NCBI RefSeq assembly: GCF_024494645.1
Contig: NZ_JANHDJ010000001.1
Coordinates: 682,001 to 746,000, forward strand
Length of the DNA stretch: 64,000 bases
From: Halohasta litorea
Lineage (GTDB): Archaea; Halobacteriota; Halobacteria; Halobacteriales; Haloferacaceae
Direction of reading: 5' to 3'
A model generated the notes under the pieces. It did no database searches. It was given only the letters and a program-made list of their open reading frames with translations, and was not told the origin of the DNA. Numbering within the stretch: position 1 is the stretch's first letter; each line of letters begins with the position of its first letter. Shown here piece by piece: positions 1 to 64,000 of the stretch. Position numbers and translations under genes: made by a program.

Positions 1-44
1 TCCGGTCGTAGTCGTGTGGTTTCGAGCCGAACTGCGGGGCTCGG

Positions 45-212
45 CTACCGATCCAGGAGGTAGCCCGCGACGCCGAACAGCCCGAAGCCGAGCGTGACCG
101 GTACCCAGATTCCGGCCTCGCGGTCGGTCAGTCGGCTATGGGCGGCCACGCCCGCCGCGAGGACCGTGTGGGTGACCGCTGTCAGTTTCAGGACCGACCG
201 AAGCCTGCCCAT
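45..212 (-). CDS. Small two-helix membrane protein, 55 aa
   Basis: A 55-residue ORF beginning ATG GGC AGG on the minus strand, 2 bases downstream of the aldo-keto reductase stop, so the two are probably co-transcribed. Residues 10-24 and 35-52 are hydrophobic and could each cross the membrane; a short charged segment (SRLTDRE) separates them, and the last residues are LLDR. Function is not recognisable. The tight spacing and clean membrane-protein composition are the only support. It could be a chance ORF, but the hydrophobic pattern argues against that. Confidence 0.6.
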   Translation of the reverse strand: MGRLRSVLKLTAVTHTVLAAGVAAHSRLTDREAGIWVPVTLGFGLFGVAGYLLDR

Positions 213-214
213 CG

Positions 215-1282
215 TTAGTCGCCTGCTACTTTTCGGGCCAACCCAGCATCACGGAGGTCCTCCCCATCGACTGAGGATCGGAGACTGTCCATCCCGTCGA
301 AGCGGTCGATTCCGAAATTCGTTGCGTACAGTTCGTCGACGCGGGCGACTTCCTCGTCAGTCAGTGGCACTTCGGAAGCCTTGGCCCATTCCGTGATATC
401 GTCTTTCGTCCGGAACGTCGGGGTCACGGTTGCAACGGGGTTGTGGCTCAGCAGGTAGGCGATCGATGCCTGTCCCATCGTGCGCTCGGGAGTGCCGTCC
501 TCGCCGCCCTTCAAGAACTGGAGGGTTTCGAGCTTTTCCCAGCCCGTCTCGTACCACTCGTCGGGACGGAACCCGCGGTGGTCACCCTCGCCGAGTTCGG
601 TGTCGGGGGTGACCTGCTCGTTGAGCAGTCCCGAGGAGTGGGGCACCCGCGGGATGAGGCTGGTCGACGAGCCCGTCTTCTCGATAGTCTCCAGGAAGTG
701 GTTGCCGACCTCCTGCTCGAAGAGGTTCCAGACCAACTGGAGCGAGTCGAACTCCTCGGTGATCGCCATATCGCCCTCGGCGAGCCAGCCGATCGAGGGG
801 CCGAGCGCCCAGCCGGTGGCCCCGATAACGCCTTCCTCTTTGAGTTCGTCGAAGACCTCCAGGATGTCTTCGTCGACCTCCTCGACGTCCGCGTTGTGGA
901 GCTGGAGGACATCGACGGAGTCGACGCCGAGTCGGTCGAGGCTCTTCTCGGTGGCCTCCCGGATGTACTCGGGGGTGATCTCTTTGGGCAACTCGCCGTG
1001 GCCCGCCTGCGGATTGTTATAAAAATCGTAGCCGATCTTTGTGGCCAGCGTGACCTCGTCGCGGCGGTCGGCCAGCGCTTTGCCGAGGACTTCCTCGGAG
1101 TTCCCGTGGCCGTAGACGTCCCCCGTATCGAAGTAGGTGATCCCCTCGTCGATGGCGTGGTGGATCATCTCGATGGCCTGGTCTTCGGTGCGGTCGCCCC
1201 ACCAGTCGGTGCCGACGACCCACGCGCCGAAGCCGACTTCGCTGACCTCGACACCGGAGTCGCCGAGCGTTTGCTGTCGCAT
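215..1282 (-). CDS. Aldo/keto reductase family oxidoreductase
   Basis: 355 residues with the (alpha/beta)8 NADPH-dependent aldo-keto reductase signature. The catalytic tetrad is visible: Asp and Tyr in YFDTGDVYGHGNSEE (about residues 50-64), Lys in ATKIGYDF (about 80-87) and His in LQLHNADVEE (about 126-135). The family reduces aldehydes or ketones to alcohols; the substrate cannot be told from sequence. The start gives the standard N-terminus MRQQTLGDSGVEVSEVGFGA. It is probably the first gene of a two-gene unit with the small membrane protein that follows 2 bases after its stop. Confidence 0.9.
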   Translation of the reverse strand: MRQQTLGDSGVEVSEVGFGAWVVGTDWWGDRTEDQAIEMIHHAIDEGITYFDTGDVYGHGNSEEVLGKALADRRDEVTLATKIGYDFYNNPQAGHGELPKEITPEYIREATEKSLDRLGVDSVDVLQLHNADVEEVDEDILEVFDELKEEGVIGATGWALGPSIGWLAEGDMAITEEFDSLQLVWNLFEQEVGNHFLETIEKTGSSTSLIPRVPHSSGLLNEQVTPDTELGEGDHRGFRPDEWYETGWEKLETLQFLKGGEDGTPERTMGQASIAYLLSHNPVATVTPTFRTKDDITEWAKASEVPLTDEEVARVDELYATNFGIDRFDGMDSLRSSVDGEDLRDAGLARKVAGD

Positions 1283-1344
1283 ACCACGCCGTAGGAGGTC
1301 GGTCCACTTAGCGAAACTGGTTCGTTTTCACTGGCTGGGAACGG

Positions 1345-1785
1345 TCAGCCGCCGCGCCACTCGTCGGGATCACGGTTGCCGTGGCCGGATTCGAGGTTGC
1401 GAGCCTCGTTCAGCAGCTCGCCGTGGTTCAGGATGATGTCGGTCATCGTGATGATGCCGTCGAGATCGAACCCCGACACCACCGGGAGTTTTTTCACGTC
1501 CTCCGTGCGCATCCGGCCGATAGCCGTCCGCACGGTCTTGTTCGGCTCGATCGTCACGAGCGGTCGGCTCATCACCTTGCGGACAGGTACCTCCTCGAAG
1601 GGGCGATTAGTCGCGTAGCCGACCCGGAGGGCGTCCATCTCGGTTACGATCCCCGCGGGCGTGTCGTCATTCATGACGATCACGCTGCCGACACTGTTGT
1701 GGAGCATCTGTCCGGCCGCGCCCTTCATCGTGGCCCCGACGGGAACGGTCACGATCTCCCGACTCATCAGTTCCTTGACGCGCAT
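1345..1785 (-). CDS. Two-CBS-domain protein
   Basis: 146 residues made almost wholly of a tandem CBS pair (Bateman module): first repeat from MRVKELMSREIVTVP to about residue 60, second from VRKVMSRPLVTIEP to about residue 125, each ending in a GI(V/I)T(E/M)xD signature. Such modules bind adenine nucleotides or SAM and regulate a partner domain or protein. No catalytic domain is fused here, so it probably acts in trans. The C-terminal 20 residues are polar and likely flexible. It stands alone between the aldo-keto reductase and the divergent acyltransferase gene. Confidence 0.9.
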   Translation of the reverse strand: MRVKELMSREIVTVPVGATMKGAAGQMLHNSVGSVIVMNDDTPAGIVTEMDALRVGYATNRPFEEVPVRKVMSRPLVTIEPNKTVRTAIGRMRTEDVKKLPVVSGFDLDGIITMTDIILNHGELLNEARNLESGHGNRDPDEWRGG

Positions 1786-1926
1786 CCTCGGACGTTCTCG
1801 GTGAACCTATATTGGTTTTTCGGCGCACTGGCCCAGGTTGTACGTTTCCCTCCCTGTCGTCCGGTGGCTGGACAGCCCGAATACACAACCGAATTCCTTT
1901 ACATACTCGCGGTCAATCGGGGTGTA

Positions 1927-2886
1927 ATGACGAAGCGACACGTGTCACTACCCGCGGACGCCGCCGTGGGTGTCCGGGGATTCATCGATGAGGTCGACGA
2001 GCGGCTGTCCTCGGACGAAGAAACCTGCGAGGTCGTCGAGGACGTCCTCATCGACCTCTTCGGCGATAGGCAAGCCTACGAGGCCTGGCAGGCCGGTGAG
2101 TCGGTCTCGCGGGCCACGCGGGTTCGCCTCCAGGGGTATGACCCGTGCAACACGACCGTCGAGGCTGAATACTACGCCGAGAAAGACGAAGAGAAGTTCC
2201 AGCGGTCGAAACACCTCCAGTGGCTCTGGCGGCAGTTCGACGCGACACCGATGGCCGATAACGTCGAGTTCGCCCTCCAGTTCCGCCGCATGCTCGCCGA
2301 CCACCTCTTCGAGGAGTGTGGTGACAACTGCCGCTTTTTCAAGGGGATCACCTTCACCTACGGCCACAACATCACCGTCGGCGACAACACGGTCGTCCAC
2401 GACGACGTTCACCTCGACGACCGCGGGAAGCTCACTATCGGCGACCGGGCATCGATCTCCGACGGCGTCCACATCTACAGCCACGATCATGACATCGTCG
2501 ACCAGACCTCGGTGCGAAACTACCACACGATCATCGAGGACAACGCCCGCGTGACCTACGATTCGATGGTGCGGGCTGGCTGCCGGATCGGCGAGAACTC
2601 GATCGTCGGTGCGCGCGCGGTCGTCCAGGGCGACGTGCCCGACCATCACATCGTCGTCGGGATGCCAGCAAAAAGTGTCAAAATCAAACCCGGCTGGGAG
2701 TCGACGGCCGAACCGATCGACGACGGGCGGCTCGAAACCAACCAGACCGACCGCGAGATCGAATACGAAATCGACAACGAAATCGAGATCTTCGACGAGT
2801 TCCAACGGTCGCTGTCGCCGCCGGATGCCAAACGACCGCCCGCCGGACACCCGGAACCCGAGTCGAGCGGACCGGACACCGAGTAG
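1927..2886 (+). CDS. Left-handed beta-helix (hexapeptide repeat) acyltransferase
   Basis: 319 residues. An N-terminal helical part (1-130) precedes a hexapeptide-repeat left-handed beta-helix (about 135-245) with runs such as ITVGDNTVVHDDVHLDD and LTIGDRASISDGVHIYSHD; SHDHD resembles the catalytic His region of maltose/galactoside O-acetyltransferases. The helix closes with the typical VVGMPAKSVKIKPGW. The C-terminus is acidic and low complexity. The frame is open far upstream, but ATG at 1927 gives a natural haloarchaeal start (MTKRHVSLPADA). The acyl acceptor is unknown; a sugar or nucleotide-sugar is the family norm. The Nmad3-type gene follows 12 bases later, so they are probably an operon. 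Confidence 0.85.
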   Translation: MTKRHVSLPADAAVGVRGFIDEVDERLSSDEETCEVVEDVLIDLFGDRQAYEAWQAGESVSRATRVRLQGYDPCNTTVEAEYYAEKDEEKFQRSKHLQWLWRQFDATPMADNVEFALQFRRMLADHLFEECGDNCRFFKGITFTYGHNITVGDNTVVHDDVHLDDRGKLTIGDRASISDGVHIYSHDHDIVDQTSVRNYHTIIEDNARVTYDSMVRAGCRIGENSIVGARAVVQGDVPDHHIVVGMPAKSVKIKPGWESTAEPIDDGRLETNQTDREIEYEIDNEIEIFDEFQRSLSPPDAKRPPAGHPEPESSGPDTE

Positions 2887-2898
2887 GCACTCCTTCCC

Positions 2899-3639
2899 GT
2901 GGCCCGAAGCATCGCGATCAACGTCGCCGCCAACACCAATCTCCCGGGGTTTCGCGGTCCGATCTATCCCGATGGGAGCTTCGTTTATATACCGATTCCC
3001 GAGCGTGAGCCGACCGCCAAGCCAGTCCCGACGTACGGCGATCTCCTCGCCGACCTCGGCCCACTGCCGGTTTCGGTCGACGACGATCTGCTTGACCGGC
3101 GGGTCCATCTCGACCCCGAGTTCGCCGACTATCCCTGCTGTTCTCACTACACTTACGGCGACGAACACGGCGTCAAAGCCGGGCCGCTCGCAGAACTTCA
3201 GCCGGGCGATTCGCTCTATTTCTATGCCACCCTCACCAGCCATGAACCACCCGACGGCGTCGATACCGGCCCGGCGGTCGATTGGATCGCCCCCGACTGG
3301 GGGGCGTATCTGATCGGTGAGTTCCGGGTCGACCGCGTCTACGACACTGCAGCCTGCGAGTCGCTGACCGACTTCGAGTCCCAGGGTGTCGCCACCAACG
3401 CCCACTGCAAGCGCGAACCCTTCGACGCGAAGGTGCTGGTGGTCGGCACCGACGACTCCCGGCTGTTCGACCGCGCAGTCCCACTGAGTTCGGCCGAGAG
3501 CGGGTCGACCGCCAACCGACTGGTCACCGAATGCTCGAACGATTCCGGCAAGGGTCCGTGGTGGCGTCGCAGACTCTGGTTCGACGAGGACGCGACCGAG
3601 CGGCTGCGAGCGATCGTCGATGGTGAGCGTTCTTTATAA
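2899..3639 (+). CDS. Nmad3-type (nucleotide modification associated domain 3) protein
   Basis: 246 residues starting at GTG 2899. The N-terminal block LPGFRGPIYPDGSFVYIPIP, the HLDPEF motif (about residue 73) and GPLAELQPGDSLYFYATL (about 97-114) match my memory of the Nmad3 family, predicted by comparative genomics to act with modified nucleotides or DNA modification. No catalytic activity is proven for the family as far as I know. Cys residues at CCSHY and CKREPF could bind metal. It sits 12 bases after the acyltransferase. The 3' end contains a TATA-like CTTTATAAG that probably drives the next gene. Confidence 0.65.
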   Translation: MARSIAINVAANTNLPGFRGPIYPDGSFVYIPIPEREPTAKPVPTYGDLLADLGPLPVSVDDDLLDRRVHLDPEFADYPCCSHYTYGDEHGVKAGPLAELQPGDSLYFYATLTSHEPPDGVDTGPAVDWIAPDWGAYLIGEFRVDRVYDTAACESLTDFESQGVATNAHCKREPFDAKVLVVGTDDSRLFDRAVPLSSAESGSTANRLVTECSNDSGKGPWWRRRLWFDEDATERLRAIVDGERSL

Positions 3640-3724
3640 GGGACAAAGAAATATGCCGCTCGTCGGTGAACGGTCCGTATGTACGCGAGCCAGTCCCAGC
3701 AGTCGACTCCAGGAGCACGAACAC

Positions 3725-4144
3725 ATGCCGAGTAGTGACGACCTACTTAAAAGTCCGATCCTCCCAGTCGCCGGGCCGGACGACGCCGAGGCGACCTACG
3801 AGGCGCTGGTCGCTCACAACGATCCGGCGGCCTGTCGACCGCTCGTGATTCACGTGCTCGCCGAAGACGCGACCGATGCCGAATCCCAGCGCGCCCACGA
3901 GGCCGTCGAGCGGTTCGAATCGCGGGCCACCGCCGATGGGATGGCAGTCGACACCGAGATCTACCGCGGCGACGCCATCGCCGACACCATTATTGAGGCC
4001 GCCGAGACGGCTGAGGCCTCGGCGATCGTCTTCTGTTCCCGCGGCGGCAGCGCGTGGTTCGATCTGCTCGCCGGGGGCGTGCGGACCTCGCTGCTGGCCA
4101 AAAGCGACACGCCGGTCGTGATGCTCCCGGTTGAGGAAAAGTAG
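3725..4144 (+). CDS. Universal stress protein (UspA) family
   Basis: 139 residues with the UspA alpha/beta fold: an N-terminal beta strand (SPILPVAG), a Rossmann-like core and a C-terminal SRGGSAWFDLLAGGVRTSLL segment ending in DTPVVMLPV, which replaces the usual GSVS(x)yvl nucleotide-binding signature. The open frame runs upstream, but ATG 3725 is preceded by AGGAG at 3711-3715, a good ribosome binding site, so I chose it. The exact ATP-binding loop (G-2x-G-9x-G(S/T)) is only partly kept, so ATP binding is uncertain. Confidence 0.8.
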   Translation: MPSSDDLLKSPILPVAGPDDAEATYEALVAHNDPAACRPLVIHVLAEDATDAESQRAHEAVERFESRATADGMAVDTEIYRGDAIADTIIEAAETAEASAIVFCSRGGSAWFDLLAGGVRTSLLAKSDTPVVMLPVEEK

Positions 4145-4162
4145 CCGTCGACTACTTATAAA

Positions 4163-4420
4163 TCAGTCCGAGTCGTCGAGTGGGGGTTCGGTCATGCTCC
4201 CTTCGGTTTTGAGTCGGAGATACAGATAGGCGAAATGGACGATTGCCGGGAGGACGATCCCGCCGAGAGCCCAGCCTGCGGCGACGATAACGGACTTTCC
4301 GCGGCGGAGTGCATCACGAAACAGCCACAGGGAGACGGCGATCGTAATCAGATAGATCACGGCCAAAATCGGCCGGTCGACGAAGACCGAGACGACGAGC
4401 GGCGTGGCGACGTGGTTCAT
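4163..4420 (-). CDS. Small membrane protein, 85 aa
   Basis: 85 residues with two predicted membrane helices (about 5-33 and 43-68) separated by a basic loop (RDALRRGKS) and an acidic tail (EPPLDDSD). This fits a cytoplasmic-loop hairpin by the positive-inside rule. No family is recognised. It lies between the convergent Usp gene and gatD, reading with gatD on the minus strand and about 60 bases after it. Confidence 0.65.
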   Translation of the reverse strand: MNHVATPLVVSVFVDRPILAVIYLITIAVSLWLFRDALRRGKSVIVAAGWALGGIVLPAIVHFAYLYLRLKTEGSMTEPPLDDSD

Positions 4421-4479
4421 ACCGCTACGTGTTCGGAGAGACGAAAGAACCCAGCGGTTCGCCGACTAGTCGCCGGTGA

Positions 4480-5766
4480 CTACCGCCACGGTTGGGACTC
4501 TTCGGTAATCTCGCCAGCCAGCGACCGGCCCATCGCCTCGCTCGCATCGCCGAGGTTTGCCAGCGCCCACATGAGTTTGACCTTCGCCGTCCCCGGCAGG
4601 GTATCTCCGGCTTCGACGACTCCGGCATCCAGGAGATCCCGACCCGTATCGTACACCCGATCACAGACCCGGCCTTCGAGACACTGGCTGGTCATGGCGA
4701 CGACCGTACCACTCTCGACCAGTTCCTCGATCCGTGGGATCAGGTCGGTGTGAACGTGGCCGAGGCCGGTGCCTTCGATGATGACGCCCGCTTTGTCGTC
4801 GAGGTAGTCCCACGCGGCGGGGTCCATGCCGGGGGTGAATTTGACGAGTTCGACATCCGGATCGAGATCGTCGTTCAGCGCGAGGTCGACTGCGCCGCGC
4901 TCGGTGTAGTCCCGGTTGAACTCGAAGGCGTCGGCGGCCACCTCGCCGTCGCTCCCCTCGTCTTGGGCGGCGGCGTACTCGATTCGGGCCAGCGGCTCGT
5001 TGCCCACCGTCTCGAAGGCATCGCGTCGGGAGGTGTGGTTCTTCCGCACGCGGGTGCCGCGGTGGAGCGCACAGTGGTCGTCGCTGGCCGAGTCGTGCAT
5101 ACAGAGCAGGACCTCCGCACAGTCGGCTTTGGCGGCCTCAACTGAACAGACCGCATTCATCACGTTGTCCGAGGAGGGTCGATCCGCCGACCGCTGGCTC
5201 CCGGTGAAGACGACCGGGACCGGGGTATCGAGCATAAAGGAGAGCACAGAGGCCGAATACTGCATCGTGTCGGTGCCGTGCATGACGACGACGCCGTCGG
5301 CTCCGGCCTCGATCTCCTCGTGGACTGCGCGGGCCAGTTGCTGCCAGATCGAGGGGTCCATGTTCTCGCTGAGGATGTTGGCGACGACACGGCCCCGGTA
5401 GTTGGCACGTCCAGCGAGTTCGGGCACTGCCCGCAGCACGTCTTCGGCAGTGAACTGGGCGGTGACCGCGCCGGTGCGGTAGTCGACCGTCGAGGCAATT
5501 GTCCCGCCAGTCGAAATAAGTGAGATGGTCGGCAGGTCGTCGTCGAACTCGATCTCCGAGACGCTCCCGTCGTCGGGTTCGTCCTCATCGCCGACGTCGT
5601 AGACGTCGGTTTCGAGGACCTCGACGCTGGCGTCCTTGCGGTCGATGCCGATGTTGTAGCCGCCATCGAGTTTGACCACGAGATGGTCGGCACTCGATGA
5701 GGGCATCAGGACGCCCTCGTTGTCGACGCCGCCGCGCTCGACGCGGATACGGTCTCCTGGATTCAT
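4480..5766 (-). CDS. gatD: Glutamyl-tRNA(Gln) amidotransferase subunit D
   Basis: 428 residues. GatD is the archaeal asparaginase-like subunit that, with GatE, converts misacylated Glu-tRNA(Gln) to Gln-tRNA(Gln). The N-terminal small beta domain (about 1-75) precedes the type I asparaginase fold: first catalytic Thr in STGGTIAS (about 94-101), the second Thr/Asp pair in VVMHGTDTMQYSAS, and TGSQRSADRPSSDN. The open frame extends 160 codons upstream, but MNPGDRIRVERGG is the family N-terminus, so ATG 5766 is the start. gatE is not in the window, so the two subunits are encoded apart here. Confidence 0.93.
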   Translation of the reverse strand: MNPGDRIRVERGGVDNEGVLMPSSSADHLVVKLDGGYNIGIDRKDASVEVLETDVYDVGDEDEPDDGSVSEIEFDDDLPTISLISTGGTIASTVDYRTGAVTAQFTAEDVLRAVPELAGRANYRGRVVANILSENMDPSIWQQLARAVHEEIEAGADGVVVMHGTDTMQYSASVLSFMLDTPVPVVFTGSQRSADRPSSDNVMNAVCSVEAAKADCAEVLLCMHDSASDDHCALHRGTRVRKNHTSRRDAFETVGNEPLARIEYAAAQDEGSDGEVAADAFEFNRDYTERGAVDLALNDDLDPDVELVKFTPGMDPAAWDYLDDKAGVIIEGTGLGHVHTDLIPRIEELVESGTVVAMTSQCLEGRVCDRVYDTGRDLLDAGVVEAGDTLPGTAKVKLMWALANLGDASEAMGRSLAGEITEESQPWR

Positions 5767-5869
5767 ATCCCAGCCTAACCCAGCGGCCGACTTGAAACCA
5801 CCCTTTCGAGCCGACACACGCGGTCGACCGCGGCATAACAGCCATACATCCGGGCCTCGAAAGGCGGGT

Positions 5870-6373
5870 ATGGCGCGTTCCGACGAGGAGGTGCTCGACG
5901 AGATCGTCGACGAGGATATTCGCAGTGATGAGACGGCCGCCGATCGATCGGCTCCTGACACCGAAGCCGCCGACACCAGCGACGACGCCGCTGGCCGACT
6001 CGGGGGGCTGTTTTCGCTCAAGGCCTTCCTGTTGTCGGCGGCGCTGATCGCCGTCGGTGTCGGCGGCGGCGGGGCGATCCCGATCGTCGGCACCCTCGGC
6101 TCGCTGGGTGGGCTGTTCGTCGCCACCTTCGTCGTCGGCCTCGTGGCCGCCGAACGCCGGTATCTCGAAACCGCGGTCGCCGGGGGCCTCATCGTCGGGG
6201 CGAGCTTCGCACTGAGCCTGCTGTCGACCGGGGTCCTGCCGGTCGGCATGCGCTTCTTCAGAGAGTACGGCCTCGCTTTCGGTGGGGTCGGCGTCGGTAT
6301 CGGGGCCGTACTCGCCGTCGTCGGTCACTACTTCGGCCGCGATCTCCGTGACGGTCTGACCCAAGAGATCTGA
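5870..6373 (+). CDS. Acidic-tailed multi-helix membrane protein, 167 aa
   Basis: 167 residues. The first 45 are acidic and Ser/Asp-rich, typical of a cytosolic haloarchaeal extension. About four glycine-rich hydrophobic helices follow (residues 50-150), including IAVGVGGGGAIPIVGTLG. ATG 5870 is chosen because it begins this acidic tail and lies about 100 bases from the divergent gatD start. It resembles small haloarchaeal membrane proteins of unknown function; I cannot assign a role. Its stop is 1 base from the stop of the convergent ArsR-type gene. Confidence 0.7.
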   Translation: MARSDEEVLDEIVDEDIRSDETAADRSAPDTEAADTSDDAAGRLGGLFSLKAFLLSAALIAVGVGGGGAIPIVGTLGSLGGLFVATFVVGLVAAERRYLETAVAGGLIVGASFALSLLSTGVLPVGMRFFREYGLAFGGVGVGIGAVLAVVGHYFGRDLRDGLTQEI

Positions 6374-6374
6374 G

Positions 6375-7067
6375 TCACCGAATACGCCACTGGCCGTCGT
6401 CGTAACTGAGTATTCCTGCATCGGCGAGCCGACTGAGCGCCTGATCGACGGCCTCCGGTGGGGCAGTTAGTGCGGCTTCGACCGCCTCGGTCGAGCCGTC
6501 GGTATCGACGATGGCGGCCAGTATCTTGGCGTAGAACTGGCAGTCGGCGTCGATCCCGGTGCGTTCGGTCAGCTCGTCAAGTGTTTCGGTGAGCCGCCCG
6601 TGGACCCATCGCTGGGCCAGCGACAGCTCCCGATCCAGCGACTGGAGCCGCCCGAACTCCGCGGCGAGCTCCTCGATATCGCTCCGGTCGCTCTCGGCGG
6701 CGTCGTGTTCGGCCTCGCTGCTCCCGTTCGTGGCGACCCCGTCGAGAGAGAGATGCGGACAGCGGCCGGACATATCCAGGGTCGAACTGGCCGGATAGGC
6801 GCTTTTCGCGCCGAACCCGTGGGGCGAGACGTCGACCTCCAGCCGGAGGCTTCGAGTGATATTGAAGTATTTCCGGCGCTGGTCGTCGGTTCGACTCTCG
6901 ATCAACCCCGCCTCCTCCAGTTTGCGGAGGTGGTCGATGACCGCCTTCGGACTCACGCCGAGATATTCACTAATCTCGGTGACATAACAGGGCTTCTGCG
7001 AGAGTAGTCGAAGAATCCGTCGACGGTTCTCGTTGCCGAGGAGATCCAAGAGTACCGCCGAATCCAT
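6375..7067 (-). CDS. ArsR-family winged-helix transcriptional regulator
   Basis: 230 residues. The N-terminal 70 form an ArsR-type winged helix: LLGNENRRRILRLLSQKPCY, the recognition helix in YLGVSPKAVIDHLRKLEEAG and the wing around SRTDDQRRKYFNI. The middle has a Ser/Asp-rich linker and a coiled-coil-like helix (about 135-165). A second winged-helix-like segment (AILAAIVDTDGSTEAVEAAL to DDGQWRIR) forms the C-terminus. No conserved metal-binding Cys pair (CxCxxC) is seen, so a non-metal signal is likely. Target genes are unknown. Confidence 0.82.
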   Translation of the reverse strand: MDSAVLLDLLGNENRRRILRLLSQKPCYVTEISEYLGVSPKAVIDHLRKLEEAGLIESRTDDQRRKYFNITRSLRLEVDVSPHGFGAKSAYPASSTLDMSGRCPHLSLDGVATNGSSEAEHDAAESDRSDIEELAAEFGRLQSLDRELSLAQRWVHGRLTETLDELTERTGIDADCQFYAKILAAIVDTDGSTEAVEAALTAPPEAVDQALSRLADAGILSYDDGQWRIR

Positions 7068-7138
7068 ACCCGGGATTACGTGAGCGTGAATAAAACGTTG
7101 TCTACCTCGTGAGTGATAGGCGCCCGTATCGGCACCGA

Positions 7139-7834
7139 TTACGCTACTGTCCGTTGGTTCTGACTGTCTTTCTCATCCGATAGTAGGTCGAACTGCCAGG
7201 CCGCCAGCGCGACGACGCCGACCGAGAGCCCGACAGTGACCCCAGCCAACAGCAACCCCGGCTCGTACCGGAGCGGTGGATGGAGACCGAGGCCGTAGTC
7301 AATCATATCATTGATAAGTAGCAACGAAAGCGAGAGGCCGAGCGCGCCGCGCGTCGTTCGGCCGTAGTGGAGCACTGCGAAGGCCAACACGACGAACAGC
7401 AGGTGGGTGCCGATGATAAACCAGTAGTCGTAGAGCGCCCCCGCGCTGAACCCGAAATACAACTCCGGCCGGAGATTGAGCGCGACGGCGGTCCACAGGC
7501 CGTATTTGACGAGCCAGACGAACGCCAGCGTGTGGAGATACGCGAGCGGTCGATTGATCGGGGCCTCGCGGAGCCGCCGCCCCAAATTCGGCAACAGGGA
7601 AGCCAGCGACAGCGTCACGAGTGCGATGGCGGTCGGCGAGTCGGCATACAACGGCCACAGCAGCGTCGGCACGGCGGGCATGGTCTCGACGTAGAACCGA
7701 ACACCGACCAGGAACGCCGTCGCCGTCACGACGAGCAGCGCGACCAGACTGGGCCCGTGAGAGAGATAGGCCTCGGCGTACCGATAGGGAAGGGGTCGAC
7801 GAGGCGTCGGCGACTGGCGTTCGCGGTCCGACAT
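7139..7834 (-). CDS. DUF1405-type integral membrane protein
   Basis: About 231 residues from ATG 7834 (an in-frame ATG at 7861 would add 9). There are six or seven hydrophobic segments: SLVALLVVTATAFLVGVRFY, the LWPLYADSPTAIALVTLS loop and the YDYWFIIGTHLLFVVLAFAV segment. The pattern of a hydrophobic N-terminal helix followed by a WPL(Y/F)xDSP motif matches the DUF1405 family (Bacillus YpjA-like) as I remember it; function unknown. It is divergent from gpmI, with about 100 bases between the two starts. Confidence 0.75.
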   Translation of the reverse strand: MSDRERQSPTPRRPLPYRYAEAYLSHGPSLVALLVVTATAFLVGVRFYVETMPAVPTLLWPLYADSPTAIALVTLSLASLLPNLGRRLREAPINRPLAYLHTLAFVWLVKYGLWTAVALNLRPELYFGFSAGALYDYWFIIGTHLLFVVLAFAVLHYGRTTRGALGLSLSLLLINDMIDYGLGLHPPLRYEPGLLLAGVTVGLSVGVVALAAWQFDLLSDEKDSQNQRTVA

Positions 7835-7932
7835 GGTACGGGGTTCGGTGTGCCGACTCAAACCGGTTTCCGTCCACGACAGTCGGCCGAATGAAGCAAA
7901 GCGTAATTAGTTGGGGCGGGAGACATCCACCC

Positions 7933-9447
7933 ATGCGAGGCGCACTTATCATACTCGACGGCTGGGGACTCGGTGACCACGACCATCTCGATGCCGTCCG
8001 GGCCGCCGACACACCGAACTTCGATCGACTCCAGGAGTCCGGCGCGTTCGGCACGCTCAAAACGCATAGCCGGGCGGTCGGCCTCCCAGAGGGCCAGATG
8101 GGCAACAGCGAGGTCGGCCATCTCAACATCGGCGGCGGCCGGGTCGTCAAACAGTCCTACACGCGTATCGAGGATTCCATCGCGGACGGAAGCTTCCGCG
8201 AAAACGAGGCGCTCAACGCCGCGCTCGACTACGCGACCGACCACGACGGGAAGGTCCACCTGATGGGGCTGGTCAGCGACGGTGGGGTTCACTCCGATAT
8301 CAGCCATCTGGAAGCCCTGATCGAACTCGCGGGGGACCGCGACGTTGAGGCCGTCACCCACGCCTTTACTGACGGCCGGGATACGGCCCCGAAATCCGGA
8401 GCGGGCTATCTCGCCGAGGTCCAGGAGATGATCGAGGACCACGAGACCGGCGACATCGCCACCGTCTCGGGCCGCTACCACGCGATGGACCGGGACCAAA
8501 ACTGGGACCGAACCAACCGCGCCTATGATGCGATCGTCAACCGAAAGGCCGAGTACACGGCCCCAACTGCGGTCGAGGCGGTCGAAGACAGCTACGAGCG
8601 TGGCGACACCGACGAGTTCATCGAGCCGACGCTAGTAGACGATGAGCCCGCCCTCGATGACGGCGATTCGGTGATCTTCTTCAACTTCCGTGCGGATCGG
8701 GCCCGACAGATCGTTCGAATGCTCGCAAACATCGATCCCGTCTGGGAGATCGACACCAGCCCGCCGAATATCGAACTCGTCACGCTGACACAGTACGACA
8801 AAACGTTCGGCCTGCCGGTGGCCTACCCGCCCGAGCAGCCCGAAAACACCCTCGGCGAAATCGTCTCCGATGCGGGCCTGACACAGCTCCGGCTGGCCGA
8901 ATCCGAGAAGTACGCCCACGTGACCTACTTCCTCAACGGGGGCCGCGAGGTGGAATTCGAGGGCGAACGCCGGGAGATCGTCAAAAGTCCCGATGTACCG
9001 ACCTACGACCTCCAGCCGGAGATGCACGCCGCAAAGGTGACCGATACCGCGATCTCGGTGATCGACTCCGACAACCGCGATTTGCTCGTGATCAACTACG
9101 CCAACCCCGACATGGTCGGCCACACCGGCGACTACGAGGCGGCCATCGCCGCGGTCGAAGCCGTCGACGAACAGCTCGGGCGGCTCGTCGAGGCGATCCA
9201 GGAGGCGGGCGGCCACGCCCTGATCACCGCCGACCACGGCAACGCCGACGATATGGGGACCGTCGAGGACCCCCACACGGCCCACACGTTCAACCCGGCT
9301 CCGGTGATCTATCTCAGTCCCGACGGCGACGACGGCGGCCGAACCGTCCGCTCCGGTGGGGCGCTCTGTGATCTCGCGCCGACACTGCTCGAACTGATGG
9401 AGCTGGAGCCTTCCGACGAGATGACCGGCGAGTCGCTCCTGGAGTAG
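7933..9447 (+). CDS. gpmI: 2,3-bisphosphoglycerate-independent phosphoglycerate mutase
   Basis: 504 residues, the length of cofactor-independent phosphoglycerate mutases. It interconverts 3- and 2-phosphoglycerate in glycolysis and gluconeogenesis, using two Mn ions. Visible motifs are LDGWGLGD with the metal Asp (residues 8-15), the catalytic Ser in GQMGNSEVGHLNIG (about 57-70), the substrate loop TDGRDTAPKSG, NFRADRARQI, NPDMVGHTG and TADHGNADDM. The open frame extends upstream, but MRGALIILDGWG is the family start. Upstream at 7900-7932 there is a purine-rich stretch but no clear Shine-Dalgarno. Confidence 0.96.
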   Translation: MRGALIILDGWGLGDHDHLDAVRAADTPNFDRLQESGAFGTLKTHSRAVGLPEGQMGNSEVGHLNIGGGRVVKQSYTRIEDSIADGSFRENEALNAALDYATDHDGKVHLMGLVSDGGVHSDISHLEALIELAGDRDVEAVTHAFTDGRDTAPKSGAGYLAEVQEMIEDHETGDIATVSGRYHAMDRDQNWDRTNRAYDAIVNRKAEYTAPTAVEAVEDSYERGDTDEFIEPTLVDDEPALDDGDSVIFFNFRADRARQIVRMLANIDPVWEIDTSPPNIELVTLTQYDKTFGLPVAYPPEQPENTLGEIVSDAGLTQLRLAESEKYAHVTYFLNGGREVEFEGERREIVKSPDVPTYDLQPEMHAAKVTDTAISVIDSDNRDLLVINYANPDMVGHTGDYEAAIAAVEAVDEQLGRLVEAIQEAGGHALITADHGNADDMGTVEDPHTAHTFNPAPVIYLSPDGDDGGRTVRSGGALCDLAPTLLELMELEPSDEMTGESLLE

Positions 9448-9478
9448 TCTGGTGGATTGCTCCTGGAGTAGCCACTGC

Positions 9479-10135
9479 CTACTCGGCGGCTGGCAACTTC
9501 AGAGACCACCGCGCCGACGCCAGCCGATAGCAGGGCCCAGCCAGCAACAACACTGCCGTCGCGGTCATTCCGGCCACCAGCCACGGATCGACCGCACCCG
9601 ATAGTTCGCCCGTCGTCAGGTGGTCGACCGACCGGCCGACAGTTAGGCCGAGCACCGCCCACGGGAGTTCGCCGAGGGCGGTCCCGACCAGATAGGGCGG
9701 CAATCGAACGTGTATCGCTCCGGCCCCGGCCGAAATCACGTCCGACGGCAGCGGCAACAGCCGGGCGGCGGTCACACCGCGGACGCCACCGGTCTCGGCC
9801 AGTAGGGTCTGTCCAGCGGTCGTGAGTCGACCGCTCCCGGCCGTCGAGGCCCCGAACCAGTAGGGTGGCAGGCTTGTGAGCACGAGCGCGCCCAGCGCAA
9901 GCGGGAGGCCGGAGAGCCCGTAGGCAAAGCCGATCCCCGTCGACAACACGAGCGTAGGCCACGCGCAGGCTGGGCGAACGAGGGCTACGACGAGAATCAC
10001 GGCGGCGAAAAGCAGTGGGTTGCTCGCAAGCGCCTCAAACCGGGCGAGGGCGACCGCAGGCGAGACGACCCACGCCGCGAGGCCGACACCGAGGAGTGTC
10101 ACACCCCCGACTGCGAGCCGTGTTCGTCGCTGCAT
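9479..10135 (-). CDS. TVP38/TMEM64 (VTT domain) membrane protein
   Basis: 218 residues with five or six hydrophobic helices and a central VTT/DedA-type domain: ARPACAWPTLVLSTGIGFAY-like segment, the amphipathic re-entrant stretch, and RLLPLPSDVISAGAGAIHV (about 110-128), which resembles the family motif R(x)xPxxP. VTT proteins are linked to lipid scrambling or undecaprenyl-phosphate transport in bacteria; the archaeal role is unknown. It is convergent with gpmI, 31 bases from its stop. Confidence 0.8.
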   Translation of the reverse strand: MQRRTRLAVGGVTLLGVGLAAWVVSPAVALARFEALASNPLLFAAVILVVALVRPACAWPTLVLSTGIGFAYGLSGLPLALGALVLTSLPPYWFGASTAGSGRLTTAGQTLLAETGGVRGVTAARLLPLPSDVISAGAGAIHVRLPPYLVGTALGELPWAVLGLTVGRSVDHLTTGELSGAVDPWLVAGMTATAVLLLAGPCYRLASARWSLKLPAAE

Positions 10136-10219
10136 ACCTGTCGGCGTTCAGGCACAGTCATACGCTTTGTGTTCGATGGCAAACGAACGATTATGTAACG
10201 GGGCTGCAAACGCGGGACT

Positions 10220-10603
10220 GTGACAGCGTCGGAGACACCGTCGCGGCAGGACAAGATCGAACTCGGCGTCGACCTGCTGGCCCATCTTGAGGCCGACGAG
10301 CTAGACCTCGCCGCGGCGATCGACCGGCTCGAAACCGTTACCACGAACCCTACGCTCACGCGAGAGATCCTGGATACCGCCGACAAGCGGGGAATCATCG
10401 ACCGCGAGGAGGGGCGGATTCGAACCCGCCGCGGTGGCACCTTCGTACGGTTCGAGAGTCAGGTCACCGTTCGTGAGGGCGAATTCGAGTGTCGCCGCTG
10501 TGGGACTGGGATTTCGTCGGGCCACTTCATCGAGTTCGAGTCGGGCGAACTCGGGCCGTTCGGCTCGTCGTGTATCCGAAAAGTCGTCGGCCGCGAGGAG
10601 TAG
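10220..10603 (+). CDS. Haloarchaeal DUF5830-like zinc-ribbon protein
   Basis: 127 residues from GTG 10220. The N-terminal 75 form a winged-helix-like helical bundle (KIELGVDLLAHLEADELDLA, ETVTTNPTLTREILDTADKRG), and the C-terminal 45 carry ECRRCGTGISSGHF and FGSSCIRKVVGREE: a CxxC plus a third Cys and a His that could bind zinc. From memory it matches an uncharacterised haloarchaeal family (DUF5830); that name is not verified here. A DNA-binding role is plausible but not shown. Confidence 0.7.
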   Translation: MTASETPSRQDKIELGVDLLAHLEADELDLAAAIDRLETVTTNPTLTREILDTADKRGIIDREEGRIRTRRGGTFVRFESQVTVREGEFECRRCGTGISSGHFIEFESGELGPFGSSCIRKVVGREE

Positions 10604-10610
10604 CCGCTCG

Positions 10611-11747
10611 CTACCGACCGCGGCGGAGTTCTTCGATCAGCGTTTCGATGAGCTCTGCCTGCCGGGCTAGCTGTTGTTCCTGCTGGTCTACTTTTTCGGC
10701 CAACGCGGCGATCTGCGCCGAGATGTCGTCCTCGTCGACCGGGCCTGCGGACTCGAACGGCGAGCCCTCGAAGGCGTCGAACGTCTCGGCGTCGGCCTGC
10801 TCACCGTTTGGAGAGGATTCGACGACAGCCTGCGGCTGGTCGGTCCGCTGGGCGGTGTCGGTCGGCTGTGTCTCGGCTTGCTGATCGGCCGACTGGGCCT
10901 CGGTCGGCTGGCTCCCGTCGGCCGACTGTGAGTTGGTTTCGTCGAGCGAGGCAGCCAGCCCCTCGTCGACGGACGTGTCGGACTCCGTCTGGGTCGCGTT
11001 CGTCGGTTGCGAGTCGAGCTCGCCCGGTTCGGCGCTGAGCGGATCGGGGCCGTTGCCGAAATCCAGCCGGTCGGTCGACTCGGGGTCGACGCCCTCGCCG
11101 TCTTCCTGACTCGCCATCGCCTCGCGGAGCTCCTGGATGCTGGTCACGCCGTGGAACTCACAGACCGCCTCGACGATGGCCTCGCGGACCGCTCGGGCGT
11201 CGCTGTTGGGTGTTTTGAATCGGTTCTGTCGGCCGTTGTGGGTGAGGACGATCGAGGTGGCGACGCTGCCCTCCTCGAAGTCGACGTCGGTCAGCCCGCT
11301 GTACTCGAAGGCCTCGAAGTCGGTGTCCCAGACCGCCGAGCCGATGTGTTTGATGACGCGCTTGCTCGTGACGATCAGCGTGAGATCGCTGAACCGGAAC
11401 GTCTTGTGGACCGTCTCACCGGCCTCGGTGATACCGGCCGCGCTGATAACGCCTGCCAGGATCGGGTGGAGCACCTTCTCGACCCGCTTGGCCGGGAACG
11501 CCAGCGTCTCGCTGCCGTCGAGCCCGTAGTCCAGGGTGAGTTTGGCCTTGCGTCGGCCGACCGAGAGGTCGACCTCCTCGGCCTCGTGGGGGTAGCTCTC
11601 GATCGATTCGTCCGATAGCAGTCCGTCCGCGCGGTAGACGACCGTCCGGCTCGGGGTGACGACCAGTACGTCTTCCCCGCCGAGTTGGACCTCTGCAACC
11701 GATGGTTCACCGTCCAAGGCGGATTCGAGTAGCTCGGGCAGGCTCAT
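10611..11747 (-). CDS. Haloarchaeal PH-like protein with acidic linker and C-terminal coiled coil
   Basis: 378 residues from ATG 11747 (MSLPELLESALDGEP). Residues 1-200 form a beta-rich module that looks like two PH-like/bPH halves (VLVVTPSRTVVYRADG; FSDLTLIVTSKRVIKHIG). Residues 205-330 are a Gln/Thr/Ser/Asp-rich disordered linker. The last 40 (ISAQIAALAEKVDQQEQQLA and on) form a heptad coiled coil suited to oligomerisation. There is no signal peptide or membrane span. Conserved in haloarchaea as far as I recall; function unknown. Confidence 0.75.
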   Translation of the reverse strand: MSLPELLESALDGEPSVAEVQLGGEDVLVVTPSRTVVYRADGLLSDESIESYPHEAEEVDLSVGRRKAKLTLDYGLDGSETLAFPAKRVEKVLHPILAGVISAAGITEAGETVHKTFRFSDLTLIVTSKRVIKHIGSAVWDTDFEAFEYSGLTDVDFEEGSVATSIVLTHNGRQNRFKTPNSDARAVREAIVEAVCEFHGVTSIQELREAMASQEDGEGVDPESTDRLDFGNGPDPLSAEPGELDSQPTNATQTESDTSVDEGLAASLDETNSQSADGSQPTEAQSADQQAETQPTDTAQRTDQPQAVVESSPNGEQADAETFDAFEGSPFESAGPVDEDDISAQIAALAEKVDQQEQQLARQAELIETLIEELRRGR

Positions 11748-11953
11748 TGTGAGGGAGTACCGTCCGTGGCTGATAAATCCGCGGGTATGAGTATCAGTGT
11801 TTCGTGCTGTTTCGCTCGGCCTGTCGGTGTCGACCCTCCTCTCGAACGGACGAAGTGACCGTGATCGGGCCACCCGGGAGTGAGCCGGTCGCATACCACG
11901 AGGCCGTCGCAGATGAGAAGCTTAAAGAGTGCAATCGGGCTATGGCAAGGTGA

Positions 11954-12105
11954 GGCCGGGTGGCTTAGCTGGACATAGCGCCGCACTCATAGGGTTACTG
12001 AGATTCGGTGCGGTTACCGCCTTGGAAGCGTCCGCCCCATTGAGGCCTGCCGAGCCTCGTACCTGGGTTATGCGGAGATCGTGGGTTCGGAGCCCACCCC
12101 GGCCA
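11954..12105 (+). tRNA. Elongator tRNA-Met (CAT) with a 78-base intron
   Basis: The acceptor stem GGCCGGG (11954-11960) pairs with CCCGGCC (12098-12104), with discriminator A at 12105. The D arm is GCT...AGC. The anticodon stem CCGCA (11981-11985) pairs with TGCGG (12071-12075) and the loop reads CTCATA plus A, giving anticodon CAT at 11988-11990. The T arm GTGGG/CCCAC encloses TTCGGAG. The intron occupies 11992-12069, just after position 37, the canonical archaeal site cut by the splicing endonuclease. Haloarchaeal elongator tRNA-Met genes are known to carry such an intron. CCA is not encoded. Confidence 0.95.
11992..12069 (+). other. tRNA-Met intron
   Basis: A 78-base insertion between anticodon-loop positions 37 and 38. 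It begins AGGGTTACTGAG across the 5' junction and ends CTGGGTTA across the 3' junction, so a bulge-helix-bulge can form from the flanking anticodon stem. The interior holds GCGGTTACCGC and GGCCTGCCGAGCC, which can pair locally. No convincing C/D-box guide motif was found, unlike the tRNA-Trp intron of haloarchaea. Confidence 0.85.
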
Positions 12106-12251
12106 TGGTTTTATATCCGTGAGCGACAGCACTTCTTCCGGCGGTTTTCACACGATGGGAACAGCAGTTAGGAACCGGCTACGCGAGCCAGCGGCTCGCC
12201 GACGAGGGAAGTGAAACGTCAGTACCGAACAGGCGGTGCCGACGGCGGCTC

Positions 12252-12437
12252 TCAGACAGAGCGGCCGGGTTCGCTGGTGCCGAACAGATAGGTGCCGACA
12301 GTCAACAACAGTGCTGCGGCCACGAGCGAGACGAAAACGAGGCTACTAGAGCCGATCCCGATACCGGGAATGAACAGCAGTGACCCGATGACGATCAGTC
12401 CGATACCCACACCTGCTTGGTTCGGTACGTCTACCAT
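12252..12437 (-). CDS. Small two-helix membrane protein, 61 aa
   Basis: 61 residues with two glycine/leucine-rich hydrophobic helices (about 9-28 and 31-52), joined by the short turn GIGSSS. The N-terminus is MVDVPNQAGVGIGL and the tail TSEPGRSV. This is a common type of small haloarchaeal membrane protein without known function. The 146 bases between it and the upstream tRNA-Met hold nothing I can identify. Confidence 0.65.
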   Translation of the reverse strand: MVDVPNQAGVGIGLIVIGSLLFIPGIGIGSSSLVFVSLVAAALLLTVGTYLFGTSEPGRSV

Positions 12438-12510
12438 ACTCCGTTCTCACGAGCGAACGATATTGAGCGTTGTCCTTCAGCAAACGATGTGTGTCGACTG
12501 ATCCGACCAC

Positions 12511-13101
12511 TCAGTCGTCGACGATCGCTTCCGGCGGTTTCTTTTCGCCAGCCGGAACGACGACCTCCAGCCAGTTTTCCTCCGGCGGCAGCGGGCAGGC
12601 GAACGTCTCGGCGTACGCACAGAAGGGGTTGTACGCGAGATTAAAATCGAGCGTCACCACGTCACCGTTGACGAGGTCCTCATCGGGCTCCATCTCCATG
12701 TAGCGCCCGCGATGGTAGGTCTGTTGGCCGGTCGTCTTGTCGCGGAACGGGATGAAGATCGTCCGGTCGTCGTCGCTCTCCTGGCGGTAGCCCGCCATCT
12801 GGATCCGCTCGCCGCGGAGTTCGAGTTCGAAGATCACCGAGCGAAGATACCGGATCGGCGACCCCGCGGTCACATCGAGTTCGATCGGATCGGGGTTGCC
12901 GTAGACGCGAACGCGGGCCGGAACACGAAAGTCGGGGTCCGGTTCGAAGTAGTTCAACCCCTCGAATTCGTCGCGGTACTCCGGTTGGATCGGCGACTGC
13001 GGATGGTCGGTAAAGAACTCGTCTTTGTCCGCACGCATCTGTCGGACCTCGGCCATCCAGCGGTCGGTATCCTCGGGCGTCGCGTCCTCGCTGTCTGTCA
13101 T
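12511..13101 (-). CDS. DUF1684 domain protein
   Basis: 196 residues from ATG 13101 (MTDSEDATPEDTDRW). It matches the DUF1684 pattern: RQMRADKDEFFTDHPQSP near the N-terminus, a beta-sandwich core, and the conserved C-terminal FIPFRDKTTGQQTYHRGRY and LDFNLAYNPFCAYAETFACP followed by PPEENWLEV. The family is widespread and its function is unproven. No signal peptide is present, so it is cytosolic. The longer open frame adds only eight Arg-rich residues and is unlikely to be used. Confidence 0.88.
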   Translation of the reverse strand: MTDSEDATPEDTDRWMAEVRQMRADKDEFFTDHPQSPIQPEYRDEFEGLNYFEPDPDFRVPARVRVYGNPDPIELDVTAGSPIRYLRSVIFELELRGERIQMAGYRQESDDDRTIFIPFRDKTTGQQTYHRGRYMEMEPDEDLVNGDVVTLDFNLAYNPFCAYAETFACPLPPEENWLEVVVPAGEKKPPEAIVDD

Positions 13102-13278
13102 ACTCCGTCTTCTGTCCCGAGGCAACCTAACCCCATTGGATGTGGTCTCGATATCGATCTGCTGGTGCGACCGGTCGAACCGGTCGTCGACTCACGCTGC
13201 TGACCATCTTCGAAGCAATCGTCAAATGGTGGTGACGGTCCGGAGTAGGAGCCGAAGTATGCGACCGTTGTGGATCGG

Positions 13279-13515
13279 TTACCGGTGATAGGAGTGACCA
13301 ACGACGAGGGCGACGATATTAACGACCAGGAGGAGCACGAATGTCTCCATGGTGAGCTCGACCATGTCGAGACCGAACAGTGGCAGGTAGCCGAACGGGA
13401 GGGCCACTGCGGTCCAGAAGGCGATACCGCGGGCTGAGGCGAGGAGATGACCGATGGAGATTGGCAGACTGTACACCACGCGACCGAGGCGGCTGAGCGA
13501 GGGCGGGAGCGACAT
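13279..13515 (-). CDS. Small membrane protein, 78 aa
   Basis: 78 residues from ATG 13515 (MSLPPSLSRLGRVVYSLPIS) to a stop at 13279. Two hydrophobic helices are visible: RGIAFWTAVALPFGYLPLFG and TFVLLLVVNIVALVVGHSY. The frame is open well upstream through non-coding sequence, so the start is chosen from composition. Function unknown. Confidence 0.6.
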   Translation of the reverse strand: MSLPPSLSRLGRVVYSLPISIGHLLASARGIAFWTAVALPFGYLPLFGLDMVELTMETFVLLLVVNIVALVVGHSYHR

Positions 13516-13708
13516 CTGTGGGACCACTACCGATGAAACTGTTGGCCAACCACAAATACCTGCAACAGTGTTTGGGCTGCTTGTGACTGTTGCACGATTG
13601 GTAGGCTCCGTATACTGTTCGTATCTGTACTGTTGACACTCCCAATCAGTACTGAGATGGTATCCAACCGATAGTAGCAAGCGACTACCGGCATCCAAAT
13701 CGGGGACG

Positions 13709-13715
13709 TTTATCC
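13709..13715 (+). promoter_or_regulatory. TATA box for the 92-aa gene
   Basis: TTTATCC lies 23-29 bases before ATG 13738, the spacing expected for a leaderless haloarchaeal transcript. The preceding 190 bases (13516-13708) hold no gene I can support. Confidence 0.45.
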
Positions 13716-13737
13716 GAACCGATACCAACAGCCACAT

Positions 13738-14016
13738 ATGGCTGATCTCAATCCGATCGCAAAGCGGATTCACAATCTGACGCCGAAGCCAGTTCGGCTC
13801 ACGCTCGACGACGGCACCGAGGCAGTCTTCGAGATGTCCTGGACGGAGTTCTTCCAGCAGGAGTTTCAGGCCGAAGCAGCACGTCGAGACGACGACGCCG
13901 ACTACCGACTCGTCTCCAGCGAGGACAACGAATCGATCCTCGTCGGGCGAAGCGAAGCCGACGAGGAGGGGTGGTCGATGATCGGCTCGGTGGTCGCGGC
14001 CGAAGCCGCCGAGTAG
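13738..14016 (+). CDS. Conserved small acidic protein, 92 aa, unknown function
   Basis: 92 residues. The N-terminal half reads as two beta strands (KPVRLTLDDGTEAVFEMSW) followed by an amphipathic helix (TEFFQQEFQAEAARRDDD). The second half has more strands (DYRLVSSEDNESILVGRSE), giving a small alpha/beta fold. Strong acidic bias and a leaderless promoter support a real gene. No family is recognised. Confidence 0.65.
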   Translation: MADLNPIAKRIHNLTPKPVRLTLDDGTEAVFEMSWTEFFQQEFQAEAARRDDDADYRLVSSEDNESILVGRSEADEEGWSMIGSVVAAEAAE

Positions 14017-14063
14017 GAACCGACTACCAGGGACAAAGGGCGAACGAGACAACGGCTGGCTGT

Positions 14064-14534
14064 TCAGTGTTTGTTGACCGCTTCGACGAGATTGAACGCA
14101 CAAGTGATTTTCTTTTGGGCCGTCGACAGGTGATCGGCAAGCAGGGTTTCGGAGATCCCGAGCAGGGCGGCGGCGGTCTCCCTGTCGACACCCGAGATCC
14201 GACAGAGGGCGTACGCTTCCTCCTGTCGGAGGGTGAGAATCCGGACGTCACGGAACGAGGCGACGTTCCGCAGGAACTCCCCCAGCTGGTTCAGCGACCA
14301 CCGACTGCCGTCACGCTCGGTTCGGTGGATGTATTCGCCGACGGTCTCCTCCGAGAGCCGGTATGTCTCGGCATCGTCGGGCGTCGACTCCGGCGCAGTG
14401 GTTTCGACGATCTGGTTTTTCGGGACGTACCAGTAGACCTCCGCCTCGTTTTTCGATCCGATCCGTAACGCACCCGAAAAATCACCGCTCTCGATCCGTT
14501 CGGGTGCGGTGAGCTCGGGACCTCGCTCGGCCAT
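14064..14534 (-). CDS. Helix-turn-helix protein with sigma-70 region-4-like C-terminus
   Basis: 156 residues. The C-terminal part LTLRQEEAYALCRISGVDRE, followed by TAAALLGISETLLADHLSTA, has the spacing of a sigma-70 region-4 / LuxR-like helix-turn-helix. The N-terminal part (1-60) is a beta-rich module containing EVYWYVPKNQIVET. Archaea have no sigma factors, so this is probably a DNA-binding regulator or a domain borrowed by a sensor. Regulatory targets are unknown. It is convergent with the 92-aa gene and follows maeB's 3' end region. Confidence 0.65.
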   Translation of the reverse strand: MAERGPELTAPERIESGDFSGALRIGSKNEAEVYWYVPKNQIVETTAPESTPDDAETYRLSEETVGEYIHRTERDGSRWSLNQLGEFLRNVASFRDVRILTLRQEEAYALCRISGVDRETAAALLGISETLLADHLSTAQKKITCAFNLVEAVNKH

Positions 14535-14595
14535 GATTGCCTCTAGTGACTAATGTAGATATAAATATGTACCATATAGTGATCCGCGATCGATT

Positions 14596-16845
14596 CTACT
14601 CTTGCTGTGCGTCGACAACGGCCACGCCCGCGAGGTTGACGATGTCTTTGACCTCGTCGCCGCGCTGGAGGACGTGGACCGGTTTGTCCATCCCAACCAA
14701 CATTGGCCCGATCGCCTCCGCGCCGCCGAGCCGCTGGAGCAGTTTGTAGCCGATATTACCCGATTCGAGGTTCGGGAAAATCAACACGTTCGCTGGACCG
14801 TCGAGTTCGGAAAAGCCGTAGGTGTTGTCGATGATCTCCTCGACGACGGCGGTGTCGGCCTGCATCTCGCCGTCGACGGCGAAGTCGACCGCCGAATCAC
14901 TGTGGAGGTCTGACACGGCCTGTCGAATGGTCGCCGTCGACTCGTTTCTGACGCTGCCGAAATTGGAGTACGACAGCATCGCCGCTCGCGGCTCGACGTT
15001 GAAACTCCGGGCCAACTCGGCGGTGTGTTTGGTGACCTCCGCGAGCACCTCGGCGTCGGGGTCCTGGTTGACGGTCGTATCCGCACAGAAGACCACCTTG
15101 TTTTTGAATGTCATCAGGTAGACACCGGCGGCGTAGTCGGCGTCCTCGGCGGTGCCGATCACCTGCAGCGGTGGCCGCAACGCGGAGGGATAGTGGTGGG
15201 TCAGCCCGGTCAGCATCGCGTCGGCATCACCCATCTCGACCATCACGCTGCCGAGGTAGTTGGTGTCCTTTTCGACGAGTTCGGCGGCTTCCCCCCGGGT
15301 GATTCCCTTCCGGCGACGGAGCTCGTAGAGCCGGTCGGCGTAGGCATCAAGGCTCCGCTCGGCGGGGTCGACGACCTCCGGCTCGAACGACAGCCCCAAC
15401 TGCGAGGCGATGCGGGTGATTTCCTCGTGGTCTCCCAGCAGGATCGGTTCGGCAATTCCTTCTTCCTCCAGCTGGTAGGCCGCCCGAATCATTTTTTCGT
15501 CGGTGCCCTCAGCGAGCGCAAGCCGCTTGGGGTCGCTTTTGGCCTTGTTGAGGACCACGCGCATCATTTCGCGGGATTTGCCGAGTCTGGCTTCGAGGGT
15601 CTCAGCGTAGGTTTCGATATCGATCTCGGTTCTGGCGACACCGCTTTCGACCGCGGCCTCGGCAACTGCGGGCGCAACCTCAAAGAGGACGCGGGGATCA
15701 AGCGGTTTCGGGATCACGTAGTCGGGGCCGAACTGGAGTGGCTGGTCGCCGTAGGCTTTGACTACTGCGTCCGGAACGTCCTGTTTGGCCAGATCCGCCA
15801 GCGCCATCGCCGCCGCACGTTTCATTTCCTCGTTGATGTCGGTCGCCCGTACGTCGAGCGCACCGCGGAAAATAAACGGGAATCCAAGGACGTTGTTGAC
15901 CATATTGGGGTAGTCCGACCGCCCCGTCGCGACGATCACGTCGTCCTCGCGGGCGGCTTTGGCGTCCTCGTAGCTGATCTCGGGGTCGGGATTGGCCATC
16001 GCGAAGATGATCGGGTTGTCGGCCATCGACTGGACCATCTCCTGTGAGACGATCCCGCCGACCGAGAGACCGACAAACACGTCGGCGTCCTCCATCGCAT
16101 CCGCGAGGCTCCCGTCGTCGACATCGCGGGCGAACTGCTGTTTGTACTCGTTGAGCTCGTCGCCCCGGTCGGTCGTGATGATCCCCGAGGAGTCACACAT
16201 CGTGATGTTGGACTCCTCTGCGCCGAGCGAGACATAGAACTGCGCGGTGGCGAGCGCCGACGCGCCCGCGCCCGAAAAGACGATATCGAGCTCGTCGAGG
16301 GATTTGCCGGTGATGTCGGCGGCGTTGAGCAGGGCAGCCCCCGAGATGATCGCCGTCCCGTGTTGGTCGTCGTGGAAGACTGGAATGTCCATCCGCTCGC
16401 CGAGCCGTCGCTCGATCTCGAAGCATTCGGGGGCTTTGATGTCTTCGAGGTTGATGCCACCGAAGGTCGGCTCCATGGCGGCGACCGTCTCGACAAGCGC
16501 GTCGGGGTCGTCGAGTTCGAGTTCGATATCGAAGACGTCGATATCCGCGAACCGCTTGAAGAGGACGCCCTTGCCCTCCATGACGGGTTTGGAGGCCTGT
16601 GCGCCGATGTCTCCGAGCCCGAGGACGGCCGAGCCGTTGGAGACGACGCCGACGAGGTTGGATTTGGCCGTGTAGTTGTAGGCCTGGTCCGGATCGTCGT
16701 CGATATCCAGACAGGGCGCGGCGACACCCGGCGAGTAGGCGAGGCTCAGATCCCGCTGGGTGTTGGTCGGTTTCGTCGTCGCGATCTCGATTTTGCCCGG
16801 TGGATCACGCCGGTGATACTCCCGTGCGTCGTCGTCGAGTCCCAT
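14596..16845 (-). CDS. maeB: NADP-dependent malic enzyme with C-terminal phosphotransacetylase-like domain (MaeB)
   Basis: 749 residues. The N-terminal malic enzyme domains (about 1-420) oxidatively decarboxylate malate to pyruvate: [28 protein letters not shown], the metal site in FHDDQHGTA, the nucleotide fold [14 protein letters not shown] and [10 protein letters not shown]. The C-terminal 320 residues are phosphotransacetylase-like ([53 protein letters not shown]). In bacterial MaeB this domain is regulatory, binding acetyl-CoA. The open frame continues upstream but [20 protein letters not shown] is the family start, so ATG 16845 is chosen. Confidence 0.93.
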
Positions 16846-16931
16846 ACCACAGCGGTTCGGTGGACACCTGAAAAAGGTGTGTGTGCGTCGATTGTCAGAT
16901 TCGACGACTGTCGAACTCGGTGCGCTTGCTA

Positions 16932-17972
16932 TCAGGTCGGGTTCGCCGTCGTCTCGGTGTCGACATCGACAGGTAGCAATCGGAGTTCCTCGTCGGCGGC
17001 TCCGAGGACCGACAGTTCGTAGCTGAAGACATACGTCAGGACGACGATCTTGATCGGTAGATAGCAGACGGTCGCTACAACCACTGTCAGCAGCACGATC
17101 GCACCGAGTGCGATCACACCAACTGTCGACGCAAGCGCTGCGTTGAGTCCGCCGAAGACGCCGAGGACTACCAGCAGCCCGCCGAGGGCACCGACGGTGC
17201 CGATGATGCCGAAGACGATGGCCGCGAGGATCGTCTGGCCGATCGAAATCGCCAACAGCAGCAGGAAGTGGACGACGACATAGACGCCGAACTGAGCGAG
17301 ATCGTTCCGGACGACCGGCCAGAACCGACGCCACGCGGAGAGCACGCCGCTGTCGGTCTTGACCATTATCGGCGCAACGAACTCGTTTGTCACACGGCTG
17401 ATTATCAGATACCCGATAAACCACAGCACGAGACACACCGCAAGCAGCGCTCCACCGACCAGCAGCGCCGGACCGCCGAGGACGACTGTATCGAGCGCAA
17501 TAACAGCACCGAGAACGACGAACGGAAGCACGAAGACGACGCTGACAGTCAATTTAAATCCGAACAGTCGAACTGCCTGTCCGAACCGCCGACGGGCCGG
17601 ACCACGAATGCGCACGGTGTCCGTCCGGAGGGCGTCGTAGAGGACGAGCCGCAGTGTCTCCGAAATTAGTGTCAGCCCCAGACCGAGGATAACGACGCCT
17701 CCGATAATCGCGGCGATCAGGAGTGGGTCGATCGGGAGGGTCTCCAGCGAGAGCTCGGATGGGACTGGAGCGGGCTGTTGTGGCGTGGGTTCGGCGGGCA
17801 TATTCGCCGGAAGGCTCGCCGTGTTCGAGAGTATGGAGGCACCGCTCCCGCCAACGCCGACGAAGAACGCGATCAGTGCCAGTCGTAGCCACCGGCCGGG
17901 CTCGATGGGGAACAAGAACGACCGAGTCGTATCGATCGCCTCGTCGACGCTCTCGACGGCGTACCAAGACAT
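16932..17972 (-). CDS. Multi-pass membrane protein, 346 aa
   Basis: 346 residues with about six hydrophobic segments: PGRWLRLALIAFFVGVGGSG (residues 26-45), a Pro/Ser/Glu-rich outer loop (50-75), and further helices at about 80-105, 128-150, 155-180, 230-262 and 285-310. The N-terminus SWYAVESVDEAIDTTRSFLF is typical of a haloarchaeal family of unknown function. No transporter or enzyme motif is visible. Confidence 0.75.
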   Translation of the reverse strand: MSWYAVESVDEAIDTTRSFLFPIEPGRWLRLALIAFFVGVGGSGASILSNTASLPANMPAEPTPQQPAPVPSELSLETLPIDPLLIAAIIGGVVILGLGLTLISETLRLVLYDALRTDTVRIRGPARRRFGQAVRLFGFKLTVSVVFVLPFVVLGAVIALDTVVLGGPALLVGGALLAVCLVLWFIGYLIISRVTNEFVAPIMVKTDSGVLSAWRRFWPVVRNDLAQFGVYVVVHFLLLLAISIGQTILAAIVFGIIGTVGALGGLLVVLGVFGGLNAALASTVGVIALGAIVLLTVVVATVCYLPIKIVVLTYVFSYELSVLGAADEELRLLPVDVDTETTANPT

Positions 17973-18042
17973 GGCTCACCCTTTCTGTGCAACGGAAAAA
18001 TAGGTTATTGGTTTATAAAACCAGCATCATAGTTACACCGGG

Positions 18043-19161
18043 TTACACTGATAACGGGACGGGACGCTGAAGGGTGAGGTCACCTTCGACAGCCGATACC
18101 GACCGCGTCGGCCACGAGTCGGTCATCGTCAGTGGCTCGGCGGTGTCGGCGGTCACCAACACCGTCCCCTCGCTTTTGGTCCCCTGTACTGTCGGGTTCC
18201 AGGCATACCCCTGTGGCGCGAGGACCGCCGATGCGTCGGTCGGTGTCGCGATCCATTCCCGGCCCGCAAAGCCCGCGGCACCGCCCTGATGGTGCTTGTG
18301 CCACTCATCGGGCCACCCAACCGCCTCGTAGGCCGATTGGATCGCACCGAAGACCTCGCCCGCAGTCGATCCCTCGCGGGCAGCCCGCTGGGTGGCCGAA
18401 AGCGCCGAGACTTCGACGCGGGCGGCCGCCTCGAACCGCTCGTCGAGCCATGCCGGGGCGTCGAAGTCGACCGTTCGCGTCGTACTCGCATACAGTCCGC
18501 CGCGCTGGGCAGTCACCGATACCAGCGCGTAGTCGCCCAGTGGGGCGGTAGTCGGTGTATAATGCCGGTACTGCTGGGCGCGCTCGCCGCCACCGACGAG
18601 CACGACCGGCGCTTCGATCCCCCGCGATTCGAGCGCGGTCCGGACGTCGACCGCCGCCGCCTGTTCGGTCTGTGTCGGGGAGAGTTCTCTGCAGACCTCC
18701 TCGACGGCGGCTGCGGTCTCCCGACCGAGCCCACGGTATCGGTCGATATCGGCGGTCGAAAGCGGCTGTCTGAGCGTCGAGAGGTCCGGTTGGACGAGTC
18801 CTGGAACGTCGAAATCGGCGGCCGCGGACGCCGGTGATTCGGCGGCGACGAACTCGGCCAGCGAGTCGGTATACCAGTCGGCGGCCGTCACGGTGAACGC
18901 TTCGGGAAGCTCCTCGTCGCGTAGTCGCGGTGCCTCGATCGTGTTCGTGAGGACGCGAAACCCCTCCGTGCGACTGTAGCCAGCTGCCGCGGCGCCGACC
19001 GCCGATGCTCGGTCGACGACGTTCGAGCCGCCGGTCAGCCACGTGAAGTTGGTGGGCCGACCCAGCCAGAGGGCGTCCATATTTCGGTCATCCAGGAACG
19101 TCGTGATTCGGGCCCGTCGCTCGCTCAACTCTTCGGCAGTCCGCCTTGACGAGGGAGACAT
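18043..19161 (-). CDS. M24-fold (creatinase/aminopeptidase-like) protein lacking metal ligands
   Basis: 372 residues from ATG 19161: N-terminal creatinase-type domain (1-140) and C-terminal pita-bread domain. In active M24 peptidases the core has D...D and H, E, E metal ligands. Here the first region reads LVSVTAQRGGLYASTTRTVD without the two Asp, and the C-terminal Glu region reads WNPTVQGTKSEGTVLV. WHKHHQGGAAG keeps the His-rich turn. So it is probably not a di-metal peptidase; creatinase shows that the fold can work without metal. The substrate is unknown. Confidence 0.85.
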   Translation of the reverse strand: MSPSSRRTAEELSERRARITTFLDDRNMDALWLGRPTNFTWLTGGSNVVDRASAVGAAAAGYSRTEGFRVLTNTIEAPRLRDEELPEAFTVTAADWYTDSLAEFVAAESPASAAADFDVPGLVQPDLSTLRQPLSTADIDRYRGLGRETAAAVEEVCRELSPTQTEQAAAVDVRTALESRGIEAPVVLVGGGERAQQYRHYTPTTAPLGDYALVSVTAQRGGLYASTTRTVDFDAPAWLDERFEAAARVEVSALSATQRAAREGSTAGEVFGAIQSAYEAVGWPDEWHKHHQGGAAGFAGREWIATPTDASAVLAPQGYAWNPTVQGTKSEGTVLVTADTAEPLTMTDSWPTRSVSAVEGDLTLQRPVPLSV

Positions 19162-19396
19162 ACGACCGACTACAGCCGCTGGGTACTTCAATTCGGACCG
19201 CTTCAGCACACGAGACGTCTCGCGGAGAAACCGACGGTATCCGTCGATTAATCGGTGCCTAACACCAGTAGGAAGCGTTTACTTGACCGTGATTCACTCG
19301 ATACAGCCGTCGAGCAAAGCGTTGTGTGGTAGTATCAAGAAAATAGATTCGTGGTACTGTTTTTCAGCCATTATTCACATTTCACACCGACTAACA

Positions 19397-19426
19397 ATAC
19401 AGGGTTACACACTACATCGCCTGTAT
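19397..19426 (+). promoter_or_regulatory. Inverted repeat overlapping the PadR start codon
   Basis: ATACAGG (19397-19403) and its perfect complement CCTGTAT (19420-19426) are 16 bases apart, and the right arm covers the ATG at 19425. The arrangement suits a dimeric winged-helix repressor acting on its own gene. No test of chance occurrence was made. The 235 bases before it, back to the M24 gene, show no gene. Confidence 0.4.
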
Positions 19427-19721
19427 GACTCAGATATTCGAACTGACCGGCTTCCAGCGCGACCTCCTGTACGTCATCGCAGGCTCCGACCAGCCATCCG
19501 GACAGACGATCCGCCGCGAGATGGAACAGCACGTCGACAACGTCAACCACGGGCGACTGTATCCGAACCTCGATGCGCTGGTCGAACACTCGCTGGTCGA
19601 AAAGGGGAGTCAGGACCAGCGAACCAACTACTATGAACTCACCGAGAAGGGTGACGAACTGATCGAGGACCGTCGACGGTGGGAACAACAGTACGTCTCG
19701 CCCACACAAGAGGCACAGTAG
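19425..19721 (+). CDS. PadR-family transcriptional regulator
   Basis: 98 residues with the PadR winged helix: LTGFQRDLLYVIAGSDQPSG, QTIRREMEQHVDNVNHGRLY, PNLDALVEHSLVEKGSQDQR and TNYYELTEKGDELI, where NHGRLYPNLDxLVExxLVEK is the recognition helix and start of the wing. No long C-terminal dimerisation helix follows, as in the short PadR subtype. It lies directly upstream of heme A synthase (58-base gap, same strand). A second, clearly related PadR gene lies at 21353-21628. Confidence 0.88.
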   Translation: MTQIFELTGFQRDLLYVIAGSDQPSGQTIRREMEQHVDNVNHGRLYPNLDALVEHSLVEKGSQDQRTNYYELTEKGDELIEDRRRWEQQYVSPTQEAQ

Positions 19722-19779
19722 ACCTGATCGTCGGCGCAGGTGGATAGGGATAAGTAGCCTGCGGCCCAACTGTCGGCTA

Positions 19780-20646
19780 ATGACCGACCGCCTCGATTGG
19801 CTGTCTTTTCGTCGGTTCGCGGCGTTTACGACCGCCCTTACGTTGTCGCTGATCACCCTCGGTGTGTACACCGCAGCGACGGGTTCGGGACTGGCGTGTC
19901 AGGCACAGTGGCCGCTGTGTTCGGACCAACTGATCCCTGCGCTGACGATCAATCCGGATTTCATTGAGTGGTTCCACCGGGTCGTCGCAATGATTACGGG
20001 CTTTTTCATCCTCGGTACGGCTGGCTGGGCCTGGAAACGCGGCGACCGGCGGAGCAGGCTCGCCTCGACGCTCGCGGTAGTACTGCTCCCGCTGCAGATC
20101 ACTGTCGGGGCGATCACGGTAACGATCGGTGGCCTGGTTCCTGGAGGCTACTCGCCGCCGACCCACGCCGCTCATCTCGTCGTCGCGCTGACGATCTTTA
20201 CGTTGTTGACGCTGACAACGCTGTTTGCTTTCCGGCAGCACCACCGACGGCCGCCACGGGCTCGGAGCCGACTCGCCGTCGGTGTCGCGCTCGGAGCACT
20301 GCTCGTCAGTGGCCTGTTCAGTCGTGGCGTGCCGCTGTTGAACTACTCGCCGGGCGCACAGGCGTGGTATTATGCGGTATCGCTCGTCGCTATCGGCGCG
20401 CTGCTCGCGGCGACGTTCTGGCTCTCGACGGCCGACCGGGTCGGCGCGTGGCTGGCTGGCGGCGCACTTGTGGTTCTGTTCGGGGCGATGCTTCTCGGGC
20501 GGGATCTAGTGCTCTACACCGCTGCAGTCCAGCGTCTCAACTTCGCGTTGTACTTCCTCGCGGTCGGTATCGTTGCCGCTGTTGGCTGGCGACTTCGGAG
20601 CAACGTTGAATCGGTTCCGACGGGACAGTCGACGAGCAGCAACTGA
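19780..20646 (+). CDS. ctaA: Heme A synthase (COX15/CtaA family)
   Basis: 288 residues with about eight membrane helices. CtaA oxidises heme O to heme A for cytochrome oxidase. Visible features are the external Cys pair in GLACQAQWPLCSDQL (about 45-59), the heme-binding His in EWFHRVVAMITGF (about 73-85), and the second His pair in PPTHAAHLVVALT. The second half has fewer His residues than in Bacillus CtaA, as in archaeal versions. The start MTDRLDWLSFRRFAAFTTAL places the first helix correctly. Confidence 0.88.
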   Translation: MTDRLDWLSFRRFAAFTTALTLSLITLGVYTAATGSGLACQAQWPLCSDQLIPALTINPDFIEWFHRVVAMITGFFILGTAGWAWKRGDRRSRLASTLAVVLLPLQITVGAITVTIGGLVPGGYSPPTHAAHLVVALTIFTLLTLTTLFAFRQHHRRPPRARSRLAVGVALGALLVSGLFSRGVPLLNYSPGAQAWYYAVSLVAIGALLAATFWLSTADRVGAWLAGGALVVLFGAMLLGRDLVLYTAAVQRLNFALYFLAVGIVAAVGWRLRSNVESVPTGQSTSSN

Positions 20647-20647
20647 C

Positions 20648-20839
20648 CTATTCGACCTCGCCGAACCGGTCACGCACAGTGACTGTGGTGTTGCAGTTCG
20701 GACAGAGATAGACGTCACAGTCGGGCTTCCGGTGGATGATCCACGGCCCGTCAGGCGGTCCCTGATACTCACAGCCGCGACAGAACAGGACCGTCTTCCG
20801 TCTGGCTGGAGTCTGTTTTGTGGAGGGCTGTCCATTCAT
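20648..20839 (-). CDS. Small zinc-ribbon protein, 63 aa
   Basis: 63 residues from ATG 20839; an in-frame ATG at 20866 would give 72. Two CxxC knuckles, VLFCRGCEYQG and VYLCPNCNTTV, about 27 residues apart, are the hallmark of a zinc ribbon. The tail TVRDRFGEVE is acidic. The stop lies one base after the stop of convergent ctaA. Such proteins bind nucleic acid or other proteins; the specific role is unknown. Confidence 0.75.
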   Translation of the reverse strand: MNGQPSTKQTPARRKTVLFCRGCEYQGPPDGPWIIHRKPDCDVYLCPNCNTTVTVRDRFGEVE

Positions 20840-20866
20840 ACCGTTCGGTAGTGCCTCTACGGTCAT

Positions 20867-21228
20867 AACCCTGTTTGCGATGATCGTTACTGACGTTCGT
20901 GCCAGTAGAGTGATATTTGGTGTGTCAGGTCTGTTTCAAGTAGTCGCTCACGTTGTTCGCCGAAGCGGCACCCGCTTCGAGCTGTCGTTCACGGTGTTCA
21001 CGACAACGTAGGAAAACGGGTTGGACGCGATTTGAACACTCACTCGCTCACTACGTTCGCTCGCTGCGTTCAAATACGCGTAACGTTTTCACTACTCACG
21101 TTGTTCGCAGGAAAACGGGCTGGACGCGATTTGAACACTCAGTCACTCCACTCGCTGCGCTCGGTTCGTTCCTTGCATTCAAATCGCTGTAACCGCATTG
21201 CTCCTCGCGGTAGTGCTCGGAGCAAAAG
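20867..21228. other. 362-base gene-free stretch with low-complexity GCTCGC/GTTCG tracts
   Basis: No ORF here has haloarchaeal protein composition. The stretch holds repeated CTCGCT/GTTCGC-type motifs and two extra copies of the tRNA-Lys 3' end (21018-21039 and 21117-21138), listed separately. It looks like a degraded integration site rather than a gene region. Confidence 0.6.
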
Positions 21229-21251
21229 CGGGCTGGACGCGATTTGAACAC
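21018..21251. repeat. Three copies of the 22-base tRNA-Lys 3' end (possible att scars)
   Basis: GGGCTGGACGCGATTTGAAC plus AC occurs at 21117-21138 and at 21230-21251, the latter being the 3' end of tRNA-Lys on the minus strand. A copy with one change (GGGTTGG) is at 21018-21039. The copies are 99 and 113 bases apart. Archaeal integrases commonly target tRNA 3' halves and regenerate the gene, leaving 3'-end duplicates, so these are probably old attachment sites. No integrase gene is visible nearby. Confidence 0.7.
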
Positions 21252-21302
21252 GCGACCGACGGATTAAGAGTCCGTCGCTCTGCCAAACTGAGCTACCAGC
21301 CC
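21229..21302 (-). tRNA. tRNA-Lys (CTT)
   Basis: On the minus strand the acceptor stem GGGCTGG (21302-21296) pairs with CCAGCCC (21236-21230), with discriminator G at 21229. The D arm contains AGCTCAGTTTGGCAGAGC. The anticodon stem ACGGA/TCCGT encloses CTCTTAA, giving anticodon CTT (Lys). The T arm CGCGT/GCGCG-type stem encloses TTCAAAT. There is no intron and CCA is not encoded. Its 3' end is duplicated twice beyond the gene. Confidence 0.95.
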
Positions 21303-21352
21303 TCACCTACCCGTATCCGGCAGGCCCTAAAAGGCGTTTCCTTCTGTCGGCG

Positions 21353-21628
21353 TCAGTCGGCGAGCTGACTGTCTTCCCAGCTCCGCCGGACGTCGATCTC
21401 GGTGGTCGCCTTCTCGGTCAGCGTATAGAGGTTCGTCCGCCGATCTTTCGCACTTTTTTCAACGTATCCCTTCTCGACGAGCGTATCGAGATTCGGATAC
21501 AGTCGACCGTGGTTGATCTCTTCGTCCCGGTAGTCCTGGAGGGCTTCTTTGATCGCTAACCCGTAGGGTTCCTCAGTGCCGCTGATGGTGTAGATCAGAT
21601 CACGTTGAAACCCGGTTAGATCGTACAT
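21353..21628 (-). CDS. PadR-family transcriptional regulator (second copy)
   Basis: 91 residues. It shares the whole winged-helix pattern with the protein at 19425-19721: LTGFQRDLIYTISGTEEPYG, NHGRLYPNLDTLVEKGYVEK and DRRTNLYTLTEKATTEI. The two genes face each other across ctaA and tRNA-Lys and are probably old paralogues. The stop lies 50 bases from the tRNA-Lys 5' end. Target genes are unknown; the divergent aglJ is 169 bases away. Confidence 0.88.
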   Translation of the reverse strand: MYDLTGFQRDLIYTISGTEEPYGLAIKEALQDYRDEEINHGRLYPNLDTLVEKGYVEKSAKDRRTNLYTLTEKATTEIDVRRSWEDSQLAD

Positions 21629-21797
21629 CGGTCACTGATTTCACTCGGTGCGTCTTATACCATTTGATGATTCATGTACAAATTCAAATAATATTATAAT
21701 ATGTTGTGAATTCGTGGCCGGGTACAGCAGGAGCTGTTCGCGCTGGGATACCTCCAAAACAAACACAGTTTTACCTACCCGCTCGTGACACACGGTA

Positions 21798-22802
21798 ATG
21801 CCACCGAGCGCGGATGTCTGTGTCCTCTTGCCGACGCTCAACGAGTCCGCCACGATCGCCGACGTGATCCGGGCCTACCAGGAGGCTGGCTTCAGTAACA
21901 TCCTCGTCGTCGACGGCGGCTCGGGCGACGGGACCCGCGAGCTCGCCCACGAGGCGGGCGCAGCGGTGATCACACAGTCCGGAGAGGGAAAGGGCCAGGC
22001 GATCCGCGAGGCCGTCGAAGCGATCGAGGCCGACTACGTTCTCATGGCCGATGCGGATATGACATACCGGGCCGAGGACGCCGAACGGATGCTCGAGCCC
22101 CTGCTCGTCGGTGATTTCGAACACGTTATCGGCAACCGGTTTGCCGACATGGAGCCCGGGGCGATGACGAAGCTCAACCGGATCGGCAACCGGCTGATCA
22201 ATCGCGGCTTTCAGTTCATCCACGGCGAGGATTACCGGGATATCCTCTCGGGCTACCGTGCGTTTCGGACCGATTCGTTCGAACGGCTCACGCTGTCGGC
22301 CGACGGCTTCGGGATCGAAACCGAGATGGCCGTCGAGTGCGCGAAAAACGGCGTTAAAACCGAAGTCGTCCCCATCACTTACCGCGAGCGACCGGACGGC
22401 TCTGCGACGAACCTCCACCCGATCAAAGACGGCGGGATCATCTTCCTGGAGCTCTACCGGAAAGCCAAAACAAGCAACCCGCTGTTCTACTTCGGCAGCG
22501 TCGGTCTCCTCTCTACTGCCAGCGGCCTCGCGTTGGCTGCCTTCGTCATCTTCCGATGGGTCAGATATAATATCGGCCACGAAATCGTCGCTGTCGGGGC
22601 GACGGCGGCGATCCTCTTTGGGGTCCAACTGCTGATGTTCGGCGTGCTCGCGGATCTGATCCTCTCGTTGCACCACGAACAGCTCACGCGAATCGATCGG
22701 CTCGAAGCCGACACCACACCGGAGCCGACGACTGCTGGCTCCGATTCGACTGCCGCCGAGTCAGCGGACTCCTCGCGGTCGCCACCACGGAACGCGGAGT
22801 AG
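21798..22802 (+). CDS. aglJ: Dolichyl-phosphate hexosyltransferase AglJ-type glycosyltransferase
   Basis: 334 residues. The family-2 glycosyltransferase domain (about 1-235) shows CVLLPTLNESATIADVI, VVDGGSGDGTRE, the DxD motif in LMADADMTYR and the acceptor loop GIETEMAVECAKNG. Two membrane helices follow (about 238-262 and 270-297), then an acidic Ser/Thr tail. AglJ adds the first hexose to dolichyl phosphate in haloarchaeal S-layer N-glycosylation. The name rests on overall resemblance and the C-terminal two-helix layout; other Agl proteins of this shape exist. No other agl genes are adjacent. Confidence 0.85.
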   Translation: MPPSADVCVLLPTLNESATIADVIRAYQEAGFSNILVVDGGSGDGTRELAHEAGAAVITQSGEGKGQAIREAVEAIEADYVLMADADMTYRAEDAERMLEPLLVGDFEHVIGNRFADMEPGAMTKLNRIGNRLINRGFQFIHGEDYRDILSGYRAFRTDSFERLTLSADGFGIETEMAVECAKNGVKTEVVPITYRERPDGSATNLHPIKDGGIIFLELYRKAKTSNPLFYFGSVGLLSTASGLALAAFVIFRWVRYNIGHEIVAVGATAAILFGVQLLMFGVLADLILSLHHEQLTRIDRLEADTTPEPTTAGSDSTAAESADSSRSPPRNAE

Positions 22803-22823
22803 ACCCAGTGCCCGACTGACAGC

Positions 22824-23150
22824 TTAAAACGGCAGTAGCGTCCGGAGCCGCCCGAAGACGCTCTTTCCGCCCTGTTTGCGGTGTTCCTCGAAGACGGGAT
22901 GTAACAGATCGAGCAGCGTCGACTCGCTGTCGAAGCGATCCTGTGGCACCCGGTCGAGTGCCTCCTGGAGCTCCATCGTACTCCCTGTTCCATCGACCGG
23001 AATCGCGGTATCGTCGACCGCTGCACAGAGTTCGGTGCTCGTGGTCGGAAACTCCACGTCGGCCTCGTCGAGCCGGGCCGACAGCGCGGCGATCCCGAAC
23101 TCGATGACATCCGGCTCCGAGGTGTCGTTCTGCGGCGGTCTGGCTCCCAT
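22824..23150 (-). CDS. Haloarchaeal DUF5789-like small protein, 108 aa
   Basis: 108 residues from ATG 23150 (MGARPPQNDTSEPD). It is helical, with FGIAALSARLDEADVEFPTT, a conserved-looking VDDTAIPVDG and a basic C-terminal segment RKQGGKSVFGRLRTLLPF. From memory it fits an uncharacterised haloarchaeal family (DUF5789); not verified. The frame is open 13 codons further upstream, but that part has atypical composition. Confidence 0.7.
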   Translation of the reverse strand: MGARPPQNDTSEPDVIEFGIAALSARLDEADVEFPTTSTELCAAVDDTAIPVDGTGSTMELQEALDRVPQDRFDSESTLLDLLHPVFEEHRKQGGKSVFGRLRTLLPF

Positions 23151-23247
23151 TGATCGAGTTTCGGACTCGATTCCTAAAAAGCCAGCCACACTGTGGCGAG
23201 TGGGACGAAACGCGTGGTTTATTCGGCGGGCTGGCCGTGTGGTTGGT

Positions 23248-23481
23248 ATGGCCGACTACACCACGGTCTCGATTCCGAAAGATCTCGCCGAACGCGTCGA
23301 CGAGACGATCGAGGGGACGAGTTTCACCTCGACGAGCGATCTGGTCCGCTTCCTCCTCCGGAGCATCGTGATCCAACACCAGCGGAACCAGCGGGAGGCC
23401 GACGACACCGACGGGAAGCTACGTGAGGATCAGTTCACCGAGATCACCGATCAGCTCCGCGATCTCGGCTACCTGGAGTAG
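23248..23481 (+). CDS. Ribbon-helix-helix (CopG-like) DNA-binding protein, 77 aa
   Basis: 77 residues from ATG 23248. The beta strand YTTVSIPKDLAERVDETIEG and helix-turn-helix FTSTSDLVRFLLRSIVIQHQ have the ribbon-helix-helix pattern used by CopG-type dimers. The C-terminus is helical and charged. Its stop codon lies directly beside the stop of the convergent next gene. No toxin partner is evident, so it may be a solitary regulator rather than an antitoxin. Confidence 0.8.
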   Translation: MADYTTVSIPKDLAERVDETIEGTSFTSTSDLVRFLLRSIVIQHQRNQREADDTDGKLREDQFTEITDQLRDLGYLE

Positions 23482-23910
23482 CTACTCGATCCGCTCGACC
23501 GGCGGCTCCGCGTCGAGCCGACGCAGTTCCAGCTCCGTACCGTTGCGGTCGAACGCAGTGACCGTTCGGACCTCCCACGGCGGCACGGCAACGAGAACGA
23601 CGCCCGCCAGATCGTCCGTTTTGGTTACTGCCCGTGGGCCCGTCGGATGGGAGACGAATCGCGCTTGGGCCCCACCCGAGGGCGTTCCCAGATCAACCCC
23701 GAAGACGGCGGTGACCGATCCAGCCGCATCGGGTAGATAAAAGTGGGTGAGCACCGGTGTTCCTGGAGCGAGGTCGGCGAGCTGGCTGTCGAGGCCCGTT
23801 AGTTCGCCGGCGGGTGTCGCGGCAATCGGAACGTTGGCCTCCTCCGGCTCGCGGTCGGCAGCGAACTCGATGAGGACTTCGAGGAGCCCTTCGGTGGCGT
23901 AGACGGCCAC
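23482..23910 (-). CDS. Conserved protein of unknown function, 142 aa
   Basis: 142 residues, mainly beta-rich: LLEVLIEFAADREPEEANVP, PVLTHFYLPDAAGSV, TDDLAGVVLVAVPPWEVRTV. It follows the MBL-like gene with only 2 bases between stop and start, so the two are probably co-transcribed and may act together. No membrane span or signal peptide is present. No family is recognised. Confidence 0.7.
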   Translation of the reverse strand: MAVYATEGLLEVLIEFAADREPEEANVPIAATPAGELTGLDSQLADLAPGTPVLTHFYLPDAAGSVTAVFGVDLGTPSGGAQARFVSHPTGPRAVTKTDDLAGVVLVAVPPWEVRTVTAFDRNGTELELRRLDAEPPVERIE

Positions 23911-23912
23911 TA

Positions 23913-24599
23913 CTACCCCGTTATGAACTGCCTAACAGTCTTTCCGTACAGCGAGAGTGCATTGCGCTTCGAGGAGTCGAGGGCATCATCGAGTGCGGCC
24001 GCGGCATCGGTGAGCACGCCCTCGCCGTGGCCGACGAGAATCCGCTCGGGGGCGTACCCCGCGAGTGCCGCCCGTGGCGGCGTCAGCCGCAACATCGGAT
24101 GGACACCGAGCCGTTCGTTGTCGGCGAGAAAGTAGTCTGCTGTGCCAACCGATTCGGGAACCACGAGCGTGCCGTTGTCGGGGTTGTAGAGCCCGGCTTC
24201 CTGCCACGGCGGGACCGAGGAGTCCCGAATCCGGAACAGCTCGTAGCCCGAGTCGCCGAGTTCGCCCGCCGCGCGCTCGATGGGGGCGTCGACCTCGCCC
24301 GCAACGCCGGTCATCCACCGCGGGACGTGGACCGACACGTCGTGCCGATTGGCAATGGCGGCCGCATCGCGTTTGTGGCGATCTAAACAGATGACGATCC
24401 CTGCGACCTCGCCGAACTCTTCTAGGAGGTCGTCGAGACCCTCGGCGTCGACCGGGTCGACGAGCCACAGGCCGTCGTCAGTCCGGAGGGCGTGGCTCGC
24501 CCGCTCCATCGTTTCGTCGGGGTAGGCGATCCAGCCAACGCCGCCGTCGAAGCGGTCTATCTCGTGGAGCGCCGTCGACCCGTCTCCTTTCATCGGCAT
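23913..24599 (-). CDS. Degenerate metallo-beta-lactamase-fold protein
   Basis: 228 residues (ATG 24593 would drop two). The order of elements resembles the MBL fold: a strand DDGLWLVDPVDAEGLDDLL, then IVICLDRHKRDAAAIANRHD where active enzymes have THxHxDH, then RILVGHGEGVLTDAAAAL near the C-terminus (typical GHG end motif). Only His, Arg, Asp and a later His remain, so a full di-metal site is unlikely. Function is unknown. Confidence 0.7.
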   Translation of the reverse strand: MPMKGDGSTALHEIDRFDGGVGWIAYPDETMERASHALRTDDGLWLVDPVDAEGLDDLLEEFGEVAGIVICLDRHKRDAAAIANRHDVSVHVPRWMTGVAGEVDAPIERAAGELGDSGYELFRIRDSSVPPWQEAGLYNPDNGTLVVPESVGTADYFLADNERLGVHPMLRLTPPRAALAGYAPERILVGHGEGVLTDAAAALDDALDSSKRNALSLYGKTVRQFITG

Positions 24600-24654
24600 A
24601 CCTGAAGAACGGGCCGAACGAGCTTAAAAACCGGGCTCTCGGCAGGCGAGTCAG

Positions 24655-24939
24655 TCAGAGCCGGTCGGTGTTGATCTGGATCTCCGCCGGGGTGACGATC
24701 AGGAACTCCCGGAAGTGCATAAGCTCGCCGCCCATGTCCTTGACTTCGCGGGCGAACCCAGCCGCCAGCGTGTTGAGATCGCCCTCCACCGACAGTACGA
24801 GGATGTTGCCCTGTCTGACCGCCTGAATCCACTCGTCGGCCGCTGTTTCGCCGTCGAGGATGCCGAGAACCACCTGGTCGCTCGGGAGGTCGCCGAGTTC
24901 TGCTTCCGCGTCCCGCAGATCGAGATCGAAATCGGTCAT
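24655..24939 (-). CDS. Haloarchaeal DUF5779-like protein, about 94 aa
   Basis: 94 residues from ATG 24939 (ATG 24945 adds two). Alpha/beta composition: QVVLGILDGETAADEWIQAV, GNILVLSVEGDLNTLAAGFA, LMHFREFLIVTPAEIQINTD. It looks like a small single-domain cytosolic protein. From memory it matches DUF5779, a family confined to haloarchaea; not verified. It sits alone about 50 bases after the start of the MBL-like gene, on the same strand. Confidence 0.75.
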   Translation of the reverse strand: MTDFDLDLRDAEAELGDLPSDQVVLGILDGETAADEWIQAVRQGNILVLSVEGDLNTLAAGFAREVKDMGGELMHFREFLIVTPAEIQINTDRL

Positions 24940-25192
24940 ACCCATCCGTTGTCAGGGGAGACGAAAAGCGTTCGGTCGCAGTGACCTCTCGGCTGTGGTG
25001 TTCTGTAGTCGGTCGACACGCTTGGACCGAAACCGGCCGTTGAACTGCTGATGTACGGTCGACACACCTATATAAATACACGGTCGGGCGGCTTTGCGGT
25101 CGAAACCAGTCGATCGTCGACAGTCGGTGAGCTGGCTTTCTACGGGGGATCGTGGCGGCTGTCGGTTGGTTTCAGCGGTCGAGTGATTCAGT

Positions 25193-25211
25193 GAAACGGT
25201 GCTTTTATATA
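25193..25211 (+). promoter_or_regulatory. BRE/TATA promoter of the leuA region
   Basis: GAAAC (25193-25197, BRE-like) precedes TTTATATA (25204-25211), the best TATA element in this part of the window. Usual archaeal spacing puts the transcript start at about 25232-25236, i.e. just before ATG 25237. That ATG opens a 25-codon ORF out of frame with leuA, while the in-frame leuA start codons (25199, 25211, 25223) lie upstream of the predicted transcript start. Confidence 0.6.
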
Positions 25212-25222
25212 TGCCCTCGGCC

Positions 25223-26464
25223 ATGCCATCAAGTACATGTCTCACAACGACACGGAGGACTCGTCGGATTCCCCGGCGGATCGAGTTCTTCGAGGGCACA
25301 TTAGACAGCACTGACGAAATAGAGTCAGTACGAATTTTCGACACGACGCTGCGTGACGGCGAGCAGTCGCCACGTACATCGTTCGACTACAACGACAAAC
25401 GCGCCATCGCCGAGCTGCTCGACGAGATGGGTACCCACGTCATCGAGGCCGGGTTCCCCGTCAACTCCGAGCCGGAGTTCGAGGCGGTCTCGGATATCGC
25501 GGCGGCGACCGATGCGACGACCTGTGGCCTCGCCCGGGTGGTCGACAAGGACGTCGAGGCGGCGATCGACGCGGGCGTGGATATGGTTCACGTCTTCGTG
25601 AGCACCAGCGATGTCCAGCTCCAGGACTCGATGCACGCGAGCCGCGACGAGGCGATCGATCGCGCGGTCCACTGCGTCGAGATGGTACGGGACGCTGGGC
25701 TGGAGGTCATGTTCTCACCGATGGACGCCACCCGGACCAACAAGGCGTTCCTCGTCGAAGTAGTCGAGGCAGTCAGCGAGGCTGGCGTCGACTGGATCAA
25801 CATCCCCGACACCTGTGGGGTCGCGACTCCCTCGCGGTTCGCGGATCTCATCAGGCTGGTCGGCGAACACACCGACGCACGGATCGACGTCCACACCCAC
25901 GACGACTTCGGGCTGGCGAGCGCGAACGCGATGTCGGGCTTCGAGGCCGGTGCCCATCAGGCACAGGTCTCGGTCAACGGCATCGGCGAACGCGCCGGAA
26001 ACGCCGCCTACGAGGAAGTCGTCATGTCGGCCGAGAGCCTCTACAACGTAGATACCGGGATCGATACCACCCGGATTACGGAGCTGGCTCGGCTGGTCGA
26101 GGAGAAGTCGGACATCCCGATCCCCGTGAACAAGGCGGTTGTCGGCCGCAACGCGTTCGCCCACGAGAGCGGGATTCACGCCGCGGGCGTGATGGAAAAC
26201 ACCGACACGTTCGAACCCGGCGTGATGACCCCGGAGATGGTCGGTGCCTCCCGGGAGTTCGTCCTCGGGAAACACACCGGGACCCACTCGGTGCGCAAGC
26301 GGCTCGAAGACAACGGCTACGAGCCGAGCGACTCCGAAGTACGGGCGGTCACCAAGCTCGTCAAGGAGTTCGGTGCCGAAAAGCAGAAAGTCACCGACAG
26401 CGTCATCGAGCGGTTCGCCGACGAGGTCGGTGTCAAGCGGGTGCCCGAGGAGGTCCGAACCTGA
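25223..26464 (+). CDS. leuA: 2-isopropylmalate synthase / (R)-citramalate synthase family protein
   Basis: From the last in-frame ATG (25223) the protein has 413 residues. It condenses acetyl-CoA with 2-oxoisovalerate (LeuA) or pyruvate (CimA). Motifs: VRIFDTTLRDGEQSP with the metal Asp, ETGFP-equivalent EAGFPVNSEPE, HVFVSTSD, the metal His pair in DVHTHDDFGLASANA, VNGIGERAGNAA, and HESGIHAAGV. It ends soon after GKHTGTHSVRKRLED, so the C-terminal feedback (LeuA dimer) domain of about 100 residues is absent. Codons before about 25340 (ACA TTA, ATA, TCA, GTA) are unlike the rest of the gene. Citramalate synthase cannot be excluded. Confidence 0.88.
   Translation: MPSSTCLTTTRRTRRIPRRIEFFEGTLDSTDEIESVRIFDTTLRDGEQSPRTSFDYNDKRAIAELLDEMGTHVIEAGFPVNSEPEFEAVSDIAAATDATTCGLARVVDKDVEAAIDAGVDMVHVFVSTSDVQLQDSMHASRDEAIDRAVHCVEMVRDAGLEVMFSPMDATRTNKAFLVEVVEAVSEAGVDWINIPDTCGVATPSRFADLIRLVGEHTDARIDVHTHDDFGLASANAMSGFEAGAHQAQVSVNGIGERAGNAAYEEVVMSAESLYNVDTGIDTTRITELARLVEEKSDIPIPVNKAVVGRNAFAHESGIHAAGVMENTDTFEPGVMTPEMVGASREFVLGKHTGTHSVRKRLEDNGYEPSDSEVRAVTKLVKEFGAEKQKVTDSVIERFADEVGVKRVPEEVRT
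25237..25314 (+). CDS. Candidate leader ORF upstream of / overlapping leuA, 25 aa
   Basis: ATG 25237 follows the TATA box by 26 bases, the place of a leaderless start. The peptide begins MSHNDTEDSSDSPADRV, an acidic, Ser/Asp-rich sequence typical of true haloarchaeal N-termini, and ends RGHIRQH at TGA 25312-25314. It overlaps the leuA frame completely. The stop context is CAC TGA C; skipping one base there (+1) enters leuA at GAC GAA ATA. It may be a regulatory leader, the real start of leuA joined by a frameshift, or evidence of an indel. Not a chance ORF in my view, but unproven. Confidence 0.45.
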   Translation: MSHNDTEDSSDSPADRVLRGHIRQH

Positions 26465-26535
26465 TGGCCCTCTTCGGGGTAGTTTCGACCGGTGAGCGAC
26501 AGCAGTATCCAGCGACGCGTCGGCGAACGCGTAAG

Positions 26536-26543
26536 TATTATAA
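26536..26543 (+). promoter_or_regulatory. TATA box of the ilvB operon leader
   Basis: TATTATAA is preceded by GCGAACGCGTAAG. Standard spacing puts the transcript start at about 26565-26569, directly before ATG 26570 of the leader ORF and about 250 bases before ilvB. The long leader is unusual for haloarchaea, whose mRNAs mostly lack 5' UTRs. Confidence 0.55.
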
Positions 26544-26569
26544 TGACAGACGTTGTTCGGTCGAACACA

Positions 26570-26653
26570 ATGCGACAGTCGAACCGAACTCCCGGCCCAC
26601 TGTTCCGCGGAGCGGTCGCTGTCGACGTCCTCGGTATTGTAGGGGCCAACTAG
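26570..26653 (+). CDS. Candidate branched-chain leader peptide upstream of ilvB, 27 aa
   Basis: A 27-codon ORF starting where a leaderless transcript from the TATA box at 26536 would begin. Its C-terminal part reads GAVAVDVLGIVGAN, with Val, Val, Val, Leu, Ile and Val codons in eleven consecutive positions. The TAG stop (26651-26653) lies inside a GC hairpin (26641-26658). This is the layout of bacterial ilv/leu leader peptides, here 163 bases before acetolactate synthase. Function as a translated sensor of Val/Leu/Ile supply is inference; no such archaeal system is known to me. Confidence 0.5.
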   Translation: MRQSNRTPGPLFRGAVAVDVLGIVGAN

Positions 26654-26669
26654 CCCCTTCCACACTTTT
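26641..26669 (+). terminator. Hairpin plus T-run overlapping the leader stop codon (attenuator candidate)
   Basis: AGGGGC (26641-26646), loop CAACTA, GCCCCT (26653-26658): a perfect 6-base-pair stem. TTTT follows at 26666-26669, then CCCC (26670-26673), which could pair with GGGG in a competing fold. Archaeal RNA polymerase terminates mainly at U-tracts, so four T residues would be a weak terminator. Confidence 0.4.
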
Positions 26670-26816
26670 CCCCACCGAGACGAACCGAATTTCCATCAGG
26701 CCACCCAGTGGTCAGCTACCCATCCAGAGTCGACAGCAGATGACACAACCCACACACCCAATCCAGCCGAGACGCACAGCCACTCGATCGACAGCAGCCT
26801 ATCCAGGAGGCCATAG

Positions 26817-28589
26817 ATGAGCGACTCCGCACAGACGGCTGCCGACCCAGAGGCCGACGCGGAGACCGAGGCCGACCAACAGGCAGCCACCGAGGCCGAG
26901 CCGGTCACCGACGGCTCGTCGTCGATCGTCCGCGCGCTGGAAAACGCGGGCGTCGAACACGCCTTCGGCGTCCAGGGCGGGGCGATCATGCCCGTCTACG
27001 ACGCGCTGTGGGATTCGGAGATCGAACACGTCACGATGGCCCACGAGCAGGGGGCTTCCCACGCCGCGGACGCCTACGGCGTCGTCGCTGGCTCGCCGGG
27101 GATCGCCCTGGCGACCTCCGGCCCCGGTGCAACGAACCTCGTCACCGGGATCGCCGACGCCAACATGGACTCCGACGCGATGGTCGCGCTGACCGGCCAG
27201 GTCCCCAGCGACATGGTCGGTTCGGATGCGTTCCAGGAGACCGACACCACCGGCGTCACGATGCCGATCACCAAACACAACTGGTTCGCGAACTCCGCCG
27301 ACACCATCGGCGAGACGGTCGGCAACGCGTTTGCACTGGCCGAATCCGGACGCCCCGGCCCGACGCTGGTCGACCTCCCGAAGGACGTGAGCTTCGAGGA
27401 GACCGACGTCGAGCCCGGCGAGCCGGAACTGCCAGCCGGACAGGACCCACCGACGACGGCCGACCCCGAGAACGTCGAAGCGGCTGCCCGCGCCATCGAG
27501 CGCGCAGAGAAGCCCCTCTTGCTACTGGGCGGCGGCGTCATCAAGGCCGAGGCCTCTGAGACTGCCCGCGCCTTCGCGCGCGATCATGGTATTCCGGTCG
27601 CAACGACGATGCCCGGCATCGGCACGTTCCCCGAGGACGACGAGCTGTGTCTCTCGTGGGCCGGGATGCACGGGACGGGATATGCCAACATGGCGATTAC
27701 CCATACTGATTGCTTGATCGGCGTCGGTACCCGGTTCGACGACCGCCTGACCGGCGGCATCGACACCTTCGCCCCCGAGGCGGAGGTCGTCCACGTCGAT
27801 ATCGATCCCGCCGAAATCAGCAAGAACATCCACGCCGACTACCCTTGTATCGGCGATGCGGGAACGGTGCTGGATCAGCTGACCGACGAAATGGACCACG
27901 ATCCCGACGCCCGGGAGTGGCGCGAGCAGTGCCAGACGTGGAAAGACGAGTATCCAATGGACTACCCGGTCGACAAGAACGCGCCGCTCCGGCCGGAGTT
28001 CATCGTCGAGGCCTTCGACGAAGCGACCGCCGACAACACCATCGTGACGTCGGGTGTCGGCCAACACCAGATGTGGGCCGCCCAGTACTGGGAGTTCACT
28101 GAGCCCCGGACGTGGGTTTCCTCCCACGGACTGGGGACGATGGGATACGGGCTTCCCGCCACGATCGGCGCACGGTTTGCCGCCGACGCCGATCAGGACG
28201 TCGTCTGTTTCGACGGCGATGGCTCCTTTTTGATGACGCTCCAGGAGCTGTCGGTCGCGGTTCGGGAGAACCTCGATATCACGGTCGCCGTGCTCAACAA
28301 CGAGTACGTCGGGATGGTCCGGCAGTGGCAGGACGCCTTCTTCGAGGGCCGCCACATGGCCTCGGAGTACAACTGGATGCCGGAGTTCGACAAACTCGCC
28401 GAGGCCTTCGGCGCACAGGGCTGGCGCGTCGACAACTACGACGAGGTCGCCCCCGCGATCGAGGAGGCCTTGGACTACGACGGCCCCTCGGTGATCGACT
28501 TCCACATCGACCCCGAGGCTAACGTCTACCCAATGGTCGCCAGTGGCGCACCGAACGGCAAATTCGCACTCTCGGAGGATCAGCTATGA
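26817..28589 (+). CDS. ilvB: Acetolactate synthase large subunit
   Basis: 590 residues. ThDP/FAD enzyme making acetolactate (valine, leucine) and acetohydroxybutyrate (isoleucine). The first 35 residues are an acidic haloarchaeal extension. Motifs: catalytic Glu in MAHEQGASHAADAYG, LATSGPGATNLVTGIADA, LVDLPKDV, the central FAD-binding domain, and the ThDP/Mg motif DGDGSFLMTLQELSVA through VLNNEYVGMVRQWQ. AGGAGG ends 6 bases before the ATG, a strong ribosome binding site consistent with a long leader. First enzyme gene of ilvBNC-leuCD; ilvN overlaps its stop (ATGA). Confidence 0.95.
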   Translation: MSDSAQTAADPEADAETEADQQAATEAEPVTDGSSSIVRALENAGVEHAFGVQGGAIMPVYDALWDSEIEHVTMAHEQGASHAADAYGVVAGSPGIALATSGPGATNLVTGIADANMDSDAMVALTGQVPSDMVGSDAFQETDTTGVTMPITKHNWFANSADTIGETVGNAFALAESGRPGPTLVDLPKDVSFEETDVEPGEPELPAGQDPPTTADPENVEAAARAIERAEKPLLLLGGGVIKAEASETARAFARDHGIPVATTMPGIGTFPEDDELCLSWAGMHGTGYANMAITHTDCLIGVGTRFDDRLTGGIDTFAPEAEVVHVDIDPAEISKNIHADYPCIGDAGTVLDQLTDEMDHDPDAREWREQCQTWKDEYPMDYPVDKNAPLRPEFIVEAFDEATADNTIVTSGVGQHQMWAAQYWEFTEPRTWVSSHGLGTMGYGLPATIGARFAADADQDVVCFDGDGSFLMTLQELSVAVRENLDITVAVLNNEYVGMVRQWQDAFFEGRHMASEYNWMPEFDKLAEAFGAQGWRVDNYDEVAPAIEEALDYDGPSVIDFHIDPEANVYPMVASGAPNGKFALSEDQL

Positions 28590-29287
28590 GTCAGAACGAA
28601 CAGGGGCTGGAAGGCCCACCACCGGAGGAACGGCCACACCCGGACGGACGGCGAAACAGTCAGGGCATTCGGATCGACCCCGAGGTCGAGGCCGAACCCG
28701 ACAGCCGGACCGCGATGATCTCGGCGCTGGTCGAACACGAGCCGGGCGTGCTCGCGCGCGTCGCGGGACTGTTCTCCCGCCGCCAGTTCAACATCGAGAG
28801 TCTCACCGTCGGCCCAACCACGGTCGAGGGCAACGCGCGGCTCACGCTGCTCGTCGAGGAGACCGAGCCCGGCATCGACCAGATCAAAAAACAGTTGGCC
28901 AAGCTCAAGCCGGTCATCTCGGTCGGCGAACTCGAAGAGCGCGCGGTCCGCTCCGAACTCGTCCTGCTGAAGGTCAACGGCGACGAGCCCGACAAGGTTC
29001 AGGCCATTACGGAAATGTACGACGGCGAGACGCTGGATGCCGGGCCGCGGACGATCACCGTCCAGCTCACCGGGAGCGACGACGAGATCGCCGACGCGAT
29101 GGACGCCTACCGCCAGTTCGGCATCATCGAGGTCGCCCGGACCGGCCCGACCGCGCTCTCGCGCGGCGACAGACCCACAACCCCCGGCGAGAAGCCCGCT
29201 GCGGAGGCGACGGCGGTCGGCGTCGAGCCCGATGGCGGCAGTGAACAGGACGGCGAGGCGGAAAGCCAAGCCGAAACCACCAACTAA
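28586..29287 (+). CDS. ilvN: Acetolactate synthase small (regulatory) subunit
   Basis: 233 residues. The ACT domain (about 45-115) contains [20 protein letters not shown] and [14 protein letters not shown], the valine-binding region in bacterial IlvN/IlvH. The second domain (about 115-195) includes [20 protein letters not shown] and [20 protein letters not shown]. Both termini have acidic extensions. ATG overlaps the ilvB stop by four bases, which implies coupled translation. It should carry feedback inhibition by valine. Confidence 0.93.
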
Positions 29288-29310
29288 GAGCGGATAACAT
29301 TCACACATAC

Positions 29311-30318
29311 ATGGCAGACGAACTCGACGCGACGATCTACTACGACGACGACGCAGACAGCACGTATCTCGACGACACGACGGTAGCCGTCCTCGGCTAC
29401 GGCAGCCAGGGCCACGCCCACGCACAGAACCTCCACGACAGCGGGGTCGACGTGGTCGTCGGCCTCCGCGAAGGGTCCTCTTCGCGCGCGGCCGCCGAGG
29501 CCGACGGCCTCGACGTAGCAACCCCGACCGAGGCCGCATCCCAGGCCGAGGTGGTCTCGGTGCTGGTCCCAGATACGGTCCAGCCCGCGGTCTACGACCA
29601 GATCAAGGACGAACTCGACGAGGGGGACACCCTCCAGTTCGCCCACGGCTTCAACATCCACTACAGCCAGATCCAGCCCCGCGAGGACATCGACGTAACG
29701 CTCGTCGCCCCGAAATCGCCGGGGCATCTGGTACGGCGGAACTACGAGGCCGACGAAGGGACTCCTGGACTGGTCGCAGTCTACCAGGACGTCACCGGCG
29801 ACGCAAAAGAGCGAGCCCTCGCCTACGCGAAAGGAATCGGTTGTACCCGCGCGGGGACCATCGAGACCACGTTCCGCGAGGAGACCGAAACCGATCTGTT
29901 CGGCGAGCAGGCCGTCCTCTGTGGCGGCGTCACCAGCCTCGTCAAACAGGCCTACGAGACGCTCGTCGAGGCGGGCTACAGCGAGGAGATGGCCTACTTC
30001 GAGTGTATGAACGAACTCAAACTGATCGTCGACCTCATGTACGAGGGCGGCCTCAGTGAGATGTGGGATTCGGTCTCGGACACCGCCGAATACGGTGGCC
30101 TGACCCGCGGCGACCGCGTTGTTGACGAGCACGCCCGCGAGCAGATGGAGGAAGTTCTCGAAGAGGTCCAGGACGGGACGTTTGCCCGCCAGTGGATCTT
30201 AGAGAACCAGGCCGGTCGACCGGGCTACCACCAGATCCGCAACGCCGAAAAGAACCACGAGATCGAGGCCGTCGGCGAGGAACTCCGCGGGCTGTTCTCG
30301 TGGGCCGACGAGGAATAA
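29311..30318 (+). CDS. ilvC: Ketol-acid reductoisomerase (class I)
   Basis: 335 residues, the short class I form. It converts acetolactate to 2,3-dihydroxyisovalerate with NADPH and Mg. The Rossmann motif is [19 protein letters not shown] and the next loop [12 protein letters not shown] has Arg/Ser residues that favour NADPH. Also present: [14 protein letters not shown] with the catalytic His, [20 protein letters not shown], the metal Asp/Glu set in [17 protein letters not shown], and [19 protein letters not shown]. It lies 23 bases after ilvN. Confidence 0.96.
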
Positions 30319-30346
30319 GAATGCAGAACGACACAAGAGGATATCA

Positions 30347-31807
30347 ATGAGCAACGGAACGCTGTACGACAAGGTATGGGACAAGCACAAAGTAACCGAA
30401 CTGCCGAACGGACAGGATCAACTGTTCATCGGGCTCCATCTCGTCCACGAGGTCACGAGTCCGCAGGCCTTCGGCATGCTTCGGGAGCGGGAGCTGGAGG
30501 TCGCCTATCCGAACCAGACGTTCGCGACGACCGACCACATCGCGCCCACTGAGGAAGAAAAACGCAAACGGCCGCTGAAGGACGATCAGGCCGAGGAGAT
30601 GCTGACCGCGCTCGAAACCAACACGAGCGACAACGGCATCACCTTCTTCGGCTTCGAATCCGGCAAACAGGGTATCACCCACGTGGTCGCCCCCGAACTG
30701 GGCCTCTCCCAGCCGGGGATGACCGTCGCCTGTGGTGACAGCCACACCGCGACTCACGGCGCCTTCGGCTCGATTGGTGTCGGTATCGGTACCAGCCAGA
30801 TCCGCGACGTGCTCGCCACGGGCTGCATCGCGGCTGACAAGCAGAAGGTCCGCCGCATCAACGTCGAGGGCGAACTCGGCGAGGGCGTCTACGCCAAGGA
30901 CATCATCCTGAAGATCATCCAGGATCTCGGCGTCGACGGCGGCGTCGGCCACGTCTACGAGTACGGCGGCGAGGCCATCGAGGCCCTCGACATGGAGGGT
31001 CGACTCGCCGTCTGTAACATGTCCATCGAGGGCGGCGCTCGCGCGGGCTACATCAACCCCGACGAGACCACCTACGACTACCTCGAAGGTCGCGAGTACG
31101 TCCCCGAAGGCGACGAGTTCGAAGAGCGCAAGGAGTACTGGGAGTCCATCAAGTCCGACGAAGACGCCGAGTACGACGACGTCGTGACGGTCGACGCCGA
31201 CGGCATCGACCCCCTGATCACGTGGGGGATCAACCCCGGTCAAGTCATCGAGATCAGCGACACGGTGCCGGAGCCCGACGACTTCGAGGCCCGGACCGAC
31301 CGCGAGGCCGCCGAACAGGCCCTCGATCACATGGATATCGAGCCCGGCCAGTCAATGGTCGGCTACGACGTCGACGTCGCGTTCCTCGGGACCTGTACGA
31401 ACGGTCGCGTCTCTGACTTCGAGGAAGCAGCCAAGATCCTCGAAGGCAACAAGGTATCCGACGACGTGCGCGCACTCGCCGTGCCCGGCTCCGAATCGGT
31501 CCGCGCCGAGTGTGAGGCCCGTGGCCTCGACGAGGTCTTCATCAACGCCGGCTTCCAGTGGCGGCGCGCCGGCTGTTCGATGTGTCTCGCGATGAACGAC
31601 GACGCCCTCGAAGGCGACGAGGTCTGTGCGTCGTCGTCGAACCGCAACTTCATCGGCCGCCAAGGTTCGAAGGACGGCCGGACGGTCCTCATGAGTCCCG
31701 CGATGGTCGCTGCGGCGGCCGTCGAGGGCGAGGTCACCGACGCGCGAGACTACCTCGACGACGAACCAGCTGGCAGTGCCAGCGGTGTAGGGGAGGCGGC
31801 GGACTGA
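30347..31807 (+). CDS. leuC: 3-isopropylmalate dehydratase large subunit
   Basis: 486 residues, aconitase superfamily, binding a [4Fe-4S] cluster. The cluster Cys are in FLGTCTNGRVSDFEEA (about residue 348) and GCSMCLAMNDD (about 409-412). GDSHTATHGAFGSIGVGIGT and CNMSIEGGARAGYINPDETT are family signatures. With LeuD it isomerises 2- to 3-isopropylmalate. An AGAGGAT motif lies 8 bases before the ATG. The stop overlaps the leuD start (TGATG). Confidence 0.95.
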   Translation: MSNGTLYDKVWDKHKVTELPNGQDQLFIGLHLVHEVTSPQAFGMLRERELEVAYPNQTFATTDHIAPTEEEKRKRPLKDDQAEEMLTALETNTSDNGITFFGFESGKQGITHVVAPELGLSQPGMTVACGDSHTATHGAFGSIGVGIGTSQIRDVLATGCIAADKQKVRRINVEGELGEGVYAKDIILKIIQDLGVDGGVGHVYEYGGEAIEALDMEGRLAVCNMSIEGGARAGYINPDETTYDYLEGREYVPEGDEFEERKEYWESIKSDEDAEYDDVVTVDADGIDPLITWGINPGQVIEISDTVPEPDDFEARTDREAAEQALDHMDIEPGQSMVGYDVDVAFLGTCTNGRVSDFEEAAKILEGNKVSDDVRALAVPGSESVRAECEARGLDEVFINAGFQWRRAGCSMCLAMNDDALEGDEVCASSSNRNFIGRQGSKDGRTVLMSPAMVAAAAVEGEVTDARDYLDDEPAGSASGVGEAAD

Positions 31808-32409
31808 TGGCCCCCGAGAACCACATCACCGAGGTCGGCGGCACCGGCGTGCCGATCCCCGGCGACGACATCGACACCGATCAGATCCTGCCCGCGCGGT
31901 TCATGAAGGAGGTCACCTTCGACAACATGGCCGACTACCTCTTTTATGACGCGCGGCGTGACGACGACGGCGAGTTCAACGACCACCCGCTCAACCGCTT
32001 CGACGGGGCGTCGATCGCCGTGATCAACTCCAACTTCGGCTGTGGCTCTTCCCGGGAGCACGCCCCGCAGGCGATGATGCGCTGGGGCGTCGACGGCATC
32101 GTCGGCGAGTCCTACGCGGAGATTTTCCGTGACAACTGCAAGTCACTGGGCATTCCGGCCGTGACGACCGACCACGAGACGGTCGTCGAACTCCAGGAGT
32201 GGATCGAGGCCAACCCAGACGGCGAGATCGACATCGACGTGGAGAACGAGGAGGTCACCTACGGCGAGACGACGATCGACGTCGACATCGACCACGCGAT
32301 GAAAGAGGCGCTGGTCGAAGGGATCTGGGATACGACCTCGCTGATGTACTCCAACAAGAGCAAAGTCGAGTCGACGGTCGCGGACCTGCCGTACGTCCAG
32401 AGCGACTGA
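31807..32409 (+). CDS. leuD: 3-isopropylmalate dehydratase small subunit
   Basis: 200 residues, the swivelling domain of the isopropylmalate isomerase. Signatures: GDDIDTDQILPARFMKEV (about 16-33), VINSNFGCGSSREHAPQAM (about 73-91) and IVGESYAEIFRDNCKSLGIP. The frame is open upstream inside leuC, but ATG 31807 overlaps the leuC stop by one base and gives the family N-terminus. It is the last gene of the ilvBNC-leuCD run; a DoxX gene follows in the opposite direction. Confidence 0.95.
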   Translation: MAPENHITEVGGTGVPIPGDDIDTDQILPARFMKEVTFDNMADYLFYDARRDDDGEFNDHPLNRFDGASIAVINSNFGCGSSREHAPQAMMRWGVDGIVGESYAEIFRDNCKSLGIPAVTTDHETVVELQEWIEANPDGEIDIDVENEEVTYGETTIDVDIDHAMKEALVEGIWDTTSLMYSNKSKVESTVADLPYVQSD

Positions 32410-32461
32410 GATCAGCAGTAACTGTTCGGTGGCGGTATTTTCTTTTCAGTCGGTTCGGGTA

Positions 32462-32866
32462 TTAGTCGCCACTCTCGGCGTCGGTATACCAGTAGGCCCA
32501 GAGGAGCAACACGCCCTGTAGCGGGAGCCGCCCCCATCGAGCGACCGCCGAGGGATCACCCTCGCCGAGCCCGTCGATGGCGACCATCGAGGTCGCCATG
32601 TAGACGTTCGCCGGGAAGATCGCAATGAGCAGCGCGATTGTCGCCCACGCCGCATAGCGTCGCGTCCGCGGGATCAACACCCCGATCCCGACGGCGATTT
32701 CGGCGACCCCGGAGAGGTAGACCAACGCGAGCGGCGCGGGGAGTATCGGCGGGATAATCTGTGCGTACAACTCCGGGACGACGAAATGAAGGATGCCCGC
32801 GACGACGTACCCCGGCCCCATCACGTACAGCAGCGGGCGTTTGAACCGTGCTAAACTGAGGTCCAT
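32462..32866 (-). CDS. DoxX-family membrane protein
   Basis: 134 residues with four predicted helices: LLYVMGPGYVVAGILHFVVP, ALVYLSGVAEIAVGIGVLIP, RYAAWATIALLIAIFPANVY and LPLQGVLLLWAYWYTD. The GVAEIxxGIGVL and FPANVYMA patterns fit DoxX/DoxD-like proteins, which are often linked to quinone or thiol redox. It stands between leuD and leuB on the opposite strand and looks like an insertion into an ancestral leuCDB run. Confidence 0.85.
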   Translation of the reverse strand: MDLSLARFKRPLLYVMGPGYVVAGILHFVVPELYAQIIPPILPAPLALVYLSGVAEIAVGIGVLIPRTRRYAAWATIALLIAIFPANVYMATSMVAIDGLGEGDPSAVARWGRLPLQGVLLLWAYWYTDAESGD

Positions 32867-32948
32867 CTACCACTTGGTATGTCGACGGAGGAAAAGCGGT
32901 TTGGGGTTCAGAGACGGCAGTACGGCTTTATAAGATATACTCTGTACT

Positions 32949-33314
32949 TCATTTAGTATCGCCGGAATCGAGTTCGATATCCGGTAGCTCGGCGTCCCAG
33001 TCGAGGTTTTCGTCGTAGTAGTCGCCAGCGAACGCTTCGGCGACGGTTTCGAGGCCGATTGCGCTCGCCGTCTGGGCGTCGTAGGCTTCTGCGTTGATCG
33101 CCCAGTAGTCGCCCTTGTGGCGGACGAAACCGCGGGATTCGAGTCGATGGAGCGTCGTCCCGACGCTGCCGCGCGGGATGTCGAGTTCGTCGGCGAGTTC
33201 GCTCGGTCGGAACCCTAACTCGGGGTTGTCGGCGAGGTATTCGAGGATGCGACGCCCGTTGGTGTCCTCGCTCGGGAGATCGGTCGGGTGGTAGCTCTCG
33301 AAGTCGACGGGCAT
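32949..33314 (-). CDS. Winged-helix (MarR-like) DNA-binding protein
   Basis: 121 residues. GRRILEYLADNPELGFRPSE, LADELDIPRGSVGTTLHRLE and SRGFVRHKGDYWAINAEAYD form a winged helix of the haloarchaeal MarR-like type. The acidic C-terminus (DWDAELPDIELDSGD) may bind a partner. Related proteins in haloarchaea are often placed next to PemK/MazF-like toxins, but no toxin gene is present here. With DoxX it separates leuD from leuB. Confidence 0.8.
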   Translation of the reverse strand: MPVDFESYHPTDLPSEDTNGRRILEYLADNPELGFRPSELADELDIPRGSVGTTLHRLESRGFVRHKGDYWAINAEAYDAQTASAIGLETVAEAFAGDYYDENLDWDAELPDIELDSGDTK

Positions 33315-33418
33315 TGTAACTTTGTGTAATTGTACGTCACTAGGTGTAATAACGCTGTGGGTGGGGTGTGAGTCTTCGACATCGACATCCTCTTTTCAGT
33401 GCTACACAGACAGTCGGT

Positions 33419-34402
33419 ATGACTCACCAAATCGCCGTCATCGAAGGCGACGGTATCGGACAGGAAGTGATCCCGGCAGCCATCGAGGTTCTCGAATCGC
33501 TCGATCTCGATCTCGAATTCGTCGACGGCGAGGCTGGCGACGCCGTCAAAGCCGACACGGGCGAAGCACTCCCCCAGGAGACCTACGACCTCGCGGCTGA
33601 TGCCGACGCAACCCTCTTTGGAGCCGCTGGCGAGACCGCCGCCGACGTGATTCTCCCGCTGCGAGACGCGGTCGACTCCTTTGTCAACATCCGTCCCGCC
33701 AAAGCCTATCCGGGCGTCGACGCGGTTCGCCCCGAGACCGACCTCGTCTTCCTCCGCGAAAACACCGAGGGCGTCTACTCGGGCCACGAGGATGATCTGT
33801 CGGACGATCTCTCGACGCTCACTCGCGTGGTCACCACCTCGGCCTCCGAAAAGCTCGCGGCATTCGCTTGCGACTACGTCGAAGACAGCGACGACCACGA
33901 CGGCTTCAGCGTCGTCCACAAGGCCAACGTCATGCGGAAGACCGACGGTCGGTTCCGTGACGGCGTGGTTGGCGTGGCCGACGAGCGCGGCGTCGAGACC
34001 GACGAGGTGCTGATGGACGCCTTTGCGACCCACGTCTGTCTCGACCCCGAACAGTTCGATGTGGTCGTCTGTCCCAACCTCGCGGGCGACGTGCTGTCGG
34101 ACCTCGCGGCGGGACTCGTCGGCGGGCTCGGCCTGCTGCCCTCGGCAAATATCGGCGACGACAACGCCTTGTTCGAGCCGGTCCACGGCACCGCCCCCGA
34201 CATCGCGGGCGAGGGCATCGCCAACCCGACGGCCACGATCCTCTCGGCGGCCATGTTGCTCGACCACCTCGGCTACAGCGAGGAGTCCCAGCGGGTCGAA
34301 ACCGCCGTCGAGAGCGTGCTCGCCGAGGGGCCGCGAACCGGCGATCTCGGCGGCAACGCCGACACCGACGAGATGACTGCCGCCATCGTCGATCGACTAT
34401 AG
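33419..34402 (+). CDS. leuB: 3-isopropylmalate dehydrogenase
   Basis: 327 residues of the isocitrate/isopropylmalate dehydrogenase family: [46 protein letters not shown], the metal Asp region [19 protein letters not shown] and the NAD motif [18 protein letters not shown]. It catalyses the last dedicated step before transamination to leucine. The substrate is taken from context (leuA, leuCD nearby); homoisocitrate or isocitrate cannot be excluded from motifs alone. ATG 33419 is chosen over the longer frame because [14 protein letters not shown] is the family start. Confidence 0.9.
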
Positions 34403-34526
34403 ATCGACTGTAAACCGACTCTCCAGTCGGTTCGGTACTGTCGGGCTTGTGCGGTGCGGCTCCGAGGTAAGAATACGAGCCGTTCAACACAATTATATTA
34501 CTGTTTATCCTGAATGATCGTACACA

Positions 34527-35627
34527 ATGGAGATCACGTACGACTCGACCGTCGAGGGGGTTCGGGAGACGCTGGCCTCAACGGCGGGTTCTGAGTCGGT
34601 CAACGGGATTTTGCTGCTGTCGACGCCCGATCCGGCGCTGCTGTCCGCGGACTTCGAGTCGGTACTGGGTGATCTCGATGTGCCGATCTTCGGCGGGATC
34701 TTCCCCGAGATACTACACGACGGCCGGAAACAGGAGACGGGAGCGGTGACTGTCGGGCTGCCGTCGGAGCCGGTCGTGACGACGGTTCGGGATCTGAGCG
34801 ACCCCGAGACGGCGTTTAGAGGGCTGCTTGATCCGGACCTTCCCGCACGGGGATACGAGACCGCCTTCGTCTTTGCCGACACCTACGCCACAACGATCGA
34901 GGCGTTCATCGAGGCGCTGTTCCGCACCTACAGCGTCGAGCTGAACTTCGTCGGCGGCGGCGCTGGCACCCTGGAGGCCCAACAGCCCTGTCTGTTCACC
35001 AACGAGGGCGTCATCCAGGATGCGGCCATCGTCGCAACCCTCGCCGAGCCGATGGAGATCGGCGTCAACCACGGCTGGCAGGAGATCGCCGGTCCCTTTC
35101 GGGTGACCGACGCCCAGGGCTCGACGCTCGACACGCTCGACGGGAAACCCGCCTTTTCGGTGTACCGTGATGCGATCGCCGAGGCCTCCGGCGAGACCGT
35201 CACCGAGGAGAACTTCTTCGAGGTCGCCAAATCCTACCCCTTCGGGATCGGGCGGATGGCTGCCGAACAGATCGTTCGGGACCCCTACAGCGTCAGCGAC
35301 GGCTCGATGTCCTGTTTCGGCGAGATGCCGGAAGGCGAGTTCGTTTCGATTCTAGAGGGCGATCCCGACTCGCTGGTCGAGGCCGCCCAAACGGCCCACG
35401 ACCACGCGCTGAGCGGCGACTCGGACCCCGAGGCACTGTGTGTGTTCGACTGTGTCTCGCGGGTGCTGTATCTCGAAGACGAGTTCGACCGTGAACTGGA
35501 TGCCTTGCGGTCCGAAACGCTGCCGCTGTTCGGTGCCCTGACGATCGGCGAGATCGCCAACGACGGCTCCGGGCATCTGGACTACTACAACAAAACGGCC
35601 GTCGTTGGCGCACTCTCAGGCACATGA
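34527..35627 (+). CDS. FIST-domain sensory protein
   Basis: 366 residues with FIST N (about 20-210; FGGIFPEILHDG, FVGGGAGTLEAQQPCLF) and FIST C (about 215-350; YPFGIGRMAAEQIVRDPYSV, CVFDCVSRVLYLEDEFDREL, LTIGEIANDGSGHLDYYNKT). FIST domains are predicted small-ligand (amino acid-like) sensors. The stop overlaps the start of the following histidine kinase (ATGA), so the pair is almost certainly one sensory unit with FIST as input. Confidence 0.9.
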   Translation: MEITYDSTVEGVRETLASTAGSESVNGILLLSTPDPALLSADFESVLGDLDVPIFGGIFPEILHDGRKQETGAVTVGLPSEPVVTTVRDLSDPETAFRGLLDPDLPARGYETAFVFADTYATTIEAFIEALFRTYSVELNFVGGGAGTLEAQQPCLFTNEGVIQDAAIVATLAEPMEIGVNHGWQEIAGPFRVTDAQGSTLDTLDGKPAFSVYRDAIAEASGETVTEENFFEVAKSYPFGIGRMAAEQIVRDPYSVSDGSMSCFGEMPEGEFVSILEGDPDSLVEAAQTAHDHALSGDSDPEALCVFDCVSRVLYLEDEFDRELDALRSETLPLFGALTIGEIANDGSGHLDYYNKTAVVGALSGT

Positions 35628-37513
35628 TCGACAGACAGCAACGGATTCAGGCACTGTACGAGATCTCGCTTTCGATCGGGCCGAAAGAGACGCTCGAAGC
35701 CACCGCCGACAACGCGCTGTCGGGCTACCTCCAGAAGTTGAACTGTTCTGTCGGCGCGATCTTCCAGCGGCGGCTTGAAGACGGCGGGATTCGCTACGAG
35801 GTCACGGCGACGATTCCGGCCTCCCCGTACGGCAACGATACCCTGCGGGCCGCAATCGACCACCTGCCCGACACCGTCGACGAGCAGCTGTCGTTCGTCA
35901 CCGAGCTCCCGATCACGGGATCGACCGACACCGGCTCCCACTACTACCTGATGGAACTGCCGGATTTCGGCGTGCTCGTCCTCGGGAAACGCGGCGGGGA
36001 GATCGACGAGATCACGCGATCGGCACTCAAACCGCTCAACGAGAAGCTTGCGGAGGCCTGTCGGAGCCAGCTGGTCGAGGGACAGCTCCGTACCGAGCGC
36101 AACCGGTTCGAGGCCGTCTTCGATGCGATCCCCGAACCGGTCGCCAACACGGTGGTCGAACACGGCGAGGAACGCGTCAAGCGGGTCAACCGGACCTTCG
36201 AGAACACCTTCGGCTACGACGAACGGACCGCCCGCGACCGCCCGATCGACGATCTCATCAATCCCGAGGTGGAGACGGCCACCGACGGTTCTCCCACCAG
36301 CCTCCACGACGGCTCGGAGCCGAGAGAGGTTCGGTGTGAGACCGCCGACGGCGTCGGCGAGTTCCTCTTCCGGCGGGTGCCGGTCGACACGCCGGACTCC
36401 CGGGAGTACATCCATCTCTACGTCGACATCACCAGTCAAAAACAGCGCCAAGAGGAGTTGGAGCGCTACGAGCGGCTCGTCGAGAACTTGCCGATCGGCG
36501 TCTACCGGACGACCCCCGGCCCCGAAGGCGAGTTCCGACTGGTCAATGGAGGGCTGGTCGATATCCTCGAAGGGACCTCCAGAGAGGAGTTCCAGGAGCT
36601 ATCGGTCACCGATATCTACGTCGATCCCGACGAGCGCAAACGGTTCAGCGACCAGCTGCTCGAACAGGGGTCGGTAGACGGGGTCGAACTCCGGCTCCAG
36701 ACGGTCGACGGGAATCCGGTGTGGTGTGAGGTCTCGGGGATCGCCGTCGAAGAAGACGGACAGACGGTCTTCGAGCTGGCGCTCCAGGACATCACCGAAC
36801 GGAAGGAGCGCCAACAGCAGCTGGCGGTGCTCAACCGGGTGTTGCGGCACAACCTCCGGAACGCGATGAACGTTATTCGGGGCAACACGGCACTGTTGAG
36901 CGATGGGATCGACGATGAGGAACTCCAGACACACGTGACGGCGATCGAACAGCGAGTAACGAACCTCGAACAGCTCAGCGAGAAGGCCGGGACCGTTCGG
37001 TCGTTGTTCGATCAGGGGCGGGAAGTAAACGTCACCTGCGACGTGAACGAGCTGTTGGGCGAACTCGAATCCGAATTCGAGGAGACACACCCATCGGCGA
37101 CGATGCGGATCGACGAGTTCGATCCGGTCGCTATCTGGGCCGACGTACGGTTGAAGATGGCGCTGATGGAACTCGTCGACAACGCCGTCGTCCACAACGA
37201 CCAGCCGGAGCCGGTCGTGACTGTCTCGGTCGACGCCTCAGAGACCAAACCGGCCGACAGCTGGGTCGATATCAGTATCGTCGACAACGGCCCCGGCATC
37301 CCCGACGACGAGCGCCAAGCCATCGAGACGGGCCAAGAGACGCCGCTCCAACACGGCACCGGCCTGGGGCTGTGGCTCGTCTACTGGACGGTCTCGCTGC
37401 TCGGCGGGGAGATCTCGATCGACGATCACCCCACGGGAACGCGGATTATTCTGACGCTGCCGCGTGCCTCCGGCGATCGGTCGCCGCAGGCGGCGAACGT
37501 GGATGCCAACTGA
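35624..37513 (+). CDS. PAS-domain sensor histidine kinase
   Basis: 629 residues, soluble. Layout: N-terminal GAF-like region (1-150), two PAS domains (about 160-275 and 285-395), a dimerisation/phosphoacceptor helix with RVLRHNLRNAMNVIRGN (H-box His about 407), and an ATPase domain with ELVDNAVVHND (N box), IVDNGPGIPDDE (G1) and GTGLGLWLVYW (G2). The RHNLRN H-box is the usual haloarchaeal type. There is no receiver domain, so the response regulator is encoded elsewhere. It is coupled to the FIST gene by a four-base overlap. Confidence 0.92.
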   Translation: MIDRQQRIQALYEISLSIGPKETLEATADNALSGYLQKLNCSVGAIFQRRLEDGGIRYEVTATIPASPYGNDTLRAAIDHLPDTVDEQLSFVTELPITGSTDTGSHYYLMELPDFGVLVLGKRGGEIDEITRSALKPLNEKLAEACRSQLVEGQLRTERNRFEAVFDAIPEPVANTVVEHGEERVKRVNRTFENTFGYDERTARDRPIDDLINPEVETATDGSPTSLHDGSEPREVRCETADGVGEFLFRRVPVDTPDSREYIHLYVDITSQKQRQEELERYERLVENLPIGVYRTTPGPEGEFRLVNGGLVDILEGTSREEFQELSVTDIYVDPDERKRFSDQLLEQGSVDGVELRLQTVDGNPVWCEVSGIAVEEDGQTVFELALQDITERKERQQQLAVLNRVLRHNLRNAMNVIRGNTALLSDGIDDEELQTHVTAIEQRVTNLEQLSEKAGTVRSLFDQGREVNVTCDVNELLGELESEFEETHPSATMRIDEFDPVAIWADVRLKMALMELVDNAVVHNDQPEPVVTVSVDASETKPADSWVDISIVDNGPGIPDDERQAIETGQETPLQHGTGLGLWLVYWTVSLLGGEISIDDHPTGTRIILTLPRASGDRSPQAANVDAN

Positions 37514-37568
37514 GTCCAGTGTTCCCATCCGCCACGCAATATAAGCAACTGGCGGCAGTAGTGTCCGT

Positions 37569-37715
37569 ATGGTCCAGATCGAACTCGACGAGGAGACTGT
37601 CGACCGGCTCGATGGACTCCGTGAAGACGACGAAACGTACGACGAAATCGTCACCGAGCTGCTGAACATCTACGAGGCCGAGGAGCTCACGATGTTCAGA
37701 AGCGGCGACGGCTAA
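37569..37715 (+). CDS. Small antitoxin-like protein, 48 aa
   Basis: 48 residues: MVQIELDEETVDRLDGLRED, then DETYDEIVTELLNIYEAEEL. A short beta strand followed by helices, the pattern of VapB/DUF7557-like haloarchaeal small proteins and of ribbon-helix-helix antitoxins. No toxin is adjacent. It is too short for most ORF callers. The stop overlaps the stop region of the convergent DUF5799-like gene by four bases. Confidence 0.65.
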   Translation: MVQIELDEETVDRLDGLREDDETYDEIVTELLNIYEAEELTMFRSGDG

Positions 37716-38176
37716 CGGTCGAGATACGCCTGTCTGGCCTGCTCGAAGCGGTCGGCCTCTTCGAGATGCGTCTGTAGCGCCTCGGCGTACTCGGCGGTGA
37801 GTTCCTCGGCAGCCGCCAGCTTCTCTCCGTCGACTCCGTCACCGTCGTCGCCATCGCTTCCCAATCCGAGCGCGCGCTTGATCGAGCCGACGATCCCGCC
37901 GCCGCTGGGCGTCTGCTCCTCGCTGGTGGGTCCGCCGCCCATCGCCGCGGTTTGGGCGCGGATCGATTCGAGCTCCGGGATGATCGCGGCCACGTCGTCG
38001 GTGTTGGCGACGATCCGTGCGGCTTCGGGGTCCTCGGCCTCGACCATTTCGAGATCGGTCGCCGTCATAATCAGATCCCACTCGGCCGTGGAGAACTGCG
38101 AGGCGGTCACCCGGTCGCTGAACGACCCGTCGACTGCCATTCGCTCGCCGATGATCGCATCCGTCCAGTGGCTCAT
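37712..38176 (-). CDS. Haloarchaeal DUF5799-like protein, 154 aa
   Basis: 154 residues from ATG 38176 (MSHWTDAIIGERMAVD). It includes FSDRVTASQFSTAEWDLIMT near the N-terminus, a glycine/acidic linker (about 95-115) and a C-terminal helix (AEYAEALQTHLEEADRFEQA). From memory it fits DUF5799, confined to haloarchaea; not verified. Cytosolic, function unknown. The upstream extension of the frame is Arg-rich and unlikely to be coding. Confidence 0.7.
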   Translation of the reverse strand: MSHWTDAIIGERMAVDGSFSDRVTASQFSTAEWDLIMTATDLEMVEAEDPEAARIVANTDDVAAIIPELESIRAQTAAMGGGPTSEEQTPSGGGIVGSIKRALGLGSDGDDGDGVDGEKLAAAEELTAEYAEALQTHLEEADRFEQARQAYLDR

Positions 38177-38271
38177 AGGGGTCGGTAGGACCGCCGACCG
38201 TTTCAGCCTACGGGATCGCGGCGGTCGCTCGAAAAAGCATGACTCATAGGTCCCGAGCAACTACTGAAACT

Positions 38272-38709
38272 ATGGATACTGCTCCGCGCCGACGAACGGT
38301 GCTGACTGCCATTGCTGGTGGAATGGCTGCGACTGCTGGCTGTCTCGGCGGCTCCAGCGGCGAGGAGGGCCCCTACGACGGCTGGCTCGACAACGCGAGG
38401 AACTTCCAGGAGACTGTCGACCGAACGGGCCAAGACCAAGTAGCAGTCACCGTCGGTGCTGAATCGGGGTATGCGTTCGATCCGGCAGCCGTCAGGGTAT
38501 CGCCGGAGACGGAGGTCCGCTGGGAGTGGACCGATCTCGGCAGCGGTCACAACGTCGTCGAAGAAGACGGCGTCTTCGAAAGCGAGATACTGACCGGTGC
38601 GGGCGAGCAGTTCACGTATACGTTCTCCGAACCGGGTGTCTATCGCTACGCCTGTACGCCACACCGGTCACAGGGGATGCTCGGCGTCGTCGAAGTCGTC
38701 GAGGAGTAG
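38272..38709 (+). CDS. Halocyanin-type blue copper lipoprotein
   Basis: 145 residues. The N-terminus RRRTVLTAIAGGMAATAGCL combines a twin-arginine motif and a lipobox ending at Cys, so it is exported folded and lipid-anchored outside the membrane. The plastocyanin-like domain (about 50-145) has copper ligands His in GSGHNVVEE, Cys and His in YACTPHRSQGM and Met in GMLG. It should carry electrons in the respiratory chain. ATG 38272 is chosen; the frame is open 11 codons further upstream. Confidence 0.9.
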   Translation: MDTAPRRRTVLTAIAGGMAATAGCLGGSSGEEGPYDGWLDNARNFQETVDRTGQDQVAVTVGAESGYAFDPAAVRVSPETEVRWEWTDLGSGHNVVEEDGVFESEILTGAGEQFTYTFSEPGVYRYACTPHRSQGMLGVVEVVEE

Positions 38710-38764
38710 CTACCCTTTACTAATAATCCATCATCGCAATCCCTGCCGGACAGCCACGGATGCC

Positions 38765-39835
38765 TTATAAATCAGCTCTCCCGCGTCGTACCGCGTCAAA
38801 CCCATCACCGAGTCCGTAGCCTGCCGGGAGGCTCGCCCGGCCATCGCTGATCGAGACGGGATCGGCCGCGAGATCCGCCGCGAGCAGCCAGCCGGTTGCC
38901 AGTCCACAGGCAGTCACGTTCGGAATCGCGGCCGCGACGTGGACCGCAGCCGTTCTGGCGACGACACTGTCGACGGTTGTCGTCACCACCGGTTCGACCC
39001 CGGCGCTGCGAGCGACTGCCGCGAGTTCGACTGCTCGACTCGGGCCGCCGACCGCCATCGGTTTGATGACGACCACGTCGGCCGCCACCGCCTCGACGAC
39101 CGCCTCAACGGAGGTCGCGGCCAGCGACTCGTCGACCGCGATGTCGACGCCACGACCGCGAAGTTCGGCGAGCCCTGCGAGGTCCTCGGCCGGAAGCGGC
39201 TGTTCGAGATATCCGATCCCGGTCTCGGCCAGCCGGTCGACCAGCCGCCTTGCGGTGGATCGGTCCCACGCGCCGTTGGCGTCTAGGCGGAGGCTAACGC
39301 CGTCGTCGACTGCGTTATGGACCGCCTGAACCCGCGTGAGATCCTCCTCCGGCTCACCGACGCCGACCTTCAGTTTGAGCCAGTCGAACCCCTCTTCGAC
39401 GGCAGCGGTGGCCGCGTCGACCGTCTCCTCGACTGTCCCATCACCGATGGTGGCGTTGACCGGTACCGAATCGGAGATCGGTTCGTCGGCGTCGAAGCCC
39501 CGCTCGCGGAGCACCGCGGCCAGCGGTCGACCATCACGTCGTGCGACTGCATCGAGTGTGGCGAGGTCGACGCCGTGGGCAGCCGCGGGTGTCTCGGTCG
39601 GATCGGGCGTTTCGACTTCACTGATCGGATCCGTCGACACGGCCTCTGTAACCTCGTCAAGAGCGCTTCGACAGGCTTCGTAGGATTCCGTCCAGCCGGG
39701 CAGTGGGGTCGCTTCGCCGACGCCCCGGATCTCGCCCTCACCGAGCCCAATGAGAAACCCACGCCGCTCTGTGATCTCACCGGCCGCGGTCCCCAGCGGC
39801 GATTCCAACCGGAGCGAAAACGGGTCGACCCACAT
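38765..39835 (-). CDS. menC: o-Succinylbenzoate synthase
   Basis: 356 residues of the enolase superfamily. It dehydrates SHCHC to o-succinylbenzoate in menaquinone synthesis. Motifs: the lysine motif in DWLKLKVGVGEPEEDL (about 152-167), metal Asp in LRLDANGAWDR, metal Glu in YLEQPLPAEDL, metal Asp in DIAVDESLAA and Lys in VVIKPMAVGG. Its start overlaps the menA stop (TGATG), which confirms the pathway. Confidence 0.92.
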   Translation of the reverse strand: MWVDPFSLRLESPLGTAAGEITERRGFLIGLGEGEIRGVGEATPLPGWTESYEACRSALDEVTEAVSTDPISEVETPDPTETPAAAHGVDLATLDAVARRDGRPLAAVLRERGFDADEPISDSVPVNATIGDGTVEETVDAATAAVEEGFDWLKLKVGVGEPEEDLTRVQAVHNAVDDGVSLRLDANGAWDRSTARRLVDRLAETGIGYLEQPLPAEDLAGLAELRGRGVDIAVDESLAATSVEAVVEAVAADVVVIKPMAVGGPSRAVELAAVARSAGVEPVVTTTVDSVVARTAAVHVAAAIPNVTACGLATGWLLAADLAADPVSISDGRASLPAGYGLGDGFDAVRRGRADL

Positions 39836-40770
39836 CAGACTGCCAACCCGATGCCGAACAGCAGGGCATGGGCCGCGAGCAGTTTACCGGTGGTCTCCAG
39901 TGCGGGATTCAGCGTCGCTCCGGCGGTTTCCGTCCAGACGGTCCGTGTGACTACGGCCGCAATCGGGAGCGTCAACAGCGGGAGCAACACCGTCGCAGCG
40001 AACCCCTCGGCCAGCCAGAGCCAGACTGGGACCGCGTAGGCGAGGCCAGCGAGGCCAGCGAACTGGAGCCGACTGAACCGGTAGCCGAACCGCACCGCGA
40101 GGGTTCGCTTGCCGGTCGTGGCATCCTCCTCGCGGTCCCGGATGTTGTTGACGACGAGAATGTTCGTCGATAGCGCGGCCACCGGCAGGCTCGCCAGGAA
40201 CGCGGTCGACGTGAGAGTATTCGGCGGGATCGTCGTTGACAGCGGGTCGGCGAGCACGGCGGTAGCCTGTACATAATACGTTCCCATGACGGCGATCACG
40301 CCGAAAAAGACGAAGACGAACAGGTCGCCGAGGCCGTGGTAACCGAGCGGGTAGGGGCCGCCGGTGTAAGCGATGCCCGAGAGGACCGAGAGGAGGCCAA
40401 TAACCAGGATGGGGAGGCCGCCGACGTAGACGAGATAGCTCCCGACGCCGATCGCGGCGGCGAAGGTGAGATACATCGCCTGTTTGACTCGATCCGGGGC
40501 GATCAGCCCCGACTGGGTGACGCGGGTGAACCCTTCGCGGGCCTCGGTATCGGCGCCCTGGATGGCGTCGTAGTAGTCGTTGGCGAAGTTGGTGCCGATC
40601 TGGATGAGTGCCGCGCCGACGAACGCCGCCAGTGTCGGCAGCAGTGCGAACACGCCGTCGTGCCACGCGAGCCCGGCACCGACAGCGACAGGTGCGGCCG
40701 CCGCTGGCAGCGTCTGGGGGCGGGCCGCAAGCACCCACGCACGGGTCTGTGAGAGTTCCGTACCGCTCAT
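39835..40770 (-). CDS. menA: 1,4-Dihydroxy-2-naphthoate polyprenyltransferase
   Basis: 311 residues, UbiA superfamily, about eight or nine membrane helices. It attaches the isoprenoid tail to dihydroxynaphthoate at the membrane. The two Asp-rich motifs are NFANDYYDAIQGADTEAREG (about 62-81) and NIRDREEDATTGKRTLAVRF (about 205-224). The N-terminus TRAWVLAARPQTLPAAAAPV is typical of MenA. It is co-transcribed with menC. Confidence 0.93.
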   Translation of the reverse strand: MSGTELSQTRAWVLAARPQTLPAAAAPVAVGAGLAWHDGVFALLPTLAAFVGAALIQIGTNFANDYYDAIQGADTEAREGFTRVTQSGLIAPDRVKQAMYLTFAAAIGVGSYLVYVGGLPILVIGLLSVLSGIAYTGGPYPLGYHGLGDLFVFVFFGVIAVMGTYYVQATAVLADPLSTTIPPNTLTSTAFLASLPVAALSTNILVVNNIRDREEDATTGKRTLAVRFGYRFSRLQFAGLAGLAYAVPVWLWLAEGFAATVLLPLLTLPIAAVVTRTVWTETAGATLNPALETTGKLLAAHALLFGIGLAV

Positions 40771-40955
40771 TGGTGTCGTTGTGGCCGCCGTGGGAGTGAA
40801 TCTTCGGGTTCACCGACGAGGCTACTGAGACGGATCTCCAGGATAGAAATATTTACTCAAAGTATAATAAATTTTCTCTACCGGCCGTGTGTGCGAGGTA
40901 TGACGCCTGTCGACGAACGACAGCACTATTTACGGCTGGGAATAGAAGCCGGAGT

Positions 40956-42191
40956 ATGGTCAGCTACGACGAACTCCACGATCCGAACGCGGAGTACACG
41001 ATGCGGGAACTCTCCGCGGAGACGATGGGTGTCACCGGCGAGCGCGGCGGCAACCGCGACGTCGAGATTACCGACGTACAGACGACGATGGTCGACGGCA
41101 ACTTCCCCTGGACGCTCGTGCGCGTCTACACCGATGCGGGCATCGTCGGCACCGGCGAAGCCTACTGGGGTGCGGGAGCGCCGGAGCTCATCGAGCGGAT
41201 GAAACCTTTTGTCATCGGTGAGAACCCCCTCGATATCGATCGAATGACCGAGCACCTCGTCCAGAAGATGTCCGGCGAGGGTTCCATCGGCGGGGTCACC
41301 GTCACCGCGATTTCGGGTATCGAGGTCGCACTCCACGATCTGGCGGGCAAGATCCTCGGCGTCCCGGCCTACCAGCTGCTGGGCGGCAAATACCGCGACA
41401 AAGTTCGGGTCTACTGTGACTGCCACACGGCCGACGAGGCCGACCCGATCGCCTGTGCCGACGAGGCCGAACGCGTCGTCGACGAACTCGGCTACGACGC
41501 CCTCAAGTTCGATCTCGACGTTCCCTCCGGCCACGAGAAGGATCGAGCGAACCGCCACCTGCGCGGCATCGAGATCGACCACAAAGTCAGCATCGTCGAG
41601 GCCGTGACCGAACGCGTCGGCTCCCGGGCTGACGTGGCCTTCGACTGCCACTGGACGTTCTCCGGTGGAAGTGCGAAACGGCTCGCCGAGGCACTCGAAC
41701 CTTACGACGTCTGGTGGCTCGAAGACCCCGTCCCGCCGGAGAACCACGACGTCCAGCGGGAGGTTACCCAGTCGACCTCTACCCCCATCGGCGTCGGCGA
41801 GAACGTCTATCGGAAACACGGTCAGCGCCGCCTGATCGAAAATCAGGCCGTCGACATCATCGCGCCGGATATGCCGAAGGTAGGCGGGATGCGCGAGACC
41901 CGGAAGATCGCCGATCTCGCCGATATGTACTACATCCCGGTGGCGATGCACAACGTCGCCTCACCGATTGCGACGATGGGGTCGGCCCACGTCGGCGCGG
42001 CGATCCCCAACTCGCTGGCCGTCGAGTACCACAGCTACGAACTCGGCTGGTGGGAGGACCTGGTCGAAGAGGACGTCATCGAGGACGGCTACATCGAGAT
42101 CCCCGAGAAACCGGGTCTCGGCGTCACCCTCGACATGGATGTCGTCGAAGAGAAGATGGTCGACGGCGAAACCCTGTTCGACGAAGCGTAA
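40956..42191 (+). CDS. gnaD: Gluconate dehydratase (enolase superfamily)
   Basis: 411 residues of the mandelate-racemase group. It is very like haloarchaeal GnaD, which dehydrates gluconate to 2-keto-3-deoxygluconate in the semi-phosphorylative Entner-Doudoroff pathway. Motifs: NFPWTLVRVYTDAGIVGTGE, ALKFDLDVPSGHEKD, metal Asp in VAFDCHW, Glu in WWLEDPVPPEN, Glu in GVGENVYRKHG, and the His in VAMHNVASPIA. ATG 40956 gives the family start MVSYDELHDPNAEYTMRELS. Xylonate dehydratase is the main alternative. A 50-base tandem repeat begins in its last codons. Confidence 0.85.
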   Translation: MVSYDELHDPNAEYTMRELSAETMGVTGERGGNRDVEITDVQTTMVDGNFPWTLVRVYTDAGIVGTGEAYWGAGAPELIERMKPFVIGENPLDIDRMTEHLVQKMSGEGSIGGVTVTAISGIEVALHDLAGKILGVPAYQLLGGKYRDKVRVYCDCHTADEADPIACADEAERVVDELGYDALKFDLDVPSGHEKDRANRHLRGIEIDHKVSIVEAVTERVGSRADVAFDCHWTFSGGSAKRLAEALEPYDVWWLEDPVPPENHDVQREVTQSTSTPIGVGENVYRKHGQRRLIENQAVDIIAPDMPKVGGMRETRKIADLADMYYIPVAMHNVASPIATMGSAHVGAAIPNSLAVEYHSYELGWWEDLVEEDVIEDGYIEIPEKPGLGVTLDMDVVEEKMVDGETLFDEA

Positions 42192-42291
42192 GCTTCGTCG
42201 GGCCAGCAAATCTTCGATCTGCGTTGTTCAACGAGGCATAAGCGTCGTCGTGCCAGCGACTCCCCGATTCGCGTTGTTTGACGAAGCCAGA
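42177..42291 (+). repeat. 50-base imperfect tandem repeat overlapping the gnaD stop
   Basis: Three units start at 42177 (TTCGACGAAGCGTAA), 42227 (TTCAACGAGGCATAA) and 42277 (TTTGACGAAGCCAGA, partial), exactly 50 bases apart. Each full unit ends in GCGTTG before the next. The first unit contains the last gnaD codons and stop, so the repeat arose by copying the gene's end. The rest of the gap up to 42457 holds no gene. Confidence 0.75.
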
Positions 42292-42457
42292 GGGGCTGGC
42301 CGATCGACCCGGCGTCGACTGATAGCCAGCGACTACTTTCCGGTAGGAAAGTCGTCCCGTCATACATTTTGTATCTCTAGTCGGGTCGCCGATTGGTTGT
42401 GTATCGGTGATACAGTACCGACATACAACTATGAGGACAGTAGATGTATCGTGGGGT

Positions 42458-42706
42458 ATGGCAGCCATCGAACTGTACGATCGGCCGGACTGTCCGTACT
42501 CCAAACGCGTTCGTCGCGTGCTCGACGTCCTGGAGGTAGACTACGAGGAGGTCGTCGTCCCCGAGTCGAAAGCCGACCGGGACGAACTCGAAGCGATCAG
42601 CGGCCAGCGGGGCGTACCGGTGTTGGTCGACGACGACCACCCCGACGGTTGGCTGGCCGACAGCGGCGAAATCTCGACGTATCTCAAAGACACTTACGGC
42701 GCGTAG
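42458..42706 (+). CDS. Glutaredoxin-like / GST N-terminal domain protein
   Basis: 82 residues with a thioredoxin fold. The N-terminal ELYDRPDCPYSKRVRRVLDV carries CPYS, a monothiol active site as in class II glutaredoxins; RGVPVLVDDDHPDGWLADSG is the cis-Pro region (VP) and the glutathione or thiol-binding turn. It ends with a short helix (EISTYLKDTYGA). Haloarchaea use gamma-glutamylcysteine rather than glutathione, so the partner thiol is probably that. ATG 42458 is chosen. Confidence 0.85.
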   Translation: MAAIELYDRPDCPYSKRVRRVLDVLEVDYEEVVVPESKADRDELEAISGQRGVPVLVDDDHPDGWLADSGEISTYLKDTYGA

Positions 42707-42780
42707 CTCCCGCTACCCACTGTCACATCAGTGTCAGGATCTCCCCCGAACTCCGGCCAGCCGCGCCTGTCAGTAGCCCT

Positions 42781-42799
42781 AATAATAAGAACTATTATT
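42781..42799 (+). promoter_or_regulatory. Palindrome over the NikR-type promoter
   Basis: AATAATA (42781-42787) and TATTATT (42793-42799) are perfect complementary arms with a 5-base spacer (AGAAC). They lie 22-40 bases before ATG 42821, where the TATA box of a leaderless gene should be. A dimeric ribbon-helix-helix repressor bound here would block its own transcription. Confidence 0.5.
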
Positions 42800-42820
42800 G
42801 GACGGGCAGTGTGTTAATAT

Positions 42821-43249
42821 ATGACTGTCGTTAGCGTTTCGATGCCGGAGGATCTGCTCAGTCGAATCGACTCCTTTGCCGACGAACACGGCTATACGGG
42901 TCGCAGCGAGGTCGTCCGGGAGGCCGCCCGGAACCTGTTGGGCGAGTTCGAGGACAAGCGGCTCGAAGACCGGGATCTGATTTCGATCGTGACGGTGCTG
43001 TTTAACTACGAGACGACCAGCGTCGAAGAGCGGATGATGCAGCTGCGGCACGAACACGAGGGGCTGGTCGCCTCGAACTTCCACAGTCACGTCGGCAACC
43101 ACTACTGTATGGAGCTGTTCGTCCTCGAAGGCCGACTCGACGAGATTTCGACGTTCGTTGGCAAGATCCGAGCCACACAGGACACGCTGTCGGTCGACTA
43201 CTCGGTGATGCCGGTCGACGATTTCAGTTCGCTGGAGGATTTCAGCTGA
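42821..43249 (+). CDS. NikR-type nickel-responsive regulator
   Basis: 142 residues. The N-terminal ribbon-helix-helix ([34 protein letters not shown]) is joined to an ACT-like metal domain. Ligands of E. coli NikR (three His and a Cys) line up with [20 protein letters not shown]: His, then HSH, then Cys. It should tetramerise and repress in response to nickel or another metal. No nickel transporter is adjacent, but an orphan substrate-binding lipoprotein lies two genes downstream. Confidence 0.87.
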
Positions 43250-43270
43250 AGCCACCAGTCCGCAGTCGGA

Positions 43271-44089
43271 TTACTCGATGAATCGATCGGCGATGTACAC
43301 AGAGAGCCCCGCCAGTCCGAGCCCGAAGAGGATGTCGACGGCCCAGTGAATCCCCAAGTACATCGTCGAGATGATGATGCTGACCGCGAGAACGGTTGCG
43401 ATCCCGAGCCAGATCGGATAGGCCTCCCGCGTTTTGTAGGCGAACAGCGCGACCGTCGCCGACAGCGAGGTGTGGAGCGACGGGAAGACGTTGGTTCGGC
43501 TGTTGACCTCGCTTGTGAGTAGCTCGTTTGCCGTTTCGGAGCCGGTCATTCCATACAGGTGGTTCTCGTAGACGACTTTCGCTGCCTCTGCGCCCGCCTC
43601 GATACCATACCAGTTCCGCGGGCCGTAGGCGATAAAGAGGATGTACAACGTGAGTCCGATGAAGTAGTTGATACTGTAGGCGACGACGAGCCGCTGGAAG
43701 GGTTTGCGATCCGACAGCGCGAGGTAGGCCAACACGGGAAAGACCAACACGAACACGTAGCCATAGACGTACACCGACGAGAAGTACGTCGTCAGCGCTT
43801 GGGATTCGAACGACTGAATCGTCGCAACGATCCCGGCGTCGTAGGCCGCCAACAGATAGGTGATCTCGTAGCCGATCTGCCAGGAGAGGTCTTGGGCCGA
43901 ATCGCGGGTGATCGAGTTGAGAATCAACACGACGATGAGAACAGCCAGATAGGGGGCCGACTCACGGAGCCGGGGCCGGAGCTCGGTCCGGAGGGCTGCG
44001 AGTCGGTTCGGCCCGACGAGCGTGACCGCGCCGACTAGACAGAACATGGCGACGACGGCCGTGACTTCGAGGAGGATTGCGCGTAGCAT
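43271..44089 (-). CDS. PAP2/Aur1-type membrane phosphatase or phosphotransferase
   Basis: 272 residues with six or seven membrane helices. The catalytic motifs are FPSLHTSLSATVALF (about 205-219; PSxHxS) and YLGIHWAVDILFGLGLAG (His/Asp, about 245-262). PSLHT instead of PSGH is common in the Aur1/inositol-phosphotransferase branch. It acts on lipid phosphates or transfers head groups at the membrane. It follows the substrate-binding lipoprotein by 2 bases and is probably co-transcribed with it. Confidence 0.83.
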   Translation of the reverse strand: MLRAILLEVTAVVAMFCLVGAVTLVGPNRLAALRTELRPRLRESAPYLAVLIVVLILNSITRDSAQDLSWQIGYEITYLLAAYDAGIVATIQSFESQALTTYFSSVYVYGYVFVLVFPVLAYLALSDRKPFQRLVVAYSINYFIGLTLYILFIAYGPRNWYGIEAGAEAAKVVYENHLYGMTGSETANELLTSEVNSRTNVFPSLHTSLSATVALFAYKTREAYPIWLGIATVLAVSIIISTMYLGIHWAVDILFGLGLAGLSVYIADRFIE

Positions 44090-44091
44090 GG

Positions 44092-46053
44092 TTATGAAAC
44101 GAGTTCGTTGTCGCTGTTGTACTGATAGCCGAGTTCCCGGAGCTGTTCGCGTGCGTCTTCGACCGACAGCACCCCATCAGTGCCGAGAAACGGGACGATC
44201 GGATCAGTGTCGGTTTCGGCGTCCCACTGGAGCGACTCGGCGAGCCAGTCGGTTCCAGCCAGCGGGCTCGCCGCTGGCGTCCCGTAGCCGTCGAAGCTCT
44301 CTTCGACCAGCGCCTGCTTGTCGAGGAGTTGAGCGACGAACTGTCGGACGTTCGGGTTCCGAAGCGGCTCTCGGCGAGTGTTGAAGCCGAGGTGATAAAA
44401 CGCGTTTGGCTGGCTCTCGATAAGTTCGATCTCGGCACTGTTCTCGGCGACCGTTGAGACCCCCGTGTCGACTGGTCCCACTGTTGCGTCGGCGTTGCCC
44501 GCTTCGACGAGGCCGACCACGGCGGTCGTCGACACCGCCTCCACGGTGACGGTATCGAACGGTGGAACTCCGCCATACGGCTCCGGTGGTTGTGCGCCGT
44601 CGGTGACTGTCGGTACGTCCTGGTCGGATGGGGTGGCCGTGCCGTTGGTAACCGGTTCCTCGTCGCTGTTGCCGTCCTGGCCGTCGAGGATCGAGGACCA
44701 CCAGTCGGTTTCGGGCTCCGTTTCGTTCGCACTACCGCCTCCCGACGTGACCTGCGGCCAGAGGAAGTGCTGGTCGAACACGGAGAACTCGGCGGTACTA
44801 TCGCCAGCCGTTTCGAACCGGAGGGGACCGCTCCCGATGGCCCCGCTGTTGGCCGAGGTGAGTGCGAGTGTCGTCCGGCTCGCGCGGTTCGACCCGCCGG
44901 TGAGCCGTGTCCGGTCGCGCCAGATGTGGGCTGGCAGGATCGGCACCGTCAGGGCCCGACGGGCGACAGGTCGGATGGTATCAGTGAACGTGAGGCGGAG
45001 TCGGTGGCCGTTTTCGACCGTGATGTCTTCGACGAGCGAGACCGGCCCCCGGAACCGTTCGGTCGGGATCGCTCGGCTCGCCGCACCGAGGGAGGTGTCC
45101 TGGAGGAACGCGTAGGTAAAGCCGACATCGTAGGCCGACAGCTGCTCGCCGTCGTGCCACAGGAGGTCCTCGCGGAGTTCGATTTCGACTTCGGGTGGCC
45201 CGTCGCCGTCGAGCCAGGTGAGCTCGCGGGCGAGCCACGGCACGTACTCCGAGCCATGCTGGAGAGCGATCGAATCGTAGACGAGATCGAGCAGTGTTCC
45301 CTCCTGACGGTAGGCCGCCGAAATCGGGTTCCGGTTCGAGGTGAGCCGGTCGTTGGCGGTCGCCAGCCGGAGCGTCCTGTCTTCTGCGGGTGCGTCGTCG
45401 GCCCGCTCCAACAGCAGGAGGTTGTGCGGCCGTGTCGGGCCGCCGCGGGCGGCCTCCCGGTCGTCGGGGTCCCAGCCGGTAAACCGGTCGGTCCGAACGC
45501 CTGTGAGTCGCTCGGGGACCACGAGCGGCGACATGGGTTGGTTGCGGGCCAGTGTCTCCTGAAGCGTGGTGACCGTCTGCTGTCGGTCATCCCCCGCCTG
45601 TGACCGCTGGGCCGCAAGCAGATCGTCACAGGTGAGGTTGGTAAACCCGAAGGGGTTCTGCCAGCCGATATCGGCAGTATAGGTCGATTCGAACAGCGGA
45701 TACAGCGCGTCGGGGTCCGGCGGCAGCCTAAAGGGGGCCTGTCCGACGTAGATGTCGAAGTCGTGGTTCAACAGAACCTGTTCGGTGAACTGCCCGATGC
45801 TGACCAACCGCAGGCGAACATTGATTCCGGCGGCTTCGAGGTTCGACCGCAGCCGCTGGGCGATCCGAATCCCGTAGGGGTCGCTGTCGACGGGAAGGGC
45901 CTTGATTTCGAGGGTGAGCTGTGACTGTTCGCCGTCGTCGGCGACGTTCTGGAGCGGGCCCACGCAGCCTGCACTCGCGGCCGCCGAAGCCGCGGCTCCA
46001 GCAAGGACTGCGCGGCGAGAGAGCGACGAAGCGGTATCGGGGTGAGTCATCAA
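44092..46053 (-). CDS. ABC transporter substrate-binding lipoprotein (peptide/nickel type)
   Basis: 653 residues. SRRAVLAGAAASAAASAGC at the N-terminus is a twin-arginine signal with a lipobox Cys, so the protein is anchored outside the cell. The rest is a family-5 solute-binding protein (EYVPWLARELTWLDGDGPPE, LREDLLWHDGEQLSAYDVGF, and ALVEESFDGYGTPAASPLAG near the C-terminus), with an extra Ser/Gly/Glu-rich insert at about 450-500. No permease or ATPase gene is near, so it is an orphan component or has another role. The substrate is unknown. Confidence 0.85.
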   Translation of the reverse strand: MMTHPDTASSLSRRAVLAGAAASAAASAGCVGPLQNVADDGEQSQLTLEIKALPVDSDPYGIRIAQRLRSNLEAAGINVRLRLVSIGQFTEQVLLNHDFDIYVGQAPFRLPPDPDALYPLFESTYTADIGWQNPFGFTNLTCDDLLAAQRSQAGDDRQQTVTTLQETLARNQPMSPLVVPERLTGVRTDRFTGWDPDDREAARGGPTRPHNLLLLERADDAPAEDRTLRLATANDRLTSNRNPISAAYRQEGTLLDLVYDSIALQHGSEYVPWLARELTWLDGDGPPEVEIELREDLLWHDGEQLSAYDVGFTYAFLQDTSLGAASRAIPTERFRGPVSLVEDITVENGHRLRLTFTDTIRPVARRALTVPILPAHIWRDRTRLTGGSNRASRTTLALTSANSGAIGSGPLRFETAGDSTAEFSVFDQHFLWPQVTSGGGSANETEPETDWWSSILDGQDGNSDEEPVTNGTATPSDQDVPTVTDGAQPPEPYGGVPPFDTVTVEAVSTTAVVGLVEAGNADATVGPVDTGVSTVAENSAEIELIESQPNAFYHLGFNTRREPLRNPNVRQFVAQLLDKQALVEESFDGYGTPAASPLAGTDWLAESLQWDAETDTDPIVPFLGTDGVLSVEDAREQLRELGYQYNSDNELVS

Positions 46054-46292
46054 CGGATACGAAATCGGGTTGTCATCTACTGTTCGACGGTGGGTATATA
46101 ATAAGACTACGATAGCACAGTTTTCGATATGACTCTCCGGCGGCCTCTCCGCCGATCGTGACCCGCGTGAACCTCCGTCGTGTGGCGGTCTCTCACACGA
46201 TTAGCGACTCCAGGAGGGTCGATGATTGCGTCGGGAACGAGCCAGGGTAGCAGCTGCCAGCCACATAGATTTATACTTCATCAGAGACGTGT

Positions 46293-47204
46293 ATGTCTGT
46301 GGCATTATCAGTAATACTGCAAGGAATCCCCACCAGCGTTGGTGAACTGTTCACACAGTACGGTGATCTCGTGCTTGCGTTCGGCGTCAGAGTTCTCACG
46401 TTCATCGTTGCCTTCCTAGTGCTCTACCGGATCGGCAAGTCGGTGTTCGTGCGGATGGTCAAACGGGCACTCGACTCGCGTGAGTTCTCCCCGGCGGTCG
46501 TCAGTCTCGGATCGTCAATCGCGGGTGCGGTCGCGCTGTTCGGCGCAGTGGCGGTCGCGGCGGCGGTCGCTGGCGTCGATGCGATCCTGACGGCGTTTGC
46601 GACGATCACGGGTGCGCTCGCGTTGGGTGTGGCCTTCGCGGCGGGCGACATCATCGAGAACTTCGTCGCGGGCATCTTCATCCTCAAGGACAAACCGTTC
46701 GAGGTCGGCGACCACATCCAGTGGAACGGCAACGAGGGGATCGTCCGGAAGATCGACCTTCGGGTGACGAAGCTCGATACGTTCAACAACGAGCAGGTCA
46801 CGGTGCCGAACGGCGATCTCGCCAACTCGGTCGTGATGAACCCCGTCGCCAACGACACTCGGCGGGTTACCTTCGATTTCGGCATCGAGTACGATGCCGA
46901 CATCGAACTCGCCCGTGAGATCATCATCGACGAGGCCAACAAGATCGACGGCATCCTCGCCGACCCCGAACCGACCGCACCCGTCACCGGGCTGGCGGAT
47001 TCGGCAGTCGTTCTCAACGGTCGGGTCTGGATCAACCCCCGAGAGACGGGCGCTGGCGGCGTGCGAACCAAGTGGGTCGAGGCCGTCAAGAACCGCTTCG
47101 ACGCCGAGGGCGTCGGGATGCCGTACCCGCACACCGAACTCACCGGTTCGGTGTCGGTCGACGGTATCGACGGGATGTCGACCGGTCCGGTCACCAACGA
47201 CTAA
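46293..47204 (+). CDS. MscS-family mechanosensitive ion channel
   Basis: 303 residues. There are three hydrophobic helices (about 25-50, 70-95, 95-120), the pore-lining one being glycine/alanine-rich (FATITGALALGVAFAAGDII), followed by the beta domain signature DKPFEVGDHIQWNGNEGIVR and VTVPNGDLANSVVMNP. It opens under membrane tension and releases solutes on hypo-osmotic shock, of direct use to a halophile. TTTATAC at 46270-46276 is the probable TATA box. The gap 46054-46292 holds no supported gene. Confidence 0.92.
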   Translation: MSVALSVILQGIPTSVGELFTQYGDLVLAFGVRVLTFIVAFLVLYRIGKSVFVRMVKRALDSREFSPAVVSLGSSIAGAVALFGAVAVAAAVAGVDAILTAFATITGALALGVAFAAGDIIENFVAGIFILKDKPFEVGDHIQWNGNEGIVRKIDLRVTKLDTFNNEQVTVPNGDLANSVVMNPVANDTRRVTFDFGIEYDADIELAREIIIDEANKIDGILADPEPTAPVTGLADSAVVLNGRVWINPRETGAGGVRTKWVEAVKNRFDAEGVGMPYPHTELTGSVSVDGIDGMSTGPVTND

Positions 47205-47357
47205 CGCCACTGCCGGGCAGCAGTTCTGCGGTGCAGTCTTTTATTACTCCGCCTCGCCGACGGCGCTGGCTGTCGACCGGAGCGCGGTGCGGCTCGCCGA
47301 GGGTGGCCGCCCGCGTGGATTGCAAGGTTCAAATGGGCTGGGAACACACCAGTCGGT

Positions 47358-48512
47358 ATGAACGGCAATCGGTTCGGTCGGCTCTTCGAAGTGACGACCT
47401 ACGGCGAGAGCCACGGCGAGGCGATGGGGGTCACCGTCAGTGGCTGCCCGGCAGGCCTCGAACTCGACGCCGAGGACATCCAGCGCGAACTCGACCGGCG
47501 GAAACCCGGCCAGTCGATGATCACCACCTCCCGCGGGGAGCCCGACGCGGTGAAGATCAACTCCGGGGTCCAGGACGGCTACACCACAGGCACCCCGATC
47601 GGGATGGTCATCGAGAACAAAGACGCCCAGTCGGGCAAGTACGAGCCCTACGTCACCGCCCCTCGCCCCTCGCACGGCGATTTCACCTACTCCGCCAAAT
47701 TCGGGACGCGGAACTGGGGCGGCGGTGGCCGCTCTTCCGCGCGGGAGACGGTCAACTGGGTCGCCGCCGGGGCGATTGCCAAGAAGATCAACGAGACCCA
47801 CGGGATCGAAGTTAAGGCTCACGTCAACCAGATCGGCGACGTGAAAGCCGGTAAGGTGACGTGGGAGGACATGCTCGAACACACCGAAGAAAACGAGATC
47901 CGGTGTGCCGATCCCGAGGCCGCCGAAGAAATGCGAGATCTCGCCGACAAATACCAGAAAGAAGGCGACTCCATCGGTGGCTCGATCTACTTCGAGGCTC
48001 GCGGCGTTCCTCGGGGACTGGGCGCGCCGCGGTTCGACTCGTTCCCCTCGCGGCTCGGCCAGGCGATGTTTTCGATTCCCGCCTGTACCCATGTCGAGTT
48101 CGGCCTCGGCAAGGAGGCCCGCGAGTGGACCGGCAAGGACCGCAACGAGGACTGGGCGTTCGACGACAACGGCGACCCCGTCCCGGAGGGGAACAAACAC
48201 GGCGGGCTCCAAGGCGGCATCACCACCGGCCAGCCGATCTACGGCGAGGCGACCTGGCACGCCCCCACGTCGATCCCGAAAAAGCAGCAAACGGTCGACT
48301 GGGAAACCGGCGAGGAAAAGGAGATCCAGGTCGTCGGCCGACACGACCCCGTCCTGCCGCCGCGTGGCGTCCCGGTCGTCGAGGCCATGCTGAACCTGCA
48401 GATCGTCGACTTCATGCTGCTGTCGGGCCGCATCAACCCCGACCGACTCGATGGCGACGTGGGCGAGTACGATACTGACTACCACCCGCGCAGTCCGGAT
48501 AATATGGAGTAG
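47358..48512 (+). CDS. aroC: Chorismate synthase
   Basis: 384 residues. It makes chorismate from EPSP using reduced FMN in the shikimate pathway. All signatures are present: TYGESHGEAMGVTVSGCPAG, RRKPGQSMITTSRGEPD, RPSHGDFTYSAKFGTRNWGG then GRSSARET, and RHDPVLPPRGVPVVEAM. MNGNRFGRLFEVTTYG fixes the start. It stands alone, without other aro genes in the window. Confidence 0.96.
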   Translation: MNGNRFGRLFEVTTYGESHGEAMGVTVSGCPAGLELDAEDIQRELDRRKPGQSMITTSRGEPDAVKINSGVQDGYTTGTPIGMVIENKDAQSGKYEPYVTAPRPSHGDFTYSAKFGTRNWGGGGRSSARETVNWVAAGAIAKKINETHGIEVKAHVNQIGDVKAGKVTWEDMLEHTEENEIRCADPEAAEEMRDLADKYQKEGDSIGGSIYFEARGVPRGLGAPRFDSFPSRLGQAMFSIPACTHVEFGLGKEAREWTGKDRNEDWAFDDNGDPVPEGNKHGGLQGGITTGQPIYGEATWHAPTSIPKKQQTVDWETGEEKEIQVVGRHDPVLPPRGVPVVEAMLNLQIVDFMLLSGRINPDRLDGDVGEYDTDYHPRSPDNME

Positions 48513-48684
48513 TCGACTACCTATTCATAATGGAAAGTTATTTAAAGCACAATTAGATTACTCCTCAGCTAAAATCCTACTAGAGGCAAATAATTATAAA
48601 AAATTCGACTGGTTTTAGTCGGGCCGAATCTGACTAAACTCTATGGTATCTGATTTAAAAATGAAACCTGTAGTTTTTATTCAG
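48513..48684. other. AT-rich intergenic stretch
   Basis: 172 bases, clearly richer in A and T than the surrounding coding DNA, between the convergent aroC and pilin stops. Runs such as TTATTTAAAGCACAATTAGA and TAGTTTTTATT may act as U-rich terminators for both genes. No ORF. Confidence 0.5.
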
Positions 48685-49083
48685 CTACTGTGGAGCTTGG
48701 CGCTCGGCGAGAACATTTGAAGATCCACCAGCTGGATTATTCCATATTACTCTTATAACTTCTCCAGATGAATACCCAAGTTCCACACTATCACCAGTGG
48801 TGACTGGATCTTCGGCGAACGTCACACCGCCACTACTATTAGTTACATTTAGTGTGCTGTTGGGGATGTTGTCTCCGCCATTATGCGTAACTGTCACATT
48901 ATCATCAGCAAATTCGAAACTGAATGATGCCTGTGGTGCGTTGTTTGAAACCTGATCGCCGAGGCCGAGGACGAACGCGCCGATTACGGCTGCCAGAATG
49001 ACGGTGATGGCCACCATCAGAATGACGCCGATGACCGGCGAGACGCCACGGTCCGAGTCGTCTGTGAATAGTTCTTTGAACAT
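48685..49083 (-). CDS. Type IV pilin (archaeal pilin N domain), 132 aa
   Basis: 132 residues from ATG 49083. A short charged leader ([12 protein letters not shown]) precedes the hydrophobic assembly helix [20 protein letters not shown] then [11 protein letters not shown]; prepilin peptidase would cut near DRG/VSP. The rest is a beta-rich head with several Asn-Ser/Thr sequons ([17 protein letters not shown]). The head-coding part uses more A/T-ending codons than neighbouring genes. The head pattern F(S/A)[17 protein letters not shown] is shared with the next pilin, so the two are paralogues. Confidence 0.9.
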
Positions 49084-49361
49084 GGTATTTCCTTGAATCA
49101 CGTGACCGTACCAGGAGGACAGTCATCCGGAGTGCCAGCCGACAGTGAGCCCGCTGCGGGGTGCCCGTGTCGGCGCTCTCGTGTCCCCTGTACAGTCGTG
49201 ATATCCTGACAGTGGCTATGTGCTTACTTAAATATTTGTGAGTGTTTTTCACGATTGATACTCCTCCGGAGACACGCTGTGACGGCCCGATAGGGCCGTC
49301 TCGGCCGACAGGCCTCGGCTACTGCTCGGGCGGCTGCCAATTCGCTACTGAGTGGTCGCCG

Positions 49362-49823
49362 TCAGTTGGGCCACTCGTCCTCGTCGAGCGTATTCGACGC
49401 GCCGCCCGAGGGGTCGAGCCAGACGATCCGCACCGTGTCGCCGCCTTTGGCGATCGGCTCGCCGGAGTCGTTGTACAGCTCCAGGTCGTCACCCGACGAG
49501 ATCGGGGTCGACCACCCCGAGGCGTCCGTGATGTTTGTCGCCGCCGTATCGGGCTCCGGATAGGCTTCCGTGCGGTCGATTCTCACCTCGATGGTGTCGT
49601 TGTCGAGGTTCTCACCCCCGTTGTGGCTAATCGTCAGATTCGTCTGTTCGTCGTAGTCGAAACTGAATGACGTCTGCGGTGGCTCCCCCGGCACCTGGCC
49701 GCCGCTTCCGAAGGCGTAGGTGCCGACCACCGACGCCAGAATCACCGTGATTGCGACCAGTAGAATAATGCCCACCACTGGCGATGCGCCGCGGTCCCCG
49801 CTGTCGAGTGCTCCTGTGTGCAT
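49362..49823 (-). CDS. Type IV pilin (archaeal pilin N domain), 153 aa
   Basis: 153 residues. A leader ending DRGASP precedes the assembly helix [20 protein letters not shown]. The head repeats the neighbour's plan: QTSFSFDYDEQTNLTISHNG, GENLDNDTIEVR, and near the end VRIVWLDPSGGASNTL (compare [11 protein letters not shown] in the other pilin). Sequons NLT and NIT could be N-glycosylated. Haloarchaeal pilins of this type form adhesion pili. It is about 280 bases upstream of the other pilin on the same strand. Confidence 0.9.
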   Translation of the reverse strand: MHTGALDSGDRGASPVVGIILLVAITVILASVVGTYAFGSGGQVPGEPPQTSFSFDYDEQTNLTISHNGGENLDNDTIEVRIDRTEAYPEPDTAATNITDASGWSTPISSGDDLELYNDSGEPIAKGGDTVRIVWLDPSGGASNTLDEDEWPN

Positions 49824-50274
49824 GCGTTATGAGTCCCCGACCGACCTCGGGGGTGTTGCTGCGCTGCCGACACCGCCACCACCGGTGTCGTCCTCCCTTG
49901 GCTCGGCCGTGATATCTGAAATATCAAATCTATTTATTTAACTATTGATGACGTACCGAAGAACTTGACTGTCTCCCACGTCTGCACGAACTGTAGGACC
50001 GACCACGAACGACTGAGGGCGATTCGTATCATCGAACAGCCACGTTAGTCGGCTGGTCTGCCGAACCGTGTGGGGTTCCGTGTCATATCCGGATAGCTGT
50101 CTACTATATCTGAATAGTACCGAGTATATCGGGGTGCTCGTGGTCGCCTACTGGACATTTATTCAACGAACAGAGTCTTTCATTATTGTTCCTTGGCAAT
50201 CCATAGCAAACTCTTTTACCCGGGGCTGGCAAATCACGGATACTAGTGGCCCAGAGGGGCCGTGACCTCAAATT
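49824..50274. other. 451-base intergenic region between divergent pilin and korA
   Basis: It holds promoters for both sides but no supported gene. CTTTTA at about 50212-50217, preceded by AGCAAAC, is the probable korA TATA element. GGCCC (50248-50252) and GGGCC (50257-50261) form a small hairpin in the korA leader. On the pilin side the AT-rich TTTATTTAA near 49930 may be the promoter. Confidence 0.5.
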
Positions 50275-52173
50275 ATGACCGATAACGAACTCATCTGGCG
50301 AATTGCAGGGGGTTCCGGCGACGGGATCGCTTCAACGAGCCAGAACTTCGCGAAAGCCCTGATGCGTTCGGGGCTGAACGTATTCACACACCGACACTAT
50401 CCGTCGCGGATTCGCGGCGGCCACACCTACACCGAGATCCGCGCCTCGGCCGACCCCGTCAAATCGCGGGGCGACGGCTACAACTTCCTGCTGGCGCTGG
50501 GTGACTCCTTCGCACGCAACCCGAAGGAAGGCTCGGTGTACGGCAACGAGGAGATCAAACCCCTCTCGGAGAACCTCGACGAACTCCGCGAGGGCGGCGT
50601 CATCATCTACGATTCGGGGCTCCTGGATGCCTCGGAGATCGAGAACTTCGACGAGCGCGTCGAGGAGAACAACTGGCACGTCTACGATCTCGACCTCCGA
50701 ACGATGGCCCGCGAACAGGGCCGTGAGGTCATGCGGAACACTGCCGGTGTCGGCGCGACCTGCGCGCTCGCCGGGATCGAACTCGAATGGATCGAAGAGC
50801 TCATGACCGAGGCGATGCCGGAGAAGATCCTCGAACCCAACCTCGAGATCCTCCACAACGCCCACGACATGGTCGACGAGGAGTACGACGTCGACGCACA
50901 CGACGTCAAGATCCCCGAGGGGAGCCACGACGAAGAGCAGGTCCTGCTCTCGGGCTCCGATTCGATCGCCTACGGCTCGCTCGACGAGGGCTGCCGGTTC
51001 ATCGCGGGCTACCCGATGACCCCGTGGACCGAGGTCTTCACCATCATGAGCCAGAACCTGCCCGAAGTCGGCGGGATCTCCGAACAGGTCGAAGACGAGA
51101 TCGCCGCGGCGGCGCTGGCAGTCGGTGCCAGCCACGCCGGCACCAAGGCGATGTCGGGCTCCTCGGGTGGCGGCTTCGCCCTGATGAGCGAACCGCTCGG
51201 CCTCGCGGAGATGACCGAAACGCCGGTCGTCCTCATCGAGGCGATGCGCGCAGGCCCCTCGACGGGACTGCCGACCAAGCCCGAACAGGCCGACCTCGAA
51301 CACGTGCTGTACACCTCCCAGGGTGACTCCCAGCGCGTCGTCTTCGCGCCCGGCACGGTCGCCGAGGCCTACACCCAGACCCGGCGTGCGTTCCAGATCG
51401 CCTACGAGTACCAGATCCCGGCGATCGTGCTCTACGATCAGAAGCTCGGCGGCGAGCTGATGAACGTGCCCGCGTCGGTCTTCGACGAGGAGCCGAACCC
51501 ATCGCTCGGCTCGACGCTCACCGAAGACGAGCTCGCCGAGGCCCCACACGACGAGAGTGGGAAGTACAGCCGCTTCCAGCACGACGTCGAAGACGGCGTC
51601 AGCCCGCGGTCGATCCCCGGCCAGAAGGGCGGTCGCTTCCTCGCGACGGGTAACGAACACACGCCCGAGGGACACATCGAGGAGTCCCCCGAGAACCGTG
51701 TGGCCCAGATGGACCGCCGGACCCAGAAGCTCGAAGCCATCTCGGCGGATCTCTCCTCGCAGGACGAGACCCACCAGACCTACCACGGTCCCGACGAGGC
51801 AGAGTACGGTCTGATGACCTTCGGCAGTTCGCAGGGAACCGTCGAAGAGGCCGTCGACCGACTCAACGACCAGGGGTACTCGGTCAAGTCCCTCGGTGTC
51901 TCGGATATGGCACCGTATCCGAAAGACGAGGTCAGCGAGTTCATCGAGAGCGTAGACGAGGTGCTCGTCGTCGAGATGAACGCCTCCGCGCAGTTCCGCG
52001 GCCTGACCCAGAAGGAACTCGGCCAGTACGGCGAGAAACTGTCGAGCCTGCTCAAGTACAACGGCAACCCCTTCGAGCCGGCCGACATCGTCGAAGGCTT
52101 CGTCACGACAATCGTCGAGGACGAAGAGCTAACTGGCATCGAAACCAAATTCGTCCCAGCAGCAGGTGACTAA
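50275..52173 (+). CDS. korA: 2-oxoacid:ferredoxin oxidoreductase alpha subunit (gamma-alpha fusion)
   Basis: 632 residues. The N-terminal gamma domain (about 1-190: WRIAGGSGDGIASTSQNFAK, YPSRIRGGHTYTEIRA) is fused to the alpha pyrimidine-binding domain (about 215-460: FIAGYPMTPWTEVFTIM, AGPSTGLPTKPEQADLEHVL) and a C-terminal alpha/beta domain. With KorB it oxidises 2-oxoglutarate (or pyruvate) to the acyl-CoA, reducing ferredoxin; haloarchaea use this in place of dehydrogenase complexes. The choice of 2-oxoglutarate is from resemblance to haloarchaeal KorA and is not certain. Confidence 0.9.
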   Translation: MTDNELIWRIAGGSGDGIASTSQNFAKALMRSGLNVFTHRHYPSRIRGGHTYTEIRASADPVKSRGDGYNFLLALGDSFARNPKEGSVYGNEEIKPLSENLDELREGGVIIYDSGLLDASEIENFDERVEENNWHVYDLDLRTMAREQGREVMRNTAGVGATCALAGIELEWIEELMTEAMPEKILEPNLEILHNAHDMVDEEYDVDAHDVKIPEGSHDEEQVLLSGSDSIAYGSLDEGCRFIAGYPMTPWTEVFTIMSQNLPEVGGISEQVEDEIAAAALAVGASHAGTKAMSGSSGGGFALMSEPLGLAEMTETPVVLIEAMRAGPSTGLPTKPEQADLEHVLYTSQGDSQRVVFAPGTVAEAYTQTRRAFQIAYEYQIPAIVLYDQKLGGELMNVPASVFDEEPNPSLGSTLTEDELAEAPHDESGKYSRFQHDVEDGVSPRSIPGQKGGRFLATGNEHTPEGHIEESPENRVAQMDRRTQKLEAISADLSSQDETHQTYHGPDEAEYGLMTFGSSQGTVEEAVDRLNDQGYSVKSLGVSDMAPYPKDEVSEFIESVDEVLVVEMNASAQFRGLTQKELGQYGEKLSSLLKYNGNPFEPADIVEGFVTTIVEDEELTGIETKFVPAAGD

Positions 52174-52175
52174 CC

Positions 52176-53114
52176 ATGAGTGCATTTTCAGCAATCGGTG
52201 AAGGACGCGAAGTAGACCAGAACGACTACACGCCGGAGCTTGAACCACAGGCGACGTGGTGTCCCGGCTGCGGTGACTTCGGTGTCCTGAAGGCACTGAA
52301 GGGCGCGGCCCAAGAGCTCGGCAAATCTCCCGAGGAGATGCTGCTCACGACGGGGATCGGCTGTTCGGGCAAACTGAACAGCTACTTCGACAGCTACGGG
52401 TTCCACACCATCCACGGTCGCTCGCTGCCGGTCGCGCGAGCGGCCAAACTCGCCAACCCCGGCGTCGAAGTGATCGCCGCCGGTGGCGACGGTGACGGCT
52501 ACGGGATCGGTGGCAACCACTTCATGCACACCGCCCGCGAGAACCACGACATGACCTACATCGTGTTCAACAACGAGATCTTCGGCCTCACCAAGGGCCA
52601 GACCTCGCCGACGAGCCCGAAGGGTCACAAGTCGAAAACCCAGCCACACGGCAGCGCCAAAGAGCCGCTTCGCCCACTGTCGCTCAGCCTTACCTCGGGG
52701 TCGTCCTACATTGCACGGACGGCAGCAGTCAACCCGAACCAGGCCAAAGAGATCATCGTCGAGGCGATGGAGCACGACGGCTTCGCGCACATCGACTTCC
52801 TCACCCAGTGTCCGACCTGGAACAAGGACGCCCGACAGTACGTCCCCTACATCGACGTCAACGAGTCCGACGACTACGACTTCGACCCAACGGACCGACG
52901 TGAGGCCGCCGATATGATGGCCGAGACCGAGCAGGCCCTCCACGAAGGGAAGGTCCTGACCGGCCGGTTCTACGTCGATAACGACCGCCCATCGTACGGC
53001 GAGGAGAAGCGTGCGATCGGCGAGATGCCCGAGGAGCCGCTGGCCGAGCGCTACTTCGACGACTCCTACGAGTGGGAGCGATCGGCTGACCTGTTCCTCG
53101 ACAAGCACAAATAG
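52176..53114 (+). CDS. korB: 2-oxoacid:ferredoxin oxidoreductase beta subunit
   Basis: 312 residues, the ThDP-binding subunit: TWCPGCGDFGVLKALKGAAQ (Cys pair, cluster-associated), TGIGCSGKLNSYFDSYGFHT, the Mg/ThDP motif GGDGDGYGIGGNHFMHTARE then VFNNEIFGLTKGQTSPTSP. It starts 3 bases after korA, with AGGTGACT as a possible ribosome site. The C-terminus (HDGFAHIDFLTQCPTW, then a helical tail) is typical. It forms the active enzyme with KorA. Confidence 0.93.
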   Translation: MSAFSAIGEGREVDQNDYTPELEPQATWCPGCGDFGVLKALKGAAQELGKSPEEMLLTTGIGCSGKLNSYFDSYGFHTIHGRSLPVARAAKLANPGVEVIAAGGDGDGYGIGGNHFMHTARENHDMTYIVFNNEIFGLTKGQTSPTSPKGHKSKTQPHGSAKEPLRPLSLSLTSGSSYIARTAAVNPNQAKEIIVEAMEHDGFAHIDFLTQCPTWNKDARQYVPYIDVNESDDYDFDPTDRREAADMMAETEQALHEGKVLTGRFYVDNDRPSYGEEKRAIGEMPEEPLAERYFDDSYEWERSADLFLDKHK

Positions 53115-53198
53115 TCGGCTGCGGCCCCTCGGTTTCGACGGCGCGAAAACGCTTTTCCGTTCGCAAGGTATTTTTTCGTTGGAGCAAAATATATACGC

Positions 53199-53627
53199 AT
53201 GAGTAGTACCTCGACTGAGGATCGTATTCTCTCTGTCCTGGAGGACGACGCACAGGCCTCCTACTCCGAGATCGCCCAGCGGGCGGAGGTCTCGAAGCCG
53301 ACGGTCCGCAAATACATTCAAAAGCTCGAATCCGACGGCGTGATCGTCGGGTATTCGGCGGACGTCGACCCGAAGAAACTCTCCTCGCAATCGATCGCCA
53401 TGGTCGGCATCGACGTCGCCAGCGAACAGTACGTCGAGGCTACCCGCGCGCTCAAGGCCCTCGAGTCGGTCGAGGCCTTATATACCTCGTCGGGCGACCA
53501 CATGCTGATGGCCGAGGTCCGGGCCCAGGACGGCGACGCACTCGGCGACGTGATCAGCGACGACATCCTCGACATCGATGGCGTGACTGCCGCCCACCCG
53601 TCGTTCCTCCAGGAACGACTGAAATAA
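53199..53627 (+). CDS. Lrp/AsnC-family transcriptional regulator
   Basis: 142 residues. The N-terminal helix-turn-helix (RILSVLEDDAQASYSEIAQR, AEVSKPTVRKYIQKLESDGV) is followed by an RAM/ACT-type effector domain (SIAMVGIDVASEQYVEATRA, ALYTSSGDHMLMAEVRAQDG). Such proteins sense amino acids or related metabolites. It lies 84 bases after korB on the same strand and may control it, but no operator was recognised. Confidence 0.9.
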   Translation: MSSTSTEDRILSVLEDDAQASYSEIAQRAEVSKPTVRKYIQKLESDGVIVGYSADVDPKKLSSQSIAMVGIDVASEQYVEATRALKALESVEALYTSSGDHMLMAEVRAQDGDALGDVISDDILDIDGVTAAHPSFLQERLK

Positions 53628-53747
53628 CGGCTCTCCCTTCTCTCCGGGCGCTAACGATTTCCGTCCAACAAAACAGTCTCACTCGTTCGAGACAGCCGAC
53701 CAGCAGCGCCCACAGCGGTCGACGATGGCGAACCGCAATCGCTTGAT

Positions 53748-53987
53748 TCAGTTGGTCTGGCGTCGCGTTCCGTCGAACTCCCCGCTGTGGTCCCGGCTGC
53801 CGATCTCGTAGAGCAGCACGATACTCGGGACGATCAGGAGCGCACCGAGGGCCGTCAGCAGGTCGTTGTTGGTCAGCCCGTAGCCGACACTGGCGGCGGC
53901 GATGGCGACCGCGACCGTGGCCGCGAGGTAGGAACTCCGCTGGAGTGCCGTCGAAACGCGCTGTGTCACCGACTGAAGGGAACTCAT
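53748..53987 (-). CDS. Small membrane protein, 79 aa
   Basis: 79 residues from ATG 53987 (MSSLQSVTQRVSTALQRSSY). Two hydrophobic helices: LAATVAVAIAAASVGYGLTN and LLTALGALLIVPSIVLLYEI. The tail is charged (GSRDHSGEFDGTRRQTN). No family recognised. The frame continues upstream through a promoter-like AT-rich stretch and is not coding there. Confidence 0.65.
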   Translation of the reverse strand: MSSLQSVTQRVSTALQRSSYLAATVAVAIAAASVGYGLTNNDLLTALGALLIVPSIVLLYEIGSRDHSGEFDGTRRQTN

Positions 53988-54115
53988 ACAGTCATTGATA
54001 CGGACTGCCCCCACATAAATATCACCGAGCAAATAGATGATGATATACCCCGGTTTATCATACGAGTCCTCCGCACTGCGGGGCGTCAATATAAAAATAG
54101 AGCCCTAAACGGGTC

Positions 54116-54607
54116 TCACGCCGTTGCATCCAACCCTTTGTACGCCAGCACGACACCGACGACGAAGACGATCGTTGCGAGGTAGATCGGCCCGAGGTGG
54201 GTCAGCCAGTCGTGGGCGAAGCCGCCCATGTAGTGCATCGGTAGCGCGATCGCCAGCCCCGTCACTGCGACGACGATGGCGGTGGCCCACGCCCACCGCA
54301 GGCGCTGGCGGACGCCGAACCACGAAAGCGCCGCGACGGCGATCCCTGTCGAGATGATGAATCCGGAGACGGCGACGTGGAGGTGGCTGATATAAAACGC
54401 GACGGTCGGGTCCAACTCCGCGAGTGTCAGCCCGCCGAGGTGGCTCACCCCGAGTTCGAGGCCACTCCCGAAGAAGTTCATGACGAGAAAGACGATCCCG
54501 TAGCCGATAAACGCGACTCCGGCAAGTGCCATCAGTAGCGATCCAGTCCACAGACTCGACCCGACGCCGACCTGCGTTTCCTGTTGCCGTGTATGTTCTG
54601 TCGACAT
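54116..54607 (-). CDS. Four-helix membrane protein, 163 aa
   Basis: 163 residues from ATG 54607 (MSTEHTRQQETQVGVG). Helices at about 20-45, 68-92, 100-120 and 135-158. Conserved-looking His are at membrane edges: ISHLHVAVSGFIISTG, LPMHYMGGFAHDWLTHLG. Such His could bind heme or metal, but no family is recognised. The upstream extension of the frame is out of character. Confidence 0.7.
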   Translation of the reverse strand: MSTEHTRQQETQVGVGSSLWTGSLLMALAGVAFIGYGIVFLVMNFFGSGLELGVSHLGGLTLAELDPTVAFYISHLHVAVSGFIISTGIAVAALSWFGVRQRLRWAWATAIVVAVTGLAIALPMHYMGGFAHDWLTHLGPIYLATIVFVVGVVLAYKGLDATA

Positions 54608-54766
54608 AGTGCTCACGCTCCTCTCGGAGCCCATGTTAGACAACAACTCACACTGTGATTGTGATTCCGAATTCATCCGCAAGCGGTATTCATTCGAGCG
54701 ACTGAGCGCGGTATCGGTCGGTACTACTCCGTTTTCGGGATGGTATGTGGGTGCTACTGAAGCGAG

Positions 54767-56071
54767 TCAGCGGGGTCGATCGACGAACCGGTCGAACGCC
54801 CCGCTTTCGGGATGCACGTGGGCGTAGGTGCCCAGCGAGTCGTACTCCAGGAGCCCGTCATGGTCGCCGTCGATGCCGTCGCCGCGGACGATCTCGAAGG
54901 CGAATCGGGCATCCGAGTCGACCGAGGCTTTCGAGTAGTGGAACTCGTGGCCGCGGATCGTCTCACCCGCTCCGGCCGTCAGCGTTCCCGCGGTGGCTTC
55001 GAGTTCGACGTGGTCGAGCGCCTGATAGCGGTCCTGCATCTCGACATCTGCCGGGAGGATACCGGCCATCTCGTGGGTTGCCCCATCGGCCGTGGTCAAC
55101 GACTGGCTCATCGCCATGAGGCCGCCGCATTCCCCGAAGACTGGCAGGCCGTCGCTGGCCCGGTCGCCGAGTTCGGCGAGCGTGTCGGTCGCGGCCAGCT
55201 CGGCGGCGTGGAGTTCGGGGTAGCCCCCGGGGAGATACACCCCGTCGCAGTCGGGCACCGGATCACCAGCGACCGGCGAGAAGGTTTGGACGGTCGCCCG
55301 CTCCTGGAGGCGTTCGATCGAGGCCGGATACCGGAAACAGAAGGCCGCATCGCTGGCGACGGCGACCGTCGCATCGGTCGGTTCGACCCTCCCTGACGGC
55401 TCGGGAGGCTGCGGCGGTTCGCGCGCCACGTCGACCAGCCGCTCGGTTTCGAGCTGCTGGGCCGCCTCCGAAAGCGCGTCCTGTGGCAACGCCGACTCCT
55501 CACCCATCTCCAGGCCGAGATGCCGGTCGGGGATTTCGAGGTCACCGGACGGCGGAATCCGCCCGAAATAGTCCATACGCTCGGGAAGTGCCTCACGAAT
55601 CCCCTGCTCGTGTCGACCACCGTGGGCACGCTGGGCGATGATTCCGGCCACCTCGATTTCGCGGCCGATCGCTGCAGCGTACTCCCGGAAGCCGTAGGCG
55701 GTGGCGGCGACGCTCTCCATGCCTGCTTTCGCGTCGACCACGAGGACGACCGGGAGATCGAGCGCTTCAGCCACCATCGCAGTGCTGGAGCCATCGCCAT
55801 CATAGAGGCCCATCACACCCTCGACGACGCAGATGTCGCCCTCGCCGCGGGCGTAGTTGCGGGCCAGTCCCTCCCTTCCTTCGAGCCATAGATCCAGGCT
55901 CCTGGAGGGCCGACCCGCGACCGCCTCGTGGTGGCTGGGGTCGATGAAGTCAGGGCCCGCTTTGGCTGGCTGGACCGCGAAACCCGCCTCGTCGAGCGCG
56001 CGAATGATCGCCAGCGTGGCGACCGTCTTACCAACACCCGAACTCACACCGCCGACGACGAATCCCTTCAT
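54767..56071 (-). CDS. cobB: Cobyrinate a,c-diamide synthase
   Basis: 434 residues. It amidates the a and c side chains of cobyrinate with glutamine and ATP in B12 synthesis. The N-terminal P-loop is GGVSSGVGKTVATLAIIRAL, with FIDPSHHEAVAGRPSRSLDL and VEGVMGLYDGDGSS. The C-terminal class I glutaminase shows GVYLPGGYPELHAAELA, the catalytic Cys in FGECGGLMAMSQSL and His in LGTYAHVHPESGAF. No other B12 gene is in the window. The haloarchaeal gene is also called cbiA. Confidence 0.93.
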   Translation of the reverse strand: MKGFVVGGVSSGVGKTVATLAIIRALDEAGFAVQPAKAGPDFIDPSHHEAVAGRPSRSLDLWLEGREGLARNYARGEGDICVVEGVMGLYDGDGSSTAMVAEALDLPVVLVVDAKAGMESVAATAYGFREYAAAIGREIEVAGIIAQRAHGGRHEQGIREALPERMDYFGRIPPSGDLEIPDRHLGLEMGEESALPQDALSEAAQQLETERLVDVAREPPQPPEPSGRVEPTDATVAVASDAAFCFRYPASIERLQERATVQTFSPVAGDPVPDCDGVYLPGGYPELHAAELAATDTLAELGDRASDGLPVFGECGGLMAMSQSLTTADGATHEMAGILPADVEMQDRYQALDHVELEATAGTLTAGAGETIRGHEFHYSKASVDSDARFAFEIVRGDGIDGDHDGLLEYDSLGTYAHVHPESGAFDRFVDRPR

Positions 56072-56277
56072 TGCTCGCTTTGTCGGTCGCCCTGCGGTTT
56101 AGTCCGTCGAACTGCCAGCATCGACCGATCCGAACCCGGCGTCTCGCTGGCTCCCGACCCGCCAGCGTGATCGGCCAATTCGGCCACCGAAATGCGACTG
56201 CCCGACTCCTCAGCGTGGGTGAGTTTTTCCCAAGTCGAACGATCACGGCAAGCGAGCAGCTGCCACGTTCCGAGCAC
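56068..56277 (-). CDS. Possible small ORF coupled to cobB, 69 aa
   Basis: A 69-codon frame whose TGA overlaps the cobB ATG by four bases (ATGA), which normally indicates coupled translation. The start would be GTG 56277. The sequence (TWQLLACRDRSTWEKLTHAE, RISVAELADHAGGSGASETP) is soluble and only mildly acidic. No family is recognised and codon use is less biased than in cobB, so it may be chance. The rest of the gap (56278-56516) shows no gene. Confidence 0.3.
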   Translation of the reverse strand: MLGTWQLLACRDRSTWEKLTHAEESGSRISVAELADHAGGSGASETPGSDRSMLAVRRTKPQGDRQSEQ

Positions 56278-56516
56278 AGTTGGAAGTAGACCCCTCTCCG
56301 GCGTGAGATCACTGTGCTTGTGGAGCCTGACGAACTCGACGTTTTCTATCGATTTTCAGGTCCGACTTGCGGTTATCTACCACAGCGATTCCAGGAACCG
56401 CGCTGACGTTTCGATTTCGCCTTCGGCTGCAGTCGGCCGAGCCGCGAACCTGTCACGAGACACTACCGACCTTCGTGGGCCGAGTCGCTCTTATATCCGT
56501 AGTGGGGAGAGTCAAC

Positions 56517-57794
56517 ATGGCACCCCAACGCTACGACCGCCTCCACCGACTCTACGAGGCGTTCGATACCGAGACACTGCGCGCCCACCAGCGGTTCGTC
56601 GATCTGTTTCCCCCAGTCGATTCGCCGGTCGCGCTCTCCCACTGGGAGGAGGCCTCCGACGAACTCGGGCGACTGAAGGCCGAAATCGCCGCCAGTTTCA
56701 CCGATAGCGACCCCACCGAGGGCGAGACGGTCGCCGAGATCGCCGCCCGCGCCGATCGCGATCAGGCCTTTACCGCGCTCGATCTCCACAGCAGCTACAA
56801 CCGCGCGGTCAACGCCCTCGTCTTGGATGTCGACGAAACGCTCCGGTCGGCCGGTGGGACCGACAACGAAATCCCCAGAGAGACGCTCCACGCCCTCGTC
56901 GAGTTCCACGAGGCCGGGGTGCCGATCATCATCTGTACGGGCCAGACGCTCGAAAACGTCAAGGGATTCATGATCCAGGGGCTGGGTAGCGAGATCGTCC
57001 ACTCCGGGGAGCTGAGTATCGTCTACGAAGCAGGCACTGGCGTCTTCACACCCGGCCACGGCTCGGAGACCAAACAGTTGCTGTACGAAGGGCTCGATCC
57101 GGATCTCCAGGAGGTCTTCGACTCGGTTCGGAGTCGCGTGCTGCCGGAGGCACCCCCGGAGCTCCGCCGCGGCTGTCACCTCCAGGGCAACGAGTTCAAC
57201 ATCACGCTCAAGCCGAACTTCGAGACCGGCAGCCAGCGGGCGGCCGACGTTATCGACGCCGGACTCGTCTATCTGATCGATCTCCTGGCGAAGGCCGTCG
57301 GCATCGCCGTCGACACCGAGAGAGCCGACAGTGATCACTCGCTCCCGGCGGTAGCCCGGGCCTACTACGCCGATGCGGACCCCGAAATCCACGACGTGCT
57401 GGTGAGCGAAGACGCGCTGCCCGACTGTAGCGTCAGTGAGGTTCCGGATGACCTCCGATCGATCTTCGACCGGATCGATGTCGCCTACTACCACGCCGAC
57501 GCCGCCGAAATCGGCTCGCTGGAACTCAACAAAGCCGCCGGAGTCGAGGCCGCACTTGAGGTAGTGGGCGTCGACGATCCGTTCGTGCTCGTGATGGGCG
57601 ACAGCAAATCCGATCTGCGGGTGATGGAGTGGGTCGCAGCCGACAACTGCGGGCTGAGTGCAGCCCCCGACCACGCTTCGGAGGGTGTGCTCGATCACGT
57701 TCAGTCGACCGACGGACTCGTCTTCGACCGCGGGGCCTCCGCGGCGATGTTACGGACGATCTACGTGTACAATCTGCTGACCGAACTCGACTGA
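56517..57794 (+). CDS. HAD-superfamily hydrolase, 425 aa
   Basis: 425 residues: an N-terminal helical region (1-95) not found in plain HAD proteins, then a HAD domain with motif I LVLDVDETLRSAG (nucleophile Asp about residue 103), motif II IIICTGQTLENVKG, motif III Lys in LELNKAAGVEAALE and motif IV VMGDSKSDLRVM. A large cap lies between motifs II and III, as in Cof/sucrose-phosphatase-like enzymes. The substrate is probably a sugar phosphate but is unknown. CTTATATCC at about 56489-56497 is the likely TATA box. Confidence 0.85.
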   Translation: MAPQRYDRLHRLYEAFDTETLRAHQRFVDLFPPVDSPVALSHWEEASDELGRLKAEIAASFTDSDPTEGETVAEIAARADRDQAFTALDLHSSYNRAVNALVLDVDETLRSAGGTDNEIPRETLHALVEFHEAGVPIIICTGQTLENVKGFMIQGLGSEIVHSGELSIVYEAGTGVFTPGHGSETKQLLYEGLDPDLQEVFDSVRSRVLPEAPPELRRGCHLQGNEFNITLKPNFETGSQRAADVIDAGLVYLIDLLAKAVGIAVDTERADSDHSLPAVARAYYADADPEIHDVLVSEDALPDCSVSEVPDDLRSIFDRIDVAYYHADAAEIGSLELNKAAGVEAALEVVGVDDPFVLVMGDSKSDLRVMEWVAADNCGLSAAPDHASEGVLDHVQSTDGLVFDRGASAAMLRTIYVYNLLTELD

Positions 57795-57844
57795 CCCTCC
57801 CATACCGCTTTTAAAATCGATTTGGCACTCGGCGATCGTTGAGC

Positions 57845-60373
57845 TCACTGTGGAATGGACGGCTTCACTTCGGGATCATCGAGGAGGATCTCGAACAGTT
57901 TTCGTTCGGCTGCACGGAGGTGCTGGTGGAACGTCGCCGACGAGACGTCCATCGTTGCGGCGAGGTCTTTGCCCGAACTGTCGCGTGGCCACTCGAAGAA
58001 GCCCGCGAAGTAGGCGGCTTCGAGGCTGGCACGCTGCCTGTCGGTGAGTTCGTCGGTCCATGTGTTGATGATCCGTTCCGGCGACGTTTCGGACCGGTTG
58101 ACCTGTCGACGGGCGATCGGCCGAACTGCCGAATACTGCTGTTGAAGCCGGTCGAGGAGCCGCCGTACGTCCGCACTCTGTGGCAGGTGGACCGTCATCC
58201 GAAGGTCGTTGTTCTCGATGCGTGCCTCTTTGACCGACCCACCGGCAGCGGCGACCAGCGAGGTCACCGGCGGCTCCGTGACACGCAGTTCGAAGCGGAT
58301 TTCGGACTCGATTTCACTGAGAATCGTGACTGACTCACAGGACGGATGTTGTGCTTCGAACTCTTCGAGCGTCGACGCCATCTCCGGGGTGGTCCGCCCA
58401 TACTGGAGATAGGTGTCGTCACCGACCGGCACGACGTGATCCAAAACTATCTTGTTGTTGAAGGTCGCGTCAGCGGGCGAAAAGACACCTCTGACCTCGA
58501 ATTTGACCTCCGTTACTACATCACTCATCAGCGCCTGCTTCCGCTCGACGGCGGCGATCGCATGACCGACGATTTCGCCCAGCTGTGTGATGATGGCCTG
58601 TTTCTCCGGTGAAAAAGCGTCCGGCTCGTCGGCGTACAGCCCGAGGACGCCGTACAGTGTGCCGTCGTGTGTGATCGGGATCGCGGCCACCGACTGGTAA
58701 CCCCACTGTTCGGCGCTCGTTCGCCACGGCTCGAAGCGCGGATCGGAAAACACGTCCTGGGAGACCTGTAGCTGCTGGGTTTCGACTGCACGTCCGGCTG
58801 GCCCCCGACTCATCGGATCGGCCGGGTCGGTCGAAATCTCCGTGTCGTCGAGATAGCCGTCGACGCCCGCCTCCGCGAGCGGGTCGATCTCCTGTGTGTG
58901 GGCGTTGACTTCGCCGATCCAGGCGAACCGGTAGGAGTCGAATGCTGCCAGCGACTCACAGACCAGCTGTTCGATTTCGCTCCGCGTCGACTGGTCGAGG
59001 ATCGCGTTCGTGATCTCCCGGACAACCGCGTTCACCTCGTTGAGCGCCGCCAGCTTCGTCCGTTCGGTTTCGAGCTGGCGTTCGTATGCTTTCCGCTCGC
59101 TAATATCCCGGACGACCCCGACCCGCTCCCACTCGTCGTCGCTCGGGAGCAGTGCTAACGTCGCCTCAACAGTGACCGAGTCGTCGTCGGCCGTCTGGAT
59201 TTCTGCCTCCATCGTCGGGGTGTCGACGGTTTCGGCTAGTATCTCGGCTTCTATCTCCGAGACGGCTTGGGCTACCGACTCCTCGATCAGCAGTGACGTG
59301 TCGGCACCTAGCAGCTCCTCGCGGTCGTAGCCGGTCAGTTCGCAGTAGGCCCTGTTGACCATCGTGAACCGACCCTCCGGACCGACCGTGTAGACGCCGT
59401 CGTTGACCGTCTCGATGATGCGTTCGTACCGCTGGAGTTCCCGTGTGCGCTCGTGTCGATCGATAGCCGACACCAACACGTTGGCCATACTCTGGACGAA
59501 GTTGGCGTCGTCGTCGGTGAACTGCCGGTGGCGCGTGTCGTGGACGCCAAGGATTCCCCACGGCGTTTCGTGGTTCCCGATAACGACACTAATACCGCTG
59601 GTGACATCGTGTGTGGTCAGTAGTTCCGGCCCGCTAAATCGGGGTTCGGCCTCGAGATCGTCGACGATTACCGGCCCTTCGTTTAGCAGCGTATATCCCG
59701 CCTGTGAGTTCGTGTCCGCCGCAACCGTCGCAGTGCCAACGGTTCCGGCTTGCCAGCCGACTCCCTGTCGGACTAGAAGCCGGTCGCGGTCGGCATCGAA
59801 ATCCAATACCTTCGCGTAGTCACAGTCGAGTGTCTCGCTGACCAGCCGGGTGGCTTCCGCCATCAGATCGTCGATGTCGTCAGATTCGATGGCGAGTTGG
59901 CCCAGCGTGGCGACCGCCGCCTGCTGGCTGGCGCGGCGTTTCAGCTCCGCGTCGGCGATGTCGACCGGCCGGACGGTGCCGACGATCCCGGTGGCCGTCT
60001 CGGAACCGTTCGTCGACCGGTCGACCGCCAGCGAGAGCTGACAGGCGACCACTGCCTCGTCGCCCGTTCGGAGACTCACCCCGATGGTCGTCTGTTCGCC
60101 GTGCTCCCGGCTCTGAAGGGCACGAAGCACCGCCCCAAGCTTCTCGGCGTCGTTCTCGACGACAAACGCCGACAACGGGCGACCGATCAGTTCGGCGGCC
60201 GCGGTGCCGGTCAAGATCTCGAACCGGCTGTTTGCGGCACTGATTACCCCGCCTGTGTCGACCGTCACGACCGCCTCGTCTACGAGTTCGGCCAATACCC
60301 CCGAGCCGCTGGCTACACTCGGTGAGCCCCCCCCGCGGCTCGACTGCTGATTGTGCTCCCCATGCTCTCCCAT
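57845..60373 (-). CDS. Bat-type PAS/GAF sensor with HTH_10 output domain
   Basis: 842 residues. Layout: PAS (about 25-135, FEILTGTAAAELIGRPLSAF), GAF (about 150-300), PAS (about 305-425, YCELTGYDREELLGADTSLL), GAF (about 440-600, PMSRGPAGRAVETQQLQVSQ), a bacterio-opsin-activator core domain (about 605-770) and a C-terminal HTH_10 (about 780-840, LTDRQRASLEAAYFAGFFEW and SSATFHQHLRAAERKLFEIL). It reads redox, light or ligand signals and binds DNA directly, with no kinase step. The regulated genes are unknown. A perfect palindrome lies 50 bases upstream. Confidence 0.92.
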   Translation of the reverse strand: MGEHGEHNQQSSRGGGSPSVASGSGVLAELVDEAVVTVDTGGVISAANSRFEILTGTAAAELIGRPLSAFVVENDAEKLGAVLRALQSREHGEQTTIGVSLRTGDEAVVACQLSLAVDRSTNGSETATGIVGTVRPVDIADAELKRRASQQAAVATLGQLAIESDDIDDLMAEATRLVSETLDCDYAKVLDFDADRDRLLVRQGVGWQAGTVGTATVAADTNSQAGYTLLNEGPVIVDDLEAEPRFSGPELLTTHDVTSGISVVIGNHETPWGILGVHDTRHRQFTDDDANFVQSMANVLVSAIDRHERTRELQRYERIIETVNDGVYTVGPEGRFTMVNRAYCELTGYDREELLGADTSLLIEESVAQAVSEIEAEILAETVDTPTMEAEIQTADDDSVTVEATLALLPSDDEWERVGVVRDISERKAYERQLETERTKLAALNEVNAVVREITNAILDQSTRSEIEQLVCESLAAFDSYRFAWIGEVNAHTQEIDPLAEAGVDGYLDDTEISTDPADPMSRGPAGRAVETQQLQVSQDVFSDPRFEPWRTSAEQWGYQSVAAIPITHDGTLYGVLGLYADEPDAFSPEKQAIITQLGEIVGHAIAAVERKQALMSDVVTEVKFEVRGVFSPADATFNNKIVLDHVVPVGDDTYLQYGRTTPEMASTLEEFEAQHPSCESVTILSEIESEIRFELRVTEPPVTSLVAAAGGSVKEARIENNDLRMTVHLPQSADVRRLLDRLQQQYSAVRPIARRQVNRSETSPERIINTWTDELTDRQRASLEAAYFAGFFEWPRDSSGKDLAATMDVSSATFHQHLRAAERKLFEILLDDPEVKPSIPQ

Positions 60374-60422
60374 TGACGTCTAGTTGTCTGTCAGCAGTAA
60401 TAAGTGAATGGACATGATAGTT

Positions 60423-60437
60423 ACCAGTCGTACTGGT
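60423..60437. promoter_or_regulatory. Palindrome upstream of the Bat-type gene
   Basis: ACCAGT and ACTGGT are perfect complementary arms around CGT, 50 bases before the minus-strand start at 60373. It could be an operator for this regulator or for another one. It lies between the Bat-type gene and the end of the enolase-like gene. Confidence 0.35.
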
Positions 60438-60547
60438 ACTGTATTCAGACGAATCAGACGTTACTAGTATTTGGATTGTTCGCTGATCAGTGATTGTCTC
60501 ACTCCGTCGACTGTGGACGCCGAGACGGTCGGCTGCCGACTGTGTGG

Positions 60548-61612
60548 CTACTTCCCACCGGTCGACGACCAGCGGAACCCCTCGGTCTCCGATGGCGACA
60601 GCGGACTCCGCGGGAGTTGAGCGTCAAGCTCGGGTACGTTGTAGGCCGCCGGAGCGATGTCGTTTGGGCCGTCGGGATAGAACAGCGAGGCGATCGCCTG
60701 CAGCTGCTCGCGGCCGACACCGAGCTCGAACTGGCCGCCGCCGTACAGCTCGATCCCCTCGGCGAGACAGTATTCGATCGTCTCGAACAGCGACCGGATC
60801 GAGCCGAACCGCGAGGGTTTGATGTTGAGCCACTCCGGAGCGAACGGCAGCGCCTCGACATCCGCGAGGCCGTGAATCGGGGCGTCCCACGAGACCCGCC
60901 CGCGGTGGCCGTCGAACAGCGGCTCGGTGTCGGCGGTCAGTGCGGGGTCCTCGATGACCGCTTCGGGGAACGCTTCGAGCAACTGCTTATAAAGCGCGGC
61001 ATCGGGTGCCTGATCGACGTCGGTCCCCTCGTAGTGGCCTTTTAAATCGAGAATCCGAACGCTGTCGGTGTCGGCGATCGCCTCGATGAGCTCCGGCGTC
61101 CACTCGTCGGTCGGATCGAGTTTGAATTCGAGGCGCTCGTCGCGGGCCAGCAGCGTCTCGATCCGGTCGGTAGACGGCGGGCTGCCCAGTCGCGTGCTGA
61201 CGATGAACTCGACGGGGTCGTACGTCCGATCCAGGAGGCCCGCGAGATCGGTGTCGGCCTGCCGGAGGCCGAGATCCAGCGCCGCGCTCTCGAAGCCCCA
61301 GCGCCGGTAGTTGCGGAAGGCTTCCTGGTCGGGGCTGCGACCGTGGAACAGGTCCCGCGCCGCGAGGTGCGCCGACAGCGAGTCGACCGTCCAGTCGCCA
61401 GCGAGATCGAACGATGGCGCGGCCTCCTGGAGGGCGTCGTGATCGGCCGTTTCATACGTTACGTCCTCGCCGAGACCGGTCTCGCCGTCGCCGTGGAGCC
61501 GGATGATCGTCGACACCCTGGTAAAATCGCTGGTCGTCTCGCGCTCGCGGCGGCTGTACTCGACGTCGTCGATCCGCACCGGGAGATCCGCAACCGCATC
61601 GTAGCTCGCCAT
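60548..61612 (-). CDS. Divergent enolase-superfamily protein
   Basis: 354 residues. The N-terminal capping domain is reduced; the barrel shows DERLEFKLDPTDEWTPELIE, VRILDLKGHYEG, EAVIEDPALTADTEPLF and PEWLNIKPSRFGSI. These sit where enolase-superfamily lysines, metal acids and the final KP motif usually are, but the classical KxK, DxN and ED ligands are only partly kept. So it is related to MenC/GnaD-type proteins (a third member in this window) with an unknown or altered reaction. Confidence 0.7.
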   Translation of the reverse strand: MASYDAVADLPVRIDDVEYSRRERETTSDFTRVSTIIRLHGDGETGLGEDVTYETADHDALQEAAPSFDLAGDWTVDSLSAHLAARDLFHGRSPDQEAFRNYRRWGFESAALDLGLRQADTDLAGLLDRTYDPVEFIVSTRLGSPPSTDRIETLLARDERLEFKLDPTDEWTPELIEAIADTDSVRILDLKGHYEGTDVDQAPDAALYKQLLEAFPEAVIEDPALTADTEPLFDGHRGRVSWDAPIHGLADVEALPFAPEWLNIKPSRFGSIRSLFETIEYCLAEGIELYGGGQFELGVGREQLQAIASLFYPDGPNDIAPAAYNVPELDAQLPRSPLSPSETEGFRWSSTGGK

Positions 61613-61720
61613 ACGTTGCAGAGACGGAGCCGAACTAAATAGCTGGGGCCGTCACCCCTCTTTCTTTTTAAATGATAGAATAAGATAAAGTATTATGACT
61701 ACTGACATGGTATCCCAAAT

Positions 61721-61912
61721 ATGGAGATCTTAGACGGAAACCGGATCGAGTGTAGCAAGTGCGAGGAGGTTATCGACCTCGAAGACGCCGTCGGGCTCAA
61801 CAAGCAAACGCGTTCGATGTTCAAACCGTTGTGTACGGACTGTCTGGAGAAGGTCGGCTGTCCGCCGGGATTCGAGCTCGAACGGGACATCACCTACTTT
61901 GCTCGGCAGTAA
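61721..61912 (+). CDS. Small zinc-finger protein, 63 aa
   Basis: 63 residues. Two CxxC pairs, IECSKCEEVIDLEDAVGLNK and LCTDCLEKVGCPPGFELERD, make a likely zinc-binding knuckle; an extra Cys follows. The first pair to second pair spacing is about 23 residues. Function unknown. The stop lies 9 bases before the stop of the convergent membrane-protein gene. Confidence 0.75.
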   Translation: MEILDGNRIECSKCEEVIDLEDAVGLNKQTRSMFKPLCTDCLEKVGCPPGFELERDITYFARQ

Positions 61913-61921
61913 TCGGCGCTG

Positions 61922-62476
61922 TTAGGACTGGTCGACTGCATCTTTTTCGGATGCAGTGGTATCGTTCGGTCGGTCGGTGAGTTCTACACGCAGCAGTACC
62001 CACGCGAGCAGTCCGAGCAACAGCACGCCGATCGGGATCGGCGTCCCGCCGAAACCCCCGGTCCAGACAAACACCGTTGCGACCGCAAACAGCAGGGCGG
62101 CGACGCCGAGCAATCCACCCATCAGCCGCACCGGATGGACCGACGCGGCTTCCAGCAGCGACCGGTCGGCGTAGTAGACGACCGACAGCCCGAGCGCCGC
62201 GAGCATGACCGCCCCGCCGCCGCCCCACACCACGGTCGCCGTTTCGAGGCCCTGTCCCGACTGGAGGGCGATCGCCCCGAGGACCGTCCGGAGCGCGCCA
62301 CCGTCGACACCTGGACCGAAGCCGCTCGTGTACTGGAACTCGAACAGTGGAAATCGAACGAACACCACCCAGGGGCCGCCGTTGGTGCTGTAGGTGACGT
62401 TCCACGGCAACAGGGCCCCGAGCCACGCCGAGAGCACGGCCAGCCCGGCGGCGTGCTCCCGCTGAATCCATACCAT
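61922..62476 (-). CDS. Membrane protein, 184 aa
   Basis: 184 residues from ATG 62476 (MVWIQREHAAGLAVLSAWLG). About four hydrophobic helices: the first at 9-25, a long outer loop with NVTYSTNGGPWVVFVRFPLF, then helices at about 82-105, 120-140 and 147-165, and an acidic tail. No family recognised; it looks like an unstudied haloarchaeal membrane protein. The longer frame adds 25 basic residues and is unlikely. Confidence 0.7.
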   Translation of the reverse strand: MVWIQREHAAGLAVLSAWLGALLPWNVTYSTNGGPWVVFVRFPLFEFQYTSGFGPGVDGGALRTVLGAIALQSGQGLETATVVWGGGGAVMLAALGLSVVYYADRSLLEAASVHPVRLMGGLLGVAALLFAVATVFVWTGGFGGTPIPIGVLLLGLLAWVLLRVELTDRPNDTTASEKDAVDQS

Positions 62477-62565
62477 ACCGAAGGGAGGGTCGGTGGCCCT
62501 GATAAAACCTGTCGAGAAGCAGGCGTTACGTTGATACGCACGGACGCGCAATCTTTCGGTATCTA

Positions 62566-63036
62566 ATGCGGCGAGAACAGTTTGACCTCGACGTTCGTAA
62601 CCACGAGTGGGTTGACACCGACAGTGATCCCCGCCAGCCGCTGGCTCGGATCTCGGTCTCCGGCACGACAGAACAGCTTTACGACCGCCTGACTGGTGCC
62701 GACGGCGACCGCCTCACGGCGGATATGGTCGATGTCGCCTTCCGGCTGACCGAGTCCATCGAGGACGATCCGACCGCCACCGGCGTCGTCAGCGTCGCCA
62801 ACCGACTGACTGGCGACTTCATCTTCGAAACCAACGAGGACGCCGACGACGTCTTCCAGTTCATCCACGCCGCCAGCGAGTACGGCCGGGAGACGGACTC
62901 CAGTGGCCGCTATCGCATCGAGATCGTCGCCGACGGCGAGACGATCACCTACGACAAGGACACCTTCCTCGTCTACGACGACGACGGCGAACTCCTCCGC
63001 GGCCAGAGTCTCATCCCTTCGGGCGTCGAGCTCTAA
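62566..63036 (+). CDS. Haloarchaeal DUF5793-like protein, 156 aa
   Basis: 156 residues, acidic, beta-rich: MRREQFDLDVRNHEWVDTDS, QPLARISVSGTTEQLYDRLT, FIFETNEDADDVFQFIHAAS, YRIEIVADGETITYDKDTFL. From memory it fits DUF5793, found in haloarchaea; not verified. Cytosolic, function unknown. The UDG-family gene follows 66 bases later on the same strand. Confidence 0.75.
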   Translation: MRREQFDLDVRNHEWVDTDSDPRQPLARISVSGTTEQLYDRLTGADGDRLTADMVDVAFRLTESIEDDPTATGVVSVANRLTGDFIFETNEDADDVFQFIHAASEYGRETDSSGRYRIEIVADGETITYDKDTFLVYDDDGELLRGQSLIPSGVEL

Positions 63037-63102
63037 GTCGCCGTCCGACCCGCCGCGTCTCGAATCGGTCGACATATACTCCCTCCTGAGATACCTCGTA
63101 TC

Positions 63103-63738
63103 GTGAAAAACGTTACCGACCGAACGAGCAACCCCTTCGGGATGGAGCCCGCCTGTGGGCGGTTCGTCCCGGGGTACGGTGACGCCAACGCCGCCTTCCA
63201 CGTCATCGGCGACCATCCGGGCGTCCACGGCGGTGTCGAAAGTGGCGTCCCGTTCACCGACTGCGAGGCGGGGATGCGGCTCCAGGAGGCCCTCCGAACC
63301 GCTGGCCTGCTCCGAACGACCGGCGCGGAACCCGTAGTCGGCGAAACCTTCTTTTCGTATCTCCACATGTGCGTCCCCAACCCCGGTGGAACGCCGACGG
63401 AGGCGGCGTACACCGACATGGAGCGGTTTTTCGACGCCGAACTCCGAGCGATCGCCGCCCACGTCCTGTTCCCGGTCGGCGAACGGGCGACCCGCCACGT
63501 CCTCGAAGAGTACACCGCCCAGGCCTGGAAGACGACTGTCGACATGGACCGGCTCCACGCCACCGAGATCCGCGGCAGCGGCTGGCTCGTCATGCCGATC
63601 AAGGAGCCCGCCTCCTGGACCGACGACGACCGGAAACGGCTCGTCGACGCCATCACCAAACTCCGGTCGACGGACTTCCGCCGGGAGACCGATCTCGGCC
63701 GCTTCATCGCTGGTAGCGACCCCTACTATGTCCGCTAA
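63103..63738 (+). CDS. Uracil-DNA glycosylase-superfamily protein
   Basis: 211 residues from GTG 63103. The fold order fits UDG-like proteins: PACGRFVPGYGDANAAFHVI then GDHPGVHGG (where family 4/5 enzymes have GExPGxxE), SYLHMCVPNPGGTPTEAAYT (where they have KxRPPxNR), and LVMPIKEPASW near the C-terminus (where they have HPS). Each motif differs from active family-4 glycosylases, so DNA repair activity is uncertain. TATA or Shine-Dalgarno signals are not obvious. Confidence 0.72.
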   Translation: MKNVTDRTSNPFGMEPACGRFVPGYGDANAAFHVIGDHPGVHGGVESGVPFTDCEAGMRLQEALRTAGLLRTTGAEPVVGETFFSYLHMCVPNPGGTPTEAAYTDMERFFDAELRAIAAHVLFPVGERATRHVLEEYTAQAWKTTVDMDRLHATEIRGSGWLVMPIKEPASWTDDDRKRLVDAITKLRSTDFRRETDLGRFIAGSDPYYVR

Positions 63739-63792
63739 TCGATAGATCGACAGACGAACGTTCGATTCTATCGCGTGGAACCGTCGAACCGT

Positions 63793-63812
63793 CGAAAGAA
63801 ACCCCATATATA
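63793..63812 (+). promoter_or_regulatory. BRE/TATA promoter at the right edge
   Basis: GAAAGAAAC (63794-63802) followed by CATATATA (63805-63812) is a strong haloarchaeal BRE/TATA pair. The expected transcript start is at about 63833-63838, a few bases before ATG 63841. Confidence 0.6.
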
Positions 63813-63840
63813 GCGGAGTCGAATAGAATCTGCCGGTACA

Positions 63841-63891
63841 ATGGCCGAATTTAGTCTAACACAAGTCTTTTTCAAGACATACGTTCGATAA
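63841..63891 (+). CDS. Candidate aromatic-rich leader peptide, 16 aa
   Basis: The mini-ORF reads MAEFSLTQVFFKTYVR and stops at TAA 63889-63891. It contains Phe, Phe, Phe and Tyr in 16 residues and begins about 30 bases after the TATA box, like the leuA and ilvB leader ORFs. Downstream, GGCGC/GCGCC (about 63913-63938) and CTGTGG/CCACAG (about 63944-63966) can form hairpins. The gene it would control lies beyond the window; an aromatic amino acid gene is the prediction. Confidence 0.4.
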   Translation: MAEFSLTQVFFKTYVR

Positions 63892-64000
63892 CTAGCTGGC
63901 GCGCTGGCGCGGCTTCGTCAGGAGCGCCGACACGCTGTGGACTAGTGCTCCCACAGTGGCTTGGTCAGTCACGCGGCCCGCAGTCGCCGACCGGTTTTGT

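Follow-up and report, generated by a model that had tools for sequence, protein, structure and literature searches.

The window, a 64,000-nucleotide stretch of Halohasta litorea DNA, encodes a protein of the creatinase/prolidase (M24) fold in which four of the five canonical metal ligands are replaced. The protein belongs to a family of haloarchaeal and bacterial proteins marked by the motifs HHQGG and NPxxxGxKxE, a conserved and so far unnamed subfamily of this well-known fold that is probably misannotated. The gene is present in about four fifths of the sampled haloarchaeal genomes and in xylose operons of Thermus spp., and the metallopeptidase label that it carries in plasmid records is very probably wrong. 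Our preferred, still tentative, reading is a metal-free, creatinase-like enzyme with a replacement active site that would act on a pentose-derived metabolite.

Open reading frame and predicted fold

The reading frame is uninterrupted from an ATG at position 19161 to a stop codon that ends at 18043. An alternative GTG start 48 bases upstream of the ATG would add 16 residues. An earlier sequence-only reading of this stretch had given the coordinates of the frame and several motifs, and all of them were found on the minus strand, in a product of 372 residues (Table 1).

Two Pfam domains exceed their gathering scores in the window protein, Peptidase_M24 (PF00557) at 2e-9 and Creatinase_N (PF01321) at 1.3e-4. 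The sole NCBIfam match is the prolidase PepQ model (NF040821), which scores 16.5 bits where its cut-off is 630, and the ectoine hydrolase EutD/DoeA model (TIGR02993) gave no match at E 1. Among solved sequences the closest are prolidases (1pv9: 2.6e-6 with the single sequence, 1.7e-18 with the family profile). An AlphaFold2 model made from an alignment of 44 sequences has a pLDDT of 92.1 and a pTM of 0.89. Foldseek returned 215 matches to this model at E 0.001 or better, with prolidases at the top (E 1.2e-18), and TMq values of 0.72–0.75 for creatinases and 0.68–0.71 for EutD. In VIA-align 2 the Z scores are 31.3 for the Xaa-Pro dipeptidase 5cde, 30.2 for creatinases and 29.9 for EutD (6yo9). 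Because these Z scores are nearly equal, the modelled fold alone hardly discriminates between prolidase, creatinase and EutD. By the model, a complete two-domain creatinase/prolidase fold with a pita-bread C-terminal domain is well supported. The sequence-only reading had described the fold as complete and proposed a superposition on known structures; both Pfam matches and the pLDDT of 92 agree with it, and the superposition gives a confident prolidase-like fold with creatinases at Z 30.2.

Table 1. Genes and conserved segments of the M24 locus, in window coordinates.
Feature	Position	Strand	Remark
Malic enzyme-phosphate acetyltransferase (PTA) fusion	14596..16857	-	downstream of DUF7544
DUF7544 membrane protein	16932..17972	-	next gene downstream of M24
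M24-fold gene without metal ligands, HHQGG/NPxxxGxKxE subfamily	18043..19161	-	372 aa
N322-E331 (NPTVQGTKSE)	18169..18198	-	N322 for first metal Glu; E331 sole kept ligand; K329 invariant
H290-E302 (HHQGGAAGFAGRE)	18256..18294	-	G294 for metal His; R301 for third canonical His
S215 to S226	18484..18519	-	sites of both lost Asp metal ligands
R194-P203	18553..18582	-	R194 and H200 invariant; H200 aligned with the PH-motif His of canonical M24
N-terminal domain E76..R79...E83	18913..18936	-	E76 in 156/157, R79 in 154/157
WLTGG, W41-G45	19027..19041	-	W41 in 156/157 rows, one gap
PadR-like regulator	19425..19721	+	divergent from M24 gene
COX15/CtaA gene	19780..20646	+	divergent from M24 gene

Distribution of the family

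The H. litorea genome has a single copy of the HHQGG-subfamily M24 gene. At E 1e-10 a match was found in 231 of 292 genomes sampled from the haloarchaeal class, representing 60 of 77 genera. In a sample of 60 genomes from the phylum four match, namely the window genome, one other genome from the same family and two from the same order. A search of 72,556 plasmid records with one haloarchaeal, one Pantoea, one Nostoc and one Deinococcus sequence returned 37 records per query: 12 from Pantoea, 11 from Thermus, two from cyanobacteria, one from Deinococcus and 11 from haloarchaea. The full lists from three of the queries contain identical accessions, and 30 of the 37 are among the matches listed for the fourth. 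As each of the four queries returns 37 plasmid records, the subfamily is sharply bounded at E 1e-5. A scan of genome contigs confirmed 566 relatives, of which the best 80 are all haloarchaeal; these 80 are the genome-contig loci studied here, and the bacterial relatives are drawn from plasmid records.

The 198 members obtained from these loci reduce to 157 distinct sequences, also when residues 30–350 alone are compared: 148 are haloarchaeal, including one fragment (L129), and nine are bacterial. In a quick tree of 60 rows, 12 of them paralogs, a fully supported branch sets the family off from two canonical M24 proteins and a EutD-like protein, with long outgroup branches that were flagged by the program; within the family, bacteria are separate from haloarchaea (support 89). 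The members L199, L201, L203, L205, L206 and L208 are represented in the tree by identical rows under other identifiers. The fragment L129, at 6001–7043 of a Haladaptatus salinisoli plasmid record, is an unannotated M24 copy that matches in two pieces, has a frame of 187 residues and looks broken.

A viral gene is unsupported: no match to the family was found in 50,697 phage records, and none of the 29 pattern matches in a scan of viral contigs is a relative. A Pantoea gene of the family has no DNA-level match in E. coli. Among the papers listed by literature searches none deals with the HHQGG/NPxxxGxKxE family, and a text search for the HHQGG motif had no match anywhere. The family is likewise not mentioned in the available parts of texts on pentose metabolism and haloarchaeal biology (including PMC5292009 and PMC8551123) or on ectoine (PMC3187862).

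Replacement of the metal ligands

We take the positions D, D, H, E and E of M24 proteins to be their metal ligands. Two concordant alignments, of the family profile with the Pyrococcus furiosus prolidase (1pv9) and, by MAFFT, of the family with two canonical M24 proteins that H. litorea itself encodes (L137 and L138), place S215, S226, G294, N322 and E331 at these positions, and E331 alone is kept. The five ligands that mark an M24 metallopeptidase thus read S, S, G, N, E, and the same pattern was found across the family. Within the canonical HxxGHGxG stretch, the first His corresponds to H290, the metal-binding His to G294 and the third His to R301, and H200 stands at the PH-motif His. M24 enzymes in general have a binuclear centre with conserved ligands, according to the accessible text of PMC4108388.

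The loss of both Asp ligands had been noted in the sequence-only reading and holds for the whole family. Asp occurs in none of the 157 relatives at either position (S in 129, T in 19, V in 8 and A in 1 at the first; S in 135, A in 16 and N in 6 at the second). The altered Glu motif noted there, with N322 for the first metal Glu and E331 kept, is invariant in the same set. The retention of HHQGG calls for a correction: the motif is present and H290 matches the first canonical His, but it is not retained as a peptidase motif, since its second Gly occupies the position of the metal His. The sequence-only reading is thus right about the missing ligands but understates the loss, which takes in four of the five.

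Invariant in all 157 relatives are R194, H200, G222, R229, H290, H291, Q292, G293, G294, R301, P307, N322, P323, K329 and E331, and W41, E76, W96 and E166 are identical in 156 of the 157, with one gap. Judged from this alignment, the ligand replacement is beyond chance, because no relative departs from G294, N322 or E331 and none has Asp at either Asp position. A degenerate pseudogene or local decay is ruled out by the invariant residues in the 157 relatives and by the presence of the gene in the 231 genomes.

An ordinary M24 metallopeptidase, as the plasmid records have it ("M24 family metallopeptidase") and as the Pfam M24 match and prolidase-like fold would allow, has in our view an almost negligible probability, with four of five ligands gone family-wide and a PepQ score of 16.5 bits against 630. 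The archaeal PepQ (1pv9) is the closest known protein by sequence profile and shares one Glu ligand and two active-site His (H200, H290) with the window protein, but in the latter the third His is replaced along with the four ligands. An ordinary prolidase was rejected on the ligand loss in the alignments and on the PepQ score below its cut-off.

The most serious rival is a rebuilt metal site, in which H200, H290 and/or H291 would bind a metal together with E331, probably as a mononuclear centre, and the protein would still be a metalloenzyme. It fits the three His and the one Glu that never vary and that occupy or adjoin positions lining the canonical site. We consider it unlikely, as four of the five old ligand positions now hold poor metal binders (S; S, A or T; G; N) and creatinase keeps comparable His and Glu residues without a metal.

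Comparison with known M24 proteins

Creatinase (creatine amidinohydrolase) is a non-peptidase member of the M24 fold whose catalysis is metal-independent. Its structures (1chm, 1kp0, 7yto) share the two-domain pita-bread fold with the model (Z 30.2, rmsd 2.8–2.9, 339–340 residues aligned), but identity to the window protein is 12–14% and the gene contexts differ; at E 0.01 the solved sequences that the family profile finds include no creatinase. We take the creatinase His equivalent to H200 to be the general acid-base and its Arg residues to hold the carboxylate of the substrate. The ectoine hydrolase EutD/DoeA (6twj, 6twk, 6yo9; TIGR02993) also combines the M24 fold with replaced canonical ligands (6yo9, Z 29.9), but its replacements differ and read E, P, L, I, E in a EutD-like protein (L131). 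The DMSP lyase DddP (4b28, 4s00) has the M24 fold (Z about 28) and a non-peptidase reaction; in contrast to the window protein, it retains the metal ligands of M24 and is an iron-binding protein, as described in the accessible part of PMC4108388.

Gene neighborhood in the window and in close relatives

The window copy sits outside any sugar cluster, and its neighbors recur in close relatives (Table 1). Among the best 80 of the 566 loci, a COX15-cluster gene lies at most two genes upstream of the M24 gene in 45, and in 20 malic enzyme is the first or second gene downstream, on the M24 strand. The latter comprise 13 of 30 loci in Haloferacaceae, 5 of 5 in Haladaptataceae and 2 of 8 for which no family is named. 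In 16 of these 80 best loci malic enzyme is the next called gene; in 15 of them it follows after 75–134 bp and in the remaining one after 1,211 bp. The order M24, DUF7544, malic enzyme recurs in some Haloferacaceae. Around eight random COX15-type loci the neighbors include ABC transporters, COX15 and malic enzyme, and arabinofuranosidase is absent from the 25 commonest of 65 Pfam families. The COX15 and malic enzyme links are conserved and give no clear functional pointer.

A second PadR-like regulator is encoded at 21353–21628 on the minus strand, beside tRNA-Lys (21228–21302), and the two PadR-like genes flank COX15. A protein of the MR/MLE group (enolase superfamily), similar to sugar-acid dehydratases, is encoded at 40887–42191 on the plus strand, about 22 kb from the M24 gene.

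Sugar genes around other relatives

In four of the 11 Thermus records, genes for a xylose ABC transporter, a ROK regulator, XylA, XylB, the M24 protein and a Gfo/Idh/MocA protein are arranged consecutively, and in three of these records an SDR gene follows. Five of the 11 records were examined, and the xyl arrangement was found in all four with a full-length M24 copy; in the fifth, a short annotated copy adjoins a sugar ABC transporter and a beta-galactosidase. The T. brockianus genome paper treats the xylose region, and in its accessible text the mentions of "peptidase" and "aminopeptidase" are not about the M24 gene (PMC5292009). In the single Deinococcus record, genes for a GntR regulator, an aldehyde dehydrogenase and the M24 protein are in a row, adjoining L-fucose isomerase, PfkB and a sugar ABC transporter. 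Two of the 12 Pantoea records were examined and show ROK, MFS, GMC oxidoreductase, M24 and SDR genes. The M24 gene of Nostoc overlaps the end of malQ; in Gloeothece a glucan glucosidase gene about 2 kb upstream is a weak sugar link.

Among the 11 haloarchaeal plasmid records, all examined, that of Natrinema thermotolerans (L126) has the COX15 arrangement and the other ten hold paralogous copies, the fragment L129 included. Arabinofuranosidase is encoded in the 6–7 kb flanks of nine of these ten, L129 among the nine, and the remaining one adjoins genes for sugar-binding-domain proteins. The ten copies are not ten independent cases, because they are confined to four clades of the tree. Eight further paralogous loci with 75 neighbors gave model matches to SDR (six), arabinofuranosidase (five), FAA hydrolase (three) and MR/MLE proteins (two); no glycosidase was found among four neighbors of the locus L209 scanned one by one. 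We take the FAH and MR/MLE proteins to be dehydratases of the haloarchaeal oxidative pentose pathway. This pathway is described in the accessible text of PMC8551123.

As a control, a random 40-kb stretch was inspected on each of six of these plasmids: three stretches are rich in sugar genes, one partly so and two are not, and none of the six has an annotated arabinofuranosidase; the plasmid gene tables are incomplete, equally for the M24 copies and for the control stretches. Because random stretches of these plasmids are often sugar-rich too, the haloarchaeal sugar context is partly plasmid background; the arabinofuranosidase link stands out.

A Gfo6-type xylose dehydrogenase marker, searched with a profile at E 1e-90, a cut-off that may admit paralogs, is present in 153 of 292 haloarchaeal genomes and 50 of 77 genera. 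By genera, both M24 and the marker occur in 46, the marker alone in 4, M24 alone in 14 and neither in 13 (Fisher p 1e-4, uncorrected for ancestry); by genomes the counts are 140, 13, 91 and 48 (p 4e-8, likewise uncorrected). This co-occurrence is supporting evidence only, and the four genera with the marker but no M24 gene and the 14 with the reverse count against the preferred reading. The contexts of the relatives together suggest pentose catabolism.

A different reading would make these contexts incidental and the protein a metal-free amidohydrolase, like creatinase or ectoine hydrolase, whose substrate would be a small nitrogenous molecule resembling an osmolyte. Bonds of this type are cleaved by known metal-free relatives, DoeA being an M24-family, creatinase-like ectoine hydrolase in the accessible part of PMC3187862; the sugar-rich background of haloarchaeal plasmids and the position of the window copy outside a sugar cluster agree with it too. 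Against this, sugar contexts recur in Thermus, Deinococcus and Pantoea, the EutD-like L131 differs at the ligand positions, and the EutD model TIGR02993 touches one of 51 family members at E 0.01 (best 0.0083), so that we find an amidohydrolase quite unlikely.

Possible function

For the preferred reading, a metal-free enzyme of pentose metabolism, we propose a replacement active site composed of R194, H200, H290-H291-Q292, R301, N322, K329 and E331. The pita-bread enzyme, probably dimeric, would use His and Glu for acid-base catalysis with no metal, like creatinase, while Arg and Lys residues would grip an anionic or strongly polar group of the substrate. An anionic substrate is suggested because R194, R301 and K329 are invariant in the alignment. 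The predicted substrate is probably a small, acidic, sugar-derived molecule, most likely a pentose-derived aldonic acid, its lactone or a keto-sugar acid; the enzyme would hydrolyse it or catalyse an elimination, and the sugar could be stacked against W41 and W96. The invariance of the polar residues across both haloarchaea and bacteria counts for this reading. Against a sugar substrate, the window copy and its close relatives adjoin COX15 and malic enzyme, not sugar genes. Because no sugar cluster surrounds the window copy, its presumptive substrate class is extrapolated from relatives.

The sequence-only reading had left a choice between a metal-free hydrolase and a binding protein. Its description as an M24 fold that lacks the peptidase metal site is well supported by the sequence, the family-wide conservation and the confident model. 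Of the two options the binding protein fares less well, because the clustered His, Glu, Lys, Arg, Gln and Asn residues never vary, which speaks for catalysis and against passive binding. A pseudoenzyme that only binds or regulates, comparable to the M24-fold domain of Spt16 or to Ebp1/PA2G4, appears highly unlikely to us. Precedents exist, as the N-terminal domains of Spt16 have the same fold (Z 25–28) and PA2G4 is termed a non-peptidase M24 pseudoenzyme in the accessible text of PMC3888471, but polar residues at the old active site that are invariant in 157 of 157 relatives fit catalysis better, and the bacterial copies lie within catabolic operons among enzymes.

With less assurance than for the metal-free enzyme itself, we speculate that the HHQGG/NPxxxGxKxE family might form a new class of pita-bread enzymes that help to break down carbohydrates without a metal. 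Such enzymes would carry out an unassigned step in the xylose operons of bacteria and the arabinose clusters of haloarchaea, and a housekeeping version would be present in most haloarchaea; the step might, for example, hydrolyse a lactone of an acid derived from a pentose, or dehydrate or isomerise such an acid. Should the sugar reading be true, a known scaffold has acquired new chemistry, and an unassigned step of pentose metabolism could be tested in two standard laboratory organisms, Thermus thermophilus HB8 (plasmid pVV8, protein WP_014677649.1) and Haloferax volcanii, where an orthologue is presumed from Haloferax relatives.

Separately, the ectoine hydrolase model has 14 listed haloarchaeal matches at about 448–481 bits, below its 613-bit cut-off, which may represent a haloarchaeal EutD variant (L131–L136). 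One of them, L131, matches DoeA structures at 3e-109.
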